Assembly (NCBI GenBank): GCA_947383695.1
Contig: OX376642.1
Coordinates: forward strand, 1,116,001 to 1,180,000
Origin: Actinomycetes bacterium
Lineage (GTDB): Bacteria > Actinomycetota > Actinomycetes > Nanopelagicales > Nanopelagicaceae
Reading direction: 5' to 3'
Length of the DNA stretch: 64,000 bases
Below, piece by piece: positions 1 through 64,000 of the stretch. A model generated the notes under the pieces. The model saw nothing but the letters and a program-made list of their open reading frames with translations, was not told the origin of the DNA and ran no database searches. How positions within the stretch are numbered: the first letter of the stretch is position 1; each line of letters begins with the position of its first letter. The position numbers were made by a program, and so were the translations under genes.

Positions 1-2
1 AT

Positions 3-134
3 CGACAGATTGATCCTGCCGCTATTGCTTCTCTAGTTAAGTCAAAGATCATTATTGATGGACGCAATATGTTGGATCGAACAATGTGGCGCAACGCTGG
101 TTGGAAGTTCCACGCATTAGGTCGTACCGATTAA
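3..134 (+). CDS. UDP-glucose 6-dehydrogenase, C-terminal fragment
   Basis: Only the last 43 codons lie in the window; the gene enters from the left edge. The reading frame ends with IDGRN, LDR and GWKFHALGR, which is the typical C-terminal signature of the UDP-glucose/GDP-mannose dehydrogenase family (UDP-binding C-terminal domain). The enzyme oxidises UDP-glucose to UDP-glucuronate for surface polysaccharides. The family call rests on this short but characteristic tail; the UDP-glucose specificity is inferred from the close match to the Ugd ending. The stop codon TAA lies at 132-134. Confidence 0.7.
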   Translation, partial: RQIDPAAIASLVKSKIIIDGRNMLDRTMWRNAGWKFHALGRTD

Positions 135-159
135 TACCCAAGAAAGTATTGATGCGGCC

Positions 160-528
160 TTGGCCTTAAAAACCTGGGCTGTTGTTGGACTGGGCAATAA
201 TCCTGAACGAGCAGCCTTTGGTGTTGCGAAGTTACTTCAAGATAAGGGCCACCGAATAATTCCTGTATACCCTCGAGCTGAAACAGTTCATGGCGAAATA
301 GGTTACAAAACGCTCTCTGAAATTCCTGAAGCTATTGATGTCGTGGATTGTTTTGTGAACTCACAATTAGTGGGCAAGGTAGTTGATGAAGCGATTGCAA
401 TTGGTGCAAAAGCTGTCTGGTTGCAATTAGATGTTATTGATGAAGCAGCTATTGCTAGAGCACAGGCAGCAGGTTTAATTACAGTTATGGATCGATGCCC
501 GGCGATTGAGTACCGAGCTCGAGCTTAA
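160..528 (+). CDS. CoA-binding domain protein (YccU-like)
   Basis: Small single-domain protein with a Rossmann-type CoA-binding fold: WAVVGLGNN near the N-terminus, the [12 protein letters not shown] segment, and the C-terminal DRCPAIE motif are all hallmarks of this family. The biological role is not established. TTG at 160 is the only conventional start codon in frame after the upstream stop at 118-120, but it would cut off a helix that homologues keep before the TWAVVG strand; residues encoded from the ATT at 130 ([10 protein letters not shown]) look like that helix, so an ATT start is possible. The gene converges on purE and the two stop codons overlap by 4 nt. Confidence 0.75.
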
Positions 529-1034
529 AAACCTGTTTTGTGATTGCGGCGAGAGTTTAAATTCTCGCCCTTTTCCTTCGCGATTCGATTGATCTCCTGC
601 AAACCTTCACTTACCTTTGCTGAAATCGCTGCATCTGAAACACCCAAGATTCGTGCAGCAAGCAGCGCAGCATTCTTTGCATTTCCAACACCAACTGTTG
701 CAACTGGAACCCCTGCTGGCATTTGAACAATAGATAACAGTGAATCCATTCCATCAAGATTTTTTAATGCAACTGGAACACCAATGACTGGAAGTGGAGT
801 TAAAGATGCAACCATTCCGGGAAGATGAGCAGCACCACCGGCTCCAGCAATAATTACTTTGTAACCCTTTGATTGTGCGGTTTGTGAAAACTCAACCATT
901 TCAAGTGGCATCCGGTGTGCTGAAATAACATCAGCGGTATAGGAAATTCCAAGTTCATCAAGGATCTTTGCGGCATCCTCCATCGTTGGCCAATCAGAGT
1001 CTGATCCCATGATGATCGCTACATCACTCATCAA
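525..1034 (-). CDS. purE: N5-carboxyaminoimidazole ribonucleotide mutase
   Basis: Class I PurE, 169 aa, converting N5-CAIR to CAIR in de novo purine synthesis. Visible signatures are IIMGSDSDW at the N-terminus, SAHRMP with the catalytic His (about residue 40), and the glycine-rich [12 protein letters not shown] loop. It starts inside the 3' end of purK (11-nt overlap), so the two are almost certainly co-translated as purKE. Two adjacent ATG codons (1034 and 1031) make the exact start ambiguous by one residue. Length is normal for the family. Confidence 0.96.
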
Positions 1035-2136
1035 CTTCTCCGCTCATGTAATCCAAGGCATGCTGAACTTCTTGGGTTAATTCTACGAGGTTCTCGCCCA
1101 CCATAGTTACATGGCCAATTTTGCGGCCAGGGCGAACCTCTTTCTTATAGTGATGGAATTTAAGCGCAGGTGTTCGCGCCATCAGGTGCAGATATGGACG
1201 GTACATATCTGGCTTGTCTCCCCCGAGCACATTTCCCATCACAGCTAATGGTGCACTCATTGAAGGATCACCTAATGGAAGATCCAAGATCGCACGAAGA
1301 TGTTGTTCAAATTGGCTCGTGTGGGAACCATCAATAGTCCAATGTCCAGAATTATGTGGACGCATGGCAAGTTCGTTAATGAATAACTCTTCACCCTTAA
1401 CAAATAATTCAACCGCCATGACTCCAACAACACCAACAGCTGCGGCAACATCTAGCGCGAGTTTTTGTGCTTTTTCGCTAAGCGCAACAGAAAGGTGTGG
1501 GGCGGGTGAGATAGTCATTGTGCAAATGCCATCTTCTTGAATTGTTTGTGTTGGGGCCCATGTTGTCGCTTGACCATGAGGAGAGCGAGCGACCATAACT
1601 GCGATTTCAAAATCAAAATCAATGAGCTCTTCAATTAATAACTTTGGGGTTTGTTTTAGGAGCTCAGCAAGCTCATGCGCGTCGGAAACTCTCCAGACAC
1701 CACGCCCGTCATATCCACCGGAAATGGCTTTAGCAATTACTGGAAAATCTTTAACTTGATCTGCAGAGGTAACGATCTGCCAATGTGGCGAAGGAAAGCT
1801 ACTTAACTTTTCTCTCATAGCAGCTTTATCCTGCGAATAAACAAAGGCAGAAGATGATGGACGAACTACAACGCCATCTGCTTCTAAGGCTTTCACAATA
1901 CTTAATGGGATTAATTCATGCTCAAAGGTCACAACATCGCACTTTTTGGCAAATGCTCTAACAGTTTCTAAATCCTTGTAATCACCAACAATGTGGTTAG
2001 TTATTTGAGCGCCAGAGTCCTGTGAATCACCGGCCAGGAGTAAGAGATCAACACCTAAAGCTGTAGCCGGTGCGATGCTCATACGTGCAAGCTGTCCTGC
2101 GCCAATGACGCCGACGATTGGAAAGGCTTTGCTCAC
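1024..2136 (-). CDS. purK: 5-(carboxyamino)imidazole ribonucleotide synthase
   Basis: ATP-grasp ligase of 370 aa that makes N5-CAIR from AIR, bicarbonate and ATP, directly before PurE in the pathway and in the operon. N-terminal [12 protein letters not shown] is the PurK-type pre-ATP-grasp Rossmann loop; the central [11 protein letters not shown] is the ATP-grasp glycine loop; [17 protein letters not shown] is the conserved AIR/ATP-binding region. The start is GTG at 2136; a TACGAT hexamer lies exactly at -12 to -7, so the mRNA probably begins at the start codon without a leader. That hexamer lies at the very end of birA. Confidence 0.96.
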
Positions 2137-2140
2137 CGGC

Positions 2141-2899
2141 CTATCGTAGATGTATTACATCGGCGGATTGAACATGGGTTCCGTCATCCAAGACAAGCGC
2201 GCCTGTATCTGAAATACCTTCTGCCACCCCATGCTGCGAGGCTCCACCTGGATATTCGACTCGTACCTCTGTTCCGATAGTGGCGCTTAATTGTTTATAC
2301 AGAGGTTGGACTTCATCGATTCCTTGATCCCACTGAAGGAAATGTTCCTCAAACTCTTCGAGAATTTCACAAATGAGTTCATCACGGGTGATGTCTTCTC
2401 CGCCTTCAACAAGCAATGAAGTTGCTGTATCTACCGGCAGTTGATTCTCTTCCATTCCTACATTGACACCAATTCCGATAACAACTCCATCTCCAACAAC
2501 CTCTGCGATTAAACCTGAAACTTTTTTACCCTTAATCAAAATATCATTGGGCCATTTAACAACCGCATGGAAAGCACGTAAGGACTGTGCAACGCTGTAG
2601 CCGGCAATTAACGGAATCCAACCCCAATCATCTCGGTTTCTCTGGGGTTTGATATAAAAAGAAAATAGCAATGCGGTTCCTTGCGCAGCTTCAAAACTTC
2701 TATCTAATCTTCCACGTCCTGCACTTTGATATTCAGCAACGATTACATCGCCGACCTTTGCTTTCCCATCACGAACTAATTGCGCAAGATCGCCTTGCGT
2801 TGTACTCGTGAGTTCAACCACCTTTACTCGCCAGTACGGCGTAATTAATCTGCTGATCTCTGCTTGATCTAGCGGCGCCCTTAACAATTCTTTGCTCAC
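2141..2899 (-). CDS. birA: Biotin--[acetyl-CoA carboxylase] ligase
   Basis: Biotin protein ligase of 252 aa that adenylates biotin and attaches it to carboxylase lysines. The biotin-binding loop SAGRGR, the KWPNDI motif and KVSGLIAE are present. There is no N-terminal winged helix, so this is the monofunctional form, not a BirA repressor. The GTG at 2899 is chosen because the longer in-frame opening runs through the divergent carboxylase gene and because a TACGGT hexamer sits at -13 to -8. Its natural client is the biotinylated subunit encoded at 5273-6991. Confidence 0.93.
   Translation of the reverse strand: MSKELLRAPLDQAEISRLITPYWRVKVVELTSTTQGDLAQLVRDGKAKVGDVIVAEYQSAGRGRLDRSFEAAQGTALLFSFYIKPQRNRDDWGWIPLIAGYSVAQSLRAFHAVVKWPNDILIKGKKVSGLIAEVVGDGVVIGIGVNVGMEENQLPVDTATSLLVEGGEDITRDELICEILEEFEEHFLQWDQGIDEVQPLYKQLSATIGTEVRVEYPGGASQHGVAEGISDTGALVLDDGTHVQSADVIHLR
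2143..2148 (-). promoter_or_regulatory. -10 element of leaderless purKE promoter
   Basis: TACGAT on the minus strand occupies -12 to -7 relative to the purK GTG. No Shine-Dalgarno sequence precedes this GTG. The hexamer overlaps the last codons of birA, so purKE can be transcribed independently of birA. Confidence 0.5.
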
Positions 2900-2917
2900 G
2901 ACTAGTACCGTACGCCT
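2900..2917. promoter_or_regulatory. 18-nt bidirectional leaderless promoter (birA / accD)
   Basis: The whole gap between two divergent start codons is 18 nt. GTACCGTAC at its centre gives TACCGT at -12 to -7 for the plus-strand ATG (2918) and TACGGT at -13 to -8 for the minus-strand GTG (2899). There is no room for Shine-Dalgarno sequences, and -35 regions would have to lie inside the opposing coding sequences. Confidence 0.55.
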
Positions 2918-4489
2918 ATGAGTCGTGATCTGCATACAACCGCTGGAAAAATTGAGGACCTTCGAGATCGTGTCGAGGAGGCTATTCACGCCGGATCTGA
3001 GCGAGCAGTTGAAAAACAGCATGCAAAGGGCAAGAAGACCGCTCGCGAACGTATTGAAATGTTGGTTGACGCTGATTCATTTACTGAAATCGATGAGTTT
3101 GCTCGCCACCGTTCAACACAATTTGGGATGGAAAAGAACCGTCCTTACGGAGATGGTGTAGTTATTGGAACAGCAACTGTTGATGGTCGCCCAATAGCTT
3201 TGTACTCACAGGATTTCACAGTCATGGGTGGATCTCTGGGCGAGGTTCACGCTGACAAGATTGTAAAGATCGCAGAGTTTGCCCTTAAATCTGGAATTCC
3301 TTTAATCGGTATCAATGATTCAGGTGGAGCACGTATTCAAGAAGGTGTTGCATCCCTCAATGGTTACGGAAAGATCTTCCGTCTCAATACCCGTTCTTCT
3401 GGTGTGATTCCCCAAATCTCATTGATTCTTGGACCGTGTGCTGGAGGCTCTGCATACTCTCCGGCGCTTACCGATTTCACAGTTATGGTTAATGAAACCT
3501 CGCACATGTTTATTACAGGTCCCGACGTGATTAAGACCGTTACTGGTGAAGAAGTTGGAATGGAAGAGCTTGGTGGAGCTCGTACACACAACACGAAAAC
3601 CGGTAATTCTCATTACTTAGCTGAAAATGAAGATGATGCGATTGATTATGTAAAAGCGCTTCTGTCTTATCTTCCATCAAACAACATGGATGCGACACCT
3701 CATCTTCCACCAACAGAAACTTTAGCCAAAAAGGCATCTGATATTGCATTAGATACTTTGATTCCAGATAGTCCAAATCAACCGTATGACATGAAGGTGC
3801 TCATCCAAGCCCTTGTTGATGAGGGTGAGTTTCTGGAAGTTCACGCTTTATATGCACCAAATATCGTTGTTGGTTTTGCTCGTATCGAAGGTGAATCAAT
3901 CGGAATTATTGCGAACCAACCAAATCAATTAGCAGGAACATTAGATATTAACTCCAGCGAAAAAGCAGCGCGTTTCTTACGTTTCTGCGATGCTTTCAAT
4001 ATTCCGATTTTGACCTTGGTAGATGTTCCAGGATTCTTGCCCGGAACTGAGCAGGAGTGGGATGGAATCATCCGACGAGGAGCGAAGTTGTTGTATGCAT
4101 ATGCCGAAGCTTCAGTTCCGTTGGTAACCCTGATTACCCGCAAGGCGTACGGCGGTGCCTTTATTGTTATGGGATCAAAGTATTTGGGTAGCGATATTAA
4201 CTTTGCATGGCCTACAGCCGAGATCGCAGTAATGGGTGCGCAGGGTGCAGTAAATATCCTGTATCGCAATGAACTTGCTGGAGCTTCAGATCCTGTTGCT
4301 AAGCGTGCTGAGTTAGCAAATGAATACAACGAATCATTGGCTAATCCTTATCTTGCCGCAGAACGCGGAACAATTGATACGGTGATTGAACCAAGTCAGT
4401 CTCGTGCATACATTACAAAGGCGTTTAGAACTCTCAAGACAAAGCGTGATGTGCTTCCTGCGCGCAAACATGGAAATATGCCGCTGTAA
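2918..4489 (+). CDS. Acyl-CoA carboxylase carboxyltransferase (beta) subunit
   Basis: 523 aa carboxyltransferase of the PccB/AccD type, transferring CO2 from carboxybiotin to acetyl-, propionyl- or longer acyl-CoA. The two crotonase-fold halves are seen: [12 protein letters not shown] and [16 protein letters not shown] in the N-half, and [18 protein letters not shown] and [11 protein letters not shown] in the C-half. It heads an operon with the epsilon subunit, Maf and the biotinylated alpha subunit. In actinobacteria such operons supply malonyl-/methylmalonyl-CoA; substrate choice cannot be read safely from the sequence. Start ATG at 2918 is leaderless (TACCGT at -12). Confidence 0.93.
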
Positions 4490-4674
4490 TGAGATTTGAA
4501 ATTACAAAAGGAGTTCCGACTCCAGATGAGCTTGCGGCCATAGAGGCAGCAATGGCTGTTCATAAACGTGAAGAGTTAAAGCCTGTAATTCGTCGCAGTG
4601 TTTACGGTTTGCCGCAGCTGCGCCAACCCCTTCCACAGCAGATTACCTTTGGCGCTAGAAGGTTTGATTCATAA
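4489..4674 (+). CDS. Acyl-CoA carboxylase epsilon subunit
   Basis: A 61-aa protein starting in the stop codon of the carboxyltransferase gene (1-nt overlap). The N-terminal FEITKGVPTPDELAAIEAA matches the short GxPtxeElAAl helix of actinobacterial AccE/PccE proteins, which bind the alpha-beta complex and stimulate activity. The rest is basic and not conserved, as in the family. The identification rests on this motif and on its fixed position in actinobacterial acc operons. Confidence 0.8.
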   Translation: MRFEITKGVPTPDELAAIEAAMAVHKREELKPVIRRSVYGLPQLRQPLPQQITFGARRFDS

Positions 4675-5276
4675 TGCCAACTATTGTTCTAGCCTCTCAA
4701 TCAACTAGCCGTCGACGCTTACTGGAATCTGCAGGGCTTTCACCAAAGATCATTGTGAGTCATGTCGATGAGGAAACTGAGTTTTTCAACTCATTAGCGC
4801 CAGCGGACATGGTTATCGCTCTAGCAATTACAAAAGCACACACAGTTCGTGAACAAATCGATTTTCCAGCAATCATTATTGGCTGTGACTCCACCTTTGA
4901 ATTTGATGGGGTTTCACTCGGAAAGCCAGGAACGCCTGATGTCGCTACTGAGCGTGCAAAACGAGTTCGAGGTAACTCTGGTTTGCTGCACACAGGTCAT
5001 TGCATCATCGATACCGTTAAAGATGTCGAGATATCCGATCGAGTCACAACTCGTGTGAGCTTTGACCACATGAGTGATGAAGAGATTGCAGATTACGTTT
5101 CAACTGAAGAGCCATTGCATGTGGCGGGTGGATTTACGCTTGATGGATTTAGTTCTCCCTTTATCCCTTCAATTGAAGGTGATTACACAAATGTCGTCGG
5201 TATTTCTATGCCATTTGTTCGTAAGGCTTTTGCTCAGTTGGGTTACACATGGCCACAGGTAAAGGTGATGAAATGA
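4674..5276 (+). CDS. Maf-like nucleotide pyrophosphatase
   Basis: 200-aa member of the Maf/HAM1-like family, which hydrolyses non-canonical or modified nucleoside triphosphates to monophosphates. The N-terminal [16 protein letters not shown] motif and the downstream [10 protein letters not shown] and GKPGTP segments are diagnostic. It overlaps accE by 1 nt and the carboxylase alpha subunit by 4 nt. The maf gene is embedded in this carboxylase operon in many actinobacteria, so its position is conserved rather than functional evidence for a role in lipid synthesis. Confidence 0.9.
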
Positions 5277-6991
5277 AGCGCGTTTTAGTTGCAAACCGTG
5301 GTGAAATCGCTTTACGTGTAATTCGTGCCTGTAAAGATCACGGAATTGAAAGTGTTGCTGTGTACTCCGATGAGGATCGCAACTCACTTCATGCACAAAT
5401 GGCAGATGCTGCGTATTCACTACATGGAACAACTGCGACTCAAACCTATCTAGATATTGAAAAGTTAATCGCAGTTGCACGTGAATCAGAAGCAGATGCG
5501 GTTCATCCTGGTTATGGTTTTCTCTCTGAAAACGCGAACTTCGCTCAAGCGGTTATCGATGCGGGTTTAACATGGATTGGACCACCACCAGAGGCGATTC
5601 GCGCTTTAGGTGACAAGGTTTCTGCACGCAAGATTGCTGCAAAAGCTGGTGCACCATTGGTCGCGGGAACAAAGGATCCAGTTGCAGGTCATGAAGAGGT
5701 AACAGCTTTCGCAAAAGAGCATGGACTACCGGTTGCAATCAAAGCTGCCCACGGTGGCGGTGGACGTGGATTAAAAGTTGCACGCACTATGGAGGAAATT
5801 CCAGAGTTATTTGCATCTGCGGTACGTGAAGCAATATCTGGCTTTGGTCGAGGCGAATGCTTTGTTGAGCGTTACTTAGATAAGCCTCGACATGTTGAGA
5901 CACAAGTTTTGGTTGATAAGCATGGACATGCGGTAGTTGTTAGCACCCGTGACTGTTCTTTACAACGTCGTCACCAAAAATTAGTAGAAGAAGCCCCTGC
6001 GCCATTTTTGACCGCTACACAAAATGAAGAGTTGTATCGTTCAAGTAAAGCGATCATGAAAGAGGCTGGATATATCGGTGCAGGAACATGTGAGTTCCTG
6101 ATTGGTCTTGATGGAACAATCTCATTTCTAGAGGTAAACACCCGCTTACAGGTTGAGCACCCAGTTAGTGAAGAGGTCACTGGACTTGATTTAGTGCGGG
6201 AACAATTCAGAATTGCAGATGGAGAAGCACTTGGCTTTGATGATCCCGAAATTCGCGGACACTCAATTGAGTTCAGAATTAATGGCGAAGACCCAGGTCG
6301 CTCCTTCCTTCCAGCTCCTGGCCGCATAACTGATTGGGTAATACCAACAGGACCTGGTGTTCGAGTCGATGCCGGCTTTAAAGGTGGAGACACAATCGGT
6401 GGAAACTTTGATTCGCTTCTAGCAAAGTTGATCGTTACTGGTGCAACCCGTCAGCAAGCGATTGAAAGAGCTCGACGTGCACTATCTGAATTTATCGTTG
6501 GTGGATTAGCTACAGCGATCCCATTCCACCGTGCAATTCTTGAAGATCCAGCCTTTACCGAAAATTTCAAGGTGTACACGAGCTACATTGAAAATGAGTT
6601 CAACAATGAGATTCCTGCTTTCGTTGTTACTGAACCACCACTTGAATCTCATATGGCACCTGAATACTTAATTACTGAAGTCAATGGAAAGCGATTTGAA
6701 ATCCTTGTTCACGCACCTAAACCTGTCGTAAAACGCCACCGTGCAAAGCAGACAATGACAGGTGGTTCAAGTGGAGCGGGATTAGTAAGTCCCATGCAAG
6801 GAACGGTTGTAAAGATTGCGGTCGAAGAAGGCGCAAAGGTTGAGGTCGGCGATCTCATAATTGTTCTTGAAGCGATGAAGATGGAACAACCATTAACCGC
6901 TCATAAATCTGGAATTATCTCTAATCTCACTGCAGTCATTGGATCCACGGTTTCAAGTGGTACCAATCTGTGTGAGATTGTCGATCAATAA
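5273..6991 (+). CDS. Biotin-dependent acyl-CoA carboxylase alpha subunit (BC-BCCP fusion)
   Basis: 572 aa: biotin carboxylase domain (roughly residues 1-450, [16 protein letters not shown] start, [13 protein letters not shown]-grasp loop [21 protein letters not shown] active site) followed by a biotin carboxyl carrier domain with EAMKMEQ, in which Lys536 is the biotinylated residue. It uses ATP and bicarbonate to carboxylate its own biotin and serves the carboxyltransferase at 2918. ATG at 5273 overlaps the Maf stop codon by 4 nt and starts the conserved [11 protein letters not shown]; the longer opening is disregarded. The birA product upstream would load its biotin. Confidence 0.95.
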
Positions 6992-7020
6992 TCAGGCTTT
7001 TCAAGGGGTAATTCCGAAGT

Positions 7021-7026
7021 TACTCT
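7021..7026 (+). promoter_or_regulatory. -10 element of leaderless pgm/deoC promoter
   Basis: TACTCT lies at -12 to -7 from the ATG at 7033, with a weak TTTTCA 17 nt further upstream. No Shine-Dalgarno sequence is seen. This separates the nucleoside-catabolic operon from the carboxylase operon ending at 6991. Confidence 0.5.
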
Positions 7027-7032
7027 TAGCCT

Positions 7033-8649
7033 ATGGATCACTCATTAGCCCAGGAAGTACATGCCTGGATCGCAGATGATCCGGATCCAACAACAGCTGC
7101 GCAGTTGCAACAATGGCTCGATTCTGGCAATGAATCCGAGCTACGTGCATCCTTCAATGGTTTTCTGCAGTTTGGAACTGCGGGTTTAAGAGGTCCGATT
7201 AGACCTGGTCCTTCAGGAATGAATCGCGCAGTTGTAGGTCGTGCAGCTTCAGGAATCGTTGCATATATGAAAGAGCGCAACCTAACCTCTGTCGTTATCG
7301 GTCGTGATGCACGTTATGGCTCTGAGGATTTCACCTTTGAAACCGCTGAAATAATGAGCGGTGCGGGAATGAAGGTTTATGTCTTACCTCGACCATTACC
7401 AACACCAGTTTTAGCTTTTGCAACAAATGAATTGAAGTGCGATGTTGGCATCATGGTGACTGCTAGCCACAATCCACCACAGGACAACGGATACAAGGTG
7501 TACCTGGGTGGAACGGTTGATGGAATTCACTACCGCGGCTCACAAATTGTTTCACCAACTGATGAGGCGATCGCGGCAAAGATTGATGCCGTAACCTCTT
7601 TGAAATCACAACCACGCGGAAAAGTGTGGGAGGTATTGGGTGAAGAGATCATCGAAAAGTACATTGACCGAACCGCCTCATTAGCAACTAACCCCGGTTC
7701 ACTTCGAATTGTCTACACAGCAATGCATGGTGTTGGAACCGAAACAATTCAACGTGTCTTTCATAAAGCTGGATTCCAATCACCCATCCTTGTCGATGCA
7801 CAAGCAGCACCAGATCCTGATTTCCCAACGGTTGCCTTTCCAAACCCAGAAGAGCCAGGTGCAATTGATCTAGCCCTTGAAACGGCAAAGAGTTTTGATG
7901 CTCATCTAGTTATCGCCAACGATCCAGATGCAGATAGATGTGCAGCTGCGGTCAATGATCCTGTTACGGGCTGGCGCATGCTTCGCGGTGATGAATTAGG
8001 CGCAATTTTCGCTGAATCTATAGCTCGAAAGATTGATTCAGGGATCTTTGCGAATTCCATTGTTTCTTCATCAATTGTGAAGAAAATTGCAGCTCACTAC
8101 AACTTAGAGTTCAAAGAGACTCTAACTGGCTTTAAATGGTTAGCAAAGATTGAGAACTTAACCTTTGGATATGAAGAAGCACTTGGGTATGCAGTCGATG
8201 CGATCACAGTCAATGACAAGGATGGAATCTCTGCTGCAATAACCTTGGCGCAAATTGCAACTGATCTAGCCTCCGAAGGAAAGACCCTTTTAGATTTGCT
8301 CGATGAGGTGTGGGCACGTCATGGTTTTCATGCAACGGAACAAATCTCAATTCGTTTGAGCGATCTTTCAAAGGTTGGCGTAATCCTTGGAGCTTTGCGC
8401 AGCAACCCACCCAAAGATATTGCTGGCCGTTTAGTTACCTCTATCGATGATCTGGCATCTCCCACCGATGGCTTGCCACCCACTGATGGTTTAAGAATCT
8501 GGCTAGATGGCGGAGTGCGAATCATCATCCGTCCAAGCGGGACTGAAGCAAAGATGAAGTGTTACATTGAGGCAATTGAAAAGGATTCAAAGACCGCACA
8601 AGTAGTTTTGGATCAACTACGACCACCGCTTAAGGAATTGTTATCGTGA
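7033..8649 (+). CDS. Phosphosugar mutase (probable phosphopentomutase role)
   Basis: 538-aa alpha-D-phosphohexomutase family enzyme. TASHNPP carries the phosphoserine (Ser145), NDPDADRC is the metal-binding loop, and RPSGTEAK near the C-terminus is the phosphate-binding loop. The family includes phosphoglucomutases, phosphomannomutases and phosphopentomutases. Because it is co-transcribed with deoC (GTGA overlap of 4 nt) and lies in a nucleoside-degrading region, interconversion of (deoxy)ribose 1- and 5-phosphates is the most likely job; this is inferred from context, not from residues. Confidence 0.85.
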   Translation: MDHSLAQEVHAWIADDPDPTTAAQLQQWLDSGNESELRASFNGFLQFGTAGLRGPIRPGPSGMNRAVVGRAASGIVAYMKERNLTSVVIGRDARYGSEDFTFETAEIMSGAGMKVYVLPRPLPTPVLAFATNELKCDVGIMVTASHNPPQDNGYKVYLGGTVDGIHYRGSQIVSPTDEAIAAKIDAVTSLKSQPRGKVWEVLGEEIIEKYIDRTASLATNPGSLRIVYTAMHGVGTETIQRVFHKAGFQSPILVDAQAAPDPDFPTVAFPNPEEPGAIDLALETAKSFDAHLVIANDPDADRCAAAVNDPVTGWRMLRGDELGAIFAESIARKIDSGIFANSIVSSSIVKKIAAHYNLEFKETLTGFKWLAKIENLTFGYEEALGYAVDAITVNDKDGISAAITLAQIATDLASEGKTLLDLLDEVWARHGFHATEQISIRLSDLSKVGVILGALRSNPPKDIAGRLVTSIDDLASPTDGLPPTDGLRIWLDGGVRIIIRPSGTEAKMKCYIEAIEKDSKTAQVVLDQLRPPLKELLS

Positions 8650-9593
8650 GTTTTTACGGTTTAGTCGATGGCAGTGATGCCTCACTAAAGAGCTACCTCA
8701 ACAATCTTTCAGGTGTAGACCAGGTTGGTGCTGAGGCTCGTGCAGCGATGCTGGCAACTCGAAGTATTAAGACAAGCGCTAAGCGCTGGGCGATCGATAC
8801 AGCGATCACGATGGTGGATCTAACAACGCTCGAAGGTGCTGATACCCCAGGCAAAGTTAAAGCGTTGTGCACCAAAGCGGTTCGCCCAGATCCAACTGAT
8901 TCAACGGTGCCAAGTGTTGGCGCGGTCTGCGTCTACAACGACATGGTTTCTGTCGCACGAACACACCTAGATTTGATTGGTGGGCAGCATGTTCCGGTAG
9001 CAGCTGTTTCAACCGCATTTCCATCAGGTCGAGCATCGATGGCGGTAAAGATTCAAGATACTCAAGATGCAATTGATGCAGGTGCCGCTGAGATCGACAT
9101 GGTGATTGATCGTGGCGCTTTTCTAGCTGGCCGTTACATCGATGTTTTCAACGAGATTGTGCAGATCAAGCAAGTATGTGGCGATAAAGCCCATCTAAAG
9201 GTTATCTTCGAAACCGGCGAACTCGTTACTTATGACAATGTTCGCAAGGCATCTTTTTTAGCGATGGCAGCTGGAGCAGATTTCATTAAAACTTCAACGG
9301 GCAAGGTGGCACCTGCTGCTACTCCCCCAGTTGTTTTAGTTATGCTCGAAGCGGTGCGTGATTTTTACGAGCTGACTAACACCCGTATCGGAGTAAAACC
9401 TGCCGGCGGAATCAGAAATACCAAGGATGCTATTAAACAATTAGTTTTGGTCAATGAAACCGTTGGACCAGAGTGGCTCAATCCGAAGCTGTTTCGTATT
9501 GGTGCCAGTGCTTTGCTCAATGATCTATTGATGCAACGCATGAAGATGGATGAAGGTTATTACTCAAGCCCTCAGTATGTGACGATGGATTAG
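8646..9593 (+). CDS. deoC: Deoxyribose-phosphate aldolase
   Basis: 315 aa. Cleaves 2-deoxyribose-5-phosphate to glyceraldehyde-3-phosphate and acetaldehyde. The Schiff-base lysine lies in LKVIFET (Lys185) and the second catalytic lysine in FIKTSTGK (Lys215). It is longer than the 220-260 aa of most bacterial enzymes because of an N-terminal extension before the barrel, as in other actinobacterial and animal-type members. GTG start overlaps the mutase stop by 4 nt. The aldehyde dehydrogenase that follows would remove its acetaldehyde product. Confidence 0.95.
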   Translation: MSFYGLVDGSDASLKSYLNNLSGVDQVGAEARAAMLATRSIKTSAKRWAIDTAITMVDLTTLEGADTPGKVKALCTKAVRPDPTDSTVPSVGAVCVYNDMVSVARTHLDLIGGQHVPVAAVSTAFPSGRASMAVKIQDTQDAIDAGAAEIDMVIDRGAFLAGRYIDVFNEIVQIKQVCGDKAHLKVIFETGELVTYDNVRKASFLAMAAGADFIKTSTGKVAPAATPPVVLVMLEAVRDFYELTNTRIGVKPAGGIRNTKDAIKQLVLVNETVGPEWLNPKLFRIGASALLNDLLMQRMKMDEGYYSSPQYVTMD

Positions 9594-9604
9594 TGGAGAG
9601 AACA

Positions 9605-11044
9605 ATGAGCTTCGAATACGCCCCAGCACCTGAATCACGAGCAGTGGTCTCTATCAAACCTAAGTACGGCCACTTCATTGGTGGAAAGTTTGTTGCAGGT
9701 AGCAAGCACTTTCCGACAGTTAACCCTGCAACTGAAGAGGTTCTGTCTCAGATCGCTCTTGCTGGAAAGGCTGAGGTTGATGCAGCGGTAAAGGCTGCTC
9801 GTAAGGCGTACACAACTACCTGGTCAAAGATGTCAGGCAAAGAACGTGGAAAGTATTTGTATCGCATCGCTCGAATCATGCAGGAGCGAGCACGTGAATT
9901 TGCAGTGCTAGAGACTCTCGATAACGGCAAGCCAATCCGCGAATCACGTGACACCGATATTCCATTAGCTGCAGCACACTTTTTCTATCATGCAGGCTGG
10001 GCGGACAAACTTGAGTATGCCGGTCTTGGTACATCTCCAAAACCACTAGGTGTTGCAGGTCAGATTATTCCGTGGAACTTTCCACTTTTGATGTTGGCCT
10101 GGAAGGTTGCACCAGCATTAGCCGCTGGAAATACAGTTGTGTTAAAGCCTGCAGAATCAACGCCGCTTACCGCATTGTTATTTGCAGAGGTGTGCCAACA
10201 GGCTGAACTTCCTGCAGGTGTCGTCAATATTGTCACCGGAGATGGTTCAACGGGTGCCTTGATCGTTAACCACCCAGGAATCGACAAGATTGCATTTACC
10301 GGCTCAACTGAGGTTGGAAAGATTATTGCTCGCGCAGTTGCTCCTACCAAAAAGAGCGTGACCCTTGAACTTGGTGGTAAAGCTGCAAATATCGTCTTTG
10401 ATGATGCACCAATTGATGAAACCGTTGAAGGAATTGTTAACGGAATCTTCTTTAATCAAGGTCATGTGTGCTGTGCTGGTTCACGTCTGTTATTGCAGGA
10501 AAATGTTGCTGAAGAGGTGCTTCATAAGTTGAAGAACCGAATGGAAAAGATCCGTGTTGGCGATCCTATGGATAAGAACACCGATGTTGGCGCGATTAAT
10601 AGCAAGGAGCAGCTTGCAAAGATCACTGAACTTGCTGCTGCTGGTGATGCTGAAGGTGCAGAGCGATGGAGTCCTGCATGTACTTTGCCAGCTAAGGGTT
10701 TCTGGTTTGCTCCAACAATCTTTACCGGTGTAACTCAGGCACATCGCATCGCACGCGAAGAGATCTTTGGTCCTGTTCTTTCAGTTCTAACCTTTAGAAC
10801 ACCACAAGAAGCTATAGAAAAGGCTAATAACACCCCATTTGGCTTGTCTGCTGGCATCTGGAGCGAGAAGGGTTCACGTACCTTGTGGGCATCTCAACAA
10901 CTACGTGCAGGAGTTATCTGGGCTAATACCTTTAACAAGTTTGATCCAACCTCACCATTTGGTGGATATAAGGAATCGGGGTGGGGACGCGAAGGCGGAC
11001 GCCACGGCCTGTCTGCATATTTGAAGGGAGTAAGCCATGAGTAA
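9605..11044 (+). CDS. NAD(P)-dependent aldehyde dehydrogenase
   Basis: 479-aa ALDH superfamily member with all catalytic parts: IPWNFPLLM (catalytic Asn), FTGSTEVGK (cofactor loop), LELGGK (general-base Glu) and GHVCCAGSR (nucleophile Cys). Directly downstream of deoC, so acetaldehyde is the likely substrate, giving acetate. ATG at 9605 is preferred over the GTG at 9593 because GGAGAG stands 4 nt before it. The 3' end overlaps the second, half-length ALDH gene by 8 nt. Confidence 0.92.
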   Translation: MSFEYAPAPESRAVVSIKPKYGHFIGGKFVAGSKHFPTVNPATEEVLSQIALAGKAEVDAAVKAARKAYTTTWSKMSGKERGKYLYRIARIMQERAREFAVLETLDNGKPIRESRDTDIPLAAAHFFYHAGWADKLEYAGLGTSPKPLGVAGQIIPWNFPLLMLAWKVAPALAAGNTVVLKPAESTPLTALLFAEVCQQAELPAGVVNIVTGDGSTGALIVNHPGIDKIAFTGSTEVGKIIARAVAPTKKSVTLELGGKAANIVFDDAPIDETVEGIVNGIFFNQGHVCCAGSRLLLQENVAEEVLHKLKNRMEKIRVGDPMDKNTDVGAINSKEQLAKITELAAAGDAEGAERWSPACTLPAKGFWFAPTIFTGVTQAHRIAREEIFGPVLSVLTFRTPQEAIEKANNTPFGLSAGIWSEKGSRTLWASQQLRAGVIWANTFNKFDPTSPFGGYKESGWGREGGRHGLSAYLKGVSHE

Positions 11045-11879
11045 TCGAATTGATGTGAAGAAGACTTATAAGTTGTACATCAATGGCGCATTTCCACGCA
11101 CTGAATCTGGACGTACCTACGAGGTAAAGAGTGCCAAGGGTGCTTTTATAGCTAACCCTTGTCTTGCATCTCGAAAAGATCTACGTGATGCCGTTGTTGC
11201 AGCACGTGCTGCTCATGCTGGTTGGAACAAAGCAACCGCTTATAACCGCGGACAAATCTTGTATCGCATCGCTGAAATGCTTGAAGGTCGTCGCGCACAA
11301 TTTGTTGACGAGATCATGCAGGTTACAGGTGTAACGAAGGTCAAAGCTGAAAAAGAAGTTACTGACTCAGTTGATCGACTAGTTTGGTATGCAGGCTGGA
11401 CAGATAAGGTCGCATCCCTTGCAGGATCAACTAATCCTGTTGCTGGTCCTTTCTATAACTTTACGATCCCTGAAAGCATGGGAGTTGTTGCAGCGATTGC
11501 TCCTGAAACTCCATCTCTTCTTGGTTTCATCGATGTGGTTGCACCAATCATCACATCAGGAAATACCGTTGTAATTCTGGCAAGTACTAAGGCTCCACTG
11601 TCTGCAATGACCTTTGCTGAAGTCTTAGCAACAAGCGATTTGCCACATGGAGTAATCAATATCTTGACCGGAAAGAAGGAAGAGATTGCGCCATGGATGG
11701 CATCTCACATGGATATTGATGCACTAGATATTTCTGGTCTGCCAGCAAAACTTCATGCCGAGACAAAGGTTGCCGGAGCTGAAAATCTGAAGCGAATTCA
11801 CTCATTCAAATCAGCTGATCCTGGTCGCATCATCGCCTTTATGGAGGCTAAGACAGTGTGGCATCCAATCGGGTTATGA
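11037..11879 (+). CDS. Half-length aldehyde dehydrogenase homologue, catalytically incomplete
   Basis: 280 aa related to the N-terminal (cofactor-binding) half of ALDH enzymes: YINGAFPRTESGRTYEV, the helix-rich Rossmann entry and the AAIAPETPSLLGF segment align with the active enzyme just upstream. The catalytic Asn is missing (PETPS instead of PWNFP), and the chain ends before the Glu and Cys regions. The tail after about residue 215 is unlike ALDH. The frame is clean and intact, and no C-terminal half follows, so it looks like a maintained short protein and not decay. It overlaps the active ALDH gene by 8 nt and converges with the nucleoside hydrolase (6-nt overlap of ends). Confidence 0.75.
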   Translation: MSNRIDVKKTYKLYINGAFPRTESGRTYEVKSAKGAFIANPCLASRKDLRDAVVAARAAHAGWNKATAYNRGQILYRIAEMLEGRRAQFVDEIMQVTGVTKVKAEKEVTDSVDRLVWYAGWTDKVASLAGSTNPVAGPFYNFTIPESMGVVAAIAPETPSLLGFIDVVAPIITSGNTVVILASTKAPLSAMTFAEVLATSDLPHGVINILTGKKEEIAPWMASHMDIDALDISGLPAKLHAETKVAGAENLKRIHSFKSADPGRIIAFMEAKTVWHPIGL

Positions 11880-12818
11880 ATTAACGGTTTTTAACCACAA
11901 TTTCACGACCGCGTCGACATCGAGATCAAGGGCTACCCGGACCTTTGCTGAATCCTCAAGGTCTAGTGGCTCTAACTGCTTTAACCATGCATCACGACGA
12001 TCCACAATAGTTTGACCGCGTGCAGGACCTGCCGATGTATCTACAACAACATCAAACATTTCAGTTGTAAAGAGTTCAGGCTGAATAACAAGGGCAACAG
12101 CGCCATAATCCCCTAGCGATATCGGATCTGTTCGAACTTGTTCCATAAAACCAAGTGCCAAAGATCCTGCAAACTGCGAGGATGGTTTATCTGACTTGCT
12201 CATCTTTGTTGCTTCATCTCGCCCAATTGTCGGACGCATAAAGACATCAAGGCCGTACATAGAAATTGGTACCCCACTTTGGAAAACGATTGCTGCAGCT
12301 TCTGGATCATGCCAGACATTAAATTCGGCGGCAGCGGTTGCATTTCCGGCTGATGCAGATCCACCCATCAATACGATGCGATGAATCTTCTTTGCTGTCT
12401 CTGGAAATGCGCGTAGAAAGAGAGCGATATTAGTAAGCGGAGCAACGGGAACAATTGTCACAGGTTCAGATGATTGTTCAATTAAGTCGCGAAGTAGCTC
12501 GACGGCTGAACGTGGATCAACCTTTCGGTGTGATGGAGCAATTCCAAGATCGCACATTCCATCTTTTCCATGAACATATTCGGCGTACTGGCTCTTTCCT
12601 AATAATGGTCGTACCGCGCCTCGAGCTACAGGAATATCTCCAGCTCCTGCTGCATCCAAAACTTTGAATGTGTTGGCAACAACTTGGTCAACATTTGTAT
12701 TGCCATCTACGCAGGTGATACCTAGAAGGTTGATTTCTGGATGCATCGCTGCAAAGAGAACTGCAAAGGCATCATCAACACCGGTATCTACATCCATAAT
12801 GATTGAAGTTTTGGTCAT
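11874..12818 (-). CDS. Inosine-uridine-type nucleoside hydrolase
   Basis: 314-aa member of the IUNH family, which hydrolyses the N-glycosidic bond to base plus ribose using a Ca ion. The signature DVDTGVDDA (residues 9-17) supplies the metal-binding aspartates; VAPLTNIA and EFNVWHDPEAA are further conserved segments. Near the C-terminus GDYGAVAL stands where many members have HDPxAVA, so the usual catalytic His appears to be absent although the Asp is kept. Divergent ribokinase would phosphorylate the released ribose. Start ATG at 12818 is leaderless (TAGGCT at -13). Confidence 0.88.
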   Translation of the reverse strand: MTKTSIIMDVDTGVDDAFAVLFAAMHPEINLLGITCVDGNTNVDQVVANTFKVLDAAGAGDIPVARGAVRPLLGKSQYAEYVHGKDGMCDLGIAPSHRKVDPRSAVELLRDLIEQSSEPVTIVPVAPLTNIALFLRAFPETAKKIHRIVLMGGSASAGNATAAAEFNVWHDPEAAAIVFQSGVPISMYGLDVFMRPTIGRDEATKMSKSDKPSSQFAGSLALGFMEQVRTDPISLGDYGAVALVIQPELFTTEMFDVVVDTSAGPARGQTIVDRRDAWLKQLEPLDLEDSAKVRVALDLDVDAVVKLWLKTVNS

Positions 12819-12836
12819 AACCGCTAGCCTAGCGTT
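12819..12836. promoter_or_regulatory. 18-nt bidirectional leaderless promoter (nucleoside hydrolase / rbsK)
   Basis: GCTAGCCTAGC fills the centre of an 18-nt gap. It reads TAGCCT at -12 to -7 for rbsK and TAGGCT at -13 to -8 for the nucleoside hydrolase, so one symmetrical element can start two leaderless messages. For rbsK, TTGAAG 16 nt upstream (12803-12808) could be a -35 and lies in the first codons of the hydrolase gene. Confidence 0.6.
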
Positions 12837-13733
12837 ATGAGACCTGCAGTAATAGTTGTCGTTGGCAGCGCAATGATGGATTTAACCGCCTACGCCGATG
12901 TACTTCCAGAGCCAGGTCAAACCCTAGCGGGGCAGCTTTTTACAACTGGTTTTGGTGGCAAAGGTGCTAACCAAGCTGTAATGGCGGCCCACTGTGGAGC
13001 TGAAGTTCATTTCATTGGAAAATTAGGTGATGATGTCTTTGGAAAGGCAATTGCTGACAACTTTGTGAAGGTTGGTATTAATTCACGATTTGTAGAAAAT
13101 AGTTCTACCCCAAATGGTGTGGCCCATATCTGGGTTGATGGCGCTGGAGAAAATAGAATCATCATCATTCCTGGAGCAAACCACGAGATTGAAGTAAACA
13201 AGGCGATAGAAGCCATTAATTCGATTCAGGATTTGGCGATAGTGGTCGCTCAATGCGAAATCAAACAAGAGGTCACCCTTGCAGCTTTCAAGGCGGCCAA
13301 AGCTCGCGGGTGCACAACAATTCTTAATCCCGCCCCTTACCAAGCATTATCAGCTGAACTTCTTGAGCTGACAGATTGGTTAATCCCTAATGAATCTGAG
13401 TTTCGAGAACTTCATGGAACTCTGCCAAGTAATGATGAGATTTTAAAAAGCTTTAGACCGGGCAAAAGCACCATCGTTACATTAGGTAGTGATGGCGCTG
13501 TGTATATAAGCCCGACCGCCGAACTACATCGTGTCAATGCTCCAAAGGTTACAGCGGTGGACACCACGGGTGCTGGAGATGCCTTTGTTGGAAGTTTTGC
13601 GTACGCCTTAGCAAGTGGAAAAGCTCCGATTGATGCTATGAAATTTGGAGTTTCAATCGCATCGCTGAGTGTGACTAGAAAAGGTGCGCAATCCTCTTAT
13701 CCAGATCAAACAGAGATAGCAACGCTTTCGTAA
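12837..13733 (+). CDS. rbsK: Ribokinase
   Basis: 298-aa PfkB-family sugar kinase. GGKGANQA in the N-third and DTTGAGDAF with the catalytic Asp in the C-third are the two PfkB signatures; the MMDL and ALPEPGQTL-like opening fits ribokinase better than fructokinase or adenosine kinase. It would convert ribose freed by the divergent nucleoside hydrolase into ribose-5-phosphate. Its 3' end overlaps the convergent P450 gene by 28 nt. Confidence 0.88.
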   Translation: MRPAVIVVVGSAMMDLTAYADVLPEPGQTLAGQLFTTGFGGKGANQAVMAAHCGAEVHFIGKLGDDVFGKAIADNFVKVGINSRFVENSSTPNGVAHIWVDGAGENRIIIIPGANHEIEVNKAIEAINSIQDLAIVVAQCEIKQEVTLAAFKAAKARGCTTILNPAPYQALSAELLELTDWLIPNESEFRELHGTLPSNDEILKSFRPGKSTIVTLGSDGAVYISPTAELHRVNAPKVTAVDTTGAGDAFVGSFAYALASGKAPIDAMKFGVSIASLSVTRKGAQSSYPDQTEIATLS

Positions 13734-14890
13734 CCACGCAACACAAAGGTAGGTCGTCTAATTGGATCTGCCGCCAACTGCATCGTTGGATACTTTTCCC
13801 ACAAGGCGGGTAATGAAACGCTCATCTCTAGCCGTGCAAGTGGTGCGCCTAAACAGAAGTGAATACCTGCACCAAAGCCAATATGTGGGTTGGGATCACG
13901 TGTTAAATCCATGGTTTCAGGGGCTGAAAACACTGTTTCATCACGGTTTGCAGAGCCAATCAGCGCCGCGATCTTTTGACCCTCTTTGATGTGGACTCCC
14001 CCGATATCAGTATCTGCAGTAGCGGTACGTTCAAAGAGGTGAAGAGGTGCATCAAAACGCATGAACTCTTCAAGTGCGGTGTTTGTAATTTCACGAGGGG
14101 TTTGGCGAAGCAGCTTTACTTGGTCTGGTCTTTGAAGCGCGGCAACCATTCCATTTCCAAATGCATTAACGCTAGCCTCATGGCCAGCATTAAGAAGTAA
14201 TACACATGTAGCAACTAGCTCGTGCATATTAAGCTTTTCGCCATTTTCTTCAACACTTGCTAGATCCGAGATCAAATCTTGCCCAGGAGTTTTCTTACGG
14301 CTTTCAGCAAGATCTCGAACATAATCAGCAAACTCTTTGGCTGCTAATTTTGCTTCAGTTTGATACTGCACTGAAGGATTAACCTCGTACATCTTTACGA
14401 TCGCTTGTGACCAAGGTCGAAGCAGATGTTCTTCAGATTCAGGAAAGCCCAGTAAGTCTGCAATGATCTTTACCGGCAAAGGCTCGGCATAATCTGCAAT
14501 CAGATCAAAGGTGTGACCGGCTTGAATCTTTTCTTCAATTGCATCAAGTAACTGCACTGTGATTCGTTCAACCGCCGGACGCATTCCTTCAATCTTCTGA
14601 CGATTAAAAGCCTTTGCAACTAAGGAGCGTAAGCGAGTGTGCTTAGGTGGCTCACTATCTAAAATAGAATCTGCATGTAGCCAGTTGAAAATCTCCCATT
14701 CAAACTCTGGGGTCTTTTCCTTAAAGATTCTTCCTAATGATTTATTGCGAAAAACATCATTGGCGTCGGTGTGACGAGCAGCCAAGAACATCTGCATTTC
14801 TTCATGCCATACAGGTCCTGGAGTTTCGCGTAACTCTTTAAGAGCTGGATACGGATCTGCAACAAAGTGTGGGTCGTTAAAATCAATCAT
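13706..14890 (-). CDS. Cytochrome P450
   Basis: 394-aa soluble bacterial P450. [17 protein letters not shown] is the haem-thiolate loop with the proximal Cys; the ExxR of the K-helix is EEFMR. The I-helix reads NAGHEASVN: the acid is present (Glu) but the usual oxygen-activating Thr is Ala followed by Ser, as described for P450eryF (CYP107A1). ATG overlaps the stop of add by 4 nt, so it is the last gene of the nucleoside uptake/degradation operon. No ferredoxin or reductase lies nearby. Substrate unknown. Confidence 0.93.
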
Positions 14891-15984
14891 GAAGCAGATG
14901 AGACCTTGGCATATCCCGGTTTGATGATGGAATCGATGATCTTCAACCGCTCTGGATAAGGGATAAATGCGCTCTTCATAGCGTTAATAGTGACCCTTTG
15001 GAGCTCGGCAAAGTCCCATCCGAAGGCCTTTACCGCCTCCTCCATCTCAAAGGACATTGATGTCTGACTCATAAGTCGGTTATCAGTGTTCAGTGTGACG
15101 CGGAAGCGAAGCTTTGCGAGTACACCGATTGGATGTTCAGCATAACTAGCAGCGGCTCCAGTTTGAAGATTAGACGTCGGACACAGCTCTAGTGGAATTC
15201 GACGATCACGAACATATGATGCAAGGCGACCTAACTTTGGTTCAGGGCCTGAAAAATCAATGTCATCAATAATGCGAACGCCGTGACCTAACCGTTCGGC
15301 TCCGCAGAGTTGGATCGCTTCCCAGATTGAGGGGATTCCATACGCTTCACCAGCATGGATAGTAAAATGGGCATCTTCCTTACGAAGATAATCAAAAGTA
15401 TCTTTTTGATCAGATGGCGGGAAACCATCTTCAGGACCAGCGATATCAAAGCCTACGACTCCTTTGTCTCGGTACTTAACAACTAATTCGGCAACTTCTT
15501 GTGACTTTTTGTTTTGACGCATTCCACACAAGAGAGAACGGACCTCAATTGTGAATCCTTCTGCTTTAGCTTCCTGCATACCAATTGCGTAACCTTCTAA
15601 CGTTGCTTCAACAACATCAGACATCGATAAACCTTTTTCAGTGAAAAGTTCAGGTGCGCCACGGACTTCGGCATACACAACTCCATCACGAGCAAGATCT
15701 AATGCGCACTCTTTCGCAACTCGAATGATGTCCTCGCGGCGCTGCATGACAGCGATTGTGTGGGAAAAAGTTTCTAGGTAACGAACTAATGATCCAGAAT
15801 CACATGATTCGCGAAACCAGGTTGCAAGCTCTGCCGCATCATGCGTAGGTAGTGCGGTGTAACCAATCTCTTGAGCGATATCGATAATTGTTTGCGGGCG
15901 AAGGCCACCATCGAGGTGATCATGCAACATCACCTTAGGAACTAACTTGATCTGCTCCTTGGTTGGAAGTGAATTCATTGCCAT
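14887..15984 (-). CDS. add: Adenosine deaminase
   Basis: 365 aa, deaminating (deoxy)adenosine to (deoxy)inosine. Zinc and catalytic residues are seen in HDHLDGG, IHAGEA, RLGHGVR and NTDNR. It sits between deoA and the P450 in the nucleoside operon. The start at 15984 (MAMN) follows AAGGGG by 8 nt; a second ATG two codons later is also possible. Inosine made here is a natural substrate for the nucleoside hydrolase at 11874, because no purine nucleoside phosphorylase is encoded in the window. Confidence 0.95.
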
Positions 15985-15996
15985 TGTCTGGGCCCC

Positions 15997-17292
15997 TTAA
16001 TCAACGATACGTTCAACAATAAGTGGAAGGCGATCGATTCCACTAACTGGCAGATCGCCAATGGTCACAGAGTTCTCCAGGGACTCCAACGCCCGTGTAA
16101 AGGCGGCAGGAGTGTCTGTATGAAGCGTATACAGCGGTGCCCCTGCAGCGATCTGCTCCCCTGGTTTCGCGTGAATCTCAATTCCAGCACCTGCCTGAAC
16201 CGCCTCGCCCTGACGGGAACGGCCTGCACCTAAACGCCAGGCCGCCATTCCAACCTTCATCGCATCCATAGAAAGAATCGTTCCACTGCTGTGCGCAGTC
16301 ACAACTGTGTTCTCACGAGCAACTGGAAGCTTTGCATCGGGATCTCCACCTTGTGCTGAAATCATCTGACGCCACACATCCATCGCTTTTCCATTTTTCA
16401 AAGCAGCTGCTGGATCTGCACCTTTTATGCCAGCAAGTTCCAGCATCTCTTGTGCAAGCAAAACAGTTAATTCAACAATATCTGCAGGTCCCCCACCGGC
16501 TAGAACCTCAACAGATTCACGAACCTCTAGAGCATTGCCTGCAGTTAATCCAAGTGGAACATCCATTGCGGTAACTAGGGCTAAAGTTTTTACTCCTGCA
16601 CGCTTTCCAAGTCCTACCATTACATGTGCAAGCTCTTTAGCCTTTGCAGGATCACTCATGAAAGCACCAGCACCAGTTTTAACATCCAATACAAGAGCAC
16701 TAGTTCCTTCAGCAATCTTCTTGCTCATGATTGATGAGGCAATCAAAGGAATCGCTTCAACAGTTGCCGTTACATCACGAAGTGCGTACAACTTCTTATC
16801 TGCTGGAGCCAAACCCGCACCTGCTGCACAAATAACAGCGCCGCAATCTTGTAAGACTTTAAGCATCTCTTCATTTGATAAAGATGCGCGCCAGCCCGGA
16901 ATTGATTCAAGTTTGTCTAAGGTTCCGCCGGTATGGCCTAAACCGCGGCCAGATAATTGCGGAACCGCTGCACCACATGCTGCAACAAGTGGAGCTAATG
17001 GCAAGGTGATCTTGTCGCCAACACCGCCTGTTGAATGCTTATCTACTGTTGGTCGTGACAGCGCTGACCAATTCATTCGCTCGCCACTATTGATCATGGC
17101 ATCGGTCCATCGAGAGATCTCGCGGTTTTCCATGCCGTTCAGCAAAATTGCCATTAAAAGCGCTGACATTTGTTCATCTGCAACAGCACCACGTGTGTAG
17201 GCATCAATCACCCAATCAATTTGGGGATCTGTCAGCGAATGGTGGTCACGCTTTGCCGCAATGATTTCTGCGGCGGAGAAGGCTTCAATCAT
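15997..17292 (-). CDS. deoA: Thymidine/pyrimidine-nucleoside phosphorylase
   Basis: 431 aa. KHSTGGVGDK is the phosphate-binding motif of the thymidine/pyrimidine nucleoside phosphorylase family; SGRGLGHTGGTLDKLESIPG and DVKTGAGAFM are further signatures. It splits (deoxy)uridine or thymidine with phosphate to base and (deoxy)ribose-1-phosphate, feeding the mutase and deoC at 7-9.6 kb. It abuts cdd directly, so cytidine deamination and phosphorolysis are coupled. Whether it prefers thymidine or accepts uridine too is not decidable here. Confidence 0.93.
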   Translation of the reverse strand: MIEAFSAAEIIAAKRDHHSLTDPQIDWVIDAYTRGAVADEQMSALLMAILLNGMENREISRWTDAMINSGERMNWSALSRPTVDKHSTGGVGDKITLPLAPLVAACGAAVPQLSGRGLGHTGGTLDKLESIPGWRASLSNEEMLKVLQDCGAVICAAGAGLAPADKKLYALRDVTATVEAIPLIASSIMSKKIAEGTSALVLDVKTGAGAFMSDPAKAKELAHVMVGLGKRAGVKTLALVTAMDVPLGLTAGNALEVRESVEVLAGGGPADIVELTVLLAQEMLELAGIKGADPAAALKNGKAMDVWRQMISAQGGDPDAKLPVARENTVVTAHSSGTILSMDAMKVGMAAWRLGAGRSRQGEAVQAGAGIEIHAKPGEQIAAGAPLYTLHTDTPAAFTRALESLENSVTIGDLPVSGIDRLPLIVERIVD

Positions 17293-17694
17293 CTATCGCT
17301 CGTTGCGATCTAGATCCTCGGGACCAAAAGCCCACGGCAGCATCGCTGACATCTTTTGTGGACCTTCATCAGTCATTAGTAACGCCTCTGGACCACCATG
17401 TTCAAACAACAGCTGGCGACAACGTCCACATGGTGCAAGGAAATCTCCCTGGCCATCAACGCAGACAATCGCAATTAAGCGACCGCCACCAGTTGAACAA
17501 AGATTTGAAACTAAACCACATTCAGCACACAAGCCAACACCGTAGCTGGCGTTTTCAACGTTGCAACCGGTAACGATGCGACCATCATTAACTAAGGCAG
17601 CAACACCGACCGGAAACTTTGAGTACGGCGCATACGCCATCTTCATCGCACCAATTGCTGATTGATGAATTGATTCCCAATTAATGGTTGTCAT
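17293..17694 (-). CDS. cdd: Cytidine deaminase
   Basis: 133 aa homotetrameric-type cytidine deaminase converting (deoxy)cytidine to (deoxy)uridine. GCNVENASYG, the zinc-binding LCAEC and the second zinc site PCGRCRQ are present. The CAEC form (in place of CAER) is common in actinobacterial enzymes. It overlaps the upstream permease gene by 4 nt and the stop abuts deoA, placing deamination right after import. Confidence 0.94.
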   Translation of the reverse strand: MTTINWESIHQSAIGAMKMAYAPYSKFPVGVAALVNDGRIVTGCNVENASYGVGLCAECGLVSNLCSTGGGRLIAIVCVDGQGDFLAPCGRCRQLLFEHGGPEALLMTDEGPQKMSAMLPWAFGPEDLDRNER

Positions 17695-18920
17695 CGAAGT
17701 CCACCACGACGGTATGGAATTCCATCTGCTGCTGGCATTCGTAATCTTTGCGATGCCAATGCCATTACAAGAATTGTTGCGATGTATGGAGTCATGGTTA
17801 CCAATTGTCCTGGTAGCTCATCAACTGCGAAGTAGAACCACAGAGTAAATCCTGCAGCGGCAAGACTTAAAATCGCACTCATCTGCTTTCCAGCCTTGAA
17901 CTTTCTAAATGAAACAAATGCAAGGATCGCAACGATAAAGAGAAGTAGAGCATGGATCGCCGCAGAATCACGAAGTTGCAACGCATCGGCAAAACCAAAG
18001 AGTCCGGCACCTGCAAGTAATCCACCTGGACGGTAATTACCAAATAGAAGTGCTGCTAGTCCGATGTATCCACGGCCAGCAACTTGGTTTTCTTGGTAGT
18101 TGCTTGCAGCAACAATCGCCAGGAAGCCTCCACCTAAACCAGCAAAACCACCTGAAATAAGCACACCTGCATACTTCATGGCATAAACATTTACACCTAA
18201 TGATTCAGCTGCAACTGGTGCTTCGCCCGCGCTTCGTAGACGCAAACCAAAGGCGGTGCGCCACAAAATAAAGTAAGCCATCGGAACAAAGGAGATAGCT
18301 ACAACGGTCACATATGAAACATCTCCGGTAAGACCGCGAAGGATTGATGCCATGTCAGAGATAAAGAACCAGTTGTGACTTGCGATTGAACCCAATAGAT
18401 CTGGGCTCTTCCATCCAAAGTAATGTCCGCCTGAAAGAACCGGCAAACCATTGAGCGAAATTGATTCGATACCTGGAGATTGTGATGGCCCCGGCCATGA
18501 TCCACCCTGGTACAAAAGGGTAGATAAGTAACGAACTAAACCGGCTGCGATGATGTTGATAGCAACACCCGATACAACATGATCGACACCAAAGGTAACG
18601 GTTGCGATCGCATGTACTAAGGCACCAATTGATCCAAAGACCATTGCAGCAAATAAGCCAGCCCATGGTCCATGTTGTGAACCGATGTATCCGCCAGCCC
18701 ACGCACCCATGATCATCATGCCTTCTAGGCCGATGTTCACAACGCCTGCGCGCTCGGAGAACAAACCACCAAGGGCTGCAAGAACAATTGGTACTGAAAG
18801 CAATAGAGCTGCAGATGCTGTACCTGAACTTGTTAGATCAGATGCACCTGTAATGATTCGAATCGATGCCAAGACAAAAACCAGCATCGTTGCATAGCGA
18901 AGAATCTTCATGGCCTTCAT
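17691..18920 (-). CDS. Nucleoside ABC transporter permease 2
   Basis: 409-aa integral membrane protein of the BPD_transp_2 family (RbsC/NupQ-like), with about ten hydrophobic segments and the SERAGVVNIGLEGMMIMGAW motif typical of nucleoside/simple-sugar permeases that work with BMP-type binding proteins. The C-terminal segment has additional hydrophobic helices. Overlaps the first permease by 4 nt and cdd by 4 nt. Partner of the permease at 18917 and the ATPase at 20032. Confidence 0.88.
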   Translation of the reverse strand: MKAMKILRYATMLVFVLASIRIITGASDLTSSGTASAALLLSVPIVLAALGGLFSERAGVVNIGLEGMMIMGAWAGGYIGSQHGPWAGLFAAMVFGSIGALVHAIATVTFGVDHVVSGVAINIIAAGLVRYLSTLLYQGGSWPGPSQSPGIESISLNGLPVLSGGHYFGWKSPDLLGSIASHNWFFISDMASILRGLTGDVSYVTVVAISFVPMAYFILWRTAFGLRLRSAGEAPVAAESLGVNVYAMKYAGVLISGGFAGLGGGFLAIVAASNYQENQVAGRGYIGLAALLFGNYRPGGLLAGAGLFGFADALQLRDSAAIHALLLFIVAILAFVSFRKFKAGKQMSAILSLAAAGFTLWFYFAVDELPGQLVTMTPYIATILVMALASQRLRMPAADGIPYRRGGLR

Positions 18921-20035
18921 GCCTGCACCACCTTTGCTAGCTCTTTACTTTGCAGCGTTAACCTAAACCGTCTGACAACTTCATAAGCAACAACGGAGCT
19001 CAGCAGAATTGAGCCCTGCATAATTACATAAGTTTCAGGTGCGATATCAATGAGTTCTAGCGCTCTTGAGCTCACTTCGAGGAATCCAAAAAGCAGGGCG
19101 CTAATTGCCATTCCTCCTGCAGAGTTTCGTCCAAGCAAGGCAACTGCAATTGCAGAGAAACCAATACCTGCGCGGAAACCAAGGTTGTATGAATGTGTTT
19201 GACCAAGAACTTCAGGCAAACCTGAAAGACCTGCAATTGCACCTGAGATAACAAGTGCAATAAAGGTCATCTTCTTAGAGTTAACTCCGCTGACACGTGC
19301 TGCAATTGGATTTAAACCAGATGCACGTAACTCAAAGCCAAAACGTGTGCGATTGACTACAAACCAGAAAATAAGTCCTAGAGCAACAGCAACAAAGAAC
19401 ATTCCATACACGCCGCCACCTGGCTGATCTTCAACACCAATCTTGCGAAGAAGTGGCATTAAATCTGGAATCTGTGCCGATGCAGGGAGCTCCTTTGTCT
19501 GAAGGTTGTTTGAGCCCTCTTCAATTAAGGCAAAGTGCTTAGACAACAAATATGCAGATAAGCCACCAGCTAATGCGTTAAGCATGATGGTCGAGATAAC
19601 CTCGTTCACACCACGCTTAACCTTCAAGTAAGCGGCGATCGCAGCCCATAATCCACCAAATGTCATCGCAACGATAAAGACCGCTGCAACATGTAACACC
19701 GGCGGCAGCACAAACATCGCTCCGATATAACAGCTAAATAGCGCACCTAAACGTAATTGACCTTCGACACCGATGTTAAAGAGACCGGCTCTAAAAGTAA
19801 CGGCGATCGCAATAGCTGCAATGTAATAAGGCGTAGCAGTGTTAACGACCTCCATAAGAGAGCCAGCCGTAGTGCCGAACTCCCACATGGTTTTGAAGGC
19901 ATCCATTGGAGATTTCTTACTTGCGATAACGGCAAGGCTAGAAATTAAAATTGAGAAGACCGCTGCAGCAAGTGGTGCCGCAATCGCTAAGCCAACCTTG
20001 CTAGGGCTGAGCTTTCTTGAAAGTGCGTTACTCAT
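18917..20035 (-). CDS. Nucleoside ABC transporter permease 1
   Basis: 372-aa BPD_transp_2 permease (NupP-like) with multiple membrane segments. The motif FRAGLFNIGVEGQLRLGALF matches the equivalent motif of permease 2, indicating an ancient duplicated heteromeric pair. It overlaps the ATPase gene and permease 2 by 4 nt each. Nucleoside specificity is inferred from the BMP-family binding protein and the cdd-deoA-add genes that follow. Confidence 0.88.
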   Translation of the reverse strand: MSNALSRKLSPSKVGLAIAAPLAAAVFSILISSLAVIASKKSPMDAFKTMWEFGTTAGSLMEVVNTATPYYIAAIAIAVTFRAGLFNIGVEGQLRLGALFSCYIGAMFVLPPVLHVAAVFIVAMTFGGLWAAIAAYLKVKRGVNEVISTIMLNALAGGLSAYLLSKHFALIEEGSNNLQTKELPASAQIPDLMPLLRKIGVEDQPGGGVYGMFFVAVALGLIFWFVVNRTRFGFELRASGLNPIAARVSGVNSKKMTFIALVISGAIAGLSGLPEVLGQTHSYNLGFRAGIGFSAIAVALLGRNSAGGMAISALLFGFLEVSSRALELIDIAPETYVIMQGSILLSSVVAYEVVRRFRLTLQSKELAKVVQA

Positions 20036-21537
20036 GCTGCACCTGTCATCGCTGAGCCCAGTTGCTCTGGGGTAGTTTTTGCAGGATCTAATTCAGCGGT
20101 AATTGCTCCACGCAACATAACCAGCAAACGATCAGACATTCCAATTAACTCTTCTAGATCAGCTGAGATAAGCACGATCGCCATTCCCTTTTCACGAGCT
20201 TTGCGAAGTACATCCCAGATAGCACCCTGTGCTCCAACATCTACGCCACGTGTTGGGTGAGATGCCACCAACAATGCAGGTGCCTTACTCATTTCGCGTC
20301 CAACAATAAACTTTTGCTGATTTCCACCAGAAAGAGCTGCTGCCAAGGTATCTGGTCCAGGTGCGCGAACATCAAACTCCTGCATGATTGTTCGGGTGCT
20401 TTCGATTGTTGCCTTTTTATCAATAACAAAGCCGCGCATAACAGGCTTACTGCGTTGGTGGCCAAGGATTCTGTTCTCCCACAACGGCGAGGTCATCATT
20501 AACGCTTGGCGCTGGCGATCTTCAGGAATCAATCCGATACCCAGATCATGACGATCTGCAACACTTAACTCATCAATTGATGTGCCATGAAATTCAATAG
20601 AACCGGTGTAATCACGAAGACCCATAATCGCTTCAACAAGTTCTGCCTGACCATTACCTTCAACACCTGCGATACCGACAACTTCTCCTGCATGCAGGTT
20701 GAAGGTGATATTTGAGAGCAGATCACGGCTACCTGTTGCAGTTGGTATGGAAACATCTTTAAGCGCCAAGGTGATCTCATCACGGCGGGTGTGTCCTAAT
20801 GTTGAAGGTTTTGGTAGCTCGCTACCAACCATGAGCTCAGCTAATTGGCGAGCGGTTACATCCTTTGATTTAACTTCGGCAACTGTTGCACCTTGTCGAA
20901 CAACGGTTACCTCGTCGGCAACGCGCAAAACCTCATCAAGCTTGTGAGAGATAAAGATGACCGCCATACCTTGAGCGCGTAAACCTTCGAGAGCTTGGAA
21001 AAGATCATCAACCTCTTGTGGAACCAATACAGCTGTTGGTTCATCAAAGATCAAAATATTTGCACCACGGAATAAGACCTTGAGAATTTCCACACGTTGG
21101 CGCTGTCCAACACCTAGCTCTTCAACCAAAACATCTGGATCTATATCTAGACCGTACTGCGCCGCCATTTCGACAACCTTTGCGCGAGCACCTGCAAAAT
21201 CAATTGTCGCTCCATGCTTTGGTTCAGAGCCCAAAATAATATTTTCAAGAACTGTGAAGTTGTCTGCCAACATAAAGTGTTGGTGGACCATTCCAATGCC
21301 GGCTTCAATTGCATCGTTGGGGTTCTTAAAGTGAACCTCTTTGCCATTTACTAAAATCTCGCCACTATCTGGGCGTTGCATGCCGTACAAAATCTTCATT
21401 ACCGTTGACTTACCAGCGCCATTTTCACCAACGAGTGCGTGCACAGTTCCAGTTTCAACCTTGATTGAAACATCCTTGTTCGCAATAACGCCTGGGAAGC
21501 GTTTCGTTATGTGTCGCAGTTCTACTGCTACAGACAC
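20032..21537 (-). CDS. Nucleoside ABC transporter ATP-binding protein (double NBD)
   Basis: 501 aa with two fused ATPase domains as in RbsA/NupO proteins. The first has Walker A GENGAGKST, signature ELGVGQRQRVE and Walker B ILIFDEPTAVL; the second has a degenerate Walker A (GVEGNGQAE, no GKS/T) and LSGGNQQK, as is normal for this subfamily. GTG start at 21537 is preceded by AAAGGAG. It follows the binding-protein gene after a strong hairpin terminator, so its expression probably depends on read-through. Confidence 0.92.
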   Translation of the reverse strand: MSVAVELRHITKRFPGVIANKDVSIKVETGTVHALVGENGAGKSTVMKILYGMQRPDSGEILVNGKEVHFKNPNDAIEAGIGMVHQHFMLADNFTVLENIILGSEPKHGATIDFAGARAKVVEMAAQYGLDIDPDVLVEELGVGQRQRVEILKVLFRGANILIFDEPTAVLVPQEVDDLFQALEGLRAQGMAVIFISHKLDEVLRVADEVTVVRQGATVAEVKSKDVTARQLAELMVGSELPKPSTLGHTRRDEITLALKDVSIPTATGSRDLLSNITFNLHAGEVVGIAGVEGNGQAELVEAIMGLRDYTGSIEFHGTSIDELSVADRHDLGIGLIPEDRQRQALMMTSPLWENRILGHQRSKPVMRGFVIDKKATIESTRTIMQEFDVRAPGPDTLAAALSGGNQQKFIVGREMSKAPALLVASHPTRGVDVGAQGAIWDVLRKAREKGMAIVLISADLEELIGMSDRLLVMLRGAITAELDPAKTTPEQLGSAMTGAA

Positions 21538-21565
21538 TTTGAGTCTCCTTTGACTAGCACCGCAT

Positions 21566-21616
21566 GAAAAACATTTGGCCCAACAAGGAGATCTAACTCC
21601 ATTGTTGGGCCAAATG
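21566..21616 (-). terminator. Hairpin terminator/attenuator after the nucleoside binding-protein gene
   Basis: A near-perfect stem of ATTTGGCCCAACAA with its complement, extended by an inner GGAG/CTCC pair, is followed on the minus strand by a run of five T. It lies between the binding protein (stop at 21645) and the ATPase (start 21537) in the same operon. Confidence 0.8.
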
Positions 21617-21644
21617 CCACTTTCTAATTCAATTCCTCAAAGCT

Positions 21645-22694
21645 TTATGGCTTTGTTGGAACCTTGATCTTTCCTGACTTGATTGCAGCTGCAGCCTTAT
21701 CGATCTGAGCCTTGTACTTGTTGATGTATCCACCTGAGTAAGAAACGCCAACACCATCAAGTGAGAGGTTGTATACGCGACCGTAGATACCTGACTCATC
21801 AAGAACGTCGTTAACTGATGAACCAGCAACAGCTGTTGCGATTACATCGTAAACAGCGCGGTCAACACGCTTGATCATTGATGTGAGCATGTTCTTCTTC
21901 TCAGCTGCTGAAGCTGTTAGGTACTGATCAGAGTCAACTCCGATAGTCCAAACCTTCTTGCCAGCCTTTGCAGCATCTGCTGCAGCTGCGAAGTTACCCG
22001 CACCTGAACCACCTGCTGCTGAGTAGATAACATCGATACCCTTATCGATCATTCCCTTAGCAATAACCTTTGCCTTAGCTGGGTCATTGAAACCACCGAA
22101 ATCAGGTGGCTCTGTAACGTACTTGACGTCAACAGTTGCTGACTTCTTTGTTGCCTTAACACCAGCAACGAATCCAGCTTCAAACTTCTGTAGTAGTGGA
22201 ATACGAACTCCACCGATGTATCCGATCTTTCCTGACTTTGATGCAAGTGCTGCTGCAACGCCAGCTAGGTATGAACCCTGCTCTTCAGCGAATACAAGAC
22301 CTGCAACGTTCAGTAGATCTACTGATGCATCATCGATGATTCCGAACTGTGTGTTTGGATAATCTGATGCAACCTTCTTGATTGGTCCTGCGTAGAGGAA
22401 ACCAACAGCGATGATTGGGTTGTATCCAGCCTTTGCTAGCAAGCGGAGCTTGTCTTCGCGCTCTGAATCTGAACCAGTTGTAACTGTTACTTCCTTAGCT
22501 GCAACACCAAACTTCTTCTTTGCTGCATCAAGACCTGCTGCTGCTGAGTCGTTGAATGACTTATCGCCACGACCACCGATGTCATAAGCAAGGCCTACTT
22601 TTACCTTTGTTGCCGCTGTTGCTGGAGCGACAAAAGCTGTCGCTACTAGAACAGATGCAGCAACAACTGCTACAAGACGAAATACTTTCTTCAA
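21645..22694 (-). CDS. BMP-family nucleoside-binding protein
   Basis: 349-aa substrate-binding protein of the BmpA/Med family, which captures nucleosides. A Sec signal (MKKVFR, hydrophobic core, cleavage near ATAA about residue 27) is clear, but there is no lipobox cysteine. Typical BMP segments follow: DIGGRGDKSFND, GVRIPLLQKFEAGF, IYSAAGGSGAG and TIGVDSDQY. Start is TTG at 22694 with GGAGG four bases upstream. The gene opens the operon of importer plus cdd-deoA-add-P450. Confidence 0.9.
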   Translation of the reverse strand: MKKVFRLVAVVAASVLVATAFVAPATAATKVKVGLAYDIGGRGDKSFNDSAAAGLDAAKKKFGVAAKEVTVTTGSDSEREDKLRLLAKAGYNPIIAVGFLYAGPIKKVASDYPNTQFGIIDDASVDLLNVAGLVFAEEQGSYLAGVAAALASKSGKIGYIGGVRIPLLQKFEAGFVAGVKATKKSATVDVKYVTEPPDFGGFNDPAKAKVIAKGMIDKGIDVIYSAAGGSGAGNFAAAADAAKAGKKVWTIGVDSDQYLTASAAEKKNMLTSMIKRVDRAVYDVIATAVAGSSVNDVLDESGIYGRVYNLSLDGVGVSYSGGYINKYKAQIDKAAAAIKSGKIKVPTKP

Positions 22695-22769
22695 TTTTCC
22701 TCCAAGGATTCAAGGGGATCTTCAATAACAGCTTTTTAAAGGCAATTAAGGAAGCTTTGTGTAATCGCG

Positions 22770-22799
22770 AGCCTATTACTTGCCTATGAATAAACTCAA
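22770..22799 (-). promoter_or_regulatory. Probable promoter of nucleoside uptake operon
   Basis: On the minus strand TTGAGT (22799-22794) and TAGGCT (22775-22770) are separated by 18 nt, placing the transcript start roughly 65-70 nt before the TTG start codon. Unlike many genes here this one has a real leader with a good Shine-Dalgarno. The rest of the 22695-22877 gap holds the trpS terminator and nothing else I recognise. Confidence 0.45.
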
Positions 22800-22839
22800 C
22801 ACGCTGAGGCTGATTTTGATGTCAGGGGTGTAACGTTTT

Positions 22840-22866
22840 GGAAAACTCTCAACCCTTAGTTGAGGT
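22840..22866 (-). terminator. Probable trpS terminator
   Basis: CTCAAC and GTTGAG form a 6-bp stem with a five-base loop just after trpS, followed on the minus strand by AGTTTT. The stem is short, so efficiency is uncertain. Confidence 0.45.
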
Positions 22867-22877
22867 GGCAGGGTTAA

Positions 22878-23876
22878 TTACTTCACTAAACCCAGGTTTT
22901 TATAGGTATCTGACAGGGTTGAGCTGGCAACTACCCGAGCTTTTTCCGCACCCTCGTGCAGGAGGTCTATCAGGTGCTTCTCATCCTCGAGCAGCTCTAG
23001 CGCCTTTGAGCGAATAGGGCGTAGGTATTCAACGACAACCTCGGCTACGGCACCCTTGAAATCACCATATCCCTTGCCCTCAAACTCATTTTCTAGATCT
23101 GCGATTGATCGGCCAGATAGTGATGAATGAATCGTCAATAAATTACTAATGCCAGGCTTTTCTTTTTCATCAAACTTAACTTCGCGGCCCGCATCTGTTG
23201 CAGCGCTCTTAATCTTCTTTGTATTTGCCTCTGGTGTATCCATGATTTCTAGAACACCCGCAACCGAGCCCGATGATTTACTCATCTTTGCGGTTGGCTC
23301 TTGTAGATCGTAAATCTTTGCTCCCGCCTTCAAAATATAACCTTCTGGCAATCTAAAGGTTTCACCGAAGCGAGAGTTAAAGCGAGTAGCTAAATCACGT
23401 GTTAATTCGATGTGCTGGCGTTGATCTTCACCAACCGGAACATAATGTGCTTGGTACAAAAGAATGTCTGCAGCTTGCAACATCGGATACGTGAAAAGTC
23501 CAACACGTGCACTATCTGCTCCACCCTTTGCAGACTTATCTTTGAACTGCGTCATGCGACTTGCCTCGCCAAAACCTGCAAGGCACTCCATGATCCAACC
23601 CAATTGATTGTGTTCTGCAACATGTGATTGCACAAAAAGTGTTGATTTTTCAGGTGAAATTCCTAGTGCGATTAATTGGGCAGCAGATGCCAAGGTGCGC
23701 TTTCTAAAGAGCGCAGGTTCGATCTCGCCAGTTAATGCATGCAGATCAACGATGCAGTAAAAGGCATCATTGCCATCTTGAAGCTCTACCCATTGCTTAA
23801 GGGCACCTAAGTAATTACCCAGGTGGAAGGAGTCGCTAGTTGGCTGAATGCCTGAAAGAACTCGCTTCTGTGTCAT
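22878..23876 (-). CDS. trpS: Tryptophan--tRNA ligase
   Basis: 332-aa class I aminoacyl-tRNA synthetase charging tRNA-Trp. The N-terminal [18 protein letters not shown] contains the HIGH-type motif (FHLGN) and AKMSKSSGS is the KMSKS loop. Length is standard for bacterial TrpRS. It follows the CorC-like gene by 13 nt on the same strand; no clear promoter in the gap, so it may be co-transcribed. Confidence 0.96.
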
Positions 23877-23889
23877 GGGCGTAATTCTT

Positions 23890-25191
23890 TCACACAGATG
23901 CTGTTCGCGAGATCAATAACTGCCCCGCGCGCTTGCCTTCCATGGTTAATACAGTGATTCGAATGCCATTTACGTTCACCACATCATGAACCTGCGGAAT
24001 TCGACCCAAGAAGTGCATGACAAAACCGCTGGCGGTCTCGTATGGACCTTCAGGGATATCCAGCTTTGTCTCTTCAATTAAATCCTCAATTGAAATCAAG
24101 CCATCAACTTCAAAATCTCCGGTGCGCTCTTCTAGCGAAACCTCGCTGTCATGCTCATCGTATTCATCGCGAATATCGCCAATAAGCACTTCTACAAGGT
24201 CTTCAAGGGTCACGATTCCATCGGTGCCACCGTACTCATCTAAAACGATTGCAAGGTGCTGACCTTGTGTACGCATCTCTGAAAGGGCAGGCAAAACACC
24301 CTTCGTTCCAGGTAAGTACATAATGTTTCTGACGAGTTCAACAATCTTGGTGCTCTTATTTGCAAGAGATGTATCCAAAAGATCGCGAACGTGAATAAAG
24401 CCAACAACCTCATCAGAGGAGCCACGAACAACTGGGTACCGTGAATGTGCCTTATCGACGGCAAGTTCAATCGCCTTGCCAACGGTCAATGAAGCATCCA
24501 TGAAATCAACTTCGGTGCGCGGAACCATAACCTCGTGGACCTGTCGTTCAGAGGCGTTAAATACTTCTTCAACGATGTCACGTTCTTCATCAGATAAAGC
24601 GGCATGGCCCGTAACAAGATCCAGCAACTCTTCTTCAGACATCTGCGAGCGCTGCTCCTTGGGATCGACACCAAAGGCGCGAACAACAAAATCGGTCGAC
24701 TTAGAAAGCAACCAAATAATTGGGCGGAAGATATTTGCCACAATATTGATGATTCCGGCTGTCGTCATAGCAATCTCTTCAGCTCTAAAGAGAGCCACAC
24801 GCTTTGGAACTAACTCACCAAAGACCAATGAGAAGTAAGCAATAACTAATGTAACGCCGATAAGGGAAACAGTGGTTGCCCACCCTGTTGCAAGACCCAA
24901 TGACTCAAGCCATGGAATTACATAATCACCAAGTTGATCAGCACCTAAGGCCGCTGAGAGAAAACCGCTGACAGTTACACCAATTTGAACCGCAGCTAGT
25001 AGTCGGTTGGGGTGTTCTGCAAGGGCGGCGACGCGAGCGCCACGTTTTCCACGGGATGCGATTTGGCGAACCTGGCTATCTCGAAGTGAGATCAATGCAA
25101 TTTCTGCAGCAACAAAGAAGGCGGCCAGAATAATCAAGCCGGCGATCGTCGCTAAGTCAGCGATCAGGGCTGCCAACGAGGGAGGTTCCAT
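23890..25191 (-). CDS. CNNM/CorC-type membrane protein (DUF21 and CBS domains)
   Basis: 433 aa: N-terminal DUF21 domain with about four membrane helices (residues 1-190; [23 protein letters not shown]), a CBS pair (about 215-340; [31 protein letters not shown]) and a C-terminal CorC_HlyC domain. Members are implicated in Mg/Co handling; the frequent 'hemolysin' label is historical. ATG at 25191 is chosen over an upstream start since TATACT lies at -15 to -10, giving a leader of only a few bases. Confidence 0.88.
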
Positions 25192-25200
25192 TATGTGAGA

Positions 25201-25206
25201 AGTATA
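25201..25206 (-). promoter_or_regulatory. -10 element upstream of CorC-like gene
   Basis: TATACT on the minus strand at -15 to -10 from the ATG at 25191. Predicted transcript start is within about 3 nt of the start codon. Confidence 0.45.
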
Positions 25207-25265
25207 CGATCTCACAACCGCGCCGCGAAGCGAGATCTTCCCTTATAGGGGGTTTACGCGTAATC

Positions 25266-25345
25266 TTCGAGCGTTGGCCAACCGGCCATCACCTTCATCC
25301 ACGGACCGTCGGGCACGTACCTGCCCGGAGAAGGAGAGCAATCTC
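25266..25345 (+). ncRNA. Candidate msiK RNA leader (5' UTR structure)
   Basis: The leader before the MsiK-type ATPase contains a GTTGGCCAAC/GGCC palindromic stretch (about 25273-25287) and a perfect 6-bp hairpin CGGGCA-loop-TGCCCG (25310-25327) directly followed by the Shine-Dalgarno GAAGGAGAG. A TAATCT (25260-25265) with TTCCCT 17 nt upstream could be its promoter. A conserved 'msiK RNA' motif is known from 5' UTRs of actinobacterial msiK genes; identity is inferred from this position and the hairpin next to the ribosome-binding site, not from an alignment. Confidence 0.5.
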
Positions 25346-26425
25346 ATGGCATCAGTAGTTTTTGATGGCGCATCACGTATCTATCCAGGAACAACAGCAC
25401 CTGCAGTCGACAAGTTAAATCTCACCGTTAATGATGGAGAGTTTTTAGTTCTTGTTGGTCCATCAGGTTGCGGTAAGTCAACATCACTTCGTATGTTGGC
25501 AGGACTCGAAGAGATCGATGGCGGCAGAATTTTAATTGGCGATCGCGACGTTACAAATGTTGCACCAAAGGATCGCGATATTGCGATGGTGTTCCAGTCA
25601 TACGCACTGTATCCACACATGACAGTTGCAGAGAACATGGGCTTCGCACTAAAGATCGCAGGAACTCCAAAGGAAGAGCGCGATCGTCGTGTTCTAGAAG
25701 CTGCAAAGTTGCTTGACCTTGAGCCATACCTAGAGCGCAAGCCAAAGGCTCTTTCAGGTGGACAACGTCAGCGCGTTGCAATGGGTCGCGCAATTGTTCG
25801 CGAACCTCAGGTATTCCTTATGGATGAGCCACTATCTAACCTTGATGCGAAGTTGCGTGTAGCAACTCGTACACAGATCGCTGCATTGCAGCGTCGTCTA
25901 GGAATCACAACTGTTTATGTAACTCACGACCAGGTTGAAGCTATGACGATGGGCGATCGCGTTGCAGTTCTTAAGGATGGCTTGCTACAGCAAGTTGATA
26001 CTCCTCGTAACCTTTATGACAACCCAGCAAATGCTTTCGTTGCAGGCTTCATCGGATCCCCTGCGATGAACCTACTTATTGCACCTGTTGAAGGTGGCAA
26101 GGCAAAGCTTGGCGATCTAGCTATCGATGTTCCTGCAGCTGCTGGTTCATCTGTAACTGTTGGTGTTCGTCCAGAAGGCTTCACACCTTCATCTAAGGGC
26201 TTCCATGTTCTTGTTGAAGTTGTTGAAGAGCTTGGTTCAGATGCTTTCGTTTACGGAAAGCCAGCTGATGCCAGCGTTAAGTTTGCTAACGCTTCAGATG
26301 AAGGCGCACAGGTAATTGTTCGCTGGGATCCAAAGAACCCTCCAAAGCCTGGTGACACAATCACCGTTGAGGCTGTTAAGGGCGCGGTTCACCTATTTAA
26401 CTCAACAACGGGTGAGCGCATCTAA
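25346..26425 (+). CDS. msiK: Multiple-sugar ABC transporter ATPase (MsiK/UgpC-like)
   Basis: 359-aa ATPase: Walker [11 protein letters not shown]-loop QSYALYPHM, signature LSGGQRQRV, Walker B VFLMDEP, H-loop VTHDQ, then a C-terminal TOBE/regulatory domain (about residues 235-359, VGVRPEGF). It stands alone without permeases, as is usual for MsiK, which energises several carbohydrate importers encoded elsewhere. ATG at 25346 follows GAAGGAGAG; the longer opening from 25274 runs through the leader structure and is rejected. Confidence 0.9.
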
Positions 26426-26437
26426 TACGGATTAAGT

Positions 26438-26476
26438 AAAAAACCCGCGGGAGCCATTGGCTGCCGCGGGTTTTTT
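26438..26476. terminator. Bidirectional terminator between msiK and icd
   Basis: A-rich/CCCGCGG stem, 13-nt loop, CCGCGGG/T-run: AAAAAACCCGCGG pairs perfectly with CCGCGGGTTTTTT, giving U-runs on both strands for the two convergent genes. Confidence 0.92.
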
Positions 26477-26491
26477 ATTACTTTTAAAGCT

Positions 26492-27706
26492 TTATGCCAT
26501 TGCCTTCTTGAGGTTCTCATCGATTGAGTTCAAGAACTCTTGTGTTGTTTGGTATGGCGCATCCTTTGAGATCAGAAGTGACAAATCCTTTGTCATCTTT
26601 CCTTGCTCAACGGTTTCAATACATACACGCTCAAGAGTTGCGCAGAACTTTGCAAGCTCAGCGTTGTTATCAAGCTTTGCACGGTGTGCAAGACCCTGTG
26701 TCCACGCAAAGATTGAGGCGATTGGGTTTGTTGAAGTCGCCTTACCTGCTTGGTGATCGCGGTAGTGACGTGTCACAGTTCCGTGAGCAGCCTCTGATTC
26801 GCAGATCTTTCCATCTGGTGTCATCAATACAGATGTCATCAATCCAAGTGAGCCGTAACCCTGTGCAACGGTGTCTGATTGAACATCGCCGTCGTAGTTC
26901 TTACATGCCCAGACGTAGCCACCTTCCATACGCAATGACATAGCAACCATGTCATCGATCAAGCGGTGCTCGTACCAAATACCTGCTGCATCAAACTGGG
27001 CCTTGAACTCTGCCTGGTAGATCTCTTCAAAGATGTCCTTGAAGCGACCATCGTAAGCCTTAAGAATTGTGTTCTTAGTGGATAGGTACACAGGGAACTT
27101 ACGGAGTAATCCGTAGTTCAAAGATGCACGAGCAAAGTCGCGAATTGAATCATCGACGTTGTACATAGCCATTGCAACACCTGAAGATTCAAAGTTGAAA
27201 ACCTCAGTGTTGATTGGTGCTGATCCATCTTCAGGAACAAATGAGATTGTTAGCTTTCCTGGACCTGGAACCTTGAAATCTGTTGCACGGTACTGATCAC
27301 CAAATGCGTGACGACCGATAACGATTGGCTTTGTCCAGTGAGGAACCAAACGAGGAACGTTGCTGATGATGATTGGCTCACGGAAGATAACTCCACCAAG
27401 GATGTTGCGGATAGTTCCGTTAGGAGACTTCCACATCTTCTTAAGACCAAACTCAGTTACGCGAGCCTCATCGGGGGTGATAGTTGCACACTTAATTCCG
27501 ACACCATGCTTTTGGATGGCGCGAGCTGAATCAATAGTTACCTGATCATCTGTTGCATCGCGGTGTTCCATGCCCAAGTCGTAGTACTCGAGGTTTACAT
27601 CTAGGTAAGGCAGAATCAATGAATCCTTGATGAACTGCCACATGATGCGTGTCATCTCATCGCCATCGAGTTCGACGACTGTGCCCGTTACTTTGATCTT
27701 GCTCAT
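26492..27706 (-). CDS. icd: NADP-dependent isocitrate dehydrogenase
   Basis: 404-aa homodimeric isocitrate dehydrogenase of the eukaryote-like subfamily II, oxidising isocitrate to 2-oxoglutarate and making NADPH. Conserved segments include [25 protein letters not shown] and the [23 protein letters not shown] region near the C-terminus. Start ATG at 27706 is preceded by AAGAGGAAACA. It follows mdh by 27 nt, forming a two-gene TCA-cycle operon. Confidence 0.95.
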
Positions 27707-27733
27707 TGTTTCCTCTTTCCTAGAGTGCTCCGA

Positions 27734-28684
27734 TTAGAGAGTTTGAACATCTGCTTGTTTTGCACGAACCGCTTCAGCTGCTTCCTTAAGGGCTGCAACT
27801 TCTGTATCGGTCAATGTGCCTTCTACAACCTTCTTCACACCAGTGCGACCGATCTCGGCTTCTACGCCAAGGTACACACCAGAAATTCCGTACTCGCCAT
27901 CAACCCATGCACATACAGGCATAACCGCGCCTGAATCTTCAATAACAGCCTTTGCCATACGTGCTGCTGCTGCAGATGGTGCGTAGTAAGCAGAACCTGT
28001 CTTAAGAAGAGCAACAACTTCTGCTCCACCATTGCGTGTGCGATCAACAAGATCAGCGATCTCTTCTTGAGACAGCAGATCACTCAGTGGCTTGCCATCA
28101 ACTGTGCAACGACTTGGAACTGGAACCATTGTGTCGCCATGTGAACCAAGAGTTAATGTCTTTACAGCTGCAACCTTTACACCGAGCTTTTCAGCGACGA
28201 AGTTTGTGAAGCGAGCCGTGTCCAGCATTCCTGCCTGACCCATTACGCGATTCTTTGGAAACTTTGTTGCGATCTGTGCCAAAGCTGTCATCTCATCAAG
28301 TGGGTTTGAAACCACGATGATGACAGCGTTGGGAGAATGCTTTGCAATGTTTTCAGCAACACCGCGAACGATGCCAGCGTTAACACCAATTAAATCCATG
28401 CGGCTCATGCCAGGCTTGCGTGGAAGTCCTGCAGTAATGACAACTACATCTGAGTTAGCGGTTGCTTCATATCCAGCACCTTCAGGAGTTGTTGTTGCCC
28501 CGATGATCTTTGTTTCAAATCCCTCGATAGAACGGGATTGATTCATGTCTAGAGCTAAACCTTCTGACTTACCTTCGAGGATGTCAGTCAAAACTACGGT
28601 ATCGAAAACATCATATTCAGCTAAACGAAGAGCTGTTGTTGAACCGTAGAAACCTGCACCGACTACTGTGACTTTGCCACCCAT
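27734..28684 (-). CDS. mdh: Malate dehydrogenase (lactate dehydrogenase-like type)
   Basis: 316 aa. N-terminal KVTVVGAGFYGSTTA is the NAD loop; GLPRKPGMSR carries the two substrate-binding arginines that select malate, and TLGSHGDTMVP contains the catalytic His. The overall pattern is the LDH-like tetrameric MDH class, not the mitochondrial/cytosolic type common in many actinobacteria. ATG at 28684 is preferred because GGAG lies 6 nt upstream and the glycine-loop strand begins directly after it; the longer opening adds 12 unlikely residues. Confidence 0.92.
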   Translation of the reverse strand: MGGKVTVVGAGFYGSTTALRLAEYDVFDTVVLTDILEGKSEGLALDMNQSRSIEGFETKIIGATTTPEGAGYEATANSDVVVITAGLPRKPGMSRMDLIGVNAGIVRGVAENIAKHSPNAVIIVVSNPLDEMTALAQIATKFPKNRVMGQAGMLDTARFTNFVAEKLGVKVAAVKTLTLGSHGDTMVPVPSRCTVDGKPLSDLLSQEEIADLVDRTRNGGAEVVALLKTGSAYYAPSAAAARMAKAVIEDSGAVMPVCAWVDGEYGISGVYLGVEAEIGRTGVKKVVEGTLTDTEVAALKEAAEAVRAKQADVQTL

Positions 28685-28722
28685 CGTGACTCCATTCATG
28701 GCTGATTGCGAATGGGGCAACT

Positions 28723-28950
28723 CTACCGCCCGCGAGGAAGTGCAATTGCCAGCACAAAAAGTGCAATCGCTATTGCAAGCGGAAGATAAAACTCAATGCG
28801 ACGGAAATCTCGAGATTTGAGAGCCACGCCCATGGTTCCTGCCGCTATAAAAAGTGATCCGCCTCGCACTATGCCGAGAACTCCTAAAACCACTCCGGTC
28901 AGGACTAATCCATAACTTACAAGGCTTAGCAGGCGATTACTTAGCTGCAT
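28723..28950 (-). CDS. DUF3017-type small membrane protein
   Basis: 75 aa with three hydrophobic segments (about 9-27, 31-43 and 54-70) separated by short basic stretches (KSRDFRR). Function unknown. A protein of this size and topology (DUF3017) is regularly found between folD and mdh in actinobacteria, and here too it overlaps folD by 10 nt and precedes mdh. The family assignment rests on this context plus the membrane pattern. Confidence 0.7.
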
Positions 28951-29780
28951 GCATCAACCACATTGGTCATCAACATTGCACGGGTCATTGGACCGACTCC
29001 CCCAGGCATCGGAGCAACATATGAAGCCTTTTCAAATACTCCAGGACACACATCACCTTGAAGTCCATCAGGTGTGCGGGAAATTCCAACATCAATTACA
29101 ACAGCACCTTCTTTAATCATCTCTGCTTTTAAGAAGTGTGCCTGCCCAATTGCTGCGACAACAATATCTGCATTTCTTGTGTGAACAGTTAAATCCTTGG
29201 TACCTGTGTGAGTCAAAGTTACTGTTGCATTTTCTTGTTTGCGAGTGAGCAGTAATCCCAATGGGCGGCCCACAGTTAAACCGCGACCAATAACTGTTAC
29301 CTCTGCCCCTTGAGTTGAAATCTTGTAATGATCGAGAAGCGCAACAATTCCACGTGGTGTGCATGGAAGCGGTGCATCGTAACCAGCAACTAATCGACCC
29401 AAATTAAGTGGGTGTAATCCATCGGCATCTTTGCTGGGATCAATTGCTTCAAGAACTTTTTGTGTGTTGATTCCCTTGGGTAATGGAAGTTGAACAATGT
29501 AACCGGTGCACTCTTTAGAACTATTCAAATCTGCAATTGCTGCTAACACATCTTTTTCAGTTGCATTATTGGGAAGATCGATTCGAATTGAATTGATGCC
29601 GACCTCTTGGCAATCACGATGTTTCCCGCCCACATATGAATGTGAACCTGGGTCATCTCCTACTAAAACTGTTCCAAGACCTGGAGTAATTCCTTGTGCT
29701 TTAAGCGCAGTGACTCGTGTGGTTAATTCAGCTTTAATCGCTGCGGCAACCGCCTTGCCATCTAATATCTGCGCGCTCAT
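28941..29780 (-). CDS. folD: Methylenetetrahydrofolate dehydrogenase/cyclohydrolase
   Basis: 279-aa bifunctional FolD, interconverting 5,10-methylene-THF and 10-formyl-THF. Visible signatures: YVGGKHRDC (with the catalytic Lys), VQLPLPKG, the PCTPRG segment, the NADP loop [13 protein letters not shown] and the C-terminal [15 protein letters not shown]. It supplies the 10-formyl-THF used by PurN and PurH encoded just upstream. ATG at 29780 has TAGGCT exactly at -12 to -7, indicating its own leaderless promoter downstream of purH. Confidence 0.96.
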
Positions 29781-29786
29781 GATGTA

Positions 29787-29792
29787 AGCCTA
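29787..29792 (-). promoter_or_regulatory. -10 element of leaderless folD promoter
   Basis: TAGGCT on the minus strand at -12 to -7 from the folD ATG, inside the 21-nt gap after purH. No Shine-Dalgarno is present. Confidence 0.55.
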
Positions 29793-29801
29793 TCGACTCA
29801 G

Positions 29802-31340
29802 TTATGCGTGAGAGAAATGTCGAGTATTGGTGAAAAACATCGCGATTCCAGCTGCCTTTGCCGCTGCAATTACCTCTTCATCCCGCACGCTGCCACCAGG
29901 CTGTACAACAGCCCTAACACCTGCATCGATAAGGATTTGAAGACCATCGGCAAATGGGAAGAAGGCATCACTTGCCGCGACACTTCCTTTGACTCGATCT
30001 CCGGCACGGGAAACAGCTAAACGAGCTGAATCAACTCTGTTGACCTGGCCCATTCCGATTCCAACAGATGCTGTCATCTTTGCAAGCAAGATCGCATTGC
30101 TCTTAACTGAACGAACACTTCGCCAAGCAAACTCAAGATCCTTCATAGTCTGCAGATCCACTGGATCTCCGCTGACTTGATTCCAATGTGCTGGTGAATC
30201 ACCGTGTGCATCAATCACATCTGTTGCTTGCAATAACATTCCGCCAGATACCGGGCGAAGTTCTAAAGGATTAATTGTTGTTACATTGCACTTTAAAATT
30301 CGAATTGAAGGCTTTTTCATCAATAGCTCTAATGCATTGTCATCAAAATCAGGAGCAATCAAAACTTCGGTAAAGATCTTTGACAATGGCTCAGCCATCG
30401 CAAGATCAACCTTTCTATTGGCAGCCACAACTCCCCCAAAAGCAGATACAGGATCACACTCATGGGCATGTTGATAAGCAACAGCAACACCTAGTTCGCA
30501 TACCGCAACACCGCAAGGGTTTGCGTGCTTCATGATTGCAACTGCAGGATCGCGATGATCCAAAACCGCTCTCCAGGCAGCATCGGCATCGGTGTAATTG
30601 TTAAATGACATTTCCTTGCCATGGAGCTGTTGAGCGTTCACGATTCCTGAGGTTGCACCCGAGTAAATCGCAGCATCTTGATGAGGATTTTCTCCGTAAC
30701 GAAGCGAGCTCTTACGGCTCCAAATCTGTCCGAACCAATCAGGAAGCTCATTGCTGTCAGATTCGCCGAGCCAGTTTGCAATAGCTAAGTCGTATTGAGC
30801 GGTTGTGCGAAATACTTCGAGTGCCAATTTGCGTCGTTCTGCTTCTGTAAAGCCACCTGCAGAAATCGCTGTGATCAGCTGGTCGTACTGAGATGGATCA
30901 GAAATAACCGCGACAGAGCCATGGTTTTTTGCCGCTCCCCGAAGCATTGATGGGCCACCGATATCTATCTGCTCGATGCACTCTGCAAAACCCGCACCTG
31001 ATGCAATCGTTTCGGCAAATGGATACAGGTTGATAATGACTAAATCAAAGGGAGCGATATCCAGAGCTGCAATTGCAGCTAAATGTTCAGGATTGTTTTG
31101 GTCTGCCAAAATTCCGCTGTGAATTCGAGGATGTAATGTCTTAACTCGTCCACCCATAATTTCAGGAAAATCTGTGTACTGACTTACCTCTATGACGGGA
31201 ATTCCGGCATCTGCCAAATTCTTCGCTGTTGATCCTGTTGAGAGAATTTCGACTCCGGCAGCGTTAAGTGCGCTTCCAACTTCAATCAGACGAGTCTTGT
31301 CATAAACACTTACAAGTGCGCGACGTATAGGTTTTCTCAT
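29802..31340 (-). CDS. purH: Bifunctional AICAR transformylase/IMP cyclohydrolase
   Basis: 512 aa. N-terminal MGS-like cyclohydrolase domain ([31 protein letters not shown]) and C-terminal transformylase domain ([18 protein letters not shown], the late [12 protein letters not shown]). It performs the last two steps to IMP. ATG overlaps the purN stop by 4 nt, so PurN, PurH (and possibly FolD by its own promoter) form a formyl-transfer cassette. Length is typical. Confidence 0.96.
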
Positions 31341-31903
31341 CGTGTAATGGTCTCCAAAGTTGGAATGATCAAGGCGATGGTCGCAACTATGAGACCGCGT
31401 TCTACTTTCTTAATTCTCTCATGAAGAGTTGCCTCATCATCGCCTGGCAACACCGGAACCTCCATTTGAGTAATGATTGGCCCGGTATCAACGCCTGCAT
31501 CTACCCAATGAACCGTTGTTCCAGTTACCGAGACACCTGCAGCTAGTGCATCCCGAACCGCATGGGCACCTGGAAAATCAGGCAGCAAAGCAGGATGACT
31601 ATTGATTGTTGGAAAGTAATTAACAAACTCAGGGGACAAAATTCGCATAAAGCCAGCGCTTACAACTAAATCTGGTGAGTATTGATCAACCGCTTCAAAG
31701 AGTTGCTTGTTCCACTGCTGACGATCGGCGGTTAACTCAACAACGGTGGTGTTTATGGATGCCTTCTTAGCACGTTCTAAAACTTGGGCATCTGCACGAT
31801 CTGAAACCACGGCAACAATTTGAATCTCTAAATCTGAGGCATCAATAATCGCCTGCGCCAAGGAGCCCTGTCCCGAAGCCAGAATGACTACCCGCTTTCT
31901 CAT
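31337..31903 (-). CDS. purN: Phosphoribosylglycinamide formyltransferase
   Basis: 188-aa GAR transformylase using 10-formyl-THF. The start [16 protein letters not shown] corresponds to the phosphate loop, followed by [14 protein letters not shown] and [21 protein letters not shown], which carries the catalytic Asn-His pair; the later [10 protein letters not shown] includes the catalytic Asp. Coupled by 4-nt overlaps with the membrane protein before it and purH after it. Confidence 0.95.
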
Positions 31904-32979
31904 TTACGGGAAATAACTCTTGGTAGGTACAGCGCCAATAAGGCACCTAGGCCAAGCTCTGCAGCGATCGCCAGGGTGAACTTCCATGGCGAAACTCCGA
32001 CGGCAGACATCGCATCGGTTATGAGCGCACCACTTCCTGAATATCCAACAAATGCTGCAAGCAGAACAGCCACAATCAAACTTTGCACCAGCACCTTTTG
32101 ATTCAGTGAGATTGTCCATGTAACTAAAAGTGCACCAGCTGCAACGACGATCAAAACTCCAAGTAATGAAATTAGTGATTTACCTTCGGGCAAGGCACCC
32201 AACAACGGCATGGCAGGAATCTTGTTTAATCTAAATGAGGTTGGAGAAACCAAGGTTCCTGAACCGACCGCAAAGCCAACCCCTGAAAAGTAAGCCAAGG
32301 TAGAAACTATGGCGTTAGGGATATACAAAATATTAAGAAGAAGAAGCAGGAAGCCACCAAAAATTCCGGGCTGTAAGACTGTTGTTAAGTTCTTAACCAT
32401 CGAAATATTGACGAGAAGTAGTAGACCAAAGATTATTGATGAGAGACCAAGCAGCAACGCGATAATCCGCGAGCCATATAAGAAACCTTGGCCTAGGGCG
32501 ACTCTTCTGCCAACGGTTGCGGCGCATAGCAATGTAAAGGGCAAAACGTAAATAAGAGCGAAGTACCACACCGGACGTACTGAGTCAGTCTTAGAAAAGA
32601 TTGAAGCGGCTACAGCAAAGGCTGTGTAACCAATTGCAAAAACTCCGCGAGCCGGTGCCACTAAAGATGAGTCATTGTCTAAACGTTCGATTGTGCGTGC
32701 CACGCCATTTCGAATTGCAAGGACTGGAAATATCAATGCACCTAACGGTAGATATGAAAGGTGCCCCGCTAACCCTGAAGGCGGAAGAGAAAGATCAAAG
32801 GGAATTGAATGTGCACCAATCCAGATCCATAACGCTGCACGTAAGGGATCGCCGGTATTTCCTGTTGCGCTACCTGCGGTTGCCCATGCAAGAAGGGCGA
32901 TAAAGGATGTAGGAAGTAAAAGCCAAGCAACGCTGCGCAAGACTTGGGGCAATGCAGCTCCAAGTACTCGCGACATCAT
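31900..32979 (-). CDS. DUF6350-type polytopic membrane protein
   Basis: 359 aa with roughly ten hydrophobic segments, an N-terminal RSVAWLLLP segment and no recognisable catalytic motif. Function unknown. Its fixed place between sucD and purN in actinobacteria (where the DUF6350 family is annotated) supports the family name; that is context, not a domain hit. Starts 2 nt after the sucD stop and overlaps purN by 4 nt, so it is translated as part of the same operon. Confidence 0.65.
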   Translation of the reverse strand: MMSRVLGAALPQVLRSVAWLLLPTSFIALLAWATAGSATGNTGDPLRAALWIWIGAHSIPFDLSLPPSGLAGHLSYLPLGALIFPVLAIRNGVARTIERLDNDSSLVAPARGVFAIGYTAFAVAASIFSKTDSVRPVWYFALIYVLPFTLLCAATVGRRVALGQGFLYGSRIIALLLGLSSIIFGLLLLVNISMVKNLTTVLQPGIFGGFLLLLLNILYIPNAIVSTLAYFSGVGFAVGSGTLVSPTSFRLNKIPAMPLLGALPEGKSLISLLGVLIVVAAGALLVTWTISLNQKVLVQSLIVAVLLAAFVGYSGSGALITDAMSAVGVSPWKFTLAIAAELGLGALLALYLPRVISRK

Positions 32980-32981
32980 TG

Positions 32982-33863
32982 TTATCGGCCCATTATTGCG
33001 CGTAACAAACGCGCGGTTTCGCTTGGTGTTTGGCCGACCTTAACGCCAGCTGCTTCTAATGCATCCTTCTTACCTTGCGCAGTTCCTGAAGATCCAGAAA
33101 CGATTGCACCTGCGTGACCCATCGTCTTTCCTTCAGGAGCTGTAAAGCCTGCAACATAACCAACCACTGGCTTAGTTACATACTCTGCAATAAATGCAGC
33201 TGCACGCTCTTCAGCATCTCCACCAATTTCACCGATCATTACGATCGCTGTTGTTTCAGGATCATCCTGGAAAGCGCGAAGGCAATCGATATGTGTTGTT
33301 CCAATAACTGGATCTCCACCAATACCAACCGCTGTGCTAAATCCAATATCACGGAGTTCGTACATCATTTGATATGTAAGTGTTCCGGACTTTGACACCA
33401 AGCCAATTGGACCAGAACCTGTGATATCTGCAGGAATAATTCCAACATTTGATTTACCTGGGCTAATTAATCCTGGGCAGTTTGGTCCGATGATCTGTGT
33501 TGTTCCCTTTGTTTGTGCGTATGTGTAGAAACTTGCAGAGTCATGAACTGGAATACCTTCGGTAATAACAACGACTAAAGGCATCGTTGCATCAATTGCA
33601 TCTATGACCGCGGCCTTTGCAAACTTAGGTGGAACGAAAACAACTGAAACATTTGCACCTGTTGCAGACATTGCTTCGGCGACTGTGTTGAACACTGGAA
33701 GTTGGTGGCCATCGATATCGACAACCTGTCCACCCTTGCCTGGTGTTACTCCGCCGACAACCTTTGTGCCTGAAGCCAACATACGACGGGTGTGCTTGGT
33801 TCCTTCAGAACCAGTCATTCCCTGAACAATTACCTTGCTTGCATCATTGATAAAGATAGACAT
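32982..33863 (-). CDS. sucD: Succinate--CoA ligase, alpha subunit
   Basis: 293 aa. Rossmann CoA-binding domain at the N-terminus ([23 protein letters not shown]) and the phosphohistidine loop [11 protein letters not shown] near the C-terminus. With SucC it interconverts succinyl-CoA and succinate with substrate-level phosphorylation in the TCA cycle. Start and sucC stop share one base. Together with icd and mdh nearby, three TCA steps are clustered here. Confidence 0.96.
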
Positions 33864-35026
33864 TACTTCGCCGCCAATTCTGCAGCGCGATTTGCTGCTC
33901 CATCCATAGTGTCTGCTTGCTCAACCAGAGGGTGTGCAGCCTTTGCCAAGATTGCTCGTCCTTCAACCACATTGTTTCCATCGAGGCGAACCACGATTGG
34001 CTTAGTTGCCTTAGGCCCAAGTAATTCAAGGGCTTGAACGATTCCATTGGCAACGGCATCGCATGCGGTGATTCCACCAAATACATTAACAAATACGCTC
34101 TTTACATCCTTGTCACCAAGAATGATTGAAAGACCATCAGCCATGATTTGAGCTGATGCTCCACCACCAATATCGAGGAAGTTAGCTGGACGAACTCCGC
34201 CATGCTTTTCTCCTGCGTAAGCAACAACATCAAGTGTGCTCATTACAAGTCCGGCACCGTTTCCGATAATTCCAACTTGTCCTTCAAGCTTTACGTAGTT
34301 AAGACCCTTTTCCTTTGCAGCAGCTTCAAGCGGATTCTCTGCCGCCTGATCAACAAGTGCTTCATGATCTGGTTGACGGAAATCTGCGTTGTCATCAAGA
34401 GTTACCTTGCCATCGAGTGCGATGACCTTTCCATCCTTTGTCTTAACCAATGGGTTAACTTCAACAAGGGTTGCATCCTCGCCCTGGAAAACATCCCAAA
34501 GCTTCAGAAGAACATCGGCAACTTGATCTGCAACATCTGCCGGAAATTGTGCCGCAGCAACAATCTCTTTTGCCTTAGCAAGTGAGATTCCATCAACTGC
34601 AGATACAGGAATCTTTGCTAGCTTTTCAGGAGCGGTGTGTGCAACTTCTTCAATATCCATTCCACCTGAAACAGAGGCCATCACTAAAAATGTGCGGTTT
34701 GAACGATCCAGCAAAATCGCTAAGTAGTACTCAGACTCGATTGGTGCAGCCGCTGCGATCATTACTGTGCGAACTGTGTGACCTTTAATATCCATTCCAA
34801 GAATTGCGCCAGCTTTTTCCCGAGCATCCTGTGGGTTCTCAGCTAGCTTTACTCCGCCAGCCTTTCCGCGGCTACCAACTTTGACCTGTGCCTTTACGAC
34901 AACCTTGCCGCCAATAGTTGTTGCAGCTTTCCCTGCCTCATCGGCGGTAGTTGCAACGCTTGCGGCCAAAACAGGTACACCGTGCTTTTCAAAGATGTCG
35001 CGAGCTTGGTATTCAAAGAGATCCAC
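33863..35026 (-). CDS. sucC: Succinate--CoA ligase, beta subunit
   Basis: 387-aa ATP-grasp subunit: [12 protein letters not shown] start, [19 protein letters not shown] nucleotide-binding region, LVEVNPLV metal-binding region and [10 protein letters not shown]-like [10 protein letters not shown] phosphate loop near the C-terminus. GTG start at 35026 with GGAAG about 5 nt upstream. It heads the operon sucC-sucD-DUF6350-purN-purH; a TAGGAT about 45 nt before the start could be its -10 but is unproven. Confidence 0.95.
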
Positions 35027-35072
35027 TGGGCTTCCAATCAGTTCAATTCTTCAGGCGCTAATGGGGGTAATC

Positions 35073-37313
35073 CTAGAGCTTCTCAACGGGTGCATAACGC
35101 AGCAGTAAACGCTTCTCGCCGTATTGGCCGAAGTTAATCGTCGCCTCCGCCTTATCTCCTGCGCCTGCAACGGAGACAACGGTGCCTAAACCAAATGTGT
35201 CATGTGACACACGCTCACCAACTGCAAGCTCCATCGCAACGCTCTTCTTGCCGGTGGCCCGTGGTGGAGGCGTTGTGACTGTTCTGCTCTTTTTAATCAG
35301 TGATGGAGAAAGAGATGTTCGTGATTGATTGCGCCACTCAATAACCTCTTCTGGAATCTCATCGAGAAAACGAGAAGGTGGATTGTAATTAGGTGCACCC
35401 CATGTAGATCTGTATTCAGCGCGAGAGATATACAAACGTTGACGTGCACGTGTTAGACCAACATATGCAAGACGACGTTCTTCTTCAATCTCATCCTTTT
35501 CTCCCAAGGTACGTGAGTGAGGAAAAATTCCATCCTCCATACCTGTTAAGAAAACAGTTGGAAACTCCAGACCCTTTGCGGTGTGCAGGGTCATCATTGT
35601 TACGACTCCCCCATGATCTTCACCTTCTGGAATCTCATCAGCATCTGCTACTAAAGAAACCTTTTCTAAGAAGCCTGCAAGTGAAATCTCTTCATCCTCA
35701 CCAAGTTCTTCAAAGGGTCTTTCCTCGTACTCCATTGATACGGCAACAAGTTCCTTTAAGTTTTCTACACGGACCTCATCTTGTGGGTCGGTGCTATCTG
35801 CAAGCTCTTTTAACAATCCAGATTGCTCAAGCGCAGCTTCGACAATTACAGATGGCTTGGTCTTTGCCTCAACCAAGACACTTAATGCGCTAATCATCGA
35901 TGTAAATTCATTGATAGCTTGGGCTGCACGAGCCGGAACTGATCCAATCTCGCTGCAGCGAAGTAAACCCTGCCAAAAGGAAATGTTGTTATCGCGTGCA
36001 TAAAGATCTACGTAATCTAAGGATGTATCACCAATACCGCGCTTTGGGACATTGATAATTCGGCGAAGAGAAATCTCATCCTCTGCATTTGCTAGAACCC
36101 GCAAATAAGCAAGAAGATCCTTTACCTCGCGACGTTCGTAGAATCGAAGCCCACCCACAACTTTGTAAGGCAAAGCGCTGCGCATAAAGACTTCTTCAAA
36201 AACACGAGATTGAGCATTTGTTCGATAAAAGATGGCGGTATCACCAGGAGTAGAAACACCTTCTCTTTGCAGGGATCTGATTTCATCAGCGATGAAGTTA
36301 GCTTCATCATGTTCGCTTTCAGCGACATACCCAACCAGCGGAGTTCCAGCACCCGCATCAGACCACAAGTTCTTTTCTTTGCGGCTCTCATTTTGAGTAA
36401 TGACAGCATTGGCTGCATTAAGAATATTTTGCGTTGAGCGATAATTTTGTTCCAGTAGCACAGTTCGGGCGTTGGGATAATCCAATTCGAACTGCAAAAT
36501 GTTTCTAATGGTTGCGCCGCGGAAGCCATAAATTGATTGATCCGCATCTCCCACGACGCATAGTTCAGCGGGTGGCTGACCTTCAAGATCACTTCCGACT
36601 AACTCCTTGACCAGGATGTATTGAGCATGGTTTGTATCTTGGTACTCATCAACCAAAACATGGCGAAACCTTGATCTAAAACGAGCCTTTGCTTCAGGGA
36701 AGCGTTGCAAGACTTCTACCGTTTTCAAAATCAAATCATCAAAATCCATCGCGTTAGCGCGCATTAAACGCTGTTGGTAGACCGCGTAAACATCGGCGAC
36801 CACTTGTTCAAATTGATTAGTCGTCGCATTCAAATAATCCTGTGGACCTAGTAATTCATTTTTCGCATTAGAAATCATTGATTGGAACTGACGAGCGGGA
36901 TAACGCTTGGGATCGAGATTTAACTCCTTTGCCACAATGGTTATTAGTCGATTGGAATCTGCAGAGTCGTAAATGCTAAATGAGTTGCTGTACCCCAAAC
37001 GAGTTGCCTCTTGGCGCAAGATACGAACACACGCAGAGTGAAAAGTTGATACCCACATCGACTTTGCAATTGGCCCCACTAAATCAGCAACCCGCTCCTT
37101 CATCTCTCCGGCAGCTTTATTGGTGAAGGTAATTGCGAGAATTTGATAGGGGGCGACATTTCTGCGCGACATTAAATATGCGATTCGACGAGTTAATACT
37201 CGAGTCTTTCCAGAACCAGCACCTGCAACCACCAACAATGGGCCGCCGGCATGAGTAACCGCCTCCGCCTGTTGAGGGTTGAGTCCCTCAATGAGTGGAT
37301 CGATTTCAGACAT
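35073..37313 (-). CDS. pcrA: ATP-dependent DNA helicase UvrD/PcrA
   Basis: 746-aa superfamily 1 helicase for repair and replication. Motifs in order: Q-motif LNPQQAEAV, Walker A AGAGSGKTRVL, Ia TFTNKAAGEM, Walker B DEYQDTN, III GDADQSIYGFRGA, IV QNYRST, V TLHTAKGLEF, VI VGLTRARQRL, and a C-terminal VxHxxFGxGTV tail (the UvrD/PcrA RNA-polymerase-interacting Tudor-like segment). ATG at 37313 is chosen because TAGACT lies at -13 to -8; the 8-residue longer version is unlikely. Confidence 0.95.
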   Translation of the reverse strand: MSEIDPLIEGLNPQQAEAVTHAGGPLLVVAGAGSGKTRVLTRRIAYLMSRRNVAPYQILAITFTNKAAGEMKERVADLVGPIAKSMWVSTFHSACVRILRQEATRLGYSNSFSIYDSADSNRLITIVAKELNLDPKRYPARQFQSMISNAKNELLGPQDYLNATTNQFEQVVADVYAVYQQRLMRANAMDFDDLILKTVEVLQRFPEAKARFRSRFRHVLVDEYQDTNHAQYILVKELVGSDLEGQPPAELCVVGDADQSIYGFRGATIRNILQFELDYPNARTVLLEQNYRSTQNILNAANAVITQNESRKEKNLWSDAGAGTPLVGYVAESEHDEANFIADEIRSLQREGVSTPGDTAIFYRTNAQSRVFEEVFMRSALPYKVVGGLRFYERREVKDLLAYLRVLANAEDEISLRRIINVPKRGIGDTSLDYVDLYARDNNISFWQGLLRCSEIGSVPARAAQAINEFTSMISALSVLVEAKTKPSVIVEAALEQSGLLKELADSTDPQDEVRVENLKELVAVSMEYEERPFEELGEDEEISLAGFLEKVSLVADADEIPEGEDHGGVVTMMTLHTAKGLEFPTVFLTGMEDGIFPHSRTLGEKDEIEEERRLAYVGLTRARQRLYISRAEYRSTWGAPNYNPPSRFLDEIPEEVIEWRNQSRTSLSPSLIKKSRTVTTPPPRATGKKSVAMELAVGERVSHDTFGLGTVVSVAGAGDKAEATINFGQYGEKRLLLRYAPVEKL

Positions 37314-37339
37314 ACCGCTGAGTCTATTAGGCTTCATGC
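37314..37339. promoter_or_regulatory. 26-nt divergent leaderless promoter pair (pcrA / PIG-L deacetylase)
   Basis: AGTCTA (37321-37326) reads TAGACT at -13 to -8 for pcrA, and the neighbouring TAGGCT (37328-37333) is at -12 to -7 for the plus-strand ATG at 37340. Two back-to-back -10 elements replace the single shared element seen at 2900 and 12819. Confidence 0.5.
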
Positions 37340-38065
37340 ATGGAACCGATCGCAGATACCGAGATCAAGCGAGTTTTGGTCGTCAACGCCCACCCTGATG
37401 ATTCAGATTTTGGCGCTTCAGGAACTATCGCTCAATGGGTGAAAAAGGGAATTGAAGTCGCGTATGTATTTTGTACAAATGGCGATCAAGGTGGAGAAGA
37501 GTCTGGCTTTACTAAAGAAGAGATGCCAGCGATCCGTCAACGTGAACAACGTGCCGCAGGTGCAGCTATCGGTGTCACCGACATAACTTTTTTGAATTAT
37601 GTTGATGGACATCTTGAGCCAACAATTGAACTCCGCAAAGATATTGTTCGACAGATTCGTATTTCAAAGCCAGATCGAATTGTGTGCCAAAGTCCTGAAC
37701 GTAACTGGGATCGAATTGGTGCTAGCCATCCAGATCACTTGGCAGCGGGCGAAGCAACTATTCAAGCTGTATATCCCGATGCACGTAACCCTTTTGCCTT
37801 CACAGATTTACTCGACAATGAAGGCCTACAACCATGGCGGGTTAAAGAGGTTTGGGTATCTGGTTTTGCCCATCCAGATCACTGGGTAGATATCACCGAT
37901 ACCTTTGATTTAAAGATGGCTGCTCTGCACGCACATGTTTCACAAACAGCGCACAATAAAGAGTTAGAGAAGATGGTTCGCGAATGGGGTCAGCGCAACG
38001 CAGGAATTGGTGGTCTGCCTGAAGGTCGAATCGCTGAAGCCTTTAAAATTGTAAATACTGCTTAA
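37340..38065 (+). CDS. PIG-L/LmbE family deacetylase
   Basis: 241 aa zinc-dependent N-deacetylase. AHPDDSDF (residues 16-23) is the metal-binding AHPDD motif and SHPDHLAAG supplies the third zinc ligand. The family covers GlcNAc-PI, mycothiol-pathway (MshB, Mca) and antibiotic-pathway deacetylases; the substrate is not identifiable here and the mycothiol role is only one option. Divergent from pcrA and convergent with the cyclophilin gene, so it is a single-gene transcript. Confidence 0.85.
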   Translation: MEPIADTEIKRVLVVNAHPDDSDFGASGTIAQWVKKGIEVAYVFCTNGDQGGEESGFTKEEMPAIRQREQRAAGAAIGVTDITFLNYVDGHLEPTIELRKDIVRQIRISKPDRIVCQSPERNWDRIGASHPDHLAAGEATIQAVYPDARNPFAFTDLLDNEGLQPWRVKEVWVSGFAHPDHWVDITDTFDLKMAALHAHVSQTAHNKELEKMVREWGQRNAGIGGLPEGRIAEAFKIVNTA

Positions 38066-38079
38066 AGATATTTGGCTAG

Positions 38080-38745
38080 TTAATTATTTGAGACTGTTAC
38101 ACGAGTAATTGAGATTGGCTGATTTGGCGCACCATCTGCGCCTCCGCCCTTAACGCCAGCCTTTGCAATCGCTTTAACAATATCTAGACCTTGAGTGATA
38201 GTTCCCCAAATTGTGTAGTTAGCGCCCAAAGTTGTATCTGCAAAAACTAAAAAGAATTGGCTGCCATTTGTTCCAGGACCAGAGTTAGCCATAGCAACTG
38301 TTCCAGCTGGATAGTTGTTCAAACCTTCTACTGGAAGATTTTCATCGCGGTATGTGAAGTTAGGTCCACCGCCACCTGTAGCGGTTGGATCTCCACACTG
38401 CAAAACATATAAGCCTTGTGTAGTTAAACGGTGACACAGGGTGTTATTGAAAAAGCCACCACGAGCAAGTGTTGCCAACTGTGTGATGGTGATCGGAGCC
38501 TTTGCTCCAACTGTTGTCACGACGATGTTGCCGCAGTTTGTTGCAAAGGTAAATGTGCGTGGGAATCGCTTAAGTAACTTCTCTGCAGGAGCAACAGATG
38601 GTGGAGTATGACCAGCTGCTTTAGTTGATGTGCACTTTATTGCTGGAACCTTTGCAGATTTAACAGACTTACCTTTTTGCTCAGCAAAAGCAGATGGTGA
38701 AAGAGTTAATGACATTGCAATAACTGCAACTACTAAACGCTTCAC
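38080..38745 (-). CDS. Secreted cyclophilin-type peptidyl-prolyl isomerase
   Basis: 221 aa: Sec signal (VKRLVVAVIAM, cleavage after SAFA about residue 20), a linker rich in Lys, then a cyclophilin domain with CHRL, GGGGPNFTYRDE, GTVAMANSG and GSQFFLVFAD. It would assist folding of exported proteins. The GTG at 38745 has GGGAG 5 nt upstream; an in-frame ATG 18 nt earlier (38763) has TACCAT at -13 to -8 and could be a leaderless start, or simply mark the transcript start. Confidence 0.88.
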   Translation of the reverse strand: MKRLVVAVIAMSLTLSPSAFAEQKGKSVKSAKVPAIKCTSTKAAGHTPPSVAPAEKLLKRFPRTFTFATNCGNIVVTTVGAKAPITITQLATLARGGFFNNTLCHRLTTQGLYVLQCGDPTATGGGGPNFTYRDENLPVEGLNNYPAGTVAMANSGPGTNGSQFFLVFADTTLGANYTIWGTITQGLDIVKAIAKAGVKGGGADGAPNQPISITRVTVSNN

Positions 38746-38803
38746 GTGTACTCCCTTTGACATAGCGCTAATGGTAAATCGAAATCCTGTGAAAACCCTT
38801 AAT

Positions 38804-40354
38804 TTATTCCCATTCAATGGTGCCAGGTGGCTTGCTTGTTACATCCAAGACCACTCGATTTACCTCGCGGACCTCATTGGTTATGCGGGTAGAAATCTTT
38901 TCAAGAACCTCGTATGGCACGCGAGACCAATCTGCGGTCATCGCATCCTCAGATGAGACTGGGCGCAAAACGATCGGGTGGCCGTATGTTCGGCCATCCC
39001 CTTGGACGCCGACACTTCGGACATCAGCTAACAGAACTACAGGACATTGCCAGATATGTCGATCTAACCCAGCCAACTTTAACTCTGCTCTCGCAATTGC
39101 ATCAGCTTCGCGCAGTAAATCTAAACGTTCCTGAGTAACGGCACCGATGATTCGAATTCCAAGTCCAGGACCCGGAAATGGTTGACGCCACACAATCTCT
39201 TCAGGCAATCCAAGCTCTAATCCAACTTGGCGGACCTCATCTTTAAACAAGGTGCGCAATGGTTCGACCAAAGTAAATTGCAGATCATCTGGCAAGCCAC
39301 CAACATTGTGGTGGGACTTAATGTTTGCTGTGCCAGTTCCACCACCAGATTCAACAACATCTGGATACAAGGTGCCCTGAACTAAGAACTCAACATCTCC
39401 GCCTGCAGCAATTTCGCGGGCAGCAGATTCAAATGAACGAATGAATTCGCGGCCGATAATCTTTCGCTTTTCTTCTGGATCTGTAACATCCTTCAGCGCA
39501 TTAAGGAATTGATCCTTTGCATCAATGACAACTAACTGAACCCCCGTTGAAGCCACAAAGTCACGTTCTACTTGCTCAGCTTCTCCCTTACGCAATAAAC
39601 CATGATCTACAAAAACACATGTCAACTGATTACCAACTGCTTTTTGAATAATTGCTGCAGCTACCGCTGAATCAACCCCGCCAGATAAACCACAAATTAC
39701 CTTTTTGTTTCCGATCACAGCCTTTGCTTTTGCGATCTCAGTCTCTGCGATATTTGCAGTTGTCCATGTTGCATCGCACTTGGCGATATTGACTAGCCAA
39801 TTACTTAATATCGCTTGTCCATGTTCGCTGTGCAGTACCTCGGGGTGGAACTGAACTCCTGCAAAGAGGCCGGTTTCATTTTCAAAGGCAGCGATTGCAG
39901 TATCGGCAGTTGAACCACATACGGTAAATCCAGCTGGTGCCTGTGAAACAGCATCACCATGTGACATCCACACCTTTTGCTTCGCTGGCAATCCTGCAAA
40001 TAACTTTGATGTTGTGACAACTGTTGTATCTGTGCGACCAAACTCAGATTTTCCTGTTTGGCTAACAACTCCACCAAGAGCGGCGGCCATTGCTTGAAAG
40101 CCATAACAAATACCAAAAACTGGTACCCCTAATGCAAAAATCCCTTTATCAATTGTTGGTGCCTTATCGGCATAGACGCTAGAAGGTCCGCCAGACAAAA
40201 TAATTGCAGCTGGATTTTTAGCTTGTACTTCTGCTGCTGTTATTGATGATGGAACAATCTCGGAAAAAACATTGGCTTCGCGAACACGTCGTGCAATTAA
40301 CTGTGCGTACTGTGCACCAAAATCAACAACCAGTACTCCGCGAACCTCAGCCAC
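38804..40354 (-). CDS. guaA: GMP synthase (glutamine-hydrolysing)
   Basis: 516 aa. Class I glutamine amidotransferase domain first ([27 protein letters not shown], the nucleophile loop GICYGFQ, and HPEV), then the ATP-pyrophosphatase domain with SGGVDSAV, and the C-terminal dimerisation domain ending in KPPGTIEWE. Converts XMP to GMP. It overlaps guaB3 by 8 nt, giving the operon guaB-guaB3-guaA. Confidence 0.97.
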
Positions 40355-41458
40355 GATGAATAAGAACCTCTACGCGCTGGAACTCCTTAACATCAGAGTA
40401 GCCACAGGTCGCCATTGCGCGACGTAGTGCACCAAACAGGTTCATTGAACCATCTGATGTATGTGAAGGTCCGAGCAAAATCTCTTCGAGGCTTCCAACT
40501 GTTCCAACATTGACGCGCTCACCGCGTGGAAGAACAGAGTGATGTGCTTCTGATCCCCAGTGCCAACCAAGTCCTGGTGCTTCAACAGCTTTAGCAAGTG
40601 GTGATCCCATCATTACAGCATCTGCACCACATGCAATCGCCTTAGCGATATCTCCGCTGCGTCCCACTGAACCATCGGCGATCACATGAACATAACGTCC
40701 ACCTGATTCATCAAGGTACTCGCGACGTGCGGCAGCAACTTCGGCAACAGCAGATGCCATAGGCACTTCAACACCCAAAACCTTGCGGGTTGTGTGCGCT
40801 GCTCCTCCACCAAAGCCAACTAGAACACCAGCTGCACCTGCACGCATTAAGTGCAAAGCTGCATTTGATGTTGCAACTCCACCAACAATTACTGGAACAT
40901 CTAACTCGTAAATAAACTTCTTAAGGTTAAGCGCTTCATCCTCTGCTGCAACATGCTCTGCAGAAACTGTGGTTCCGCGAATGACGAAGATATCGACGCC
41001 AGCTGCAATAACCGCCTTGTGAAACTCTGCTGTACGTGCAGGTGACAAAGATGCTGCAACGGTCACACCGGAATCGCGAATCTGCTGAATGCGATCTTTG
41101 ATCAACTCTGGGCGAATCGGTGCGCTGTAAATTTCCTGCATGCGCTTTGTTGCATGCTTATCTGGCATCGATGCGATTTCACCTAGTGGAATTCGGGGAT
41201 CTTCATAACGGGTCCACAAGCCTTCAAGGTTGAGAACTCCTAAGCCGCCTAGCTTTCCAATCGCGATCGCAGTTTCAGGTGAAACCACTGAATCCATTGG
41301 GGCTGCCAACATCGGAAGATCAAACTTGTAGGCATCGATCTGCCAGCTAGTTGAAACATTTTCAGGGTCACGTGTTCGGCGACTAGGAACAATTGCGATG
41401 TCATCAAAGGAGTATGCGGTGCGAGCGCGCTTTCCTGGGGCGATCTCGATGTTATTCA

Positions 41459-41459
<1 letters not shown>
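40347..41459 (-). CDS. guaB3: GuaB3-type IMP dehydrogenase family protein
   Basis: 370 aa (beta/alpha)8-barrel protein of the IMPDH/GMP reductase family, without CBS domains as is usual for GuaB3. [13 protein letters not shown] and [16 protein letters not shown] are barrel signatures. In the loop where IMPDH has SICTTR, this protein reads AAHTTR, so His stands in the place of the catalytic Cys. Its biochemical role is therefore open; a regulatory or different redox role is possible. It lies between guaB (1-nt overlap) and guaA. Confidence 0.85.
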
Positions 41460-42586
<1,127 letters not shown>

Positions 42587-42614
42587 TCAATGAAGTCCCA
42601 AGTCTATCGGGGCT

Positions 42615-43493
42615 TTAGAGCCCTAAAGCACCCTCGATTTCAGCGCAGGCATGGGTTAAATCCTGGGCAACGATGACATCGGTGCAGGCATCCAGATCCC
42701 AACCAGGGCCGCCCACAATCACACGAGGTGCAGGACGGATTGCAGGGATTTCTCGGAAGAACTTTGCATCACTGTTTTGGCTCAACTGGGCCCATAAAAA
42801 TATTGCAGGTGGTGCTGATCTACGAACCATCGCATCAATTGCTTCGAGCGGAGTTCGGGCACCGAGAAAAAAGCTTTCAATCTTTTTCTCGGCAAGAGCT
42901 GCAGCAAGTGCATGCAGGGCAAGACAATGCATCTCTTCACCAACTGCTGCAAGTAAAACTGGTTGTGCATTTTTTGGATTCTTAATCTCTGGAACGCCCT
43001 CACGCATGATGCGTTTTAAGAGCTCAGAAAGCATGTGCTCTACTTCAATTCCAGAGCCATCTTCCTCCCATTCATTTCCGACCAAAAACAAAAGCGGAAC
43101 AATGACTTCAGTCCATGTAGCGATAACACCATTGTCTGCAATGTCTTTTCGCAAGACTGCTTCAATAAAGGTTTTATCGAGAATCTTGGCTGCTCTATGA
43201 ATTGAATCGACTAACTCTTCACGGACCTCAAAGTTATCAACCAACTTTTCAATCTTTAATGAACCCTTGTGTGCCTTCGCTTTTTCCGCGGCATCTGCTG
43301 GTGAAACACCAGTTGTAATCAATCGACGCATCAACGCTAACTTGGCTAAATCATTGGGACAGTAACGACGGTGCTCGCCCGCCTCGTGGCTCGACGGTCC
43401 AAGGCCATAGCGGCGATCCCAGGTGCGAAGGGTGGCTGGGGCTACTCCTATGCGGCGGGCGACCGCGGCAACGGTCAGTAGCTCCTCTTCCAT
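42615..43493 (-). CDS. MerR-family regulator with B12-binding-type sensory domains (CarH/LitR-like)
   Basis: 292 aa. Residues 5-75 are a MerR winged-helix domain (VARRIGVAPATLRTWDRRYGL). A helical domain follows with W142, nine residues, then E152-H153, exactly the Wx9EH signature of CarH-type adenosylcobalamin photoreceptors, and a Rossmann-like cobalamin domain with ExH (E187, H189) at the right distance. The residue after W142 is Glu, where CarH of Thermus has the His used in the light state. Target genes unknown. The ATG at 43493 has CACGAT at -12 to -7. Confidence 0.82.
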   Translation of the reverse strand: MEEELLTVAAVARRIGVAPATLRTWDRRYGLGPSSHEAGEHRRYCPNDLAKLALMRRLITTGVSPADAAEKAKAHKGSLKIEKLVDNFEVREELVDSIHRAAKILDKTFIEAVLRKDIADNGVIATWTEVIVPLLFLVGNEWEEDGSGIEVEHMLSELLKRIMREGVPEIKNPKNAQPVLLAAVGEEMHCLALHALAAALAEKKIESFFLGARTPLEAIDAMVRRSAPPAIFLWAQLSQNSDAKFFREIPAIRPAPRVIVGGPGWDLDACTDVIVAQDLTHACAEIEGALGL

Positions 43494-43568
43494 AGGCGTA
43501 TCGTGGCGTGAAGTGGCCCAACTCACCACCCCAAAACGCGAATTGAACAACTTGTGGAGCGGAAATAC

Positions 43569-43597
43569 TTGAACAACCTATGGCGCGGTTGTACAGT
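43569..43597 (+). promoter_or_regulatory. whiB promoter (-35 TTGAAC, -10 TACAGT)
   Basis: TTGAAC and TACAGT are separated by exactly 17 nt and the -10 is at -12 to -7 from the ATG at 43604, giving a leaderless message. This is one of the best sigma70-type promoters in the window. Confidence 0.7.
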
Positions 43598-43603
43598 ATC
43601 CCC

Positions 43604-43906
43604 ATGGCCGAAATTTCACGCTTACCCCGCCCCGTTGCAGATGAATGGGAGTGGCAGTACCAAGGTTCATGCCGCGAGCTTCCTGCTGAGATGTTCTTTC
43701 ATCCAGATGGAGAGCGCGGACCTCGCCGACGCAACCGCGAGAACACAGCGAAAGCTGTCTGCGCATCATGCCCAGTAATTGCTGCATGCCGTGCACACGC
43801 ACTTGCAGTGCAGGAGCCTTACGGAATTTGGGGAGGTCTTTCAGAAGATGACCGCCTAGCAATTCTTGGCAAGGACATCAATCCAGATATTTCACACGCA
43901 TCATAA
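43604..43906 (+). CDS. WhiB-family iron-sulfur regulator (WhiD/WhiB3-like)
   Basis: 100 aa. Four cysteines bind the 4Fe-4S cluster: GSC near residue 23, then CASCPVIAAC with the C-x2-C-x5-C spacing, followed by the GIWGG turn and a basic tail. MFFHPDGERG resembles the WhiB3/WhiD subgroup, and neighbourhood of groEL and guaB matches the whiD locus of Streptomyces (from knowledge). The ATG at 43604 is fixed by the promoter; the upstream in-frame start would lie inside the promoter. Confidence 0.9.
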   Translation: MAEISRLPRPVADEWEWQYQGSCRELPAEMFFHPDGERGPRRRNRENTAKAVCASCPVIAACRAHALAVQEPYGIWGGLSEDDRLAILGKDINPDISHAS

Positions 43907-43914
43907 TTTTCCTT

Positions 43915-43949
43915 CCTCCTAAGGAGAAAAGTCTTACCTCCTAAGTAAG
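43915..43949 (+). repeat. Twofold CCTCCTAAG repeat in the whiB 3' region
   Basis: CCTCCTAAG occurs at 43915-43923 and 43937-43945. The first forms CTCC-TAA-GGAG, the second is the loop of a CTTAC/GTAAG stem. Both are followed by the shared terminator. CCTCC resembles the 16S anti-Shine-Dalgarno core. Confidence 0.4.
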
Positions 43950-43957
43950 AAAAGAAA

Positions 43958-43990
43958 AAGCCCCACGGATATTTCCGCGGGGCTTCTTTC
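43958..43990. terminator. Bidirectional terminator between whiB and groEL
   Basis: AAGCCCC-A-CGGA pairs with TTCCG-C-GGGGCTT (one mismatch), flanked by A-rich sequence on the left and T-rich on the right, suiting both convergent genes. Confidence 0.85.
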
Positions 43991-43998
43991 TTTGTGAA

Positions 43999-45639
<1,641 letters not shown>

Positions 45640-45927
45640 TTACTTCTCGATTACAGCGAGAATGTCGCGAGCTGAAAGAACTAGTAGATCTTCTCCACCG
45701 TGCTTGATTTCAGTTCCGCCGTACTTGCTGTAAAGAACTACATCGCCAACCTTGACATCCATAGGAACGCGTACGCCATCATCAAAGCGACCTGGGCCTA
45801 CTGCGATAACAGTGCCTTCCTGTGGCTTCTCTTTTGCTGTATCTGGGATAACAAGACCTGATGCTGTTGTTGTCTCAGCCTCATTAGTCTTGATAACAAT
45901 GCGATCTTCTAGTGGCTTTACTGCCAT
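45640..45927 (-). CDS. groES: Co-chaperonin GroES
   Basis: 95 aa. [15 protein letters not shown] start, the mobile loop with [15 protein letters not shown], and the roof/closing segment [28 protein letters not shown]. It caps the GroEL ring. ATG at 45927 has GAAGGAG 7 nt upstream. First gene of the groESL operon, controlled by the promoter and CIRCE-like operator just upstream. Confidence 0.97.
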
Positions 45928-45978
45928 GGTCTAACTCCTTCTAGTTTTTGAAGCTATTGATTCCTCGTGCGGCTCGAA

Positions 45979-46005
45979 TTAGCAGACTCGGGCCGTGAGT
46001 GCTAA
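45979..46005. promoter_or_regulatory. CIRCE-like HrcA operator
   Basis: TTAGCAGAC, a 9-nt spacer, then GAGTGCTAA. The right arm is a perfect CIRCE half-site; the left arm matches 7 of 9 bases of TTAGCACTC. It begins 5-6 nt downstream of the -10 on the minus strand, the usual place for HrcA repression of groESL. Confidence 0.8.
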
Positions 46006-46010
46006 CGCAA

Positions 46011-46039
46011 ACTCTAGGCGGGCTATTCCCGTGCAGCAA
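46011..46039 (-). promoter_or_regulatory. groESL promoter
   Basis: On the minus strand TTGCTG (46039-46034) and TAGAGT (46016-46011) are 17 nt apart; the predicted transcript start lies at the edge of the CIRCE-like operator, leaving a leader of about 75 nt with a good Shine-Dalgarno. Confidence 0.6.
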
Positions 46040-46045
46040 ATCGAG

Positions 46046-47080
46046 TTAGCGCAGGCTTACAGTGGTTACAGGCAGGCTGGAATCGGCGTCAAAGGCCACT
46101 GGGCTGGGGCTGCGGCCCGCTGAAACCATCAAAGAACCCAGCGCTGCAACCATCGCTCCGTTATCGGTGCACAGCCCAGGGCTTGGAACCCGAAGCTGGA
46201 TACCGGCTTTTTCGCAGCGCTCTTGGGCTACAGCCCGAAGCCTTGAATTAGCCGCTACCCCGCCGGCGATCACCAATGAATCAATTCCAGATTGTTTGCA
46301 CGCCGCCAACGCCTTTAACAACAGCACATCAACGATCGCTTCTTGGAAAGATGCTGCAACATCGGCCTTCGCATAATCAGGTGTTGCCTCAAGGTATCTG
46401 GCTACCGCGGTTTTTAATCCGGAGAATGAAAAATCAAATGGTCGAGTTTGCCAATCATTTGAGGTTGTTAATCCCCGTGGAAAATCAATTGCGCTCGCAC
46501 TTCCATCTTTAGCTAACTTATCGATGGCTGGGCCACCAGGAAAACCTAACTTCATCACACGAGCAATCTTGTCAAAAGCTTCACCAGCGGCATCATCCAT
46601 AGTTTCGCCAAGTTTTGTAATTGATCCGGTGATGTCATCAACCTGCAATAGTGATGAGTGACCGCCACTTACCAAAAGTGCGATTGTTGGATCCAAAGGA
46701 TTGTCATGAGTTAAATAATCAACACTGACATGTGCAGCTAAATGGTTGACCGCATAAATTGGTTTGTTTAACCCCAAGGCCAGTCCTGCTGCAGAACCAA
46801 CACCAACCAGCAGCGCTCCAACTAAACCAGGTCCTCCAGTAACAGCAACCGCATCAATATCTTTCAATGAAATCTTTGAGTCCTTAAGTGCCTGATGCAA
46901 GGTTGGAATCATTGCCTCCAAATGTGCACGACTAGCAATTTCAGGAACTACTCCCCCAAAACGTGCATGCTCTTCAACACTTGATGCGATGACATTGGCA
47001 AGCAAGGTGCGACCTCGAACGATTCCGATCGCGGTTTCGTCGCATGATGTTTCAATACCTAAAACAATTGGTTCACTCAT
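46046..47080 (-). CDS. tsaD: tRNA N6-threonylcarbamoyltransferase subunit TsaD
   Basis: 344-aa ASKHA-fold protein: [10 protein letters not shown] start, [10 protein letters not shown] metal-binding His motif, [10 protein letters not shown], and the [10 protein letters not shown] loop. With TsaB and TsaE it transfers the threonylcarbamoyl group to A37 of ANN-decoding tRNAs. Overlaps rimI by 4 nt. All three Tsa proteins of the complex are encoded in this one operon; TsaC is not in the window. Confidence 0.96.
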
Positions 47081-47523
47081 GAGAGCTCCAATCGCATTAC
47101 TAGTGCATGAAGTCCTGGCCCAAAATAATCCTTACGAGTGTTTAACTTTGAATACCCCAGCGCTTCATATAATCCAATGGCATCTTGATTATCTACCTTT
47201 ACTTCAAGCATCATGGCGGTAGATCCCTGCTTGTGTGCCCAATCGGTGATCAGCACCATTAACTGGCGTGCAATGCCCTTGCCGCGGTGGCTTGGCACAA
47301 CACCTACTGTAAGCACATCAGCTTCTGCACCGCCCGGTGCGAAAACTCCCGCATACCCAATAATGCTTTGCGCCTCATCAACAGCGACAACAAAGTGCCG
47401 GGTTGGACTAGAGAACTCTTCTTTGTACTGGGATGCCGACCATGGCGAGTACGGAAACAACTCTTTGTCTAGAGAAACAAAAACTGGAAGATCAAAGGCG
47501 GTTGCTACGCGATAAATAATCAT
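47077..47523 (-). CDS. rimI: Ribosomal protein S18 alanine N-acetyltransferase-like (GNAT)
   Basis: 148-aa GNAT acetyltransferase. [17 protein letters not shown] is the acetyl-CoA pyrophosphate loop (R/Q-x-x-G-x-G/A) and [13 protein letters not shown] the typical C-terminal motif. The RimI assignment rests on similarity to that subgroup and on its place between tsaB and tsaD, the usual position in actinobacteria. Real target may be other N-termini. Overlaps both neighbours by 4 nt. Confidence 0.88.
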
Positions 47524-48053
47524 CTGTCCACCGTTGCTATAGCATCTGGTCTACGCAGATAAATTGGTTCGGTTATGGTGCCAGGCAGATTTACTAACGC
47601 AACCATGTCTGGGAAAAGATCTGCATGAATCGTTGCACCAGTTACATCTGCAGGAAAGTTAACGGCAGGTTCACCAACTCGAACCCCATCTGTGTACCGA
47701 GCCCAATAAACCTCTTTACGACGGGCATCAACTGTGATGATGAAATCTTTCTCTGTAACTTGAGCTGCGATCGCATCTAATGAACACACGCCACGAACTG
47801 GTATTTCGCGAGCTAAAGCAAAGCTCTGTGCAAAAGCAATTCCAACTCGTAAGCCCGTGAATGGTCCCGGGCCCATTCCGACAACAACTTCATCGACATC
47901 GCTGACGGCAAGTGCTTCTTGAACTAATGGAGGTAAGGATGGACCGTGCGCAGTCGCACCATCTCTGAAACCGCTATACAAAACTTTAGCTCCGTCAATT
48001 ATTGCAACACAGCTACGCGACGTTGATGTATCAATCGCTAACACCTTACTCAT
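47520..48053 (-). CDS. tsaB: tRNA threonylcarbamoyladenosine biosynthesis protein TsaB
   Basis: 177 aa, shorter ASKHA relative of TsaD that acts as its partner: LAIDTSTSRSCVAI start and VVGMGPGPFTGLRVGIAFAQS are the family signatures. The C-terminal part is reduced compared with some homologues (about 220 aa). ATG overlaps tsaE by 4 nt. Confidence 0.92.
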   Translation of the reverse strand: MSKVLAIDTSTSRSCVAIIDGAKVLYSGFRDGATAHGPSLPPLVQEALAVSDVDEVVVGMGPGPFTGLRVGIAFAQSFALAREIPVRGVCSLDAIAAQVTEKDFIITVDARRKEVYWARYTDGVRVGEPAVNFPADVTGATIHADLFPDMVALVNLPGTITEPIYLRRPDAIATVDR

Positions 48054-48484
48054 AGCGAAAACCCCGTCCAGCGTGGACCAACCGCTTTGATTTCAACTGT
48101 ACGTTCATCACTACTGCGATCAATCGTGATCTCTAGTCGATCCTCACTTAAACGAGCTGACTCTGCTCCACCCCATTCAATTAAGGTGATCGAGTTCGCG
48201 ATATCAAGATCTAGATCATCCAAGTACAGATTGGGATTATCAGAGTCCACTAAGCGATAGGCATCGACATGGATAAATGGAATCGCTGCTTTATGAACAC
48301 GCGAGATAACAAAGGTTGGAGATGTTATTCCAGTAACTCCAAGACCTGCGCCAACCCCTTGGGCTAGAACTGTCTTACCTGCACCAAGTGGGCCATTTAC
48401 TAGAAGAAGATCACCAGCACGCAGATGAGCTGAAAGTTGTATGCCAAGTTGATGCATAGCCTCTGCTGTAGCGATTGTGATCAC
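48050..48484 (-). CDS. tsaE: tRNA threonylcarbamoyladenosine biosynthesis ATPase TsaE
   Basis: 144-aa P-loop protein: GPLGAGKTVLAQG Walker A, SPTFVISR switch, HVDAYRL and LIEWG (Walker B region). It drives turnover of the TsaBD complex. GTG start at 48484; TAGGCT at -12 to -7 marks a leaderless promoter, whose first three bases are the stop codon of the upstream acetoacetyl-CoA synthetase gene. Confidence 0.93.
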   Translation of the reverse strand: MITIATAEAMHQLGIQLSAHLRAGDLLLVNGPLGAGKTVLAQGVGAGLGVTGITSPTFVISRVHKAAIPFIHVDAYRLVDSDNPNLYLDDLDLDIANSITLIEWGGAESARLSEDRLEITIDRSSDERTVEIKAVGPRWTGFSL

Positions 48485-48490
48485 TGACTA

Positions 48491-48496
48491 AGCCTA
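48491..48496 (-). promoter_or_regulatory. -10 element of leaderless tsaE-tsaB-rimI-tsaD promoter
   Basis: TAGGCT on the minus strand at -12 to -7 from the tsaE GTG. Its TAG is the stop codon of the preceding gene, so the promoter is built into the gene end. Confidence 0.55.
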
Positions 48497-50371
48497 AGGC
48501 ACCAACCCTTTGAACCAATCCAATGAATCTGGATTGGCCAACGCATCACGATTTCTAACCTCGCGACCATTGATTACATCGGTTACCGCTAACTCAACTA
48601 ATTTATTGGATTTTGTCCGCGGAAGCTCTGGAGCAACAACAATCAAATCTGGAACATGGCGTGGAGATGCTTGGGTACGTAACGCTGTCTTGATTTCCTT
48701 CTCAACGGTCTCATTGAACTCTTGACCTGATCTAACAACCACAAACAAGATAACTCGTGTGTCATTCTCCCAATCTTGGGATACAGCCATTGTTTCCTGC
48801 ACCTGCGGAAAGGTTTCAACAACTCGGTAAATCTCGGCGGTTCCAATGCGAACACCTTTTGAATTAAGCGTTGCATCACTTCGACCAAACAATGTAAATC
48901 CACCTGTAGCAGATTTAGATGCAAAATCACCATGGGTCCAAACCCCTGGAAAACCTTCAAAGTATGCTGCCTTGTACTTGGCGTTATTGGTATCTGCCCA
49001 AAAACCAATTGGTTTGGATGGAAATGGAACTGTGCAAACAAGTTCGCCTTTCTCATCAATAGCTGCGCTTTCACCTTTGCTATCAAATACATCTGTTGCC
49101 ATTCCCAAACATGGCCCTTGTAGCTCTCCGCGATAAACAGGTTGGGTAGGAACTCCGGCTAAGAAACAACCGCAAATATCTGTTCCACCTGACATTGATG
49201 CAAGGTGCACATCAGATTTAACAGATGAGTACACATAATCAAAACTTTCAGGTGAAAGAACAGATCCCGTAGATCCAATGGTCTTTACCGATGAAAGGTC
49301 ATGGCTCTTTGCTGGAACCAAACCTTCTTTGTGGGCTGAATCAATAAACTTGGCTGATACTCCAAAGAAATCTAACTTTTCATCTTGGGCGATATCAAAT
49401 AAACGTGTGGGGGTTGGAGCCATTGGTGCGCCATCAAATAAAACTATGGTGGCTCCGCGACCCAGCGCCATTGTTAACCAGTTCCACATCATCCAGCCAC
49501 AGGTAGTGAAGAAAAATACCTTTTGGCCTTTGTTGATATTGAATTGATACAACATTTCAGATTGAGCTTTAAGCATTACCCCTGCACCGCTATGGGTGAT
49601 GCACTTTGGCTTGCCAGTTGTTCCCGATGAAAAAAGTACAAAGCCAGGATGATCAAATGGCAGCTGCTCAAATACCGCTTCAGCTCCAATAAATGGAGCG
49701 ATCCAGGCTTCGAATTGGCTTACACGAACAGTTTTCTTCAGAGTTGGTAGAAGTTTTTCAATTTCCAAAGATTTCTCGGTGCAATCAAAGTACTTACCGT
49801 TGTAGTTATATCCATCTGCAGCTAAAAGAAGCTTTGGCTCAACTTGGCCAAAACGATCCTCAACAGCGTGTGGTGCAAAATCTGGAGATGCCGTTGAAAC
49901 TATTGCACCAATACTTAAAGCACCAAGGCCATAAATAATTGTCTCAGTGACATTTGGAACCCATGCAACAACCCGATCTCCTGCAACAACACCCTCGGCC
50001 CGCATTGCAGCTGCCGTTGCTGCGACTTTAATTCTTAGTTGCGCCCACGTAATCTCTGTACGTACTCCCGTTTCAAGAATCGAAACTATTGCAACTTGAT
50101 CAGCATCACCATGTGCCAATAGGTTTTCGGCAACATTTAAACGAGCTTGTGGAAAAAACTGAGATGAAATGAAGTCGCTGCCTTGCACAAAATAAGTAGA
50201 ACCTTTTTCGCCAATTACATGGTTGTCATCCCACGCACGTGACCAAAACTCTCCAGGATTGTTCACGCTCCAGTGGTGAAGTGATGAGTAGGAATCAAAT
50301 CCCTTATCGAGCTGCAACTTCTCGATCGCGGTAGAACCACTTAAAGTTGGTTCCCAGAGTTTTTGACTCAT
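48494..50371 (-). CDS. Acetoacetate--CoA ligase
   Basis: 625-aa ANL-superfamily enzyme of the acetoacetyl-CoA synthetase subgroup, activating acetoacetate with ATP and CoA. AMP-binding P-loop FSSGTTGKPKCITHS, the TSGTD-like SMSGGTDICG, WTHGDF and the C-terminal catalytic-Lys segment PRTKSNKLVE are present; the N-terminal ACAS domain (FWSRAWDD) is the acetyl/acetoacetyl-CoA synthetase type. ATG at 50371 overlaps livM by 4 nt, and the longer opening lies within livM. It is the last gene of Liv operon 1 and the natural consumer of acetoacetate made by the BdhA at 56069. Confidence 0.88.
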   Translation of the reverse strand: MSQKLWEPTLSGSTAIEKLQLDKGFDSYSSLHHWSVNNPGEFWSRAWDDNHVIGEKGSTYFVQGSDFISSQFFPQARLNVAENLLAHGDADQVAIVSILETGVRTEITWAQLRIKVAATAAAMRAEGVVAGDRVVAWVPNVTETIIYGLGALSIGAIVSTASPDFAPHAVEDRFGQVEPKLLLAADGYNYNGKYFDCTEKSLEIEKLLPTLKKTVRVSQFEAWIAPFIGAEAVFEQLPFDHPGFVLFSSGTTGKPKCITHSGAGVMLKAQSEMLYQFNINKGQKVFFFTTCGWMMWNWLTMALGRGATIVLFDGAPMAPTPTRLFDIAQDEKLDFFGVSAKFIDSAHKEGLVPAKSHDLSSVKTIGSTGSVLSPESFDYVYSSVKSDVHLASMSGGTDICGCFLAGVPTQPVYRGELQGPCLGMATDVFDSKGESAAIDEKGELVCTVPFPSKPIGFWADTNNAKYKAAYFEGFPGVWTHGDFASKSATGGFTLFGRSDATLNSKGVRIGTAEIYRVVETFPQVQETMAVSQDWENDTRVILFVVVRSGQEFNETVEKEIKTALRTQASPRHVPDLIVVAPELPRTKSNKLVELAVTDVINGREVRNRDALANPDSLDWFKGLVP

Positions 50372-51390
50372 GAGTGTTTGCGAGCAAGGGCTTTCATGCG
50401 AAGTCGGTAATACGCTCCAGACAAACCGCCAGGAGCAAACATCACGATAAAGATAAAGATCAGACCCAACAAAAGTGCTGGTTCTGCAATTGGACCACCA
50501 ATCCATTCAGGAATTGATTTAAATGATTCTTGCTGGGTGAGGTCCTGCATACGAGTTGATGCAAATGAGTAGAAAATTCCACCAAGTACTGCGCCCCAAC
50601 GAGTAACTGCTCCTCCGATAACAACCATGAGCAGAAGCGCAATAGTTACCGATGATTCTGCAAAGCGTGGCGCTGCGCTACCGGCTGCAATAAGCATGAC
50701 AAAGCCGAGCATTCCAGCCAGGGTTCCGCTGATTACAAAGGAGAGAAGCTTGAACTTTTGGGTATCTAGACCGAGAACCTGAACACGTTGCTCATTGTCG
50801 CGAAGAGCGGCAAATACTCGACCTGCTGAGCTCTCTGTAACCCACCAAATAACTAGGTAAGTGATGATCAATGCCAAAAGCGCAGTCCAGTAGATGTACT
50901 TTGTATTGACTACACCAATCCAAAATTGTGGAACAAAATCTGCGTTAAGAGCGATTCCGTTTTCTCCACCCGTAAGGTTAAAGAAGTTTCGTCCAACGAT
51001 CACATGCCCTGCTTCGCCAAAGGCCAAGGTCACCATCGCAAAGGTAATTCCAGTTGTGCGCAATGAAGCTGCACCTACTAGGGCAGCTAAAACTCCACTA
51101 GCAACCGTTGCAATAATGGCAGCAAGCCACCACGAAACAATTTCATGGTTGATCAAAATACATGAAACGTACACACCTGTTGCAAAGTACAAGGCATGAC
51201 CAAATGAGAGTAACCCTGTAAATCCAAAGAGCAGGTCATAGGTAAGAGCTAAAGCTCCCCAAATGAATGCAACCGCTAATGTTTGCTGTAATCCCGGCTT
51301 TCCTAAAGGCAGAGATGTAAACATAGGTGCAAGTGCGAGAGCTACAAGCAAAGCCGCTAAAAGTGGGCGTGAGTATTTCCAACGCAACAT
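50368..51390 (-). CDS. Liv-type ABC transporter permease LivM (system 1)
   Basis: 340-aa BPD_transp_2 permease of the branched-chain amino acid/LivM type, about ten hydrophobic segments, with the TGLLSFGHALYFATG motif of the subfamily and a basic C-terminus (RLRMKALARKHS). Shares one base with livH and overlaps the acetoacetyl-CoA synthetase start by 4 nt. Substrate unknown; Liv-type systems also import amides, urea and short organic acids. Confidence 0.88.
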   Translation of the reverse strand: MLRWKYSRPLLAALLVALALAPMFTSLPLGKPGLQQTLAVAFIWGALALTYDLLFGFTGLLSFGHALYFATGVYVSCILINHEIVSWWLAAIIATVASGVLAALVGAASLRTTGITFAMVTLAFGEAGHVIVGRNFFNLTGGENGIALNADFVPQFWIGVVNTKYIYWTALLALIITYLVIWWVTESSAGRVFAALRDNEQRVQVLGLDTQKFKLLSFVISGTLAGMLGFVMLIAAGSAAPRFAESSVTIALLLMVVIGGAVTRWGAVLGGIFYSFASTRMQDLTQQESFKSIPEWIGGPIAEPALLLGLIFIFIVMFAPGGLSGAYYRLRMKALARKHS

Positions 51391-52271
51391 TATGCACGCA
51401 CCTTTCCAAGTAAACCTTGTGGTCGGATCAGTAGGACTCCTGCTAACAAGATCACAACAACAAAGTCACCAAGACCTGTTACGTAGTAATTAGCGAACTG
51501 GCGAATAACTCCGATCAACATCGCAGCCAAGAAGCTTCCTGGGACAGATCCCATTCCACCAATAACAACCACGATAAATCCGTAAATGAGATAAGAACCG
51601 GCGATCAGTGGTGAAACACCATTGGAGTACACAGACACCAAAACGCCACCAACGCCTGCGGCAAAGCCACCAAGGAAGAACACAGTGCTGAAAGCACGTC
51701 GAACGTTGATTCCAAGGGCGTTGACCATATTGCGGTTTTCAACACCTGCACGAATAATCAAACCAATTCGAGTGAACTTTAAGAGAGCCCAGTTAGCGAT
51801 TAATAGCAGTACTGCGGTCGCGATATAGACGATGCGATCGGCTGGAATCATTGCTCCGCCTACATTTACCGCGGTTAAGAACCACAATGGTGTTGGGAAC
51901 ATAATGAGGTCATTACCAAACCAGCCACCCAATACAGCGCCGACAACTAAGGAAACTCCAACGGTGACCAATGCTTGATCAATATGGCGATCATAAAGTC
52001 GAGTAATCAGAAGTTGTTCGATCATCAAAGCAAAGAGACCGGCTGCGAGTCCACCGACAATCATGGCCAATATGAAATCAGTCATCGTCGTTTCGGGACC
52101 AAGCCGGGTCGCTACCCAGTAGCCAACAAATGCACCTACGGTGAGAAAACTTCCGTGTGCAAAGTTAAGAACCCCCATGAGTCCGTAAATAAGTGACAGT
52201 CCTGATGCAACAAGGAAGTACAAAGCACCTAAACCGATACCGGTGATACCGATAAGAATAAAAGTATCCAT
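51390..52271 (-). CDS. Liv-type ABC transporter permease LivH (system 1)
   Basis: 293-aa partner permease with about eight hydrophobic segments; SGLSLIYGLMGVLNFAHGSF is the LivH signature and GGMGSVPGSFLAAMLIG the conserved cytoplasmic-loop region. Directly abuts livF (stop at 52272) and shares one base with livM. Confidence 0.89.
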   Translation of the reverse strand: MDTFILIGITGIGLGALYFLVASGLSLIYGLMGVLNFAHGSFLTVGAFVGYWVATRLGPETTMTDFILAMIVGGLAAGLFALMIEQLLITRLYDRHIDQALVTVGVSLVVGAVLGGWFGNDLIMFPTPLWFLTAVNVGGAMIPADRIVYIATAVLLLIANWALLKFTRIGLIIRAGVENRNMVNALGINVRRAFSTVFFLGGFAAGVGGVLVSVYSNGVSPLIAGSYLIYGFIVVVIGGMGSVPGSFLAAMLIGVIRQFANYYVTGLGDFVVVILLAGVLLIRPQGLLGKVRA

Positions 52272-52976
52272 TTACTTATGACCTCCACTCACACCTAGCA
52301 TCTGATGTACCCAAGAATCATCATTGAGATTTTCTGGGCCACCCTGATAAACAACACGTCCTTGATCCATGACGATTACATGCTGGGCAACTCGCTTAAC
52401 AAGTGCAAGGTTTTGTTCAACTAGCAACATAGTCGACTGCTCTGCAACCTTAGTTAAAGCCTCAGCTACTTCAGTTACTAGCTTTGGAGCTAAACCTTTA
52501 GTTGGCTCATCAACTAACAGAATTTCATTTTTGTTCAGTAAAGCGCGAGCAATCGCAACCATCTGCTGTTGACCACCTGAGAGAGATCCAGCTTGTTGAG
52601 CGGCACGAGTATCTAATTCCGGAAACAAGTCATAAACAAACTTATATGCAGCCGCACTGTCCTTGCTTCTAGCTGCAAGGGAAAGGTTTTCTTTCACAGT
52701 CAATGATGCAAAAACTTCACGGTCCTCAGGAACAAAGGCGACACCCGATTGCACAATCTTGTGAGTAGGCATTCCAATTATTTGCTTACCGTTGAGTTCG
52801 ATTGATCCAGTACCCTCATAAAAACCCATAATGGTGCGCAGAGTTGTTGATTTTCCAACTCCATTGCGTCCAAGCAGAGCGGTTACTTTATTTGTTGGAA
52901 CCTCAAAGCTGACTCCATGCAGAATATGTGATTCGTTGATCTTTACATGAAGATCCTTGACGGACAGGGCGTTCAT
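52272..52976 (-). CDS. Liv-type ABC transporter ATPase LivF (system 1)
   Basis: 234 aa ATPase: Walker A GRNGVGKST, signature SGGQQQMV, Walker B ILLVDEPTKGLAP, H-loop LLVEQN. The LivF class is recognised by its short length and the EPTKGLAP segment. Overlaps livG by 4 nt. Confidence 0.92.
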   Translation of the reverse strand: MNALSVKDLHVKINESHILHGVSFEVPTNKVTALLGRNGVGKSTTLRTIMGFYEGTGSIELNGKQIIGMPTHKIVQSGVAFVPEDREVFASLTVKENLSLAARSKDSAAAYKFVYDLFPELDTRAAQQAGSLSGGQQQMVAIARALLNKNEILLVDEPTKGLAPKLVTEVAEALTKVAEQSTMLLVEQNLALVKRVAQHVIVMDQGRVVYQGGPENLNDDSWVHQMLGVSGGHK

Positions 52977-53725
52977 AGCGCTTCTCCGATGTATGCAGAT
53001 TGAACAATGGGATTATTAATAACATTTTGAGGTGTATCGCAAACTAGAAGTTCTCCATAGTTGAGAACTGCGATGCGATCGGCTAATCCCAAGATGACTT
53101 CCATGTGATGCTCAACAATTAATACTGTCTTCTTGTGTTCGGTAGCTAGTGCACGAATGATTTCTACAAGCTCTGGAACATTTTCAACACTCATTCCGGC
53201 CATCGGTTCATCCAATAAAACTATGTCGGATTTTGAAGCTAAAACAATTGCGATCTCTAATCGTCGCTTGTCTCCATGTGACAATGAACCTGCCCGTTGC
53301 AGCGCACGGGCCGACAAACCAACCTTGGCTAAACATTCGTGGGCAAGTGCTACAACTTCTGGGAAGTTATATGCATTCTTAGTTAAATTCATTGATTTGC
53401 CATTTGCAGCTTGTGCTGCGATTCGAACATTCTCGAGACACGTTAGATTGATAAACACACTCGATGTTTGAAATGTGCGGGCAATTCCTGATCGGGCTCG
53501 CTCATGTGGTGAGAGGTGAGTTACCTCTGTTTTGCCAACAAAAATTTCTCCACGAGAGGGTTTACGAATCCCACTGAGCAAATTAAAGAAAGAGGTTTTA
53601 CCTGCACCATTGGGACCAATAATTCCAAGAGTCTCATTGTGGGCGACATCAAGGGTGATCCCATCCAAAATCTTCGCTCCACCGATGTTAAGGGAAAGAT
53701 CCCTAACGCTTAATGCTGAATCCAC
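52973..53725 (-). CDS. Liv-type ABC transporter ATPase LivG (system 1)
   Basis: 250 aa ATPase: Walker A GPNGAGKTS, the RTFQTSSVF Q-loop region, signature LSHGDKRRLEIA, Walker B IVLLDEPMAG and H-loop VEHHMEV. Start is GTG at 53725 with AAGGAG about 9 nt upstream. It follows the binding-protein gene after a hairpin terminator. Confidence 0.91.
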   Translation of the reverse strand: MDSALSVRDLSLNIGGAKILDGITLDVAHNETLGIIGPNGAGKTSFFNLLSGIRKPSRGEIFVGKTEVTHLSPHERARSGIARTFQTSSVFINLTCLENVRIAAQAANGKSMNLTKNAYNFPEVVALAHECLAKVGLSARALQRAGSLSHGDKRRLEIAIVLASKSDIVLLDEPMAGMSVENVPELVEIIRALATEHKKTVLIVEHHMEVILGLADRIAVLNYGELLVCDTPQNVINNPIVQSAYIGEAL

Positions 53726-53780
53726 TAGCTCGGCTCCTTAAGTGTGCAACCCCAGTGTTGCTGATGGCAAAGAATATAAA

Positions 53781-53812
53781 GAACCCCAGTGCATTTCTAC
53801 ACTGGGGCTCTT
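53781..53812 (-). terminator. Terminator/attenuator after binding-protein gene of system 1
   Basis: GAGCCCCAGTG and CACTGGGGTTC form an 11-bp stem (one G-T type pair) with an 8-nt loop, followed on the minus strand by TTTATATTCTTT. It lies within the operon between the binding protein and livG. Confidence 0.75.
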
Positions 53813-53830
53813 CAATTTATATGTTTTGTA

Positions 53831-54994
53831 TTACTTACCTACGCCTGAAATTGTCTTCAGAAGTGTTGGTACGTACTTTGAACCAGACTTGTTCAATGAA
53901 ACCAAGAACATTGGCTGAATCAAAAGGTGTGAGTTGGAATCGATTGTCATCAATCCCTTTACTCCAACCCATGACTTTCCTTCGAGGTTTCGGATCATTG
54001 TGTCAACATCTTGTGTTGGGTTAGCTGTTAGAGCCATAACAATCATCTTCGCAGCATCTGCACCTGTTGAAGTGAACAGATCCTGTGTCTTCTTGTTGGC
54101 TGCATACCAGGTTGCTAGGTCATTAGCTGCTGATGACTTTGATGCTCCTGCGAAGTAGCTATTTGTGAGGATCGCATTTGTACCCTCAAATAGTGTTCCG
54201 TAGATGTCATAGGTTGCAGCACCTGCAAGACCTGTGATTGGACGCTGCTTAGCAAATGCACCCTGCACCTTGAGAGATGTAAGCATTGCACCTGCTGTTA
54301 GAGCGTTTGACCACGCGATGAAGATGTAAGTTCCCTTAGCATCTGCAGCCTTCTTAGCAAATGGTGTGAAATCTGAAGTTGATGTTGGAACCTTGATCTC
54401 TTCAAATGTTGCACCCTTTGGACCCATCAAAGCCTTTGCAGCTGCAATGTTTCCTGCGCCGAATGCGTTGTCTTCAACAAACAAAACAATCTTCTTGCCT
54501 GAAATTGGCTTGATGCCTGCAAGTGGAGCTAAGTCCTGAGTTGATGAGTTACCTGAACGGAACACATACTTGTTCGCAGATGAAGTAACCAAGTCATTCT
54601 TTGCTGGACCTGAGATGTACAGAACCTTGTTCTGCTGTGCAAGAGGAGCAAGAGTGAGAGCAACACCTGATGATGCTGTTCCTACGATTACCTTTGTACC
54701 GTTTCCAACCATCTCTTTGAATGATGCTGTTGCTGATGCAGGATCTGCACCATCATCCTTTGATGTAACTACAAGCTTCTTGCCGTTGATGGCCATCTTT
54801 CCGCCTGTGTAGTAATTCAATCCCCATGTAAGGCCTTCGTTGTATGCAATTCCATACGATGCAAGTGGGCCAGATGTTGATGTAATTACACCAATCTTAA
54901 TTTCTTCAGCAGCCTGTGCTGGAGCCATGCTTGGCGCTAGTACTGCAAGTGACAGTAGTGCGACACCCAAACGGGTTAGTGAGCGCTTGCTCAT
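53831..54994 (-). CDS. Liv-type periplasmic-binding-fold protein (system 1)
   Basis: 387-aa substrate-binding protein (LivK-like, Peripla_BP_6). A Sec signal runs to about residue 28 (cleavage near APAQAA); there is no lipobox Cys. The mature N-terminus EEIKIGVITSTSGPLASYG is typical. ATG at 54994 follows GAGGAG; the TTG one codon earlier is ignored. It opens the operon livK-G-F-H-M-acetoacetyl-CoA synthetase. Ligand not deducible; branched-chain amino acid, keto acid or hydroxyacid are all possible. Confidence 0.88.
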   Translation of the reverse strand: MSKRSLTRLGVALLSLAVLAPSMAPAQAAEEIKIGVITSTSGPLASYGIAYNEGLTWGLNYYTGGKMAINGKKLVVTSKDDGADPASATASFKEMVGNGTKVIVGTASSGVALTLAPLAQQNKVLYISGPAKNDLVTSSANKYVFRSGNSSTQDLAPLAGIKPISGKKIVLFVEDNAFGAGNIAAAKALMGPKGATFEEIKVPTSTSDFTPFAKKAADAKGTYIFIAWSNALTAGAMLTSLKVQGAFAKQRPITGLAGAATYDIYGTLFEGTNAILTNSYFAGASKSSAANDLATWYAANKKTQDLFTSTGADAAKMIVMALTANPTQDVDTMIRNLEGKSWVGVKGLMTIDSNSHLLIQPMFLVSLNKSGSKYVPTLLKTISGVGK

Positions 54995-55020
54995 CAATTG
55001 TTCTCCTCATCGAGTTGTTG

Positions 55021-55039
55021 GGTCCGCGATCGACGGACC
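55021..55039 (-). repeat. Hairpin in the leader of binding protein 1
   Basis: GGTCCG and CGGACC form a 6-bp stem around a 7-nt loop that contains GATC. It lies about 12 nt upstream of the Shine-Dalgarno in the probable 5' UTR; the candidate -10 TAGATT is at 55052-55057. Confidence 0.45.
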
Positions 55040-55120
55040 ATCTTGTGCGCAAATCTAGAGGGTGGGGTGGGTTACTAGGAAGTTCTGAAGGTTTCGATTT
55101 GATTACGTTTTCCGGTAATG

Positions 55121-55136
55121 GCCACTTTCTAGTGGC
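55121..55136. promoter_or_regulatory. Inverted repeat between the divergent transporter and hydrolase-bdhA operons
   Basis: GCCACT-TTCT-AGTGGC, a perfect 6-bp inverted repeat in the 193-nt intergenic region, upstream of both divergent promoters. A possible operator; the regulator is unknown. The rest of the gap holds the promoters and leader hairpin noted separately. Confidence 0.35.
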
Positions 55137-55152
55137 AACCCCCGTTCATAGG

Positions 55153-55181
55153 TTGGTTTTCAGCGGAGTCACAGGCACACT
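55153..55181 (+). promoter_or_regulatory. Weak promoter of the hydrolase-bdhA operon
   Basis: TTGGTT and CACACT are 17 nt apart and the latter sits at -12 to -7 from the ATG at 55188; A and T at the two key -10 positions are kept. Compatible with a leaderless message. Confidence 0.35.
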
Positions 55182-55187
55182 TGCCCC

Positions 55188-56069
55188 ATGTCATTACCAA
55201 CACAACGCATTTTGGTTCCTGTTCGCGGTGGCGATTTAGCGGTCTTCCAATATGGAAACGGTTCTGGAGACCCGGTCCTACTAATTCATGGAGTCACCTC
55301 TTCTAATCGCGCTTTTCAATTATTTGCAGATGCGCTCATTGCTCGAGGTAAAGCACCATTTGCTGTTGACCTTCGAGGTCGTGGAGATTCAAATGCACTG
55401 CCAGCTCCATTTGGAATGAAACAACATGCAGAAGATATGGCAGCGGTGATTGATCACTTTGGTTGGAACAAACCTGATGTCATTGGGCATTCCATGGGCG
55501 CATTTGTAGCTGCTGCGGTTGCAGGTTTATATGCAGAGAAAATCGGTGAGGTTGTCTTTGCCGATGGAGGTGTTCCACTTCCGATGCCACCAGGAATGAC
55601 CGTTGAGCAGATCATGCCATTTGTTCTTGGACCTGCGATGACTCGTCTTGCGATGGAGTTTGAAAATCATGAGGCGTACCGAAATTACTGGAAGCCTCAA
55701 GCGGCATTTGTTAAAGGATGGTCACCTGTCCTTGATGAGTATGTCGACTACGACCTACGGGGCGAAGAACCACATATGAAAGCGGCAACCAATCCTCAAG
55801 CCGTTGAAGAGGATTCACGTGATTTGTTTGGCGATGATCTGATTGTTAAATCTCTGCTGGGATTGAAAAAGAAATCAATCTTTATTAAGGCAGAACGAGG
55901 ATTGCAAAATGAAGAAGCAGGTTTGTACCCCATGCCTGTATTGGATGCGGTCCTTCCTGCATACCCGATGCTTACATTGGAGTTCCTAGCCGATTGCAAT
56001 CACTACGACATGTTCCTTGAAGCAACTGGTGCCGAAAAGGTTGCTCACATAATTTACGGAGATAAGTAA
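55188..56069 (+). CDS. Cytoplasmic alpha/beta hydrolase
   Basis: 293 aa, no signal peptide. LLIHGVTSSN is the oxyanion-hole strand, GHSMGA carries the nucleophile Ser102, and NHYD holds the catalytic His272. The fold family covers esterases, lactonases and C-C hydrolases. Its stop overlaps the bdhA start by 1 nt, so it is co-translated with 3-hydroxybutyrate dehydrogenase; hydrolysis of 3-hydroxybutyrate esters, dimers or a lactone is a reasonable but unproven role. Confidence 0.85.
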   Translation: MSLPTQRILVPVRGGDLAVFQYGNGSGDPVLLIHGVTSSNRAFQLFADALIARGKAPFAVDLRGRGDSNALPAPFGMKQHAEDMAAVIDHFGWNKPDVIGHSMGAFVAAAVAGLYAEKIGEVVFADGGVPLPMPPGMTVEQIMPFVLGPAMTRLAMEFENHEAYRNYWKPQAAFVKGWSPVLDEYVDYDLRGEEPHMKAATNPQAVEEDSRDLFGDDLIVKSLLGLKKKSIFIKAERGLQNEEAGLYPMPVLDAVLPAYPMLTLEFLADCNHYDMFLEATGAEKVAHIIYGDK

Positions 56070-56869
56070 TGTCCCTTTCTGGAAAGCGCGCACTTATTAC
56101 AGGCTCATTCCAAGGAATTGGGCTAGGAATCGCAACCTCGTTAGCTTCCGAAGGTGCCTCAATCATCCTTCATGGCTTGGCAGATGAAGCAACTATTGCA
56201 AAGGCTGAAAAAGCTGTAATGGATGCAGGAGCAGCCAAGGTTGAAAGTCATGTATCGGATCTTCGTGATGTTGCTGCAACTGAAGCGCTGATTGCAAAGG
56301 TACTAGCTAATGGACCAGTAGATATTTTGTGTAATAACGCGGGTATTCAGCACACAGCAACGCTTGAAGAAATGCCACGTGAAAAGTGGAATGACATCAT
56401 CGCAATCAACTTAACCTCTTTTTTTGACACTATGCGTTTACTTTTGCCCCACATGAAAGAACGTGGTTATGGGCGAGTAATTAATACCGCATCTGTTCAT
56501 GGATTAGTTGCATCAGCTGCAAAGGCTCCATATGTTTCCGCTAAACATGGAGTAATCGGTTTAACAAAGGTTGCAGCTCTTGAGTATGCAGCGGTTGGAA
56601 ACCGCGAAACTGGTGGAGTAACAATCAATGCAATCTGTCCTGGATGGGTTGAGACCGCTTTGATTGAGCCACAAATTCAGGCAAAGGTTGATCTTCACAA
56701 TGGAGATCGCGCCAAAGGAGTTGCAGATTTGTTATCTGAAAAGCAACCATCCCGTCGTATGTCTACTCCTGAAGAGATCGGTGCAATTGCTGTCTTTTTA
56801 TGTTCACGAGCCGCACATAACATCACAGGTGCTGCGATTCCAGTAGATGGTGGATGGACCGCTCAATAA
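56069..56869 (+). CDS. bdhA: D-3-hydroxybutyrate dehydrogenase
   Basis: 266-aa short-chain dehydrogenase. TGSFQGIG is the NAD loop, NNAG the second signature, and the catalytic Ser-Tyr-Lys lie in TASVHGL and YVSAKHG. Several features are those of 3-hydroxybutyrate dehydrogenases and not SDRs in general: NNAGIQHTATLEEMP, INTASVHGLVAS, ICPGWVETALIEPQI, EKQPSRRM and the ending IPVDGGWTAQ. It oxidises 3-hydroxybutyrate to acetoacetate, which the ligase at 48494 can activate. The stop is followed by a strong terminator. Confidence 0.88.
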   Translation: MSLSGKRALITGSFQGIGLGIATSLASEGASIILHGLADEATIAKAEKAVMDAGAAKVESHVSDLRDVAATEALIAKVLANGPVDILCNNAGIQHTATLEEMPREKWNDIIAINLTSFFDTMRLLLPHMKERGYGRVINTASVHGLVASAAKAPYVSAKHGVIGLTKVAALEYAAVGNRETGGVTINAICPGWVETALIEPQIQAKVDLHNGDRAKGVADLLSEKQPSRRMSTPEEIGAIAVFLCSRAAHNITGAAIPVDGGWTAQ

Positions 56870-56890
56870 ATTCTTGCAAAAATTGAAAAG

Positions 56891-56927
56891 AAAAGCGGGG
56901 CCAGATTTCTCTGGCCCCGCTTTTTAT
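56891..56927. terminator. Bidirectional terminator between bdhA and the secreted hydrolase
   Basis: AAAAGCGGGGCCAGA, a TTTC loop and the exact complement ending in a T-run form a 15-bp perfect stem at the convergence point of the two operons. Confidence 0.95.
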
Positions 56928-56954
56928 TACCCTCGATTTATAGAAGGTGATGTA

Positions 56955-58577
56955 TTAGTTATCGCCGTAATACTTCAACCTTGGAGCGCTGTAACCACGA
57001 TCGTAAGTCATATTTCCTGCCTTACGAATCTTGGTAAGCATTGGACCTCCTGAAAGGTTTTTCCCATTAGCTGAGGCGTAAGCAAGTAGATCTGCTATCG
57101 CCATGTACTGAGATGTGGTGAAGTTACAGTGGTTGGTACCAGTTGCAGCAGGAACAGATGTATCTGGTGCTCCAGCAGCTGTGTACTTGGTGTACTTCTC
57201 AGGTGTGAAGTTCCACAGTACGAGTTGGTTGTAAGCAGGACGCTTGTAACCCTTCGCCTTCTTTACTGCTTCCCACTTCTCTGCCCAATAAGTTGCGTAC
57301 TTGTCTGCAACTGACTGTTGGTTTCCAGCAGCGGTTACAGGATCAGCAACTCCAGTAAAGAGAATTGTTGGGATCTCTACCTTTCCAGAGTGTGAAGTAA
57401 GTGTCTTCAACTTCGCTGCTGCAGCAGGATCTGCCTTTGCACGTGGAGATGCAGCAAGAACACTGAGAAGTCCAGCGGTTCCTGAGTTACCAGAAAGCGC
57501 TGAGGCCCAGATGAATTGTTCTTCTGCGATACGTGCTGCATAGTCAGTCTTGGTGTTATCAAAGATCGCACCACCAGCTTGTAGCTCAAGATCGTGAGTT
57601 GCAAGAACTGCAAGTGCTGCAGCGTTTGCCACATTCTCTAGAGCTGCAAATGCTGGGTTAATCGCAACCTGGAAGGACAGTGTGTTTGAAGCTGGCAATC
57701 CAGCAGGTGCTGAAGTTGAATCAAAGTGTGCAGATTGCATTGGAATACCAGCCATCAACGCAACCATTACAAGTGCGCTTCGTGAAGGAATTCCCTTAAT
57801 TGCATCTGGAACCTTTGATGTTGCTGGCCAAGCTGGAGTGCTTGGGTTCGCTGCAAAAGCTGCTTGTAGTGTTCCGATGACTGTGAAGACCTTTACTAGG
57901 TCACCCATCGCCTCGGCATAACCTGCAGCTCCAGCTGAGTAATTACCACCCTTGATCGATGGATCAAAGAAGGTCTTGATTCCCCAGAGCGCATCCCCCG
58001 CCATTGTTGAAAGCGGAGTGACATCGCTAGCCATACACAGTGGTGCTGCAGCACTGAAGAGATCTGGATGCTTCTCAGCAAGTGATTGGGTAATGAATCC
58101 ACCTAGTGATTCTCCCCATGCAACAACCTTTGTGGTCTTTGTGAATTGCTTCTTGAAAAGATCTACAAGTTCAACATTTGTTTTGATAGCTGAATCTGCA
58201 TTCCAGCCTTGACGTGCAAAGCCAGAACCGACAACTGCGTATCCCTTAGCCAAAAGCGCACCAATTACTGTTGCGTTTGGACCAGGCTGAGGCGTGTTAG
58301 TGATTGTGTACCCACCGTAAACAGGAATTCCAGCAGGAATTGCAATGTTTGGACGGTATCCGTGTGAATAGAGATAAACAGTTCCATTGAAATTCGCAGG
58401 AACCATCATTGCGTACGGTGCACCATCAGATGTCGCACCGCCACATGTTTGAACTGGAACTTTGCCATCACACACTGGCGCTGCGTTAGCAACTGTTGGT
58501 GCTGTAACTAGCAGTGTTGCAGCAAGTGCTGTGACCGCTGCGAGCGCTAAGGAACGCTTGAATTTAAAGATTCTCAT
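56955..58577 (-). CDS. Secreted alpha/beta hydrolase
   Basis: 540 aa with a Sec signal (KFKRSLALAAV, cleavage after about residue 32). DGAPYAMMVP and YLYSHGYRP precede the nucleophile elbow GESLGG (Ser157); the acid is likely the Asp in GVADPV and the His lies in GTNHCNF. Four Cys (36, 45, one in LCMAS after the nucleophile, one directly after the His) suggest two disulfides, one tying the active-site His region as in tannase/feruloyl-esterase-like enzymes. It overlaps the binding-protein gene of system 2 by 4 nt, which links its products to that importer. Substrate unknown. Confidence 0.82.
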   Translation of the reverse strand: MRIFKFKRSLALAAVTALAATLLVTAPTVANAAPVCDGKVPVQTCGGATSDGAPYAMMVPANFNGTVYLYSHGYRPNIAIPAGIPVYGGYTITNTPQPGPNATVIGALLAKGYAVVGSGFARQGWNADSAIKTNVELVDLFKKQFTKTTKVVAWGESLGGFITQSLAEKHPDLFSAAAPLCMASDVTPLSTMAGDALWGIKTFFDPSIKGGNYSAGAAGYAEAMGDLVKVFTVIGTLQAAFAANPSTPAWPATSKVPDAIKGIPSRSALVMVALMAGIPMQSAHFDSTSAPAGLPASNTLSFQVAINPAFAALENVANAAALAVLATHDLELQAGGAIFDNTKTDYAARIAEEQFIWASALSGNSGTAGLLSVLAASPRAKADPAAAAKLKTLTSHSGKVEIPTILFTGVADPVTAAGNQQSVADKYATYWAEKWEAVKKAKGYKRPAYNQLVLWNFTPEKYTKYTAAGAPDTSVPAATGTNHCNFTTSQYMAIADLLAYASANGKNLSGGPMLTKIRKAGNMTYDRGYSAPRLKYYGDN

Positions 58578-59869
58578 GAGTTGCTTGGTAATCCTTTCGC
58601 TGGCATTGCCGGACGTTTGAAGGTTGAAACCACAACTGGACCGGAGCCGCTATCAGTGGTGTAAAGCTTTACCTTTCCACCAAATGGCTTTCTATCTCCG
58701 TTAGCGTCCATGACCGCCATGTAGTAACCGGTGTGACCGACGTTGCTGGTCTGTGAATATCCAAGAGGAGAGTAAGCAACAGATGCAAAGGTTGAACCCT
58801 TGGTTTCCATAGCTTTAATCAATCCCTTGCGAGTTGGATTTGGTCCTGCAGCTCTTAGACCTTGAACAGTCATTAAGCCGATGTTCATACCTTGTAGTAC
58901 ATAGTCATCAAAAGCTGTACCAGCGTTGTACTTGGTATTGATCTCTTGGAACTGCTTTACATACTCATCGCTAGTGTCATTTGGTGATGGATTACCAGCT
59001 GGAGTCTGTGCGCCATTGAGAACAGCTAATGGAACACCAAGTGCACGAAGAGTGAGTGGGTCAGCACCAACTGATCCAAGGATCCATTGTGGTGAGTACT
59101 TTGCTCCTGCAGCTACTGCAAGTAGTGGAGCTGTTGCAGAAGTTACGCCAAAGAAGACAACGACTTGAGCGCCACCTGCTGCAAGTTGAGAGACCCAAGT
59201 TTGCGCAGTCGCAGCGCTCTGAGTACCTGATGTATATGGAACGCTTACATCAAATTTAATTCCGGCTGCCTTAAATGCACCCATTCCATCAATTCCAAAC
59301 TCATCATTCTGGTAAACAATGCCGAGTTTCTTTCCGGCATGGTTTTCTTTGATGAATTGGGAGATGATCTTTGCTTCCATCGCATATGAAGGAAGAATCA
59401 TGAAACTGGTTGGATAGGTCTTCTTATTTGCAAATCCACTAAATCCAGTGTTGAGGAAAAGACTTGGGACTCCGCGCTTTGCGATGCCCACAGACTTATG
59501 TACTGAAGTGAAGTTGGCAGTTCCAAGTGGGCCAACTAGTGCGAAAACTTTATCCTTTAAAATTAATTCATTTGTCTTAGCAATCGACAACTGTGGTGAG
59601 TACTCATCATTTTTTTGAATGAGAGTGACTTTTCGGCCATAAACGCCGCCATTGTCATTGACATACTTAAAGTATGCATTCATGGCATTGCCGATCTTGT
59701 TATAGCCTGGCGATGCTGCTCCAGTAAGTGGAAGAGTGATACCGAGCTTTATCTCACTACCGGTAACTCCTGTCTCTGCGTGCGCTGGGAGCGATGTTGC
59801 AATTAAGCTTCCAACTGCGAGCACCGTGGCGGCGAGCCAGGTCCTCTTTACACCAGTCTTTCTGATCAT
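58574..59869 (-). CDS. Liv-type substrate-binding protein (system 2)
   Basis: 431 aa Peripla_BP_6 protein. Sec signal with KRTWLAATVLAV core and cleavage near AHAE (about residue 31), again without a lipobox Cys. The mature part opens with SEIKLGITLPLTGAASPGYNKIG. ATG at 59869 is preceded by GGAAGG; its own promoter stands in the 70-nt gap before it, so it can be expressed with the secreted hydrolase apart from the membrane genes. Only distantly like the binding protein of system 1, so a different ligand is likely. Confidence 0.87.
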   Translation of the reverse strand: MIRKTGVKRTWLAATVLAVGSLIATSLPAHAETGVTGSEIKLGITLPLTGAASPGYNKIGNAMNAYFKYVNDNGGVYGRKVTLIQKNDEYSPQLSIAKTNELILKDKVFALVGPLGTANFTSVHKSVGIAKRGVPSLFLNTGFSGFANKKTYPTSFMILPSYAMEAKIISQFIKENHAGKKLGIVYQNDEFGIDGMGAFKAAGIKFDVSVPYTSGTQSAATAQTWVSQLAAGGAQVVVFFGVTSATAPLLAVAAGAKYSPQWILGSVGADPLTLRALGVPLAVLNGAQTPAGNPSPNDTSDEYVKQFQEINTKYNAGTAFDDYVLQGMNIGLMTVQGLRAAGPNPTRKGLIKAMETKGSTFASVAYSPLGYSQTSNVGHTGYYMAVMDANGDRKPFGGKVKLYTTDSGSGPVVVSTFKRPAMPAKGLPSNS

Positions 59870-59905
59870 TGTTTTCCTTCCATCGAGGGTGGTATAGCTT
59901 CCAGT

Positions 59906-59934
59906 AATCTACCCCTTACCTTCAGGCAAGTTAA
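59906..59934 (-). promoter_or_regulatory. Promoter for binding protein 2 and secreted hydrolase
   Basis: On the minus strand TTAACT (59934-59929) and TAGATT (59911-59906) are exactly 17 nt apart, giving a leader of about 30 nt with GGAAGG as Shine-Dalgarno. Confidence 0.55.
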
Positions 59935-59939
59935 GGTAG

Positions 59940-60908
59940 TTAAATTTTTTTCTTATGGTGGTGTCTGCGTAGTTTTTCTCCTGGGCCATTAGGCGTAAAA
60001 ATTACTGAGAGGATCAGTAATACGCTCACAATGAGGGTAGGGAGATAGTTGTTCAGGTTCTCACCACCACCAAACCTGGTGGCCACAACATCTGCGACCT
60101 CAGGGATTGCAACCAGAATCAGCGCTCCAAAGACCACTCCCGGCAAGCTTGAGACGCCAGCAAGGACAGCACCTGTAACCAGTGCAAATGAGAGGGTCAG
60201 GGTGTAAGCCCCTGGAGCAACCAAACTTATAGTCATCGCCATCACCGCTCCGGCTAACCCGGCAAGGGCTGAGCTAATGGTGAAGGCAAGGATCTTCATC
60301 CGTGATGAATTGATACCTGAAAGCTCGGCGGCTAATGGGCTACTCCGGATCGCACGCCAGGTTCGTCCATAGCGCGATTGCAAAATATTGGAGGTAATAA
60401 ACAAAGCCAGTAGAGCGATAAAGCTGGCGATCCAAAAGAACCATTTGTATTGGGTGAACTCTTCACCAAGTCTTTCTGGAGGAAAACCAACATCAAAGAG
60501 GAGCCCTGGAACGCCGCCAAGAAAATTAAATTGGTTAGCAATTTCTGGAAGACCCACCGCTAAGGCCAAGGTTGTTCCCGCTAAATATGGTCCAGATAAT
60601 CGAGCAGCTGCTGTTCCTAAGAAAGCGCCAAAGAGCGCTGAAGCAACTATCGCCATTAAAAATGCAACCCAAACTGGGCTTCCTAAATTGTTCAGAGTCA
60701 GAGCCGCGGAGTAACCACCAACCGCCATCATCGCACCATTGCCAAGTGATACTTGGCCAGAGTAACCAGTGAGCAGAACTATTGATGCAAGTGCAATTGT
60801 GTACATCGCAATCTGTGCACCTTGATAGACACGAAGCTCATCTACGCGATCGCCAATTAAGAGCAAGATCCAACCCAGAAAAATAAAGAAGGCTATTTTT
60901 TTACGCAC
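59940..60908 (-). CDS. Liv-type ABC transporter permease LivM (system 2)
   Basis: 322-aa BPD_transp_2 permease with about ten hydrophobic segments and the LTGYSGQVSLGNGAMMAVGGY motif of LivM proteins. GTG at 60908 is proposed because it overlaps the livH stop by 8 nt and leads straight into the basic residues and first membrane helix; ATG codons at 60938 and 60950 would extend it into livH and are possible but less economical. C-terminus is very basic. Confidence 0.83.
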   Translation of the reverse strand: MRKKIAFFIFLGWILLLIGDRVDELRVYQGAQIAMYTIALASIVLLTGYSGQVSLGNGAMMAVGGYSAALTLNNLGSPVWVAFLMAIVASALFGAFLGTAAARLSGPYLAGTTLALAVGLPEIANQFNFLGGVPGLLFDVGFPPERLGEEFTQYKWFFWIASFIALLALFITSNILQSRYGRTWRAIRSSPLAAELSGINSSRMKILAFTISSALAGLAGAVMAMTISLVAPGAYTLTLSFALVTGAVLAGVSSLPGVVFGALILVAIPEVADVVATRFGGGENLNNYLPTLIVSVLLILSVIFTPNGPGEKLRRHHHKKKI

Positions 60909-61797
60909 GACGGGCCTTGCCTTTCGCCATAATTCCATCTGGTTTAACAAGCAGCACCAGAATCAGAACAACAAATCCACCAATAAATACCAGTGATGTT
61001 CCGACATAGTTCAAAATAAAGGTGAGAGCAATTCCAAGTATTAAGGCACCAACAACGGAGCCCACCATACTTTCAAGTCCACCAATGACCGCGGCAATAA
61101 ATCCGAAGACTAGTAACAGATCTAGGGAATACGGTGAGAGGAAGTTGTTGGAGGTCACCAACATGCCAGCAACTCCACCAACTCCACCGGCAATTGCCCA
61201 TCCAATAGTTCTAATTCGCGCAGTTTTAATACCTGCTAACTGTGCAATCTCCGGTGCATAAGCCGAAGCTCTTAGAGATAAGCCCAGATTGGTGCGTTGA
61301 AACACTATTGCCAGAACTATAAGAATTGAGAAAACTGTTCCAATAACCAGCAGATTTAAAGCAGAAAATGGAATGGTCGTTTCGCCAATCGTGAAACCAT
61401 CTGTGGATGCTGGAGCCTTAATCGATTTGAACTCCCCGCCCCAGATCAATCCCACGATGCTTCTAATTAATCCAAGTAAGCCCAATGTTGCAATTACAGG
61501 AGCTACGACAGCTGCAGCACCAGAAACTGCATGTTTAAATAAAACTCGCATGAAGAAAAAATCTACCCCTGCACCAAGCAGAGCTCCGGCGGCGATTGCA
61601 AATGCCAAGCCAAGCCAGAAGATTTCAGTTCGGCTAGCAATCTCAAACCCAATATATGTTGAAAGCATCGCCTGACCCGCTTGTGCAAAATTGACCACAC
61701 GGGTTGATCGCCACACTAGGACGAGAGCAATGGACATCAAGGCATAAATAGATCCGGTTGATAGTCCTATAAGAAGAGTCTCAAGTAATTTGTGCAT
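60901..61797 (-). CDS. Liv-type ABC transporter permease LivH (system 2)
   Basis: 298-aa permease with about eight hydrophobic segments; ALVLVWRSTRVVNFAQAGQAML corresponds to the LivH NFAHG region, with Gln-Ala in place of His-Gly. GGLESMVGSVVGALILG is the conserved loop. Shares one base with livF of the same operon. Confidence 0.86.
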   Translation of the reverse strand: MHKLLETLLIGLSTGSIYALMSIALVLVWRSTRVVNFAQAGQAMLSTYIGFEIASRTEIFWLGLAFAIAAGALLGAGVDFFFMRVLFKHAVSGAAAVVAPVIATLGLLGLIRSIVGLIWGGEFKSIKAPASTDGFTIGETTIPFSALNLLVIGTVFSILIVLAIVFQRTNLGLSLRASAYAPEIAQLAGIKTARIRTIGWAIAGGVGGVAGMLVTSNNFLSPYSLDLLLVFGFIAAVIGGLESMVGSVVGALILGIALTFILNYVGTSLVFIGGFVVLILVLLVKPDGIMAKGKARRA

Positions 61798-62507
61798 TAG
61801 TACCCCAAATATGCCGCGCGCACGGCAGGATCATCGATAAGCGCTTGGGCATGATTAATTGCAACAACTTTTCCAAGATTGAGAACAATTCCAAGATCGG
61901 CAATCTTTAAGGCACCCATTGCATTTTGTTCAACTAACAAAACCGTTAAGTTCATTGAGGTTGTTAAGTCACGAATTGTTTGGAAAATCTGCTCAATAAC
62001 TAATGGTGCAAGACCAAGTGATGGTTCATCTAAGAGGAGCAGTTGTGGCTTAGACATAATTGCTCGTCCTATTGCCAACATCTGACGCTCGCCGCCAGAC
62101 AAGGTATCGGCGCGCTGTTGAATGCGCTCACCTAGACGAGGAAATATTGAAGCGACTTGATCGATAGATTCCTTTGATTCCTTGGCGTTACGACGCCAAA
62201 TAGCACCAAGCTCTAAGTTCTCGCGCACAGTTAGCTCTGGGATAACTGACTTGCCTTCAGATACATGTGAAATTCCGCGGCGGACCAATGCTTCGGGTTT
62301 CTTTCCAACAATCTTTTCACCCTTCCACATAATTGAGCCATGTGTTGGTTGATTGAGTCCAGAAAGTGCCCGAAGTAAAGTGGTTTTGCCCGCTCCATTC
62401 GCCCCGATAACCGCCGCGAGCTTGCCAGTTGGTACGGCTAATGAAACTTGGTTGACCGCACAAATAGCACCATGATGCACTGTCAAATTAGAAACGTTAA
62501 GAGACAT
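61797..62507 (-). CDS. Liv-type ABC transporter ATPase LivF (system 2)
   Basis: 236 aa: Walker A GANGAGKTT, signature LSGGERQML, Walker B LLLLDEPSLGLAP, H-loop LLVEQN. ATG at 62507 overlaps the livG stop by 11 nt and starts the conserved SLNVSNLTVHHG; the six-codon longer version is disregarded. Catalytic residues look complete, unlike the LivG signature of the same system. Confidence 0.9.
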   Translation of the reverse strand: MSLNVSNLTVHHGAICAVNQVSLAVPTGKLAAVIGANGAGKTTLLRALSGLNQPTHGSIMWKGEKIVGKKPEALVRRGISHVSEGKSVIPELTVRENLELGAIWRRNAKESKESIDQVASIFPRLGERIQQRADTLSGGERQMLAIGRAIMSKPQLLLLDEPSLGLAPLVIEQIFQTIRDLTTSMNLTVLLVEQNAMGALKIADLGIVLNLGKVVAINHAQALIDDPAVRAAYLGY

Positions 62508-63273
62508 TGTTGCTACCTGTTCCAAGGTAAGCAGCCATCACCGCTGGATCGCGGCGAACCTTCTCAGCATCTCCGCTTGCAATTACTTCACCAAAGTTAA
62601 GAACATATAGCCTGCTACACACTGACATAACAACATCCATATGGTGTTCAATCAAGAGCACAGACATATCAGCGCTGAGATTCTTGATGAGTGAATTCAT
62701 CCACTCGATATCATGGCTTCCCAAGCCTCCTGCAGGTTCATCTAACATCAAAATCTTTGGTTCACTTACTAATGCACGTGCAATAGCAACACGCTTTGTG
62801 TCTGGATATGACAAAGTGTCTGCACGACGATGAGCGATACCACCTGCATAAACTCGTTCTAATGCAACTCGCGCCTTATCCCGAATGTGATTCTCATCTT
62901 TTCTGTTGCGACCGATTGCTGCAGAGAAAAAACCAGTTGTTGCAAGATGTTGTGCACCAATCATGACATTTTCTAAAACAGTTAAGTCTCCAAAAAGTCC
63001 AACGCCTTGCAAGGTACGTGCAATTCCTAAATCAACGAGTTCGTATGGCTTTGGAAAATTACTCTTCTTTCCATTGAGATGAAAATCGCCAGAGTCAGGT
63101 GTAACTAATCCACACAAAGCATTAAAGAGGGTTGTTTTTCCTGCACCGTTTGGACCAATTAATCCAACAACTTCATTCTTGCCAACTTCTAGGTACACAT
63201 CATGAAGAGCGCGAAGTCCGCCGAAGGAGACATTTACTCTCTCGACGTGCAGCGCTGCAGTGTTAGTAGACAT
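62497..63273 (-). CDS. Liv-type ABC transporter ATPase LivG (system 2), atypical signature
   Basis: 258 aa: Walker A GPNGAGKTT, Walker B ILMLDEPAGGLG, H-loop IEHHMDV. The ABC signature reads LSYPDTKRVAIA, with Pro in place of the second Gly of LSGGQ (LivG proteins usually have LSYGQQR), so one of the two ATP sites formed with LivF may be impaired. ATG at 63273 overlaps the alanine racemase stop by 11 nt, so the transporter operon seems to be read on from alr. Confidence 0.86.
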   Translation of the reverse strand: MSTNTAALHVERVNVSFGGLRALHDVYLEVGKNEVVGLIGPNGAGKTTLFNALCGLVTPDSGDFHLNGKKSNFPKPYELVDLGIARTLQGVGLFGDLTVLENVMIGAQHLATTGFFSAAIGRNRKDENHIRDKARVALERVYAGGIAHRRADTLSYPDTKRVAIARALVSEPKILMLDEPAGGLGSHDIEWMNSLIKNLSADMSVLLIEHHMDVVMSVCSRLYVLNFGEVIASGDAEKVRRDPAVMAAYLGTGSNNVS

Positions 63274-64000
63274 GAGGTGCGTAGATTCTAGGCACACGAG
63301 GGCCGATTCGTGTCACTATTTCATAATTAATACTTCCGCTAGCCGCGCCCCAATCATCTGCGGTGTACTCACCCCGCGTGCCATCACCGAAAACAATCAC
63401 CCAATCCCCAGATTTGGCCTGCGATCCTGGTCCAAGATCGACAACAAATTGATCCATTGAGACTCGACCAATAATGGGCGCTCTCACTCCATCGACAAAT
63501 ACACCAGCGCCTTGTGCCACACGAGGAATTCCATCGGCATACCCCATGGCGACAACACCTAACTTAGTCTGCTTATCTGTATGTGCGGTCGCGCCATATC
63601 CAACTGGAGTATGTGCTGCAACAGATTTCACTAAATGAAGCTTTGCACGCAATTGCATCGCTGGAGCCAATCCCAGAGCTTTGCTATCCCCTAAATGCTT
63701 TAGGTCTGGTGTTAAGCCATACAGAGAAATTCCAGTACGAACTAAGTCAAAGTGAGCGGCGGAATTTTTCAAAGTAGCCGCCGAATTTGAAAGGTGTTTA
63801 ATTTCAGGATTGATTCCAATATCTGCTAAATCTGTAACCATTTCATTGAAGCGTTTCAGTTGATCCACGTTTTGTTGTTCTTCTGGTTCATCAGCTCTGG
63901 CAAAATGAGAAAAAACTCCAATAACATGAACCTTTGAAAAATCTGATTTTAAGAACTCATTCCACTCATCAAGAAAACCACCGCGACTCATGCCTGTATC
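63263..64000 (-). CDS. alr: Alanine racemase, C-terminal part
   Basis: The gene runs off the right edge; 245 codons plus the stop are visible, continuing from DTGMSRGG, which matches the internal K-x-D-T-G-M-x-R segment of the PLP-binding barrel. HLSNSAAT, VRTGISLYG, the catalytic-Tyr segment GYGATAH, MGYADGIPR and GRVSMDQFVVDL identify the family. It makes D-alanine for peptidoglycan. The N-terminal part with the PLP lysine is outside the window. Its stop overlaps livG of system 2 by 11 nt. Confidence 0.93.
   Translation of the reverse strand, partial: DTGMSRGGFLDEWNEFLKSDFSKVHVIGVFSHFARADEPEEQQNVDQLKRFNEMVTDLADIGINPEIKHLSNSAATLKNSAAHFDLVRTGISLYGLTPDLKHLGDSKALGLAPAMQLRAKLHLVKSVAAHTPVGYGATAHTDKQTKLGVVAMGYADGIPRVAQGAGVFVDGVRAPIIGRVSMDQFVVDLGPGSQAKSGDWVIVFGDGTRGEYTADDWGAASGSINYEIVTRIGPRVPRIYAPHVY

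Follow-up and report, generated by a model that had tools for sequence, protein, structure and literature searches.

The 18 nucleotides that separate the divergent start codons of a nucleoside hydrolase gene (NH) and a ribokinase gene (RK) very probably form a bidirectional promoter from which both genes start leaderlessly. For this reading, sequence and comparison provide the geometry of the gap, its conservation, the genome-wide coupling of -10 elements to start codons, preferred gap lengths and a constraint on silent sites. The locus lies in the window (the whole 64,000-nt stretch analysed, positions 1,116,001–1,180,000 of the streamlined 1.43-Mb single-contig genome of a freshwater actinobacterium). 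NH (11874–12818, minus strand; PF01156, 282.7 bits) encodes an inosine-uridine-type nucleoside hydrolase and RK (12837–13733, plus strand) a PfkB-family ribokinase (PF00294), whose named relatives are freshwater actinobacteria including Candidatus Planktophila; both genes are predicted to be leaderless. The preliminary description had the two products acting in sequence, by release and then phosphorylation of ribose. From the protein families this pathway is plausible, but the assignment is soft: RK barely passes the ribokinase cut-off (TIGR02152, 300.2 versus 299.65 bits), and NH, a PF01156 member, reaches no substrate-specific NCBIfam cut-off. Each gene appears to be monocistronic, and each runs at its end into a convergent neighbour, NH into an aldehyde dehydrogenase gene (6-bp overlap) and RK into a P450 gene (28 bp). 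The window also holds a 280-residue aldehyde dehydrogenase (11037–11879) downstream of a full-length one, a shortened copy whose Pfam match spans only positions 11–214 of 461.

The gap itself (12819–12836, sequence AACCGCTAGCCTAGCGTT) runs from the end of the minus-strand NH ATG at 12818 to the RK ATG at 12837. At its centre is a symmetrical core, TAGCCTA (12825–12831; TANNNTA in general form), which is common to both directions. Read rightward it gives TAGCCT (12825–12830, plus strand), 6 nt before the RK ATG at -12 to -7, and read leftward TAGGCT (12831–12826, minus strand), 7 nt before the NH ATG at -13 to -8, exactly as first described; sequence, genome-wide offset and conservation all support these as the -10 elements. 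Within the core, gap positions T7/A13 and A8/T12 pair across the strands, as expected for a symmetrical -10. No in-frame start codon lies upstream of either ATG, and the in-frame stop upstream of RK (TAG) is itself part of the RK -10. Direct reading of the 18 nt on either strand reveals no Shine–Dalgarno string of the GGAG, GAGG or AGGA type.

We propose that the gap acts as a sigma-70-type (actinobacterial housekeeping) promoter, whose TANNNTA core would be bound by RNA polymerase in either orientation. Rightward transcription would use TAGCCT, helped by a -35-like TTGAAG inside NH, and begin on the A of the RK ATG (12837) or right beside it; leftward transcription would use TAGGCT and begin on, or adjacent to, the A of the NH ATG (12818). 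Both mRNAs would thus open with their start codon and be translated leaderlessly, so that a 24-bp unit, two start codons plus the gap, would serve as promoter and as start site for the transcription and translation of both genes. Because the two orientations occupy the same DNA, and in view of work in E. coli, they would be mutually exclusive, with one polymerase on the core at a time; that this exclusion balances the two enzymes or couples them physiologically is hypothetical.

One such sequence is weak evidence, since a -10 on both strands at a spacing of 6 or 7 turns up in 1.1% of random 18-mers (0.4% of shuffles of AACCGCTAGCCTAGCGTT), and the decision falls to the homologues. We collected 32 distinct NH/RK contexts by their 18-nt TANNNTA pattern, and in these the 18 distinct gap sequences, all 18 nt long, keep T7, A8, C10, C11, T12 and A13 invariant while the flanks vary. 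The set is diverse, with NH identity falling to 73% and RK identity to about 64%, and third codon positions over the first 20 NH codons have a mean entropy of 1.02 bits. An unfiltered listing of NH/RK loci finds the core at every divergent locus outside a clade with 23-nt gaps and a sister genus. An RK homologue is present in 42 of the 61 genomes of the genus searched, and all main-clade loci at which NH and RK adjoin divergently have an 18-nt gap with TANNNTA intact. A chance origin of the double -10 is ruled out by this conservation, and the symmetrical -10 first proposed for the two strands is upheld. Strain IMCC19121 (L235), a relative whose genome is complete, has the gap AAGCGATAGCCTAGCGGT. 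Three public metagenome-assembled contigs titled Bifidobacterium breve (L225, L277 and L281), titles that look mislabelled, carry RK relatives of 54–91% identity, the first with the same gap.

The second clade (G014, G034, G009, G046, G056 and G163) has a 23-nt gap, GGAGTTAGCCTATTATCTATTTC in most members, where an NH -10 (TAGGCT) and an RK -10 (TATTAT) overlap by TA only and each lies 6–7 nt from its own start. That both elements hold this distance without the shared core supports a bidirectional promoter. Two genomes of another genus of the family (L143 and L145) have a much longer gap, in which the -10-like sites stand apart from each other. In our protein tree the 18-nt loci form one group (support 86/88) and the 23-nt loci another (100/99), the latter placed beside the long-gap loci. 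Shared -10s may therefore have been reached twice through compaction, on a tree whose root and some supports are weak.

Position-locked -10 elements are found across the genome. Using our own simple gene caller on 464 kb of the source genome, taken as evenly spaced stretches, we observed TANNNT exactly 6 nt before the first possible start in 33% of genes that have a divergent neighbour and 13% of codirectional ones, compared with about 1% when other offsets are taken, and four congeners display the same peak. A peak this sharp indicates that leaderless starts are probably routine in this genome, in line with published reports on actinobacteria at large (PMC3160421, PMC3898074). When a -10-bearing start lies near the longest one, the caller favours it and so finds double -10s more readily; the first-start profile is free of that choice. 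The preliminary description had held that both start codons can only be used leaderlessly. Two leaderless starts are supported as a prediction, but 'only' is too strong from sequence, as a transcript could start inside the opposing gene; the locking of -10s to start codons makes such a start unlikely.

The preliminary description had also pointed to short divergent gaps as worth a search. Five sampled genomes yielded 227 divergent pairs, or 157 non-redundant pairs after merging orthologues, and the 12 families in which each gene has a -10 and fewer than 25 nt separate the two all fall at 18–19 nt (4) or 22–23 nt (8). These are registers d=-1 (4) and d=4 (8), in which the two hexamers share bases; none of the 12 occupies an overlapping register that shares no bases. 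The shared-core pairs have an 18-nt gap (spacing 7/6), though a spacing of 6 is several times commoner than 7; none of the sampled pairs has the exact 17 nt to be expected from the usual 6/6 spacing. Raw pattern counts are weaker proof of recurrence: a loose 24-base pattern gives 171 matches in 101 genomes versus 103 for its reversed control, a mild 1.7-fold enrichment, so the case for recurrence rests on the gene-based count, which is itself small. Exact versions of the pattern with 17- and 19-nt gaps match in 42 and 33 of the 101 congeners, respectively, versus 78 for 18 nt, and neither version matches at NH/RK in any of them. The coupling of leaderless starts at this minimal spacing, initially called striking, is thus no one-off, given that TANNNT 6 nt before a start is common in the genome and the shared-core layout recurs, including within the same window.

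That recurrence is the gap between a BirA-type biotin ligase (GTG start, minus strand) and the acyl-CoA carboxyltransferase AccD (ATG, plus strand) at 2900–2917 (GACTAGTACCGTACGCCT, core TACCGTA). It has the identical 18-nt TANNNTA layout and 7/6 spacing, and differs from NH/RK in that one of its genes starts with GTG. BirA and AccD are divergent neighbours class-wide, but only some relatives have a visible TANNNTA close to the AccD start. Elsewhere in the window (37314–37339), a UvrD-type helicase and a PIG-L deacetylase offer another compact arrangement, diverging across 26 nt that contain two adjacent -10s (AGTCTA and TAGGCT).

The notion that a single element sets both genes finds no support in that form, because the RK direction has a second conserved element inside the NH coding sequence; we found none in the NH direction. 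NH codons 3–5 and 7 are almost frozen at silent sites and read TTGAAGTTTT on the RK strand. Across the 97 invariant residues of the whole gene that have three or more synonymous codons, codon variation is lowest at Thr4, Ser5 and Ile7 (entropy 0, 0.21 and 0.21, against 0.83 for the residue that follows and a mean of 1.62), and all 31 sequences encode Lys3 by AAA. The frozen stretch includes TTGAAG (12803–12808, plus strand; NH codons 4–6), separated from TAGCCT by a 16-nt spacer. Among the named loci with an 18-nt gap only one lacks TTGAAG, and no locus with a 23-nt or other gap has it. Its simplest reading is a probable -35 for RK written into NH, and with it the two directions would not rest on one element alone. 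RK codons 2–10, the expected place for an NH -35, have no such freeze (third-position entropy 1.44 versus 1.52). An alternative that we consider unlikely, though it deserves some weight, is that the frozen codons serve NH translation, through early-codon or mRNA-structure effects, or form an activator or other regulator site. They do sit at the 5′ end of a leaderless message, and leaderless genes in general show weak enrichment of TTG at -36 to -34 (at most 13 of 315). However, RK is leaderless too and has no freeze, the freeze is missing from 23-nt and long-gap relatives, and TTGAAG with a 16-nt spacer fits a -35.

Two further explanations would deny the gap its promoter role altogether. The near-palindrome CGCTAGCCTAGCG could be the operator of a dimeric regulator of nucleoside or ribose use, its likeness to a -10 being incidental; the window copy is indeed perfectly symmetrical over 13 bp around one C, and gap pairs 5/15 and 4/16 are complementary in 14 and 13 of the 18 distinct gaps. 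Against this, pairs 6/14 and 3/17 are complementary in only 6 and 7 of the 18, the palindrome is lost in the 23-nt clade while both -10s are kept, and what other gene pairs have in common is TANNNTA and not the palindrome arms. With arms that do not covary, we rejected an operator as very improbable. As little credit is due to the idea that the mRNAs start upstream, within the opposing genes, and carry leaders, the gap being merely promoter-like: -10s are locked to start codons genome-wide, neither side has a Shine–Dalgarno string, and an upstream NH promoter would fall in the initial RK codons, whose silent sites are the unconstrained ones described above.

A closer competitor, to which we give a little less than an even chance, sees two overlapping and independently tuned promoters (a -35 plus -10 for RK, a bare -10 for NH), whose shared bases are a remnant of compaction that does not couple the genes. 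The silent-site freeze on the RK -35 side only speaks for it, long-gap relatives with separate -10-like sites are consistent with it, and registers that share bases need four rather than six specified bases and so are those most easily reached by compaction. It agrees with the bidirectional promoter on anatomy, however, and differs only on how much the sharing matters to the cell; on shared DNA, simultaneous use of both orientations would in any case be impossible.

Both E. coli and Salmonella are known to have bidirectional promoters with a symmetrical -10 (Warman et al. 2021, as cited in PMC10268837; PMC12825309). The E. coli promoters prefer distances of 18, 10 and 23 bp between transcript starts, 18 most often and with small variations accepted (PMC12825309), and at 18 bp -7T and -11A are reciprocally paired (PMC10268837). 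The predicted distances here are 19 bp in the 18-nt clade and 24 bp in the 23-nt clade, each one base above the canonical 18 and 23. NH/RK resembles these systems in having one -10 read both ways, and the two registers found here, TANNNTA and ANNNTANNNT, come within one base of 18 and 23 bp. NH/RK differs in that both transcripts are predicted to be leaderless, the unit is 24 bp and the distance 19 rather than 18; the portions of the enterobacterial papers used here mention no leaderless mRNAs. In actinobacterial leaderless genes, TANNNT precedes the start by about 12 nt (PMC3160421, PMC3898074), and NH/RK has the same motif, a similar offset (-13/-12) and no Shine–Dalgarno sequence; the sections of these two papers drawn on here describe no -10 common to two leaderless genes. 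A further parallel is M. tuberculosis prpD/Rv1129c, divergent genes whose starts both map to start codons, giving two leaderless mRNAs (PMC3898074, figure legend). That pair is likewise divergent and leaderless (mapped there, predicted here), and the text consulted describes no shared core; closely juxtaposed divergent promoters are called common in the same paper. Our search of the available literature found nothing on leaderless genes in Nanopelagicales or on bidirectional promoters with leaderless mycobacterial genes.

Bidirectional promoters and leaderless genes are both known, and prpD/Rv1129c is an earlier case of divergent leaderless starts; what would be new is the combination of the two, and the novelty is modest. 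A broader proposal, which we hold tentatively and at slightly under even odds, is that genome streamlining in this lineage drives divergent leaderless genes to gaps of 18–19 or 22–23 nt set by -10 symmetry, giving self-contained two-gene promoters of 24–29 bp, and that, where the two directions need unequal strength, the opposing gene encodes a -35 in its silent sites. If the preferred gaps are real, distance alone would predict shared promoters from sequence. The proposal would also mean that abundant freshwater bacteria routinely drive two coding genes from a promoter of nearly the smallest possible size; the evolution of bidirectional promoters could be followed in a natural series, from separate -10s through a shared TA to a shared TANNNTA, and the locus would be a case in which a promoter element constrains the silent sites of a neighbouring gene.

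Two other compact strings emerged from the congeners. One, CATCACAGTAGG.TAGGC..ATG, is conserved with a 17-nt gap in many of them (for example, G014:C1:808279-808301 and G040:C1:509488-509510) and may mark a divergent pair or belong to coding sequence. A 14-bp perfect palindrome, TAGCATATATGCTA, adjoins CAT/ATG in many (for example, G065:C1:265363-265387 and G053:C6:8590-8613) and may be a regulator site.

Follow-up and report, generated by a model that had tools for sequence, protein, structure and literature searches.

A CarH-like MerR-type protein with an altered cofactor-tail motif and a candidate operator in the divergent whiB promoter of Nanopelagicaceae

The window analysed here, a stretch of 64,000 nucleotides of contig OX376642.1 from an Actinomycetes bacterium of the Nanopelagicaceae (assembly GCA_947383695.1), contains on its minus strand a gene (42615..43493, ATG start codon at 43493) for a 292-aa regulator composed of a MerR HTH, a four-helix bundle and a Rossmann B12-binding-like domain. 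As the initial annotation had noted, it is divergent from a whiB gene, here assigned to the WhiB3/WhiD type (43604..43906, plus strand; Pfam Whib 8e-24), and 110 bp (43494-43603) separate the two start codons. The host genome is a single 1.43-Mb contig, and the named records among its close relatives include Candidatus Planktophila and Candidatus Nanopelagicaceae. Some records titled as Bifidobacterium breve or Streptomyces griseus MAGs (L086, L095, L115, L128 and others) carry a Nanopelagicales-type locus, and for that reason these titles look misassigned.

The DNA-binding domain (residues 7-71; 43281..43475, minus strand) belongs to the MerR family, matching Pfam MerR_1 at 2.2e-13 and 50.6 bits against a curated cut-off of 21.6. 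Both Pfam B12 domains fall narrowly below cut-off (30.5 vs 32.1 and 22.5 vs 23), and the NCBIfam CarH equivalog gives 96.1 bits, its cut-off being 400. Thermus CarH was aligned to residues 6-265 in a phmmer comparison with the PDB (5e-17). In the AlphaFold model (pLDDT 87), residues 93-286 match the Thermus CarH domain with a Z of 19.4 by structure comparison, and the other cobalamin-domain matches are photocobilin (Z 20.5), AppA SCHIC (17.8) and MetH (16.8). The predicted structure supports the view that the protein is of MerR type and that its corrinoid-binding fold resembles that of CarH. We also considered whether the host genome has another CarH-like gene and rejected this, the only further match (E 1e-4) being a weak one to a MerR-like frame of small size.

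When aligned with Thermus CarH by phmmer, W142, E152-H153 and H189 correspond to W131, E141-H142 and H177, in agreement with the initial annotation, and E143, the Glu it had pointed out after the Trp, aligns with His132. The motif W142-x9-E152-H153, which is the adenosyl cap in CarH and here has Glu at residue 143, lies at 43035..43070 (minus strand; alignment), and E187-x-H189, the predicted lower cobalt ligand motif, at 42927..42935 (minus strand), followed by A192, where canonical proteins mostly have Gly. The regulator has the W-x9-EH and cobalt-ligand His of CarH and class I LitR, and it has no His after the Trp, the residue of the bis-His light state of CarH. The gene is found in 94 genomes of the order (E 1e-33 or better), from which 68 orthologues were aligned. 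Two relatives (G030 and G085) hold separate genes for canonical CarH-type proteins with Gly192 and Ser234 (L051 and L071, respectively), and these are excluded from the 68-orthologue counts. G139, W142, E152, E187 and H189 are each conserved in 68/68 orthologues and H153 in 67/68 (one R), a conservation which argues that the match of the cap and cobalt residues is not due to chance. Across the whole family (68 near and 94 far members), H189 is kept in 161/162 and E152-H153 in 159/162, one of the three members counted without the latter being unaligned. Position 143 is occupied in the orthologues by Glu (34), Ala (20), Gln (7), Val (4), Lys (2) or Ser (1), and by His in 0/68; one far member has His there, preceded by Gln instead of Trp.

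The initial annotation had presented this missing His as the distinguishing feature of the protein, a role it does not sustain. Thirty CarH-like loci were sampled from 296 Actinomycetota genomes, each being the top match to Thermus CarH within its genome, and 29 of the 30 also have no His at this position, so it is not a defining feature of CarH. In light-responsive relatives, the His132 position is occupied by Arg (CtMerR), Gln (SasPcob) or Tyr (AbDPcob), and light still converts the CtMerR tetramer to monomer (PMC11796333). On the basis of the 30-locus sample and of that study, the missing His was rejected as the finding: the residue is no marker of light sensing, and a different light state in its absence is an already published idea (PMC10442372, PMC11796333). 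The H132A variant of Thermus CarH shows normal AdoCbl binding, yet it is mostly tetrameric in light (PMC10442372), and the same paper refers to an earlier report in which disassembly in light was seen. Of the light signature GxxW, EH, GxxH and GxxxP, the regulator carries three of four elements, with GEExH in place of GxxH; position 186 in the 68 orthologues is Glu in 55, Asp in seven, Asn in four, and Ala and Leu in one each.

Base-off/His-on B12 domains are described by the motif E/DxHx2Gx41SxTx22-27GG (PMC8156234), the Ser of which hydrogen-bonds the dimethylbenzimidazole in CobDH (PMC3727330). The family of the regulator has ExHx2[A/P]x41WxQx24GG, which departs from the full motif in that the Gly and the Ser are replaced and keeps its spacing exactly. 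The Ser position is taken by Trp234 (42792..42794, minus strand), found in 68/68 near and 88/94 far members (the remaining far ones have Tyr in five cases and His in one), whereas in the canonical rows this position is S, A, T, G, V or P, and Trp in 0/29, the count being out of 29 of the 30 rows since L345 has a gap there. A second Trp, Trp265, is present in 66/68 near and 80/80 far members, the far count being that of an 80-locus set selected by position 192 (the criterion of the later recount included Trp265). From the alignment and from the position of strand 230-234 in the model, the side chains of Trp234 and Trp265 may fill the tail pocket. The domain is remodelled in its cofactor-tail region and conserved, with the adenosyl and cobalt residues retained. 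The initial annotation had not pointed to Trp234 and Ala/Pro192 in the tail motif, nor to the promoter dyad described below.

The family and canonical CarH form two separate branches (98% SH-aLRT; 133 rows, 37 canonical and 96 family) in a tree made by a quick method with a midpoint root and a warning of long branches, and the regulator does not group with CarH. The initial description of a CarH/LitR-like protein is supported for the fold, the adenosyl and cobalt residues and the arrangement divergent from whiB. Family members are present in 114/246 Actinomycetes genomes, a count reached after sorting 123 raw matches. The first far set consisted of 80 loci, chosen as best matches, and the remaining genomes of the class were added later. 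Of 102 non-order genomes with a match, 93 carry a family member, recognised in 92 through the GGxGW motif and in L368 through Trp234, six have the canonical type only (L264, L265, L366, L371, L373, L374), two have a degenerate one (L357, L358) and one is ambiguous (L369).

Among solved WhiB proteins, the divergent partner is closest to WhiB3 (8e-33 vs 1e-12 for WhiB1), and its four Cys and GIWGG, read from its sequence, are those of WhiB3/WhiD, a widespread redox regulator in Actinobacteria. WhiB3 is the orthologue of WhiD (PMC4255298). A whiB gene is divergent from the regulator in 67/68 Nanopelagicaceae loci, the remaining one starting at a contig end, and in 47/94 class-wide family members. 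In six loci (L213, L228, L231, L234, L243, L248), neither groEL nor guaB lies near the pair. All 47 intact whiB-linked class-wide members are aromatic at position 142 (42 Trp, five Phe), and of the 47 members without an adjoining whiB, 21 have Gln or His there, 25 have Trp and one is unaligned. Searches of the open-licence PMC literature turned up no report of whiB3 with a MerR/B12 partner.

The whiB promoter with the proposed operator, TTGAACAACCTATGGCGCGGTTGTACAGT (43569..43597, plus strand), is composed of a -35 hexamer TTGAAC (43569-43574) and a -10 hexamer TACAGT (43592-43597) with a 17-bp spacer, as compared with 19-20 bp in heavy-metal MerR promoters (PMC1526738). Between the hexamers lies the candidate operator, a 20-bp dyad ACAACC-N8-GGTTGT (43573..43592, plus strand), and an operator dyad in the promoter spacer is characteristic of the MerR family. 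The whiB start codon follows only 7 bases after the -10 (43592-43606), so whiB is possibly leaderless; some relatives with longer gaps have a ribosome-binding-like AAGGAG before whiB. A weaker second copy of the element is located 26 bp upstream (43543..43571, plus strand; PWM 22.2 bits), and a second copy occurs in 11/66 loci. With a permissive expression, the element was detected in 65/66 whiB-regulator intergenic regions (L030 having been dropped by a length filter), the remaining region holding a copy with two mismatches, and a stricter expression matches 50/66.

Class-wide, the same element was recovered de novo from 44 whiB upstreams with a log-likelihood of 653 (best of 24 starts), compared with 86-92 in a control of three letter shuffles with six starts each. 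A score of at least 13 bits is reached by 39/44 of these upstreams, and in the other five pairs (L228, L231, L234, L243, L248) the element scores below 12 bits. In the host genome, one site was found at up to three mismatches of 23 positions, in the whiB promoter, and a reversed control pattern also gave one match. The operators that the initial annotation had suggested looking for near carotenoid and rhodopsin genes are thus absent at this threshold, and a single genomic site gives no indication that carotenoid or rhodopsin genes form a regulon of this protein. In genus g17 only, an operator-like 22-mer, identical in L320 (G147) and L321 (G124), forms a second copy upstream of a 579-aa MFS-type transporter (named by eye), overlapping its start region.

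The site and the regulator occur together. At the level of the order, the site is present in 91/94 genomes with the gene and in 0/27 without it (p 6e-24), and at the level of the class in 41/114 genomes with the family and in 0/132 others (p 2e-16), p-values which overstate independence because the genomes are related. As for the three genomes that have the gene and no site, the contig of G076 ends inside the gene, G032 has an odd whiB match, and G106 has a more diverged copy that is visible in L060. The 27 order genomes without the regulator, several of which are incomplete, comprise 21 that also have no close whiB orthologue and six that keep whiB. The promoter is readable in five of these six, and the element is absent in 5/5; in all five, whiB adjoins guaB with no regulator between them. 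By eye, the -35 and -10 hexamers are still present in L271 (17-bp spacer) and L272 (19) and the element is gone. Loss of the regulator with retention of whiB is found in two genera. In genus g3, 10/10 sampled genomes (G007, G010, G018, G070, G091, G092, G095, G117, G119, G120) have neither the regulator nor a close whiB partner, and the three single-contig genomes among them retain the adenosyltransferase though the regulator is missing.

As for the ligand, the adenosyltransferase PF01923 is found in 115/121 genomes of the order, including the host, where a 1171-aa ORF of MetH size (candidate MetH) also has a B12-binding domain, so AdoCbl should be available. In the class, PF01923 occurs in 112/114 genomes with the family vs 115/132 others (p 0.001), a weak association, given that 11 of the 17 genomes without PF01923 outside the regulator family belong to one family, f32. 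The genome G330 (L357, G330:C1:898000-907000), 100% complete by estimate, has no match to PF01923 or PF02572, and its regulator has an intact HTH, a whiB partner, a guaB neighbour, a weak site (15.7 bits) and a degenerate pocket, in which Val replaces His189 and the cap cannot be aligned. This degeneration would fit a corrinoid ligand, as a single case to which G188 (L358, G188:C1:798500-807500) runs contrary, since the latter has both transferase types, a whiB partner and an intact HTH, while its pocket is degenerate, with Asp at 189, and the site is missing. Complete B12 might not fit, because Trp234 and Ala/Pro192 replace the canonical residues of the tail motif. A corrinoid is nonetheless the probable ligand.

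The family with its conserved residues, the gene pair, the promoter element and the loss of the element with the regulator can be read from sequence; we infer DNA binding by the regulator, repression rather than activation, a corrinoid ligand and a light or redox signal. The regulator would be dedicated to its divergent neighbour whiB3, which is very probably its target, and would bind the 20-bp dyad that sits between the two hexamers of the whiB promoter, thereby blocking RNA polymerase in the manner of CarH at its own promoter; the reading as repression is based on the analogy with CarH and on the 17-bp spacer. Its C-terminal domain would hold a cofactor, either adenosylcobalamin or a closely related corrinoid, between the four-helix bundle and the Rossmann domain, with W142, E152 and H153 on the adenosyl side and H189 ligating cobalt. 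The tail of the corrinoid would be bound in a non-canonical way, given the location of Trp234 and Trp265 in that region. Whether the cofactor is intact, or else photolysed, oxidised or absent, would determine how far the operator is occupied and thereby how much WhiB3, an Fe-S redox regulator, the cell contains. On balance, the protein is probably a local corrinoid-gated repressor of whiB3; a response to light is conceivable, with the odds somewhat against it.

A true CarH-type light sensor is an alternative to be entertained tentatively: in the dark, whiB would be repressed by an oligomer loaded with AdoCbl, and light would lift the repression by removing the adenosyl group, with no bis-His state involved. 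The retained adenosyl- and cobalt-contact residues, the three published signature elements (GxxW, EH, GxxxP) and the monomerisation in light of CtMerR, with its Arg at the His132 position (PMC11796333), speak for it, but GxxH is missing, the tail pocket is altered, no carotenoid or rhodopsin target was found in the host genome and the H132A variant of Thermus CarH remains largely a tetramer under light (PMC10442372, with disassembly in the earlier report). The two Trp residues, so widely kept, could alternatively line a pocket that excludes complete cobalamin, so that the protein would sense a different tetrapyrrole, such as heme, or a corrinoid without a tail, such as cobinamide. SCHIC domains have a heme role, and that of AppA is among the matches of the model. 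This reading is unlikely, however, as the cap aromatic is kept in 47/47 intact whiB-linked class-wide members and EH in nearly all members.

The two degenerate members that adjoin whiB (L357/G330 and L358/G188) might instead suggest that the domain is a structural relic without a cofactor and the protein a constitutive regulator of whiB, which is distinctly unlikely, because a relic would not keep H189 and E152-H153 in almost all other members. It is also conceivable that the predicted operator element, which lies in the whiB promoter and spans its -35 and -10, is recognised by WhiB itself or by a sigma factor. Its loss from all five readable promoters that keep whiB and have no regulator, together with the MerR-like placement of a conserved dyad between the hexamers, makes this very unlikely and favours recognition by the regulator.

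Compared with CarH of Thermus thermophilus and class I LitR, the regulator shares the MerR HTH, the four-helix bundle and the Rossmann domain as well as the spacing of Trp, Glu-His and the cobalt-ligand His; it differs from Thermus CarH in its separate clade, in a tail motif where Ala/Pro has replaced Gly and Trp has replaced Ser, and in its likely target, whiB3 instead of carotenoid genes. CtMerR of Chloracidobacterium (PDB 8JBS/8JBT) is likewise a MerR-CBD protein without a His132 equivalent and is light-responsive (PMC11796333), but it has the full light signature and only 20% identity over the aligned domain. The Pseudomonas class II LitR PmlR2, another CarH/LitR relative, acts without a complete B12 domain and retains the four-helix bundle only (PMC9758184), whereas the regulator has both domains. 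For the WhiB3/WhiD proteins of Actinobacteria, to which the partner WhiB is related through WhiB3, the excerpts of PMC4255298 mention no MerR-B12 partner.

It may be, and we put this forward only tentatively, that a CarH-like branch with a Trp-plugged tail pocket directly links WhiB3, via one conserved operator, to a signal given by light or by the state of a corrinoid; no description of such a branch was found in the open-licence PMC literature. If true, this coupling operates in the abundant freshwater Nanopelagicales and in other Actinomycetes. With a dedicated and conserved regulator of corrinoid type and a defined operator, the input to WhiB3 would become testable in a system as small as one protein and one promoter, and a Trp-filled pocket would probe the limits to re-use of the B12 fold. 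The pair would also connect B12 or light with redox control in streamlined freshwater plankton.
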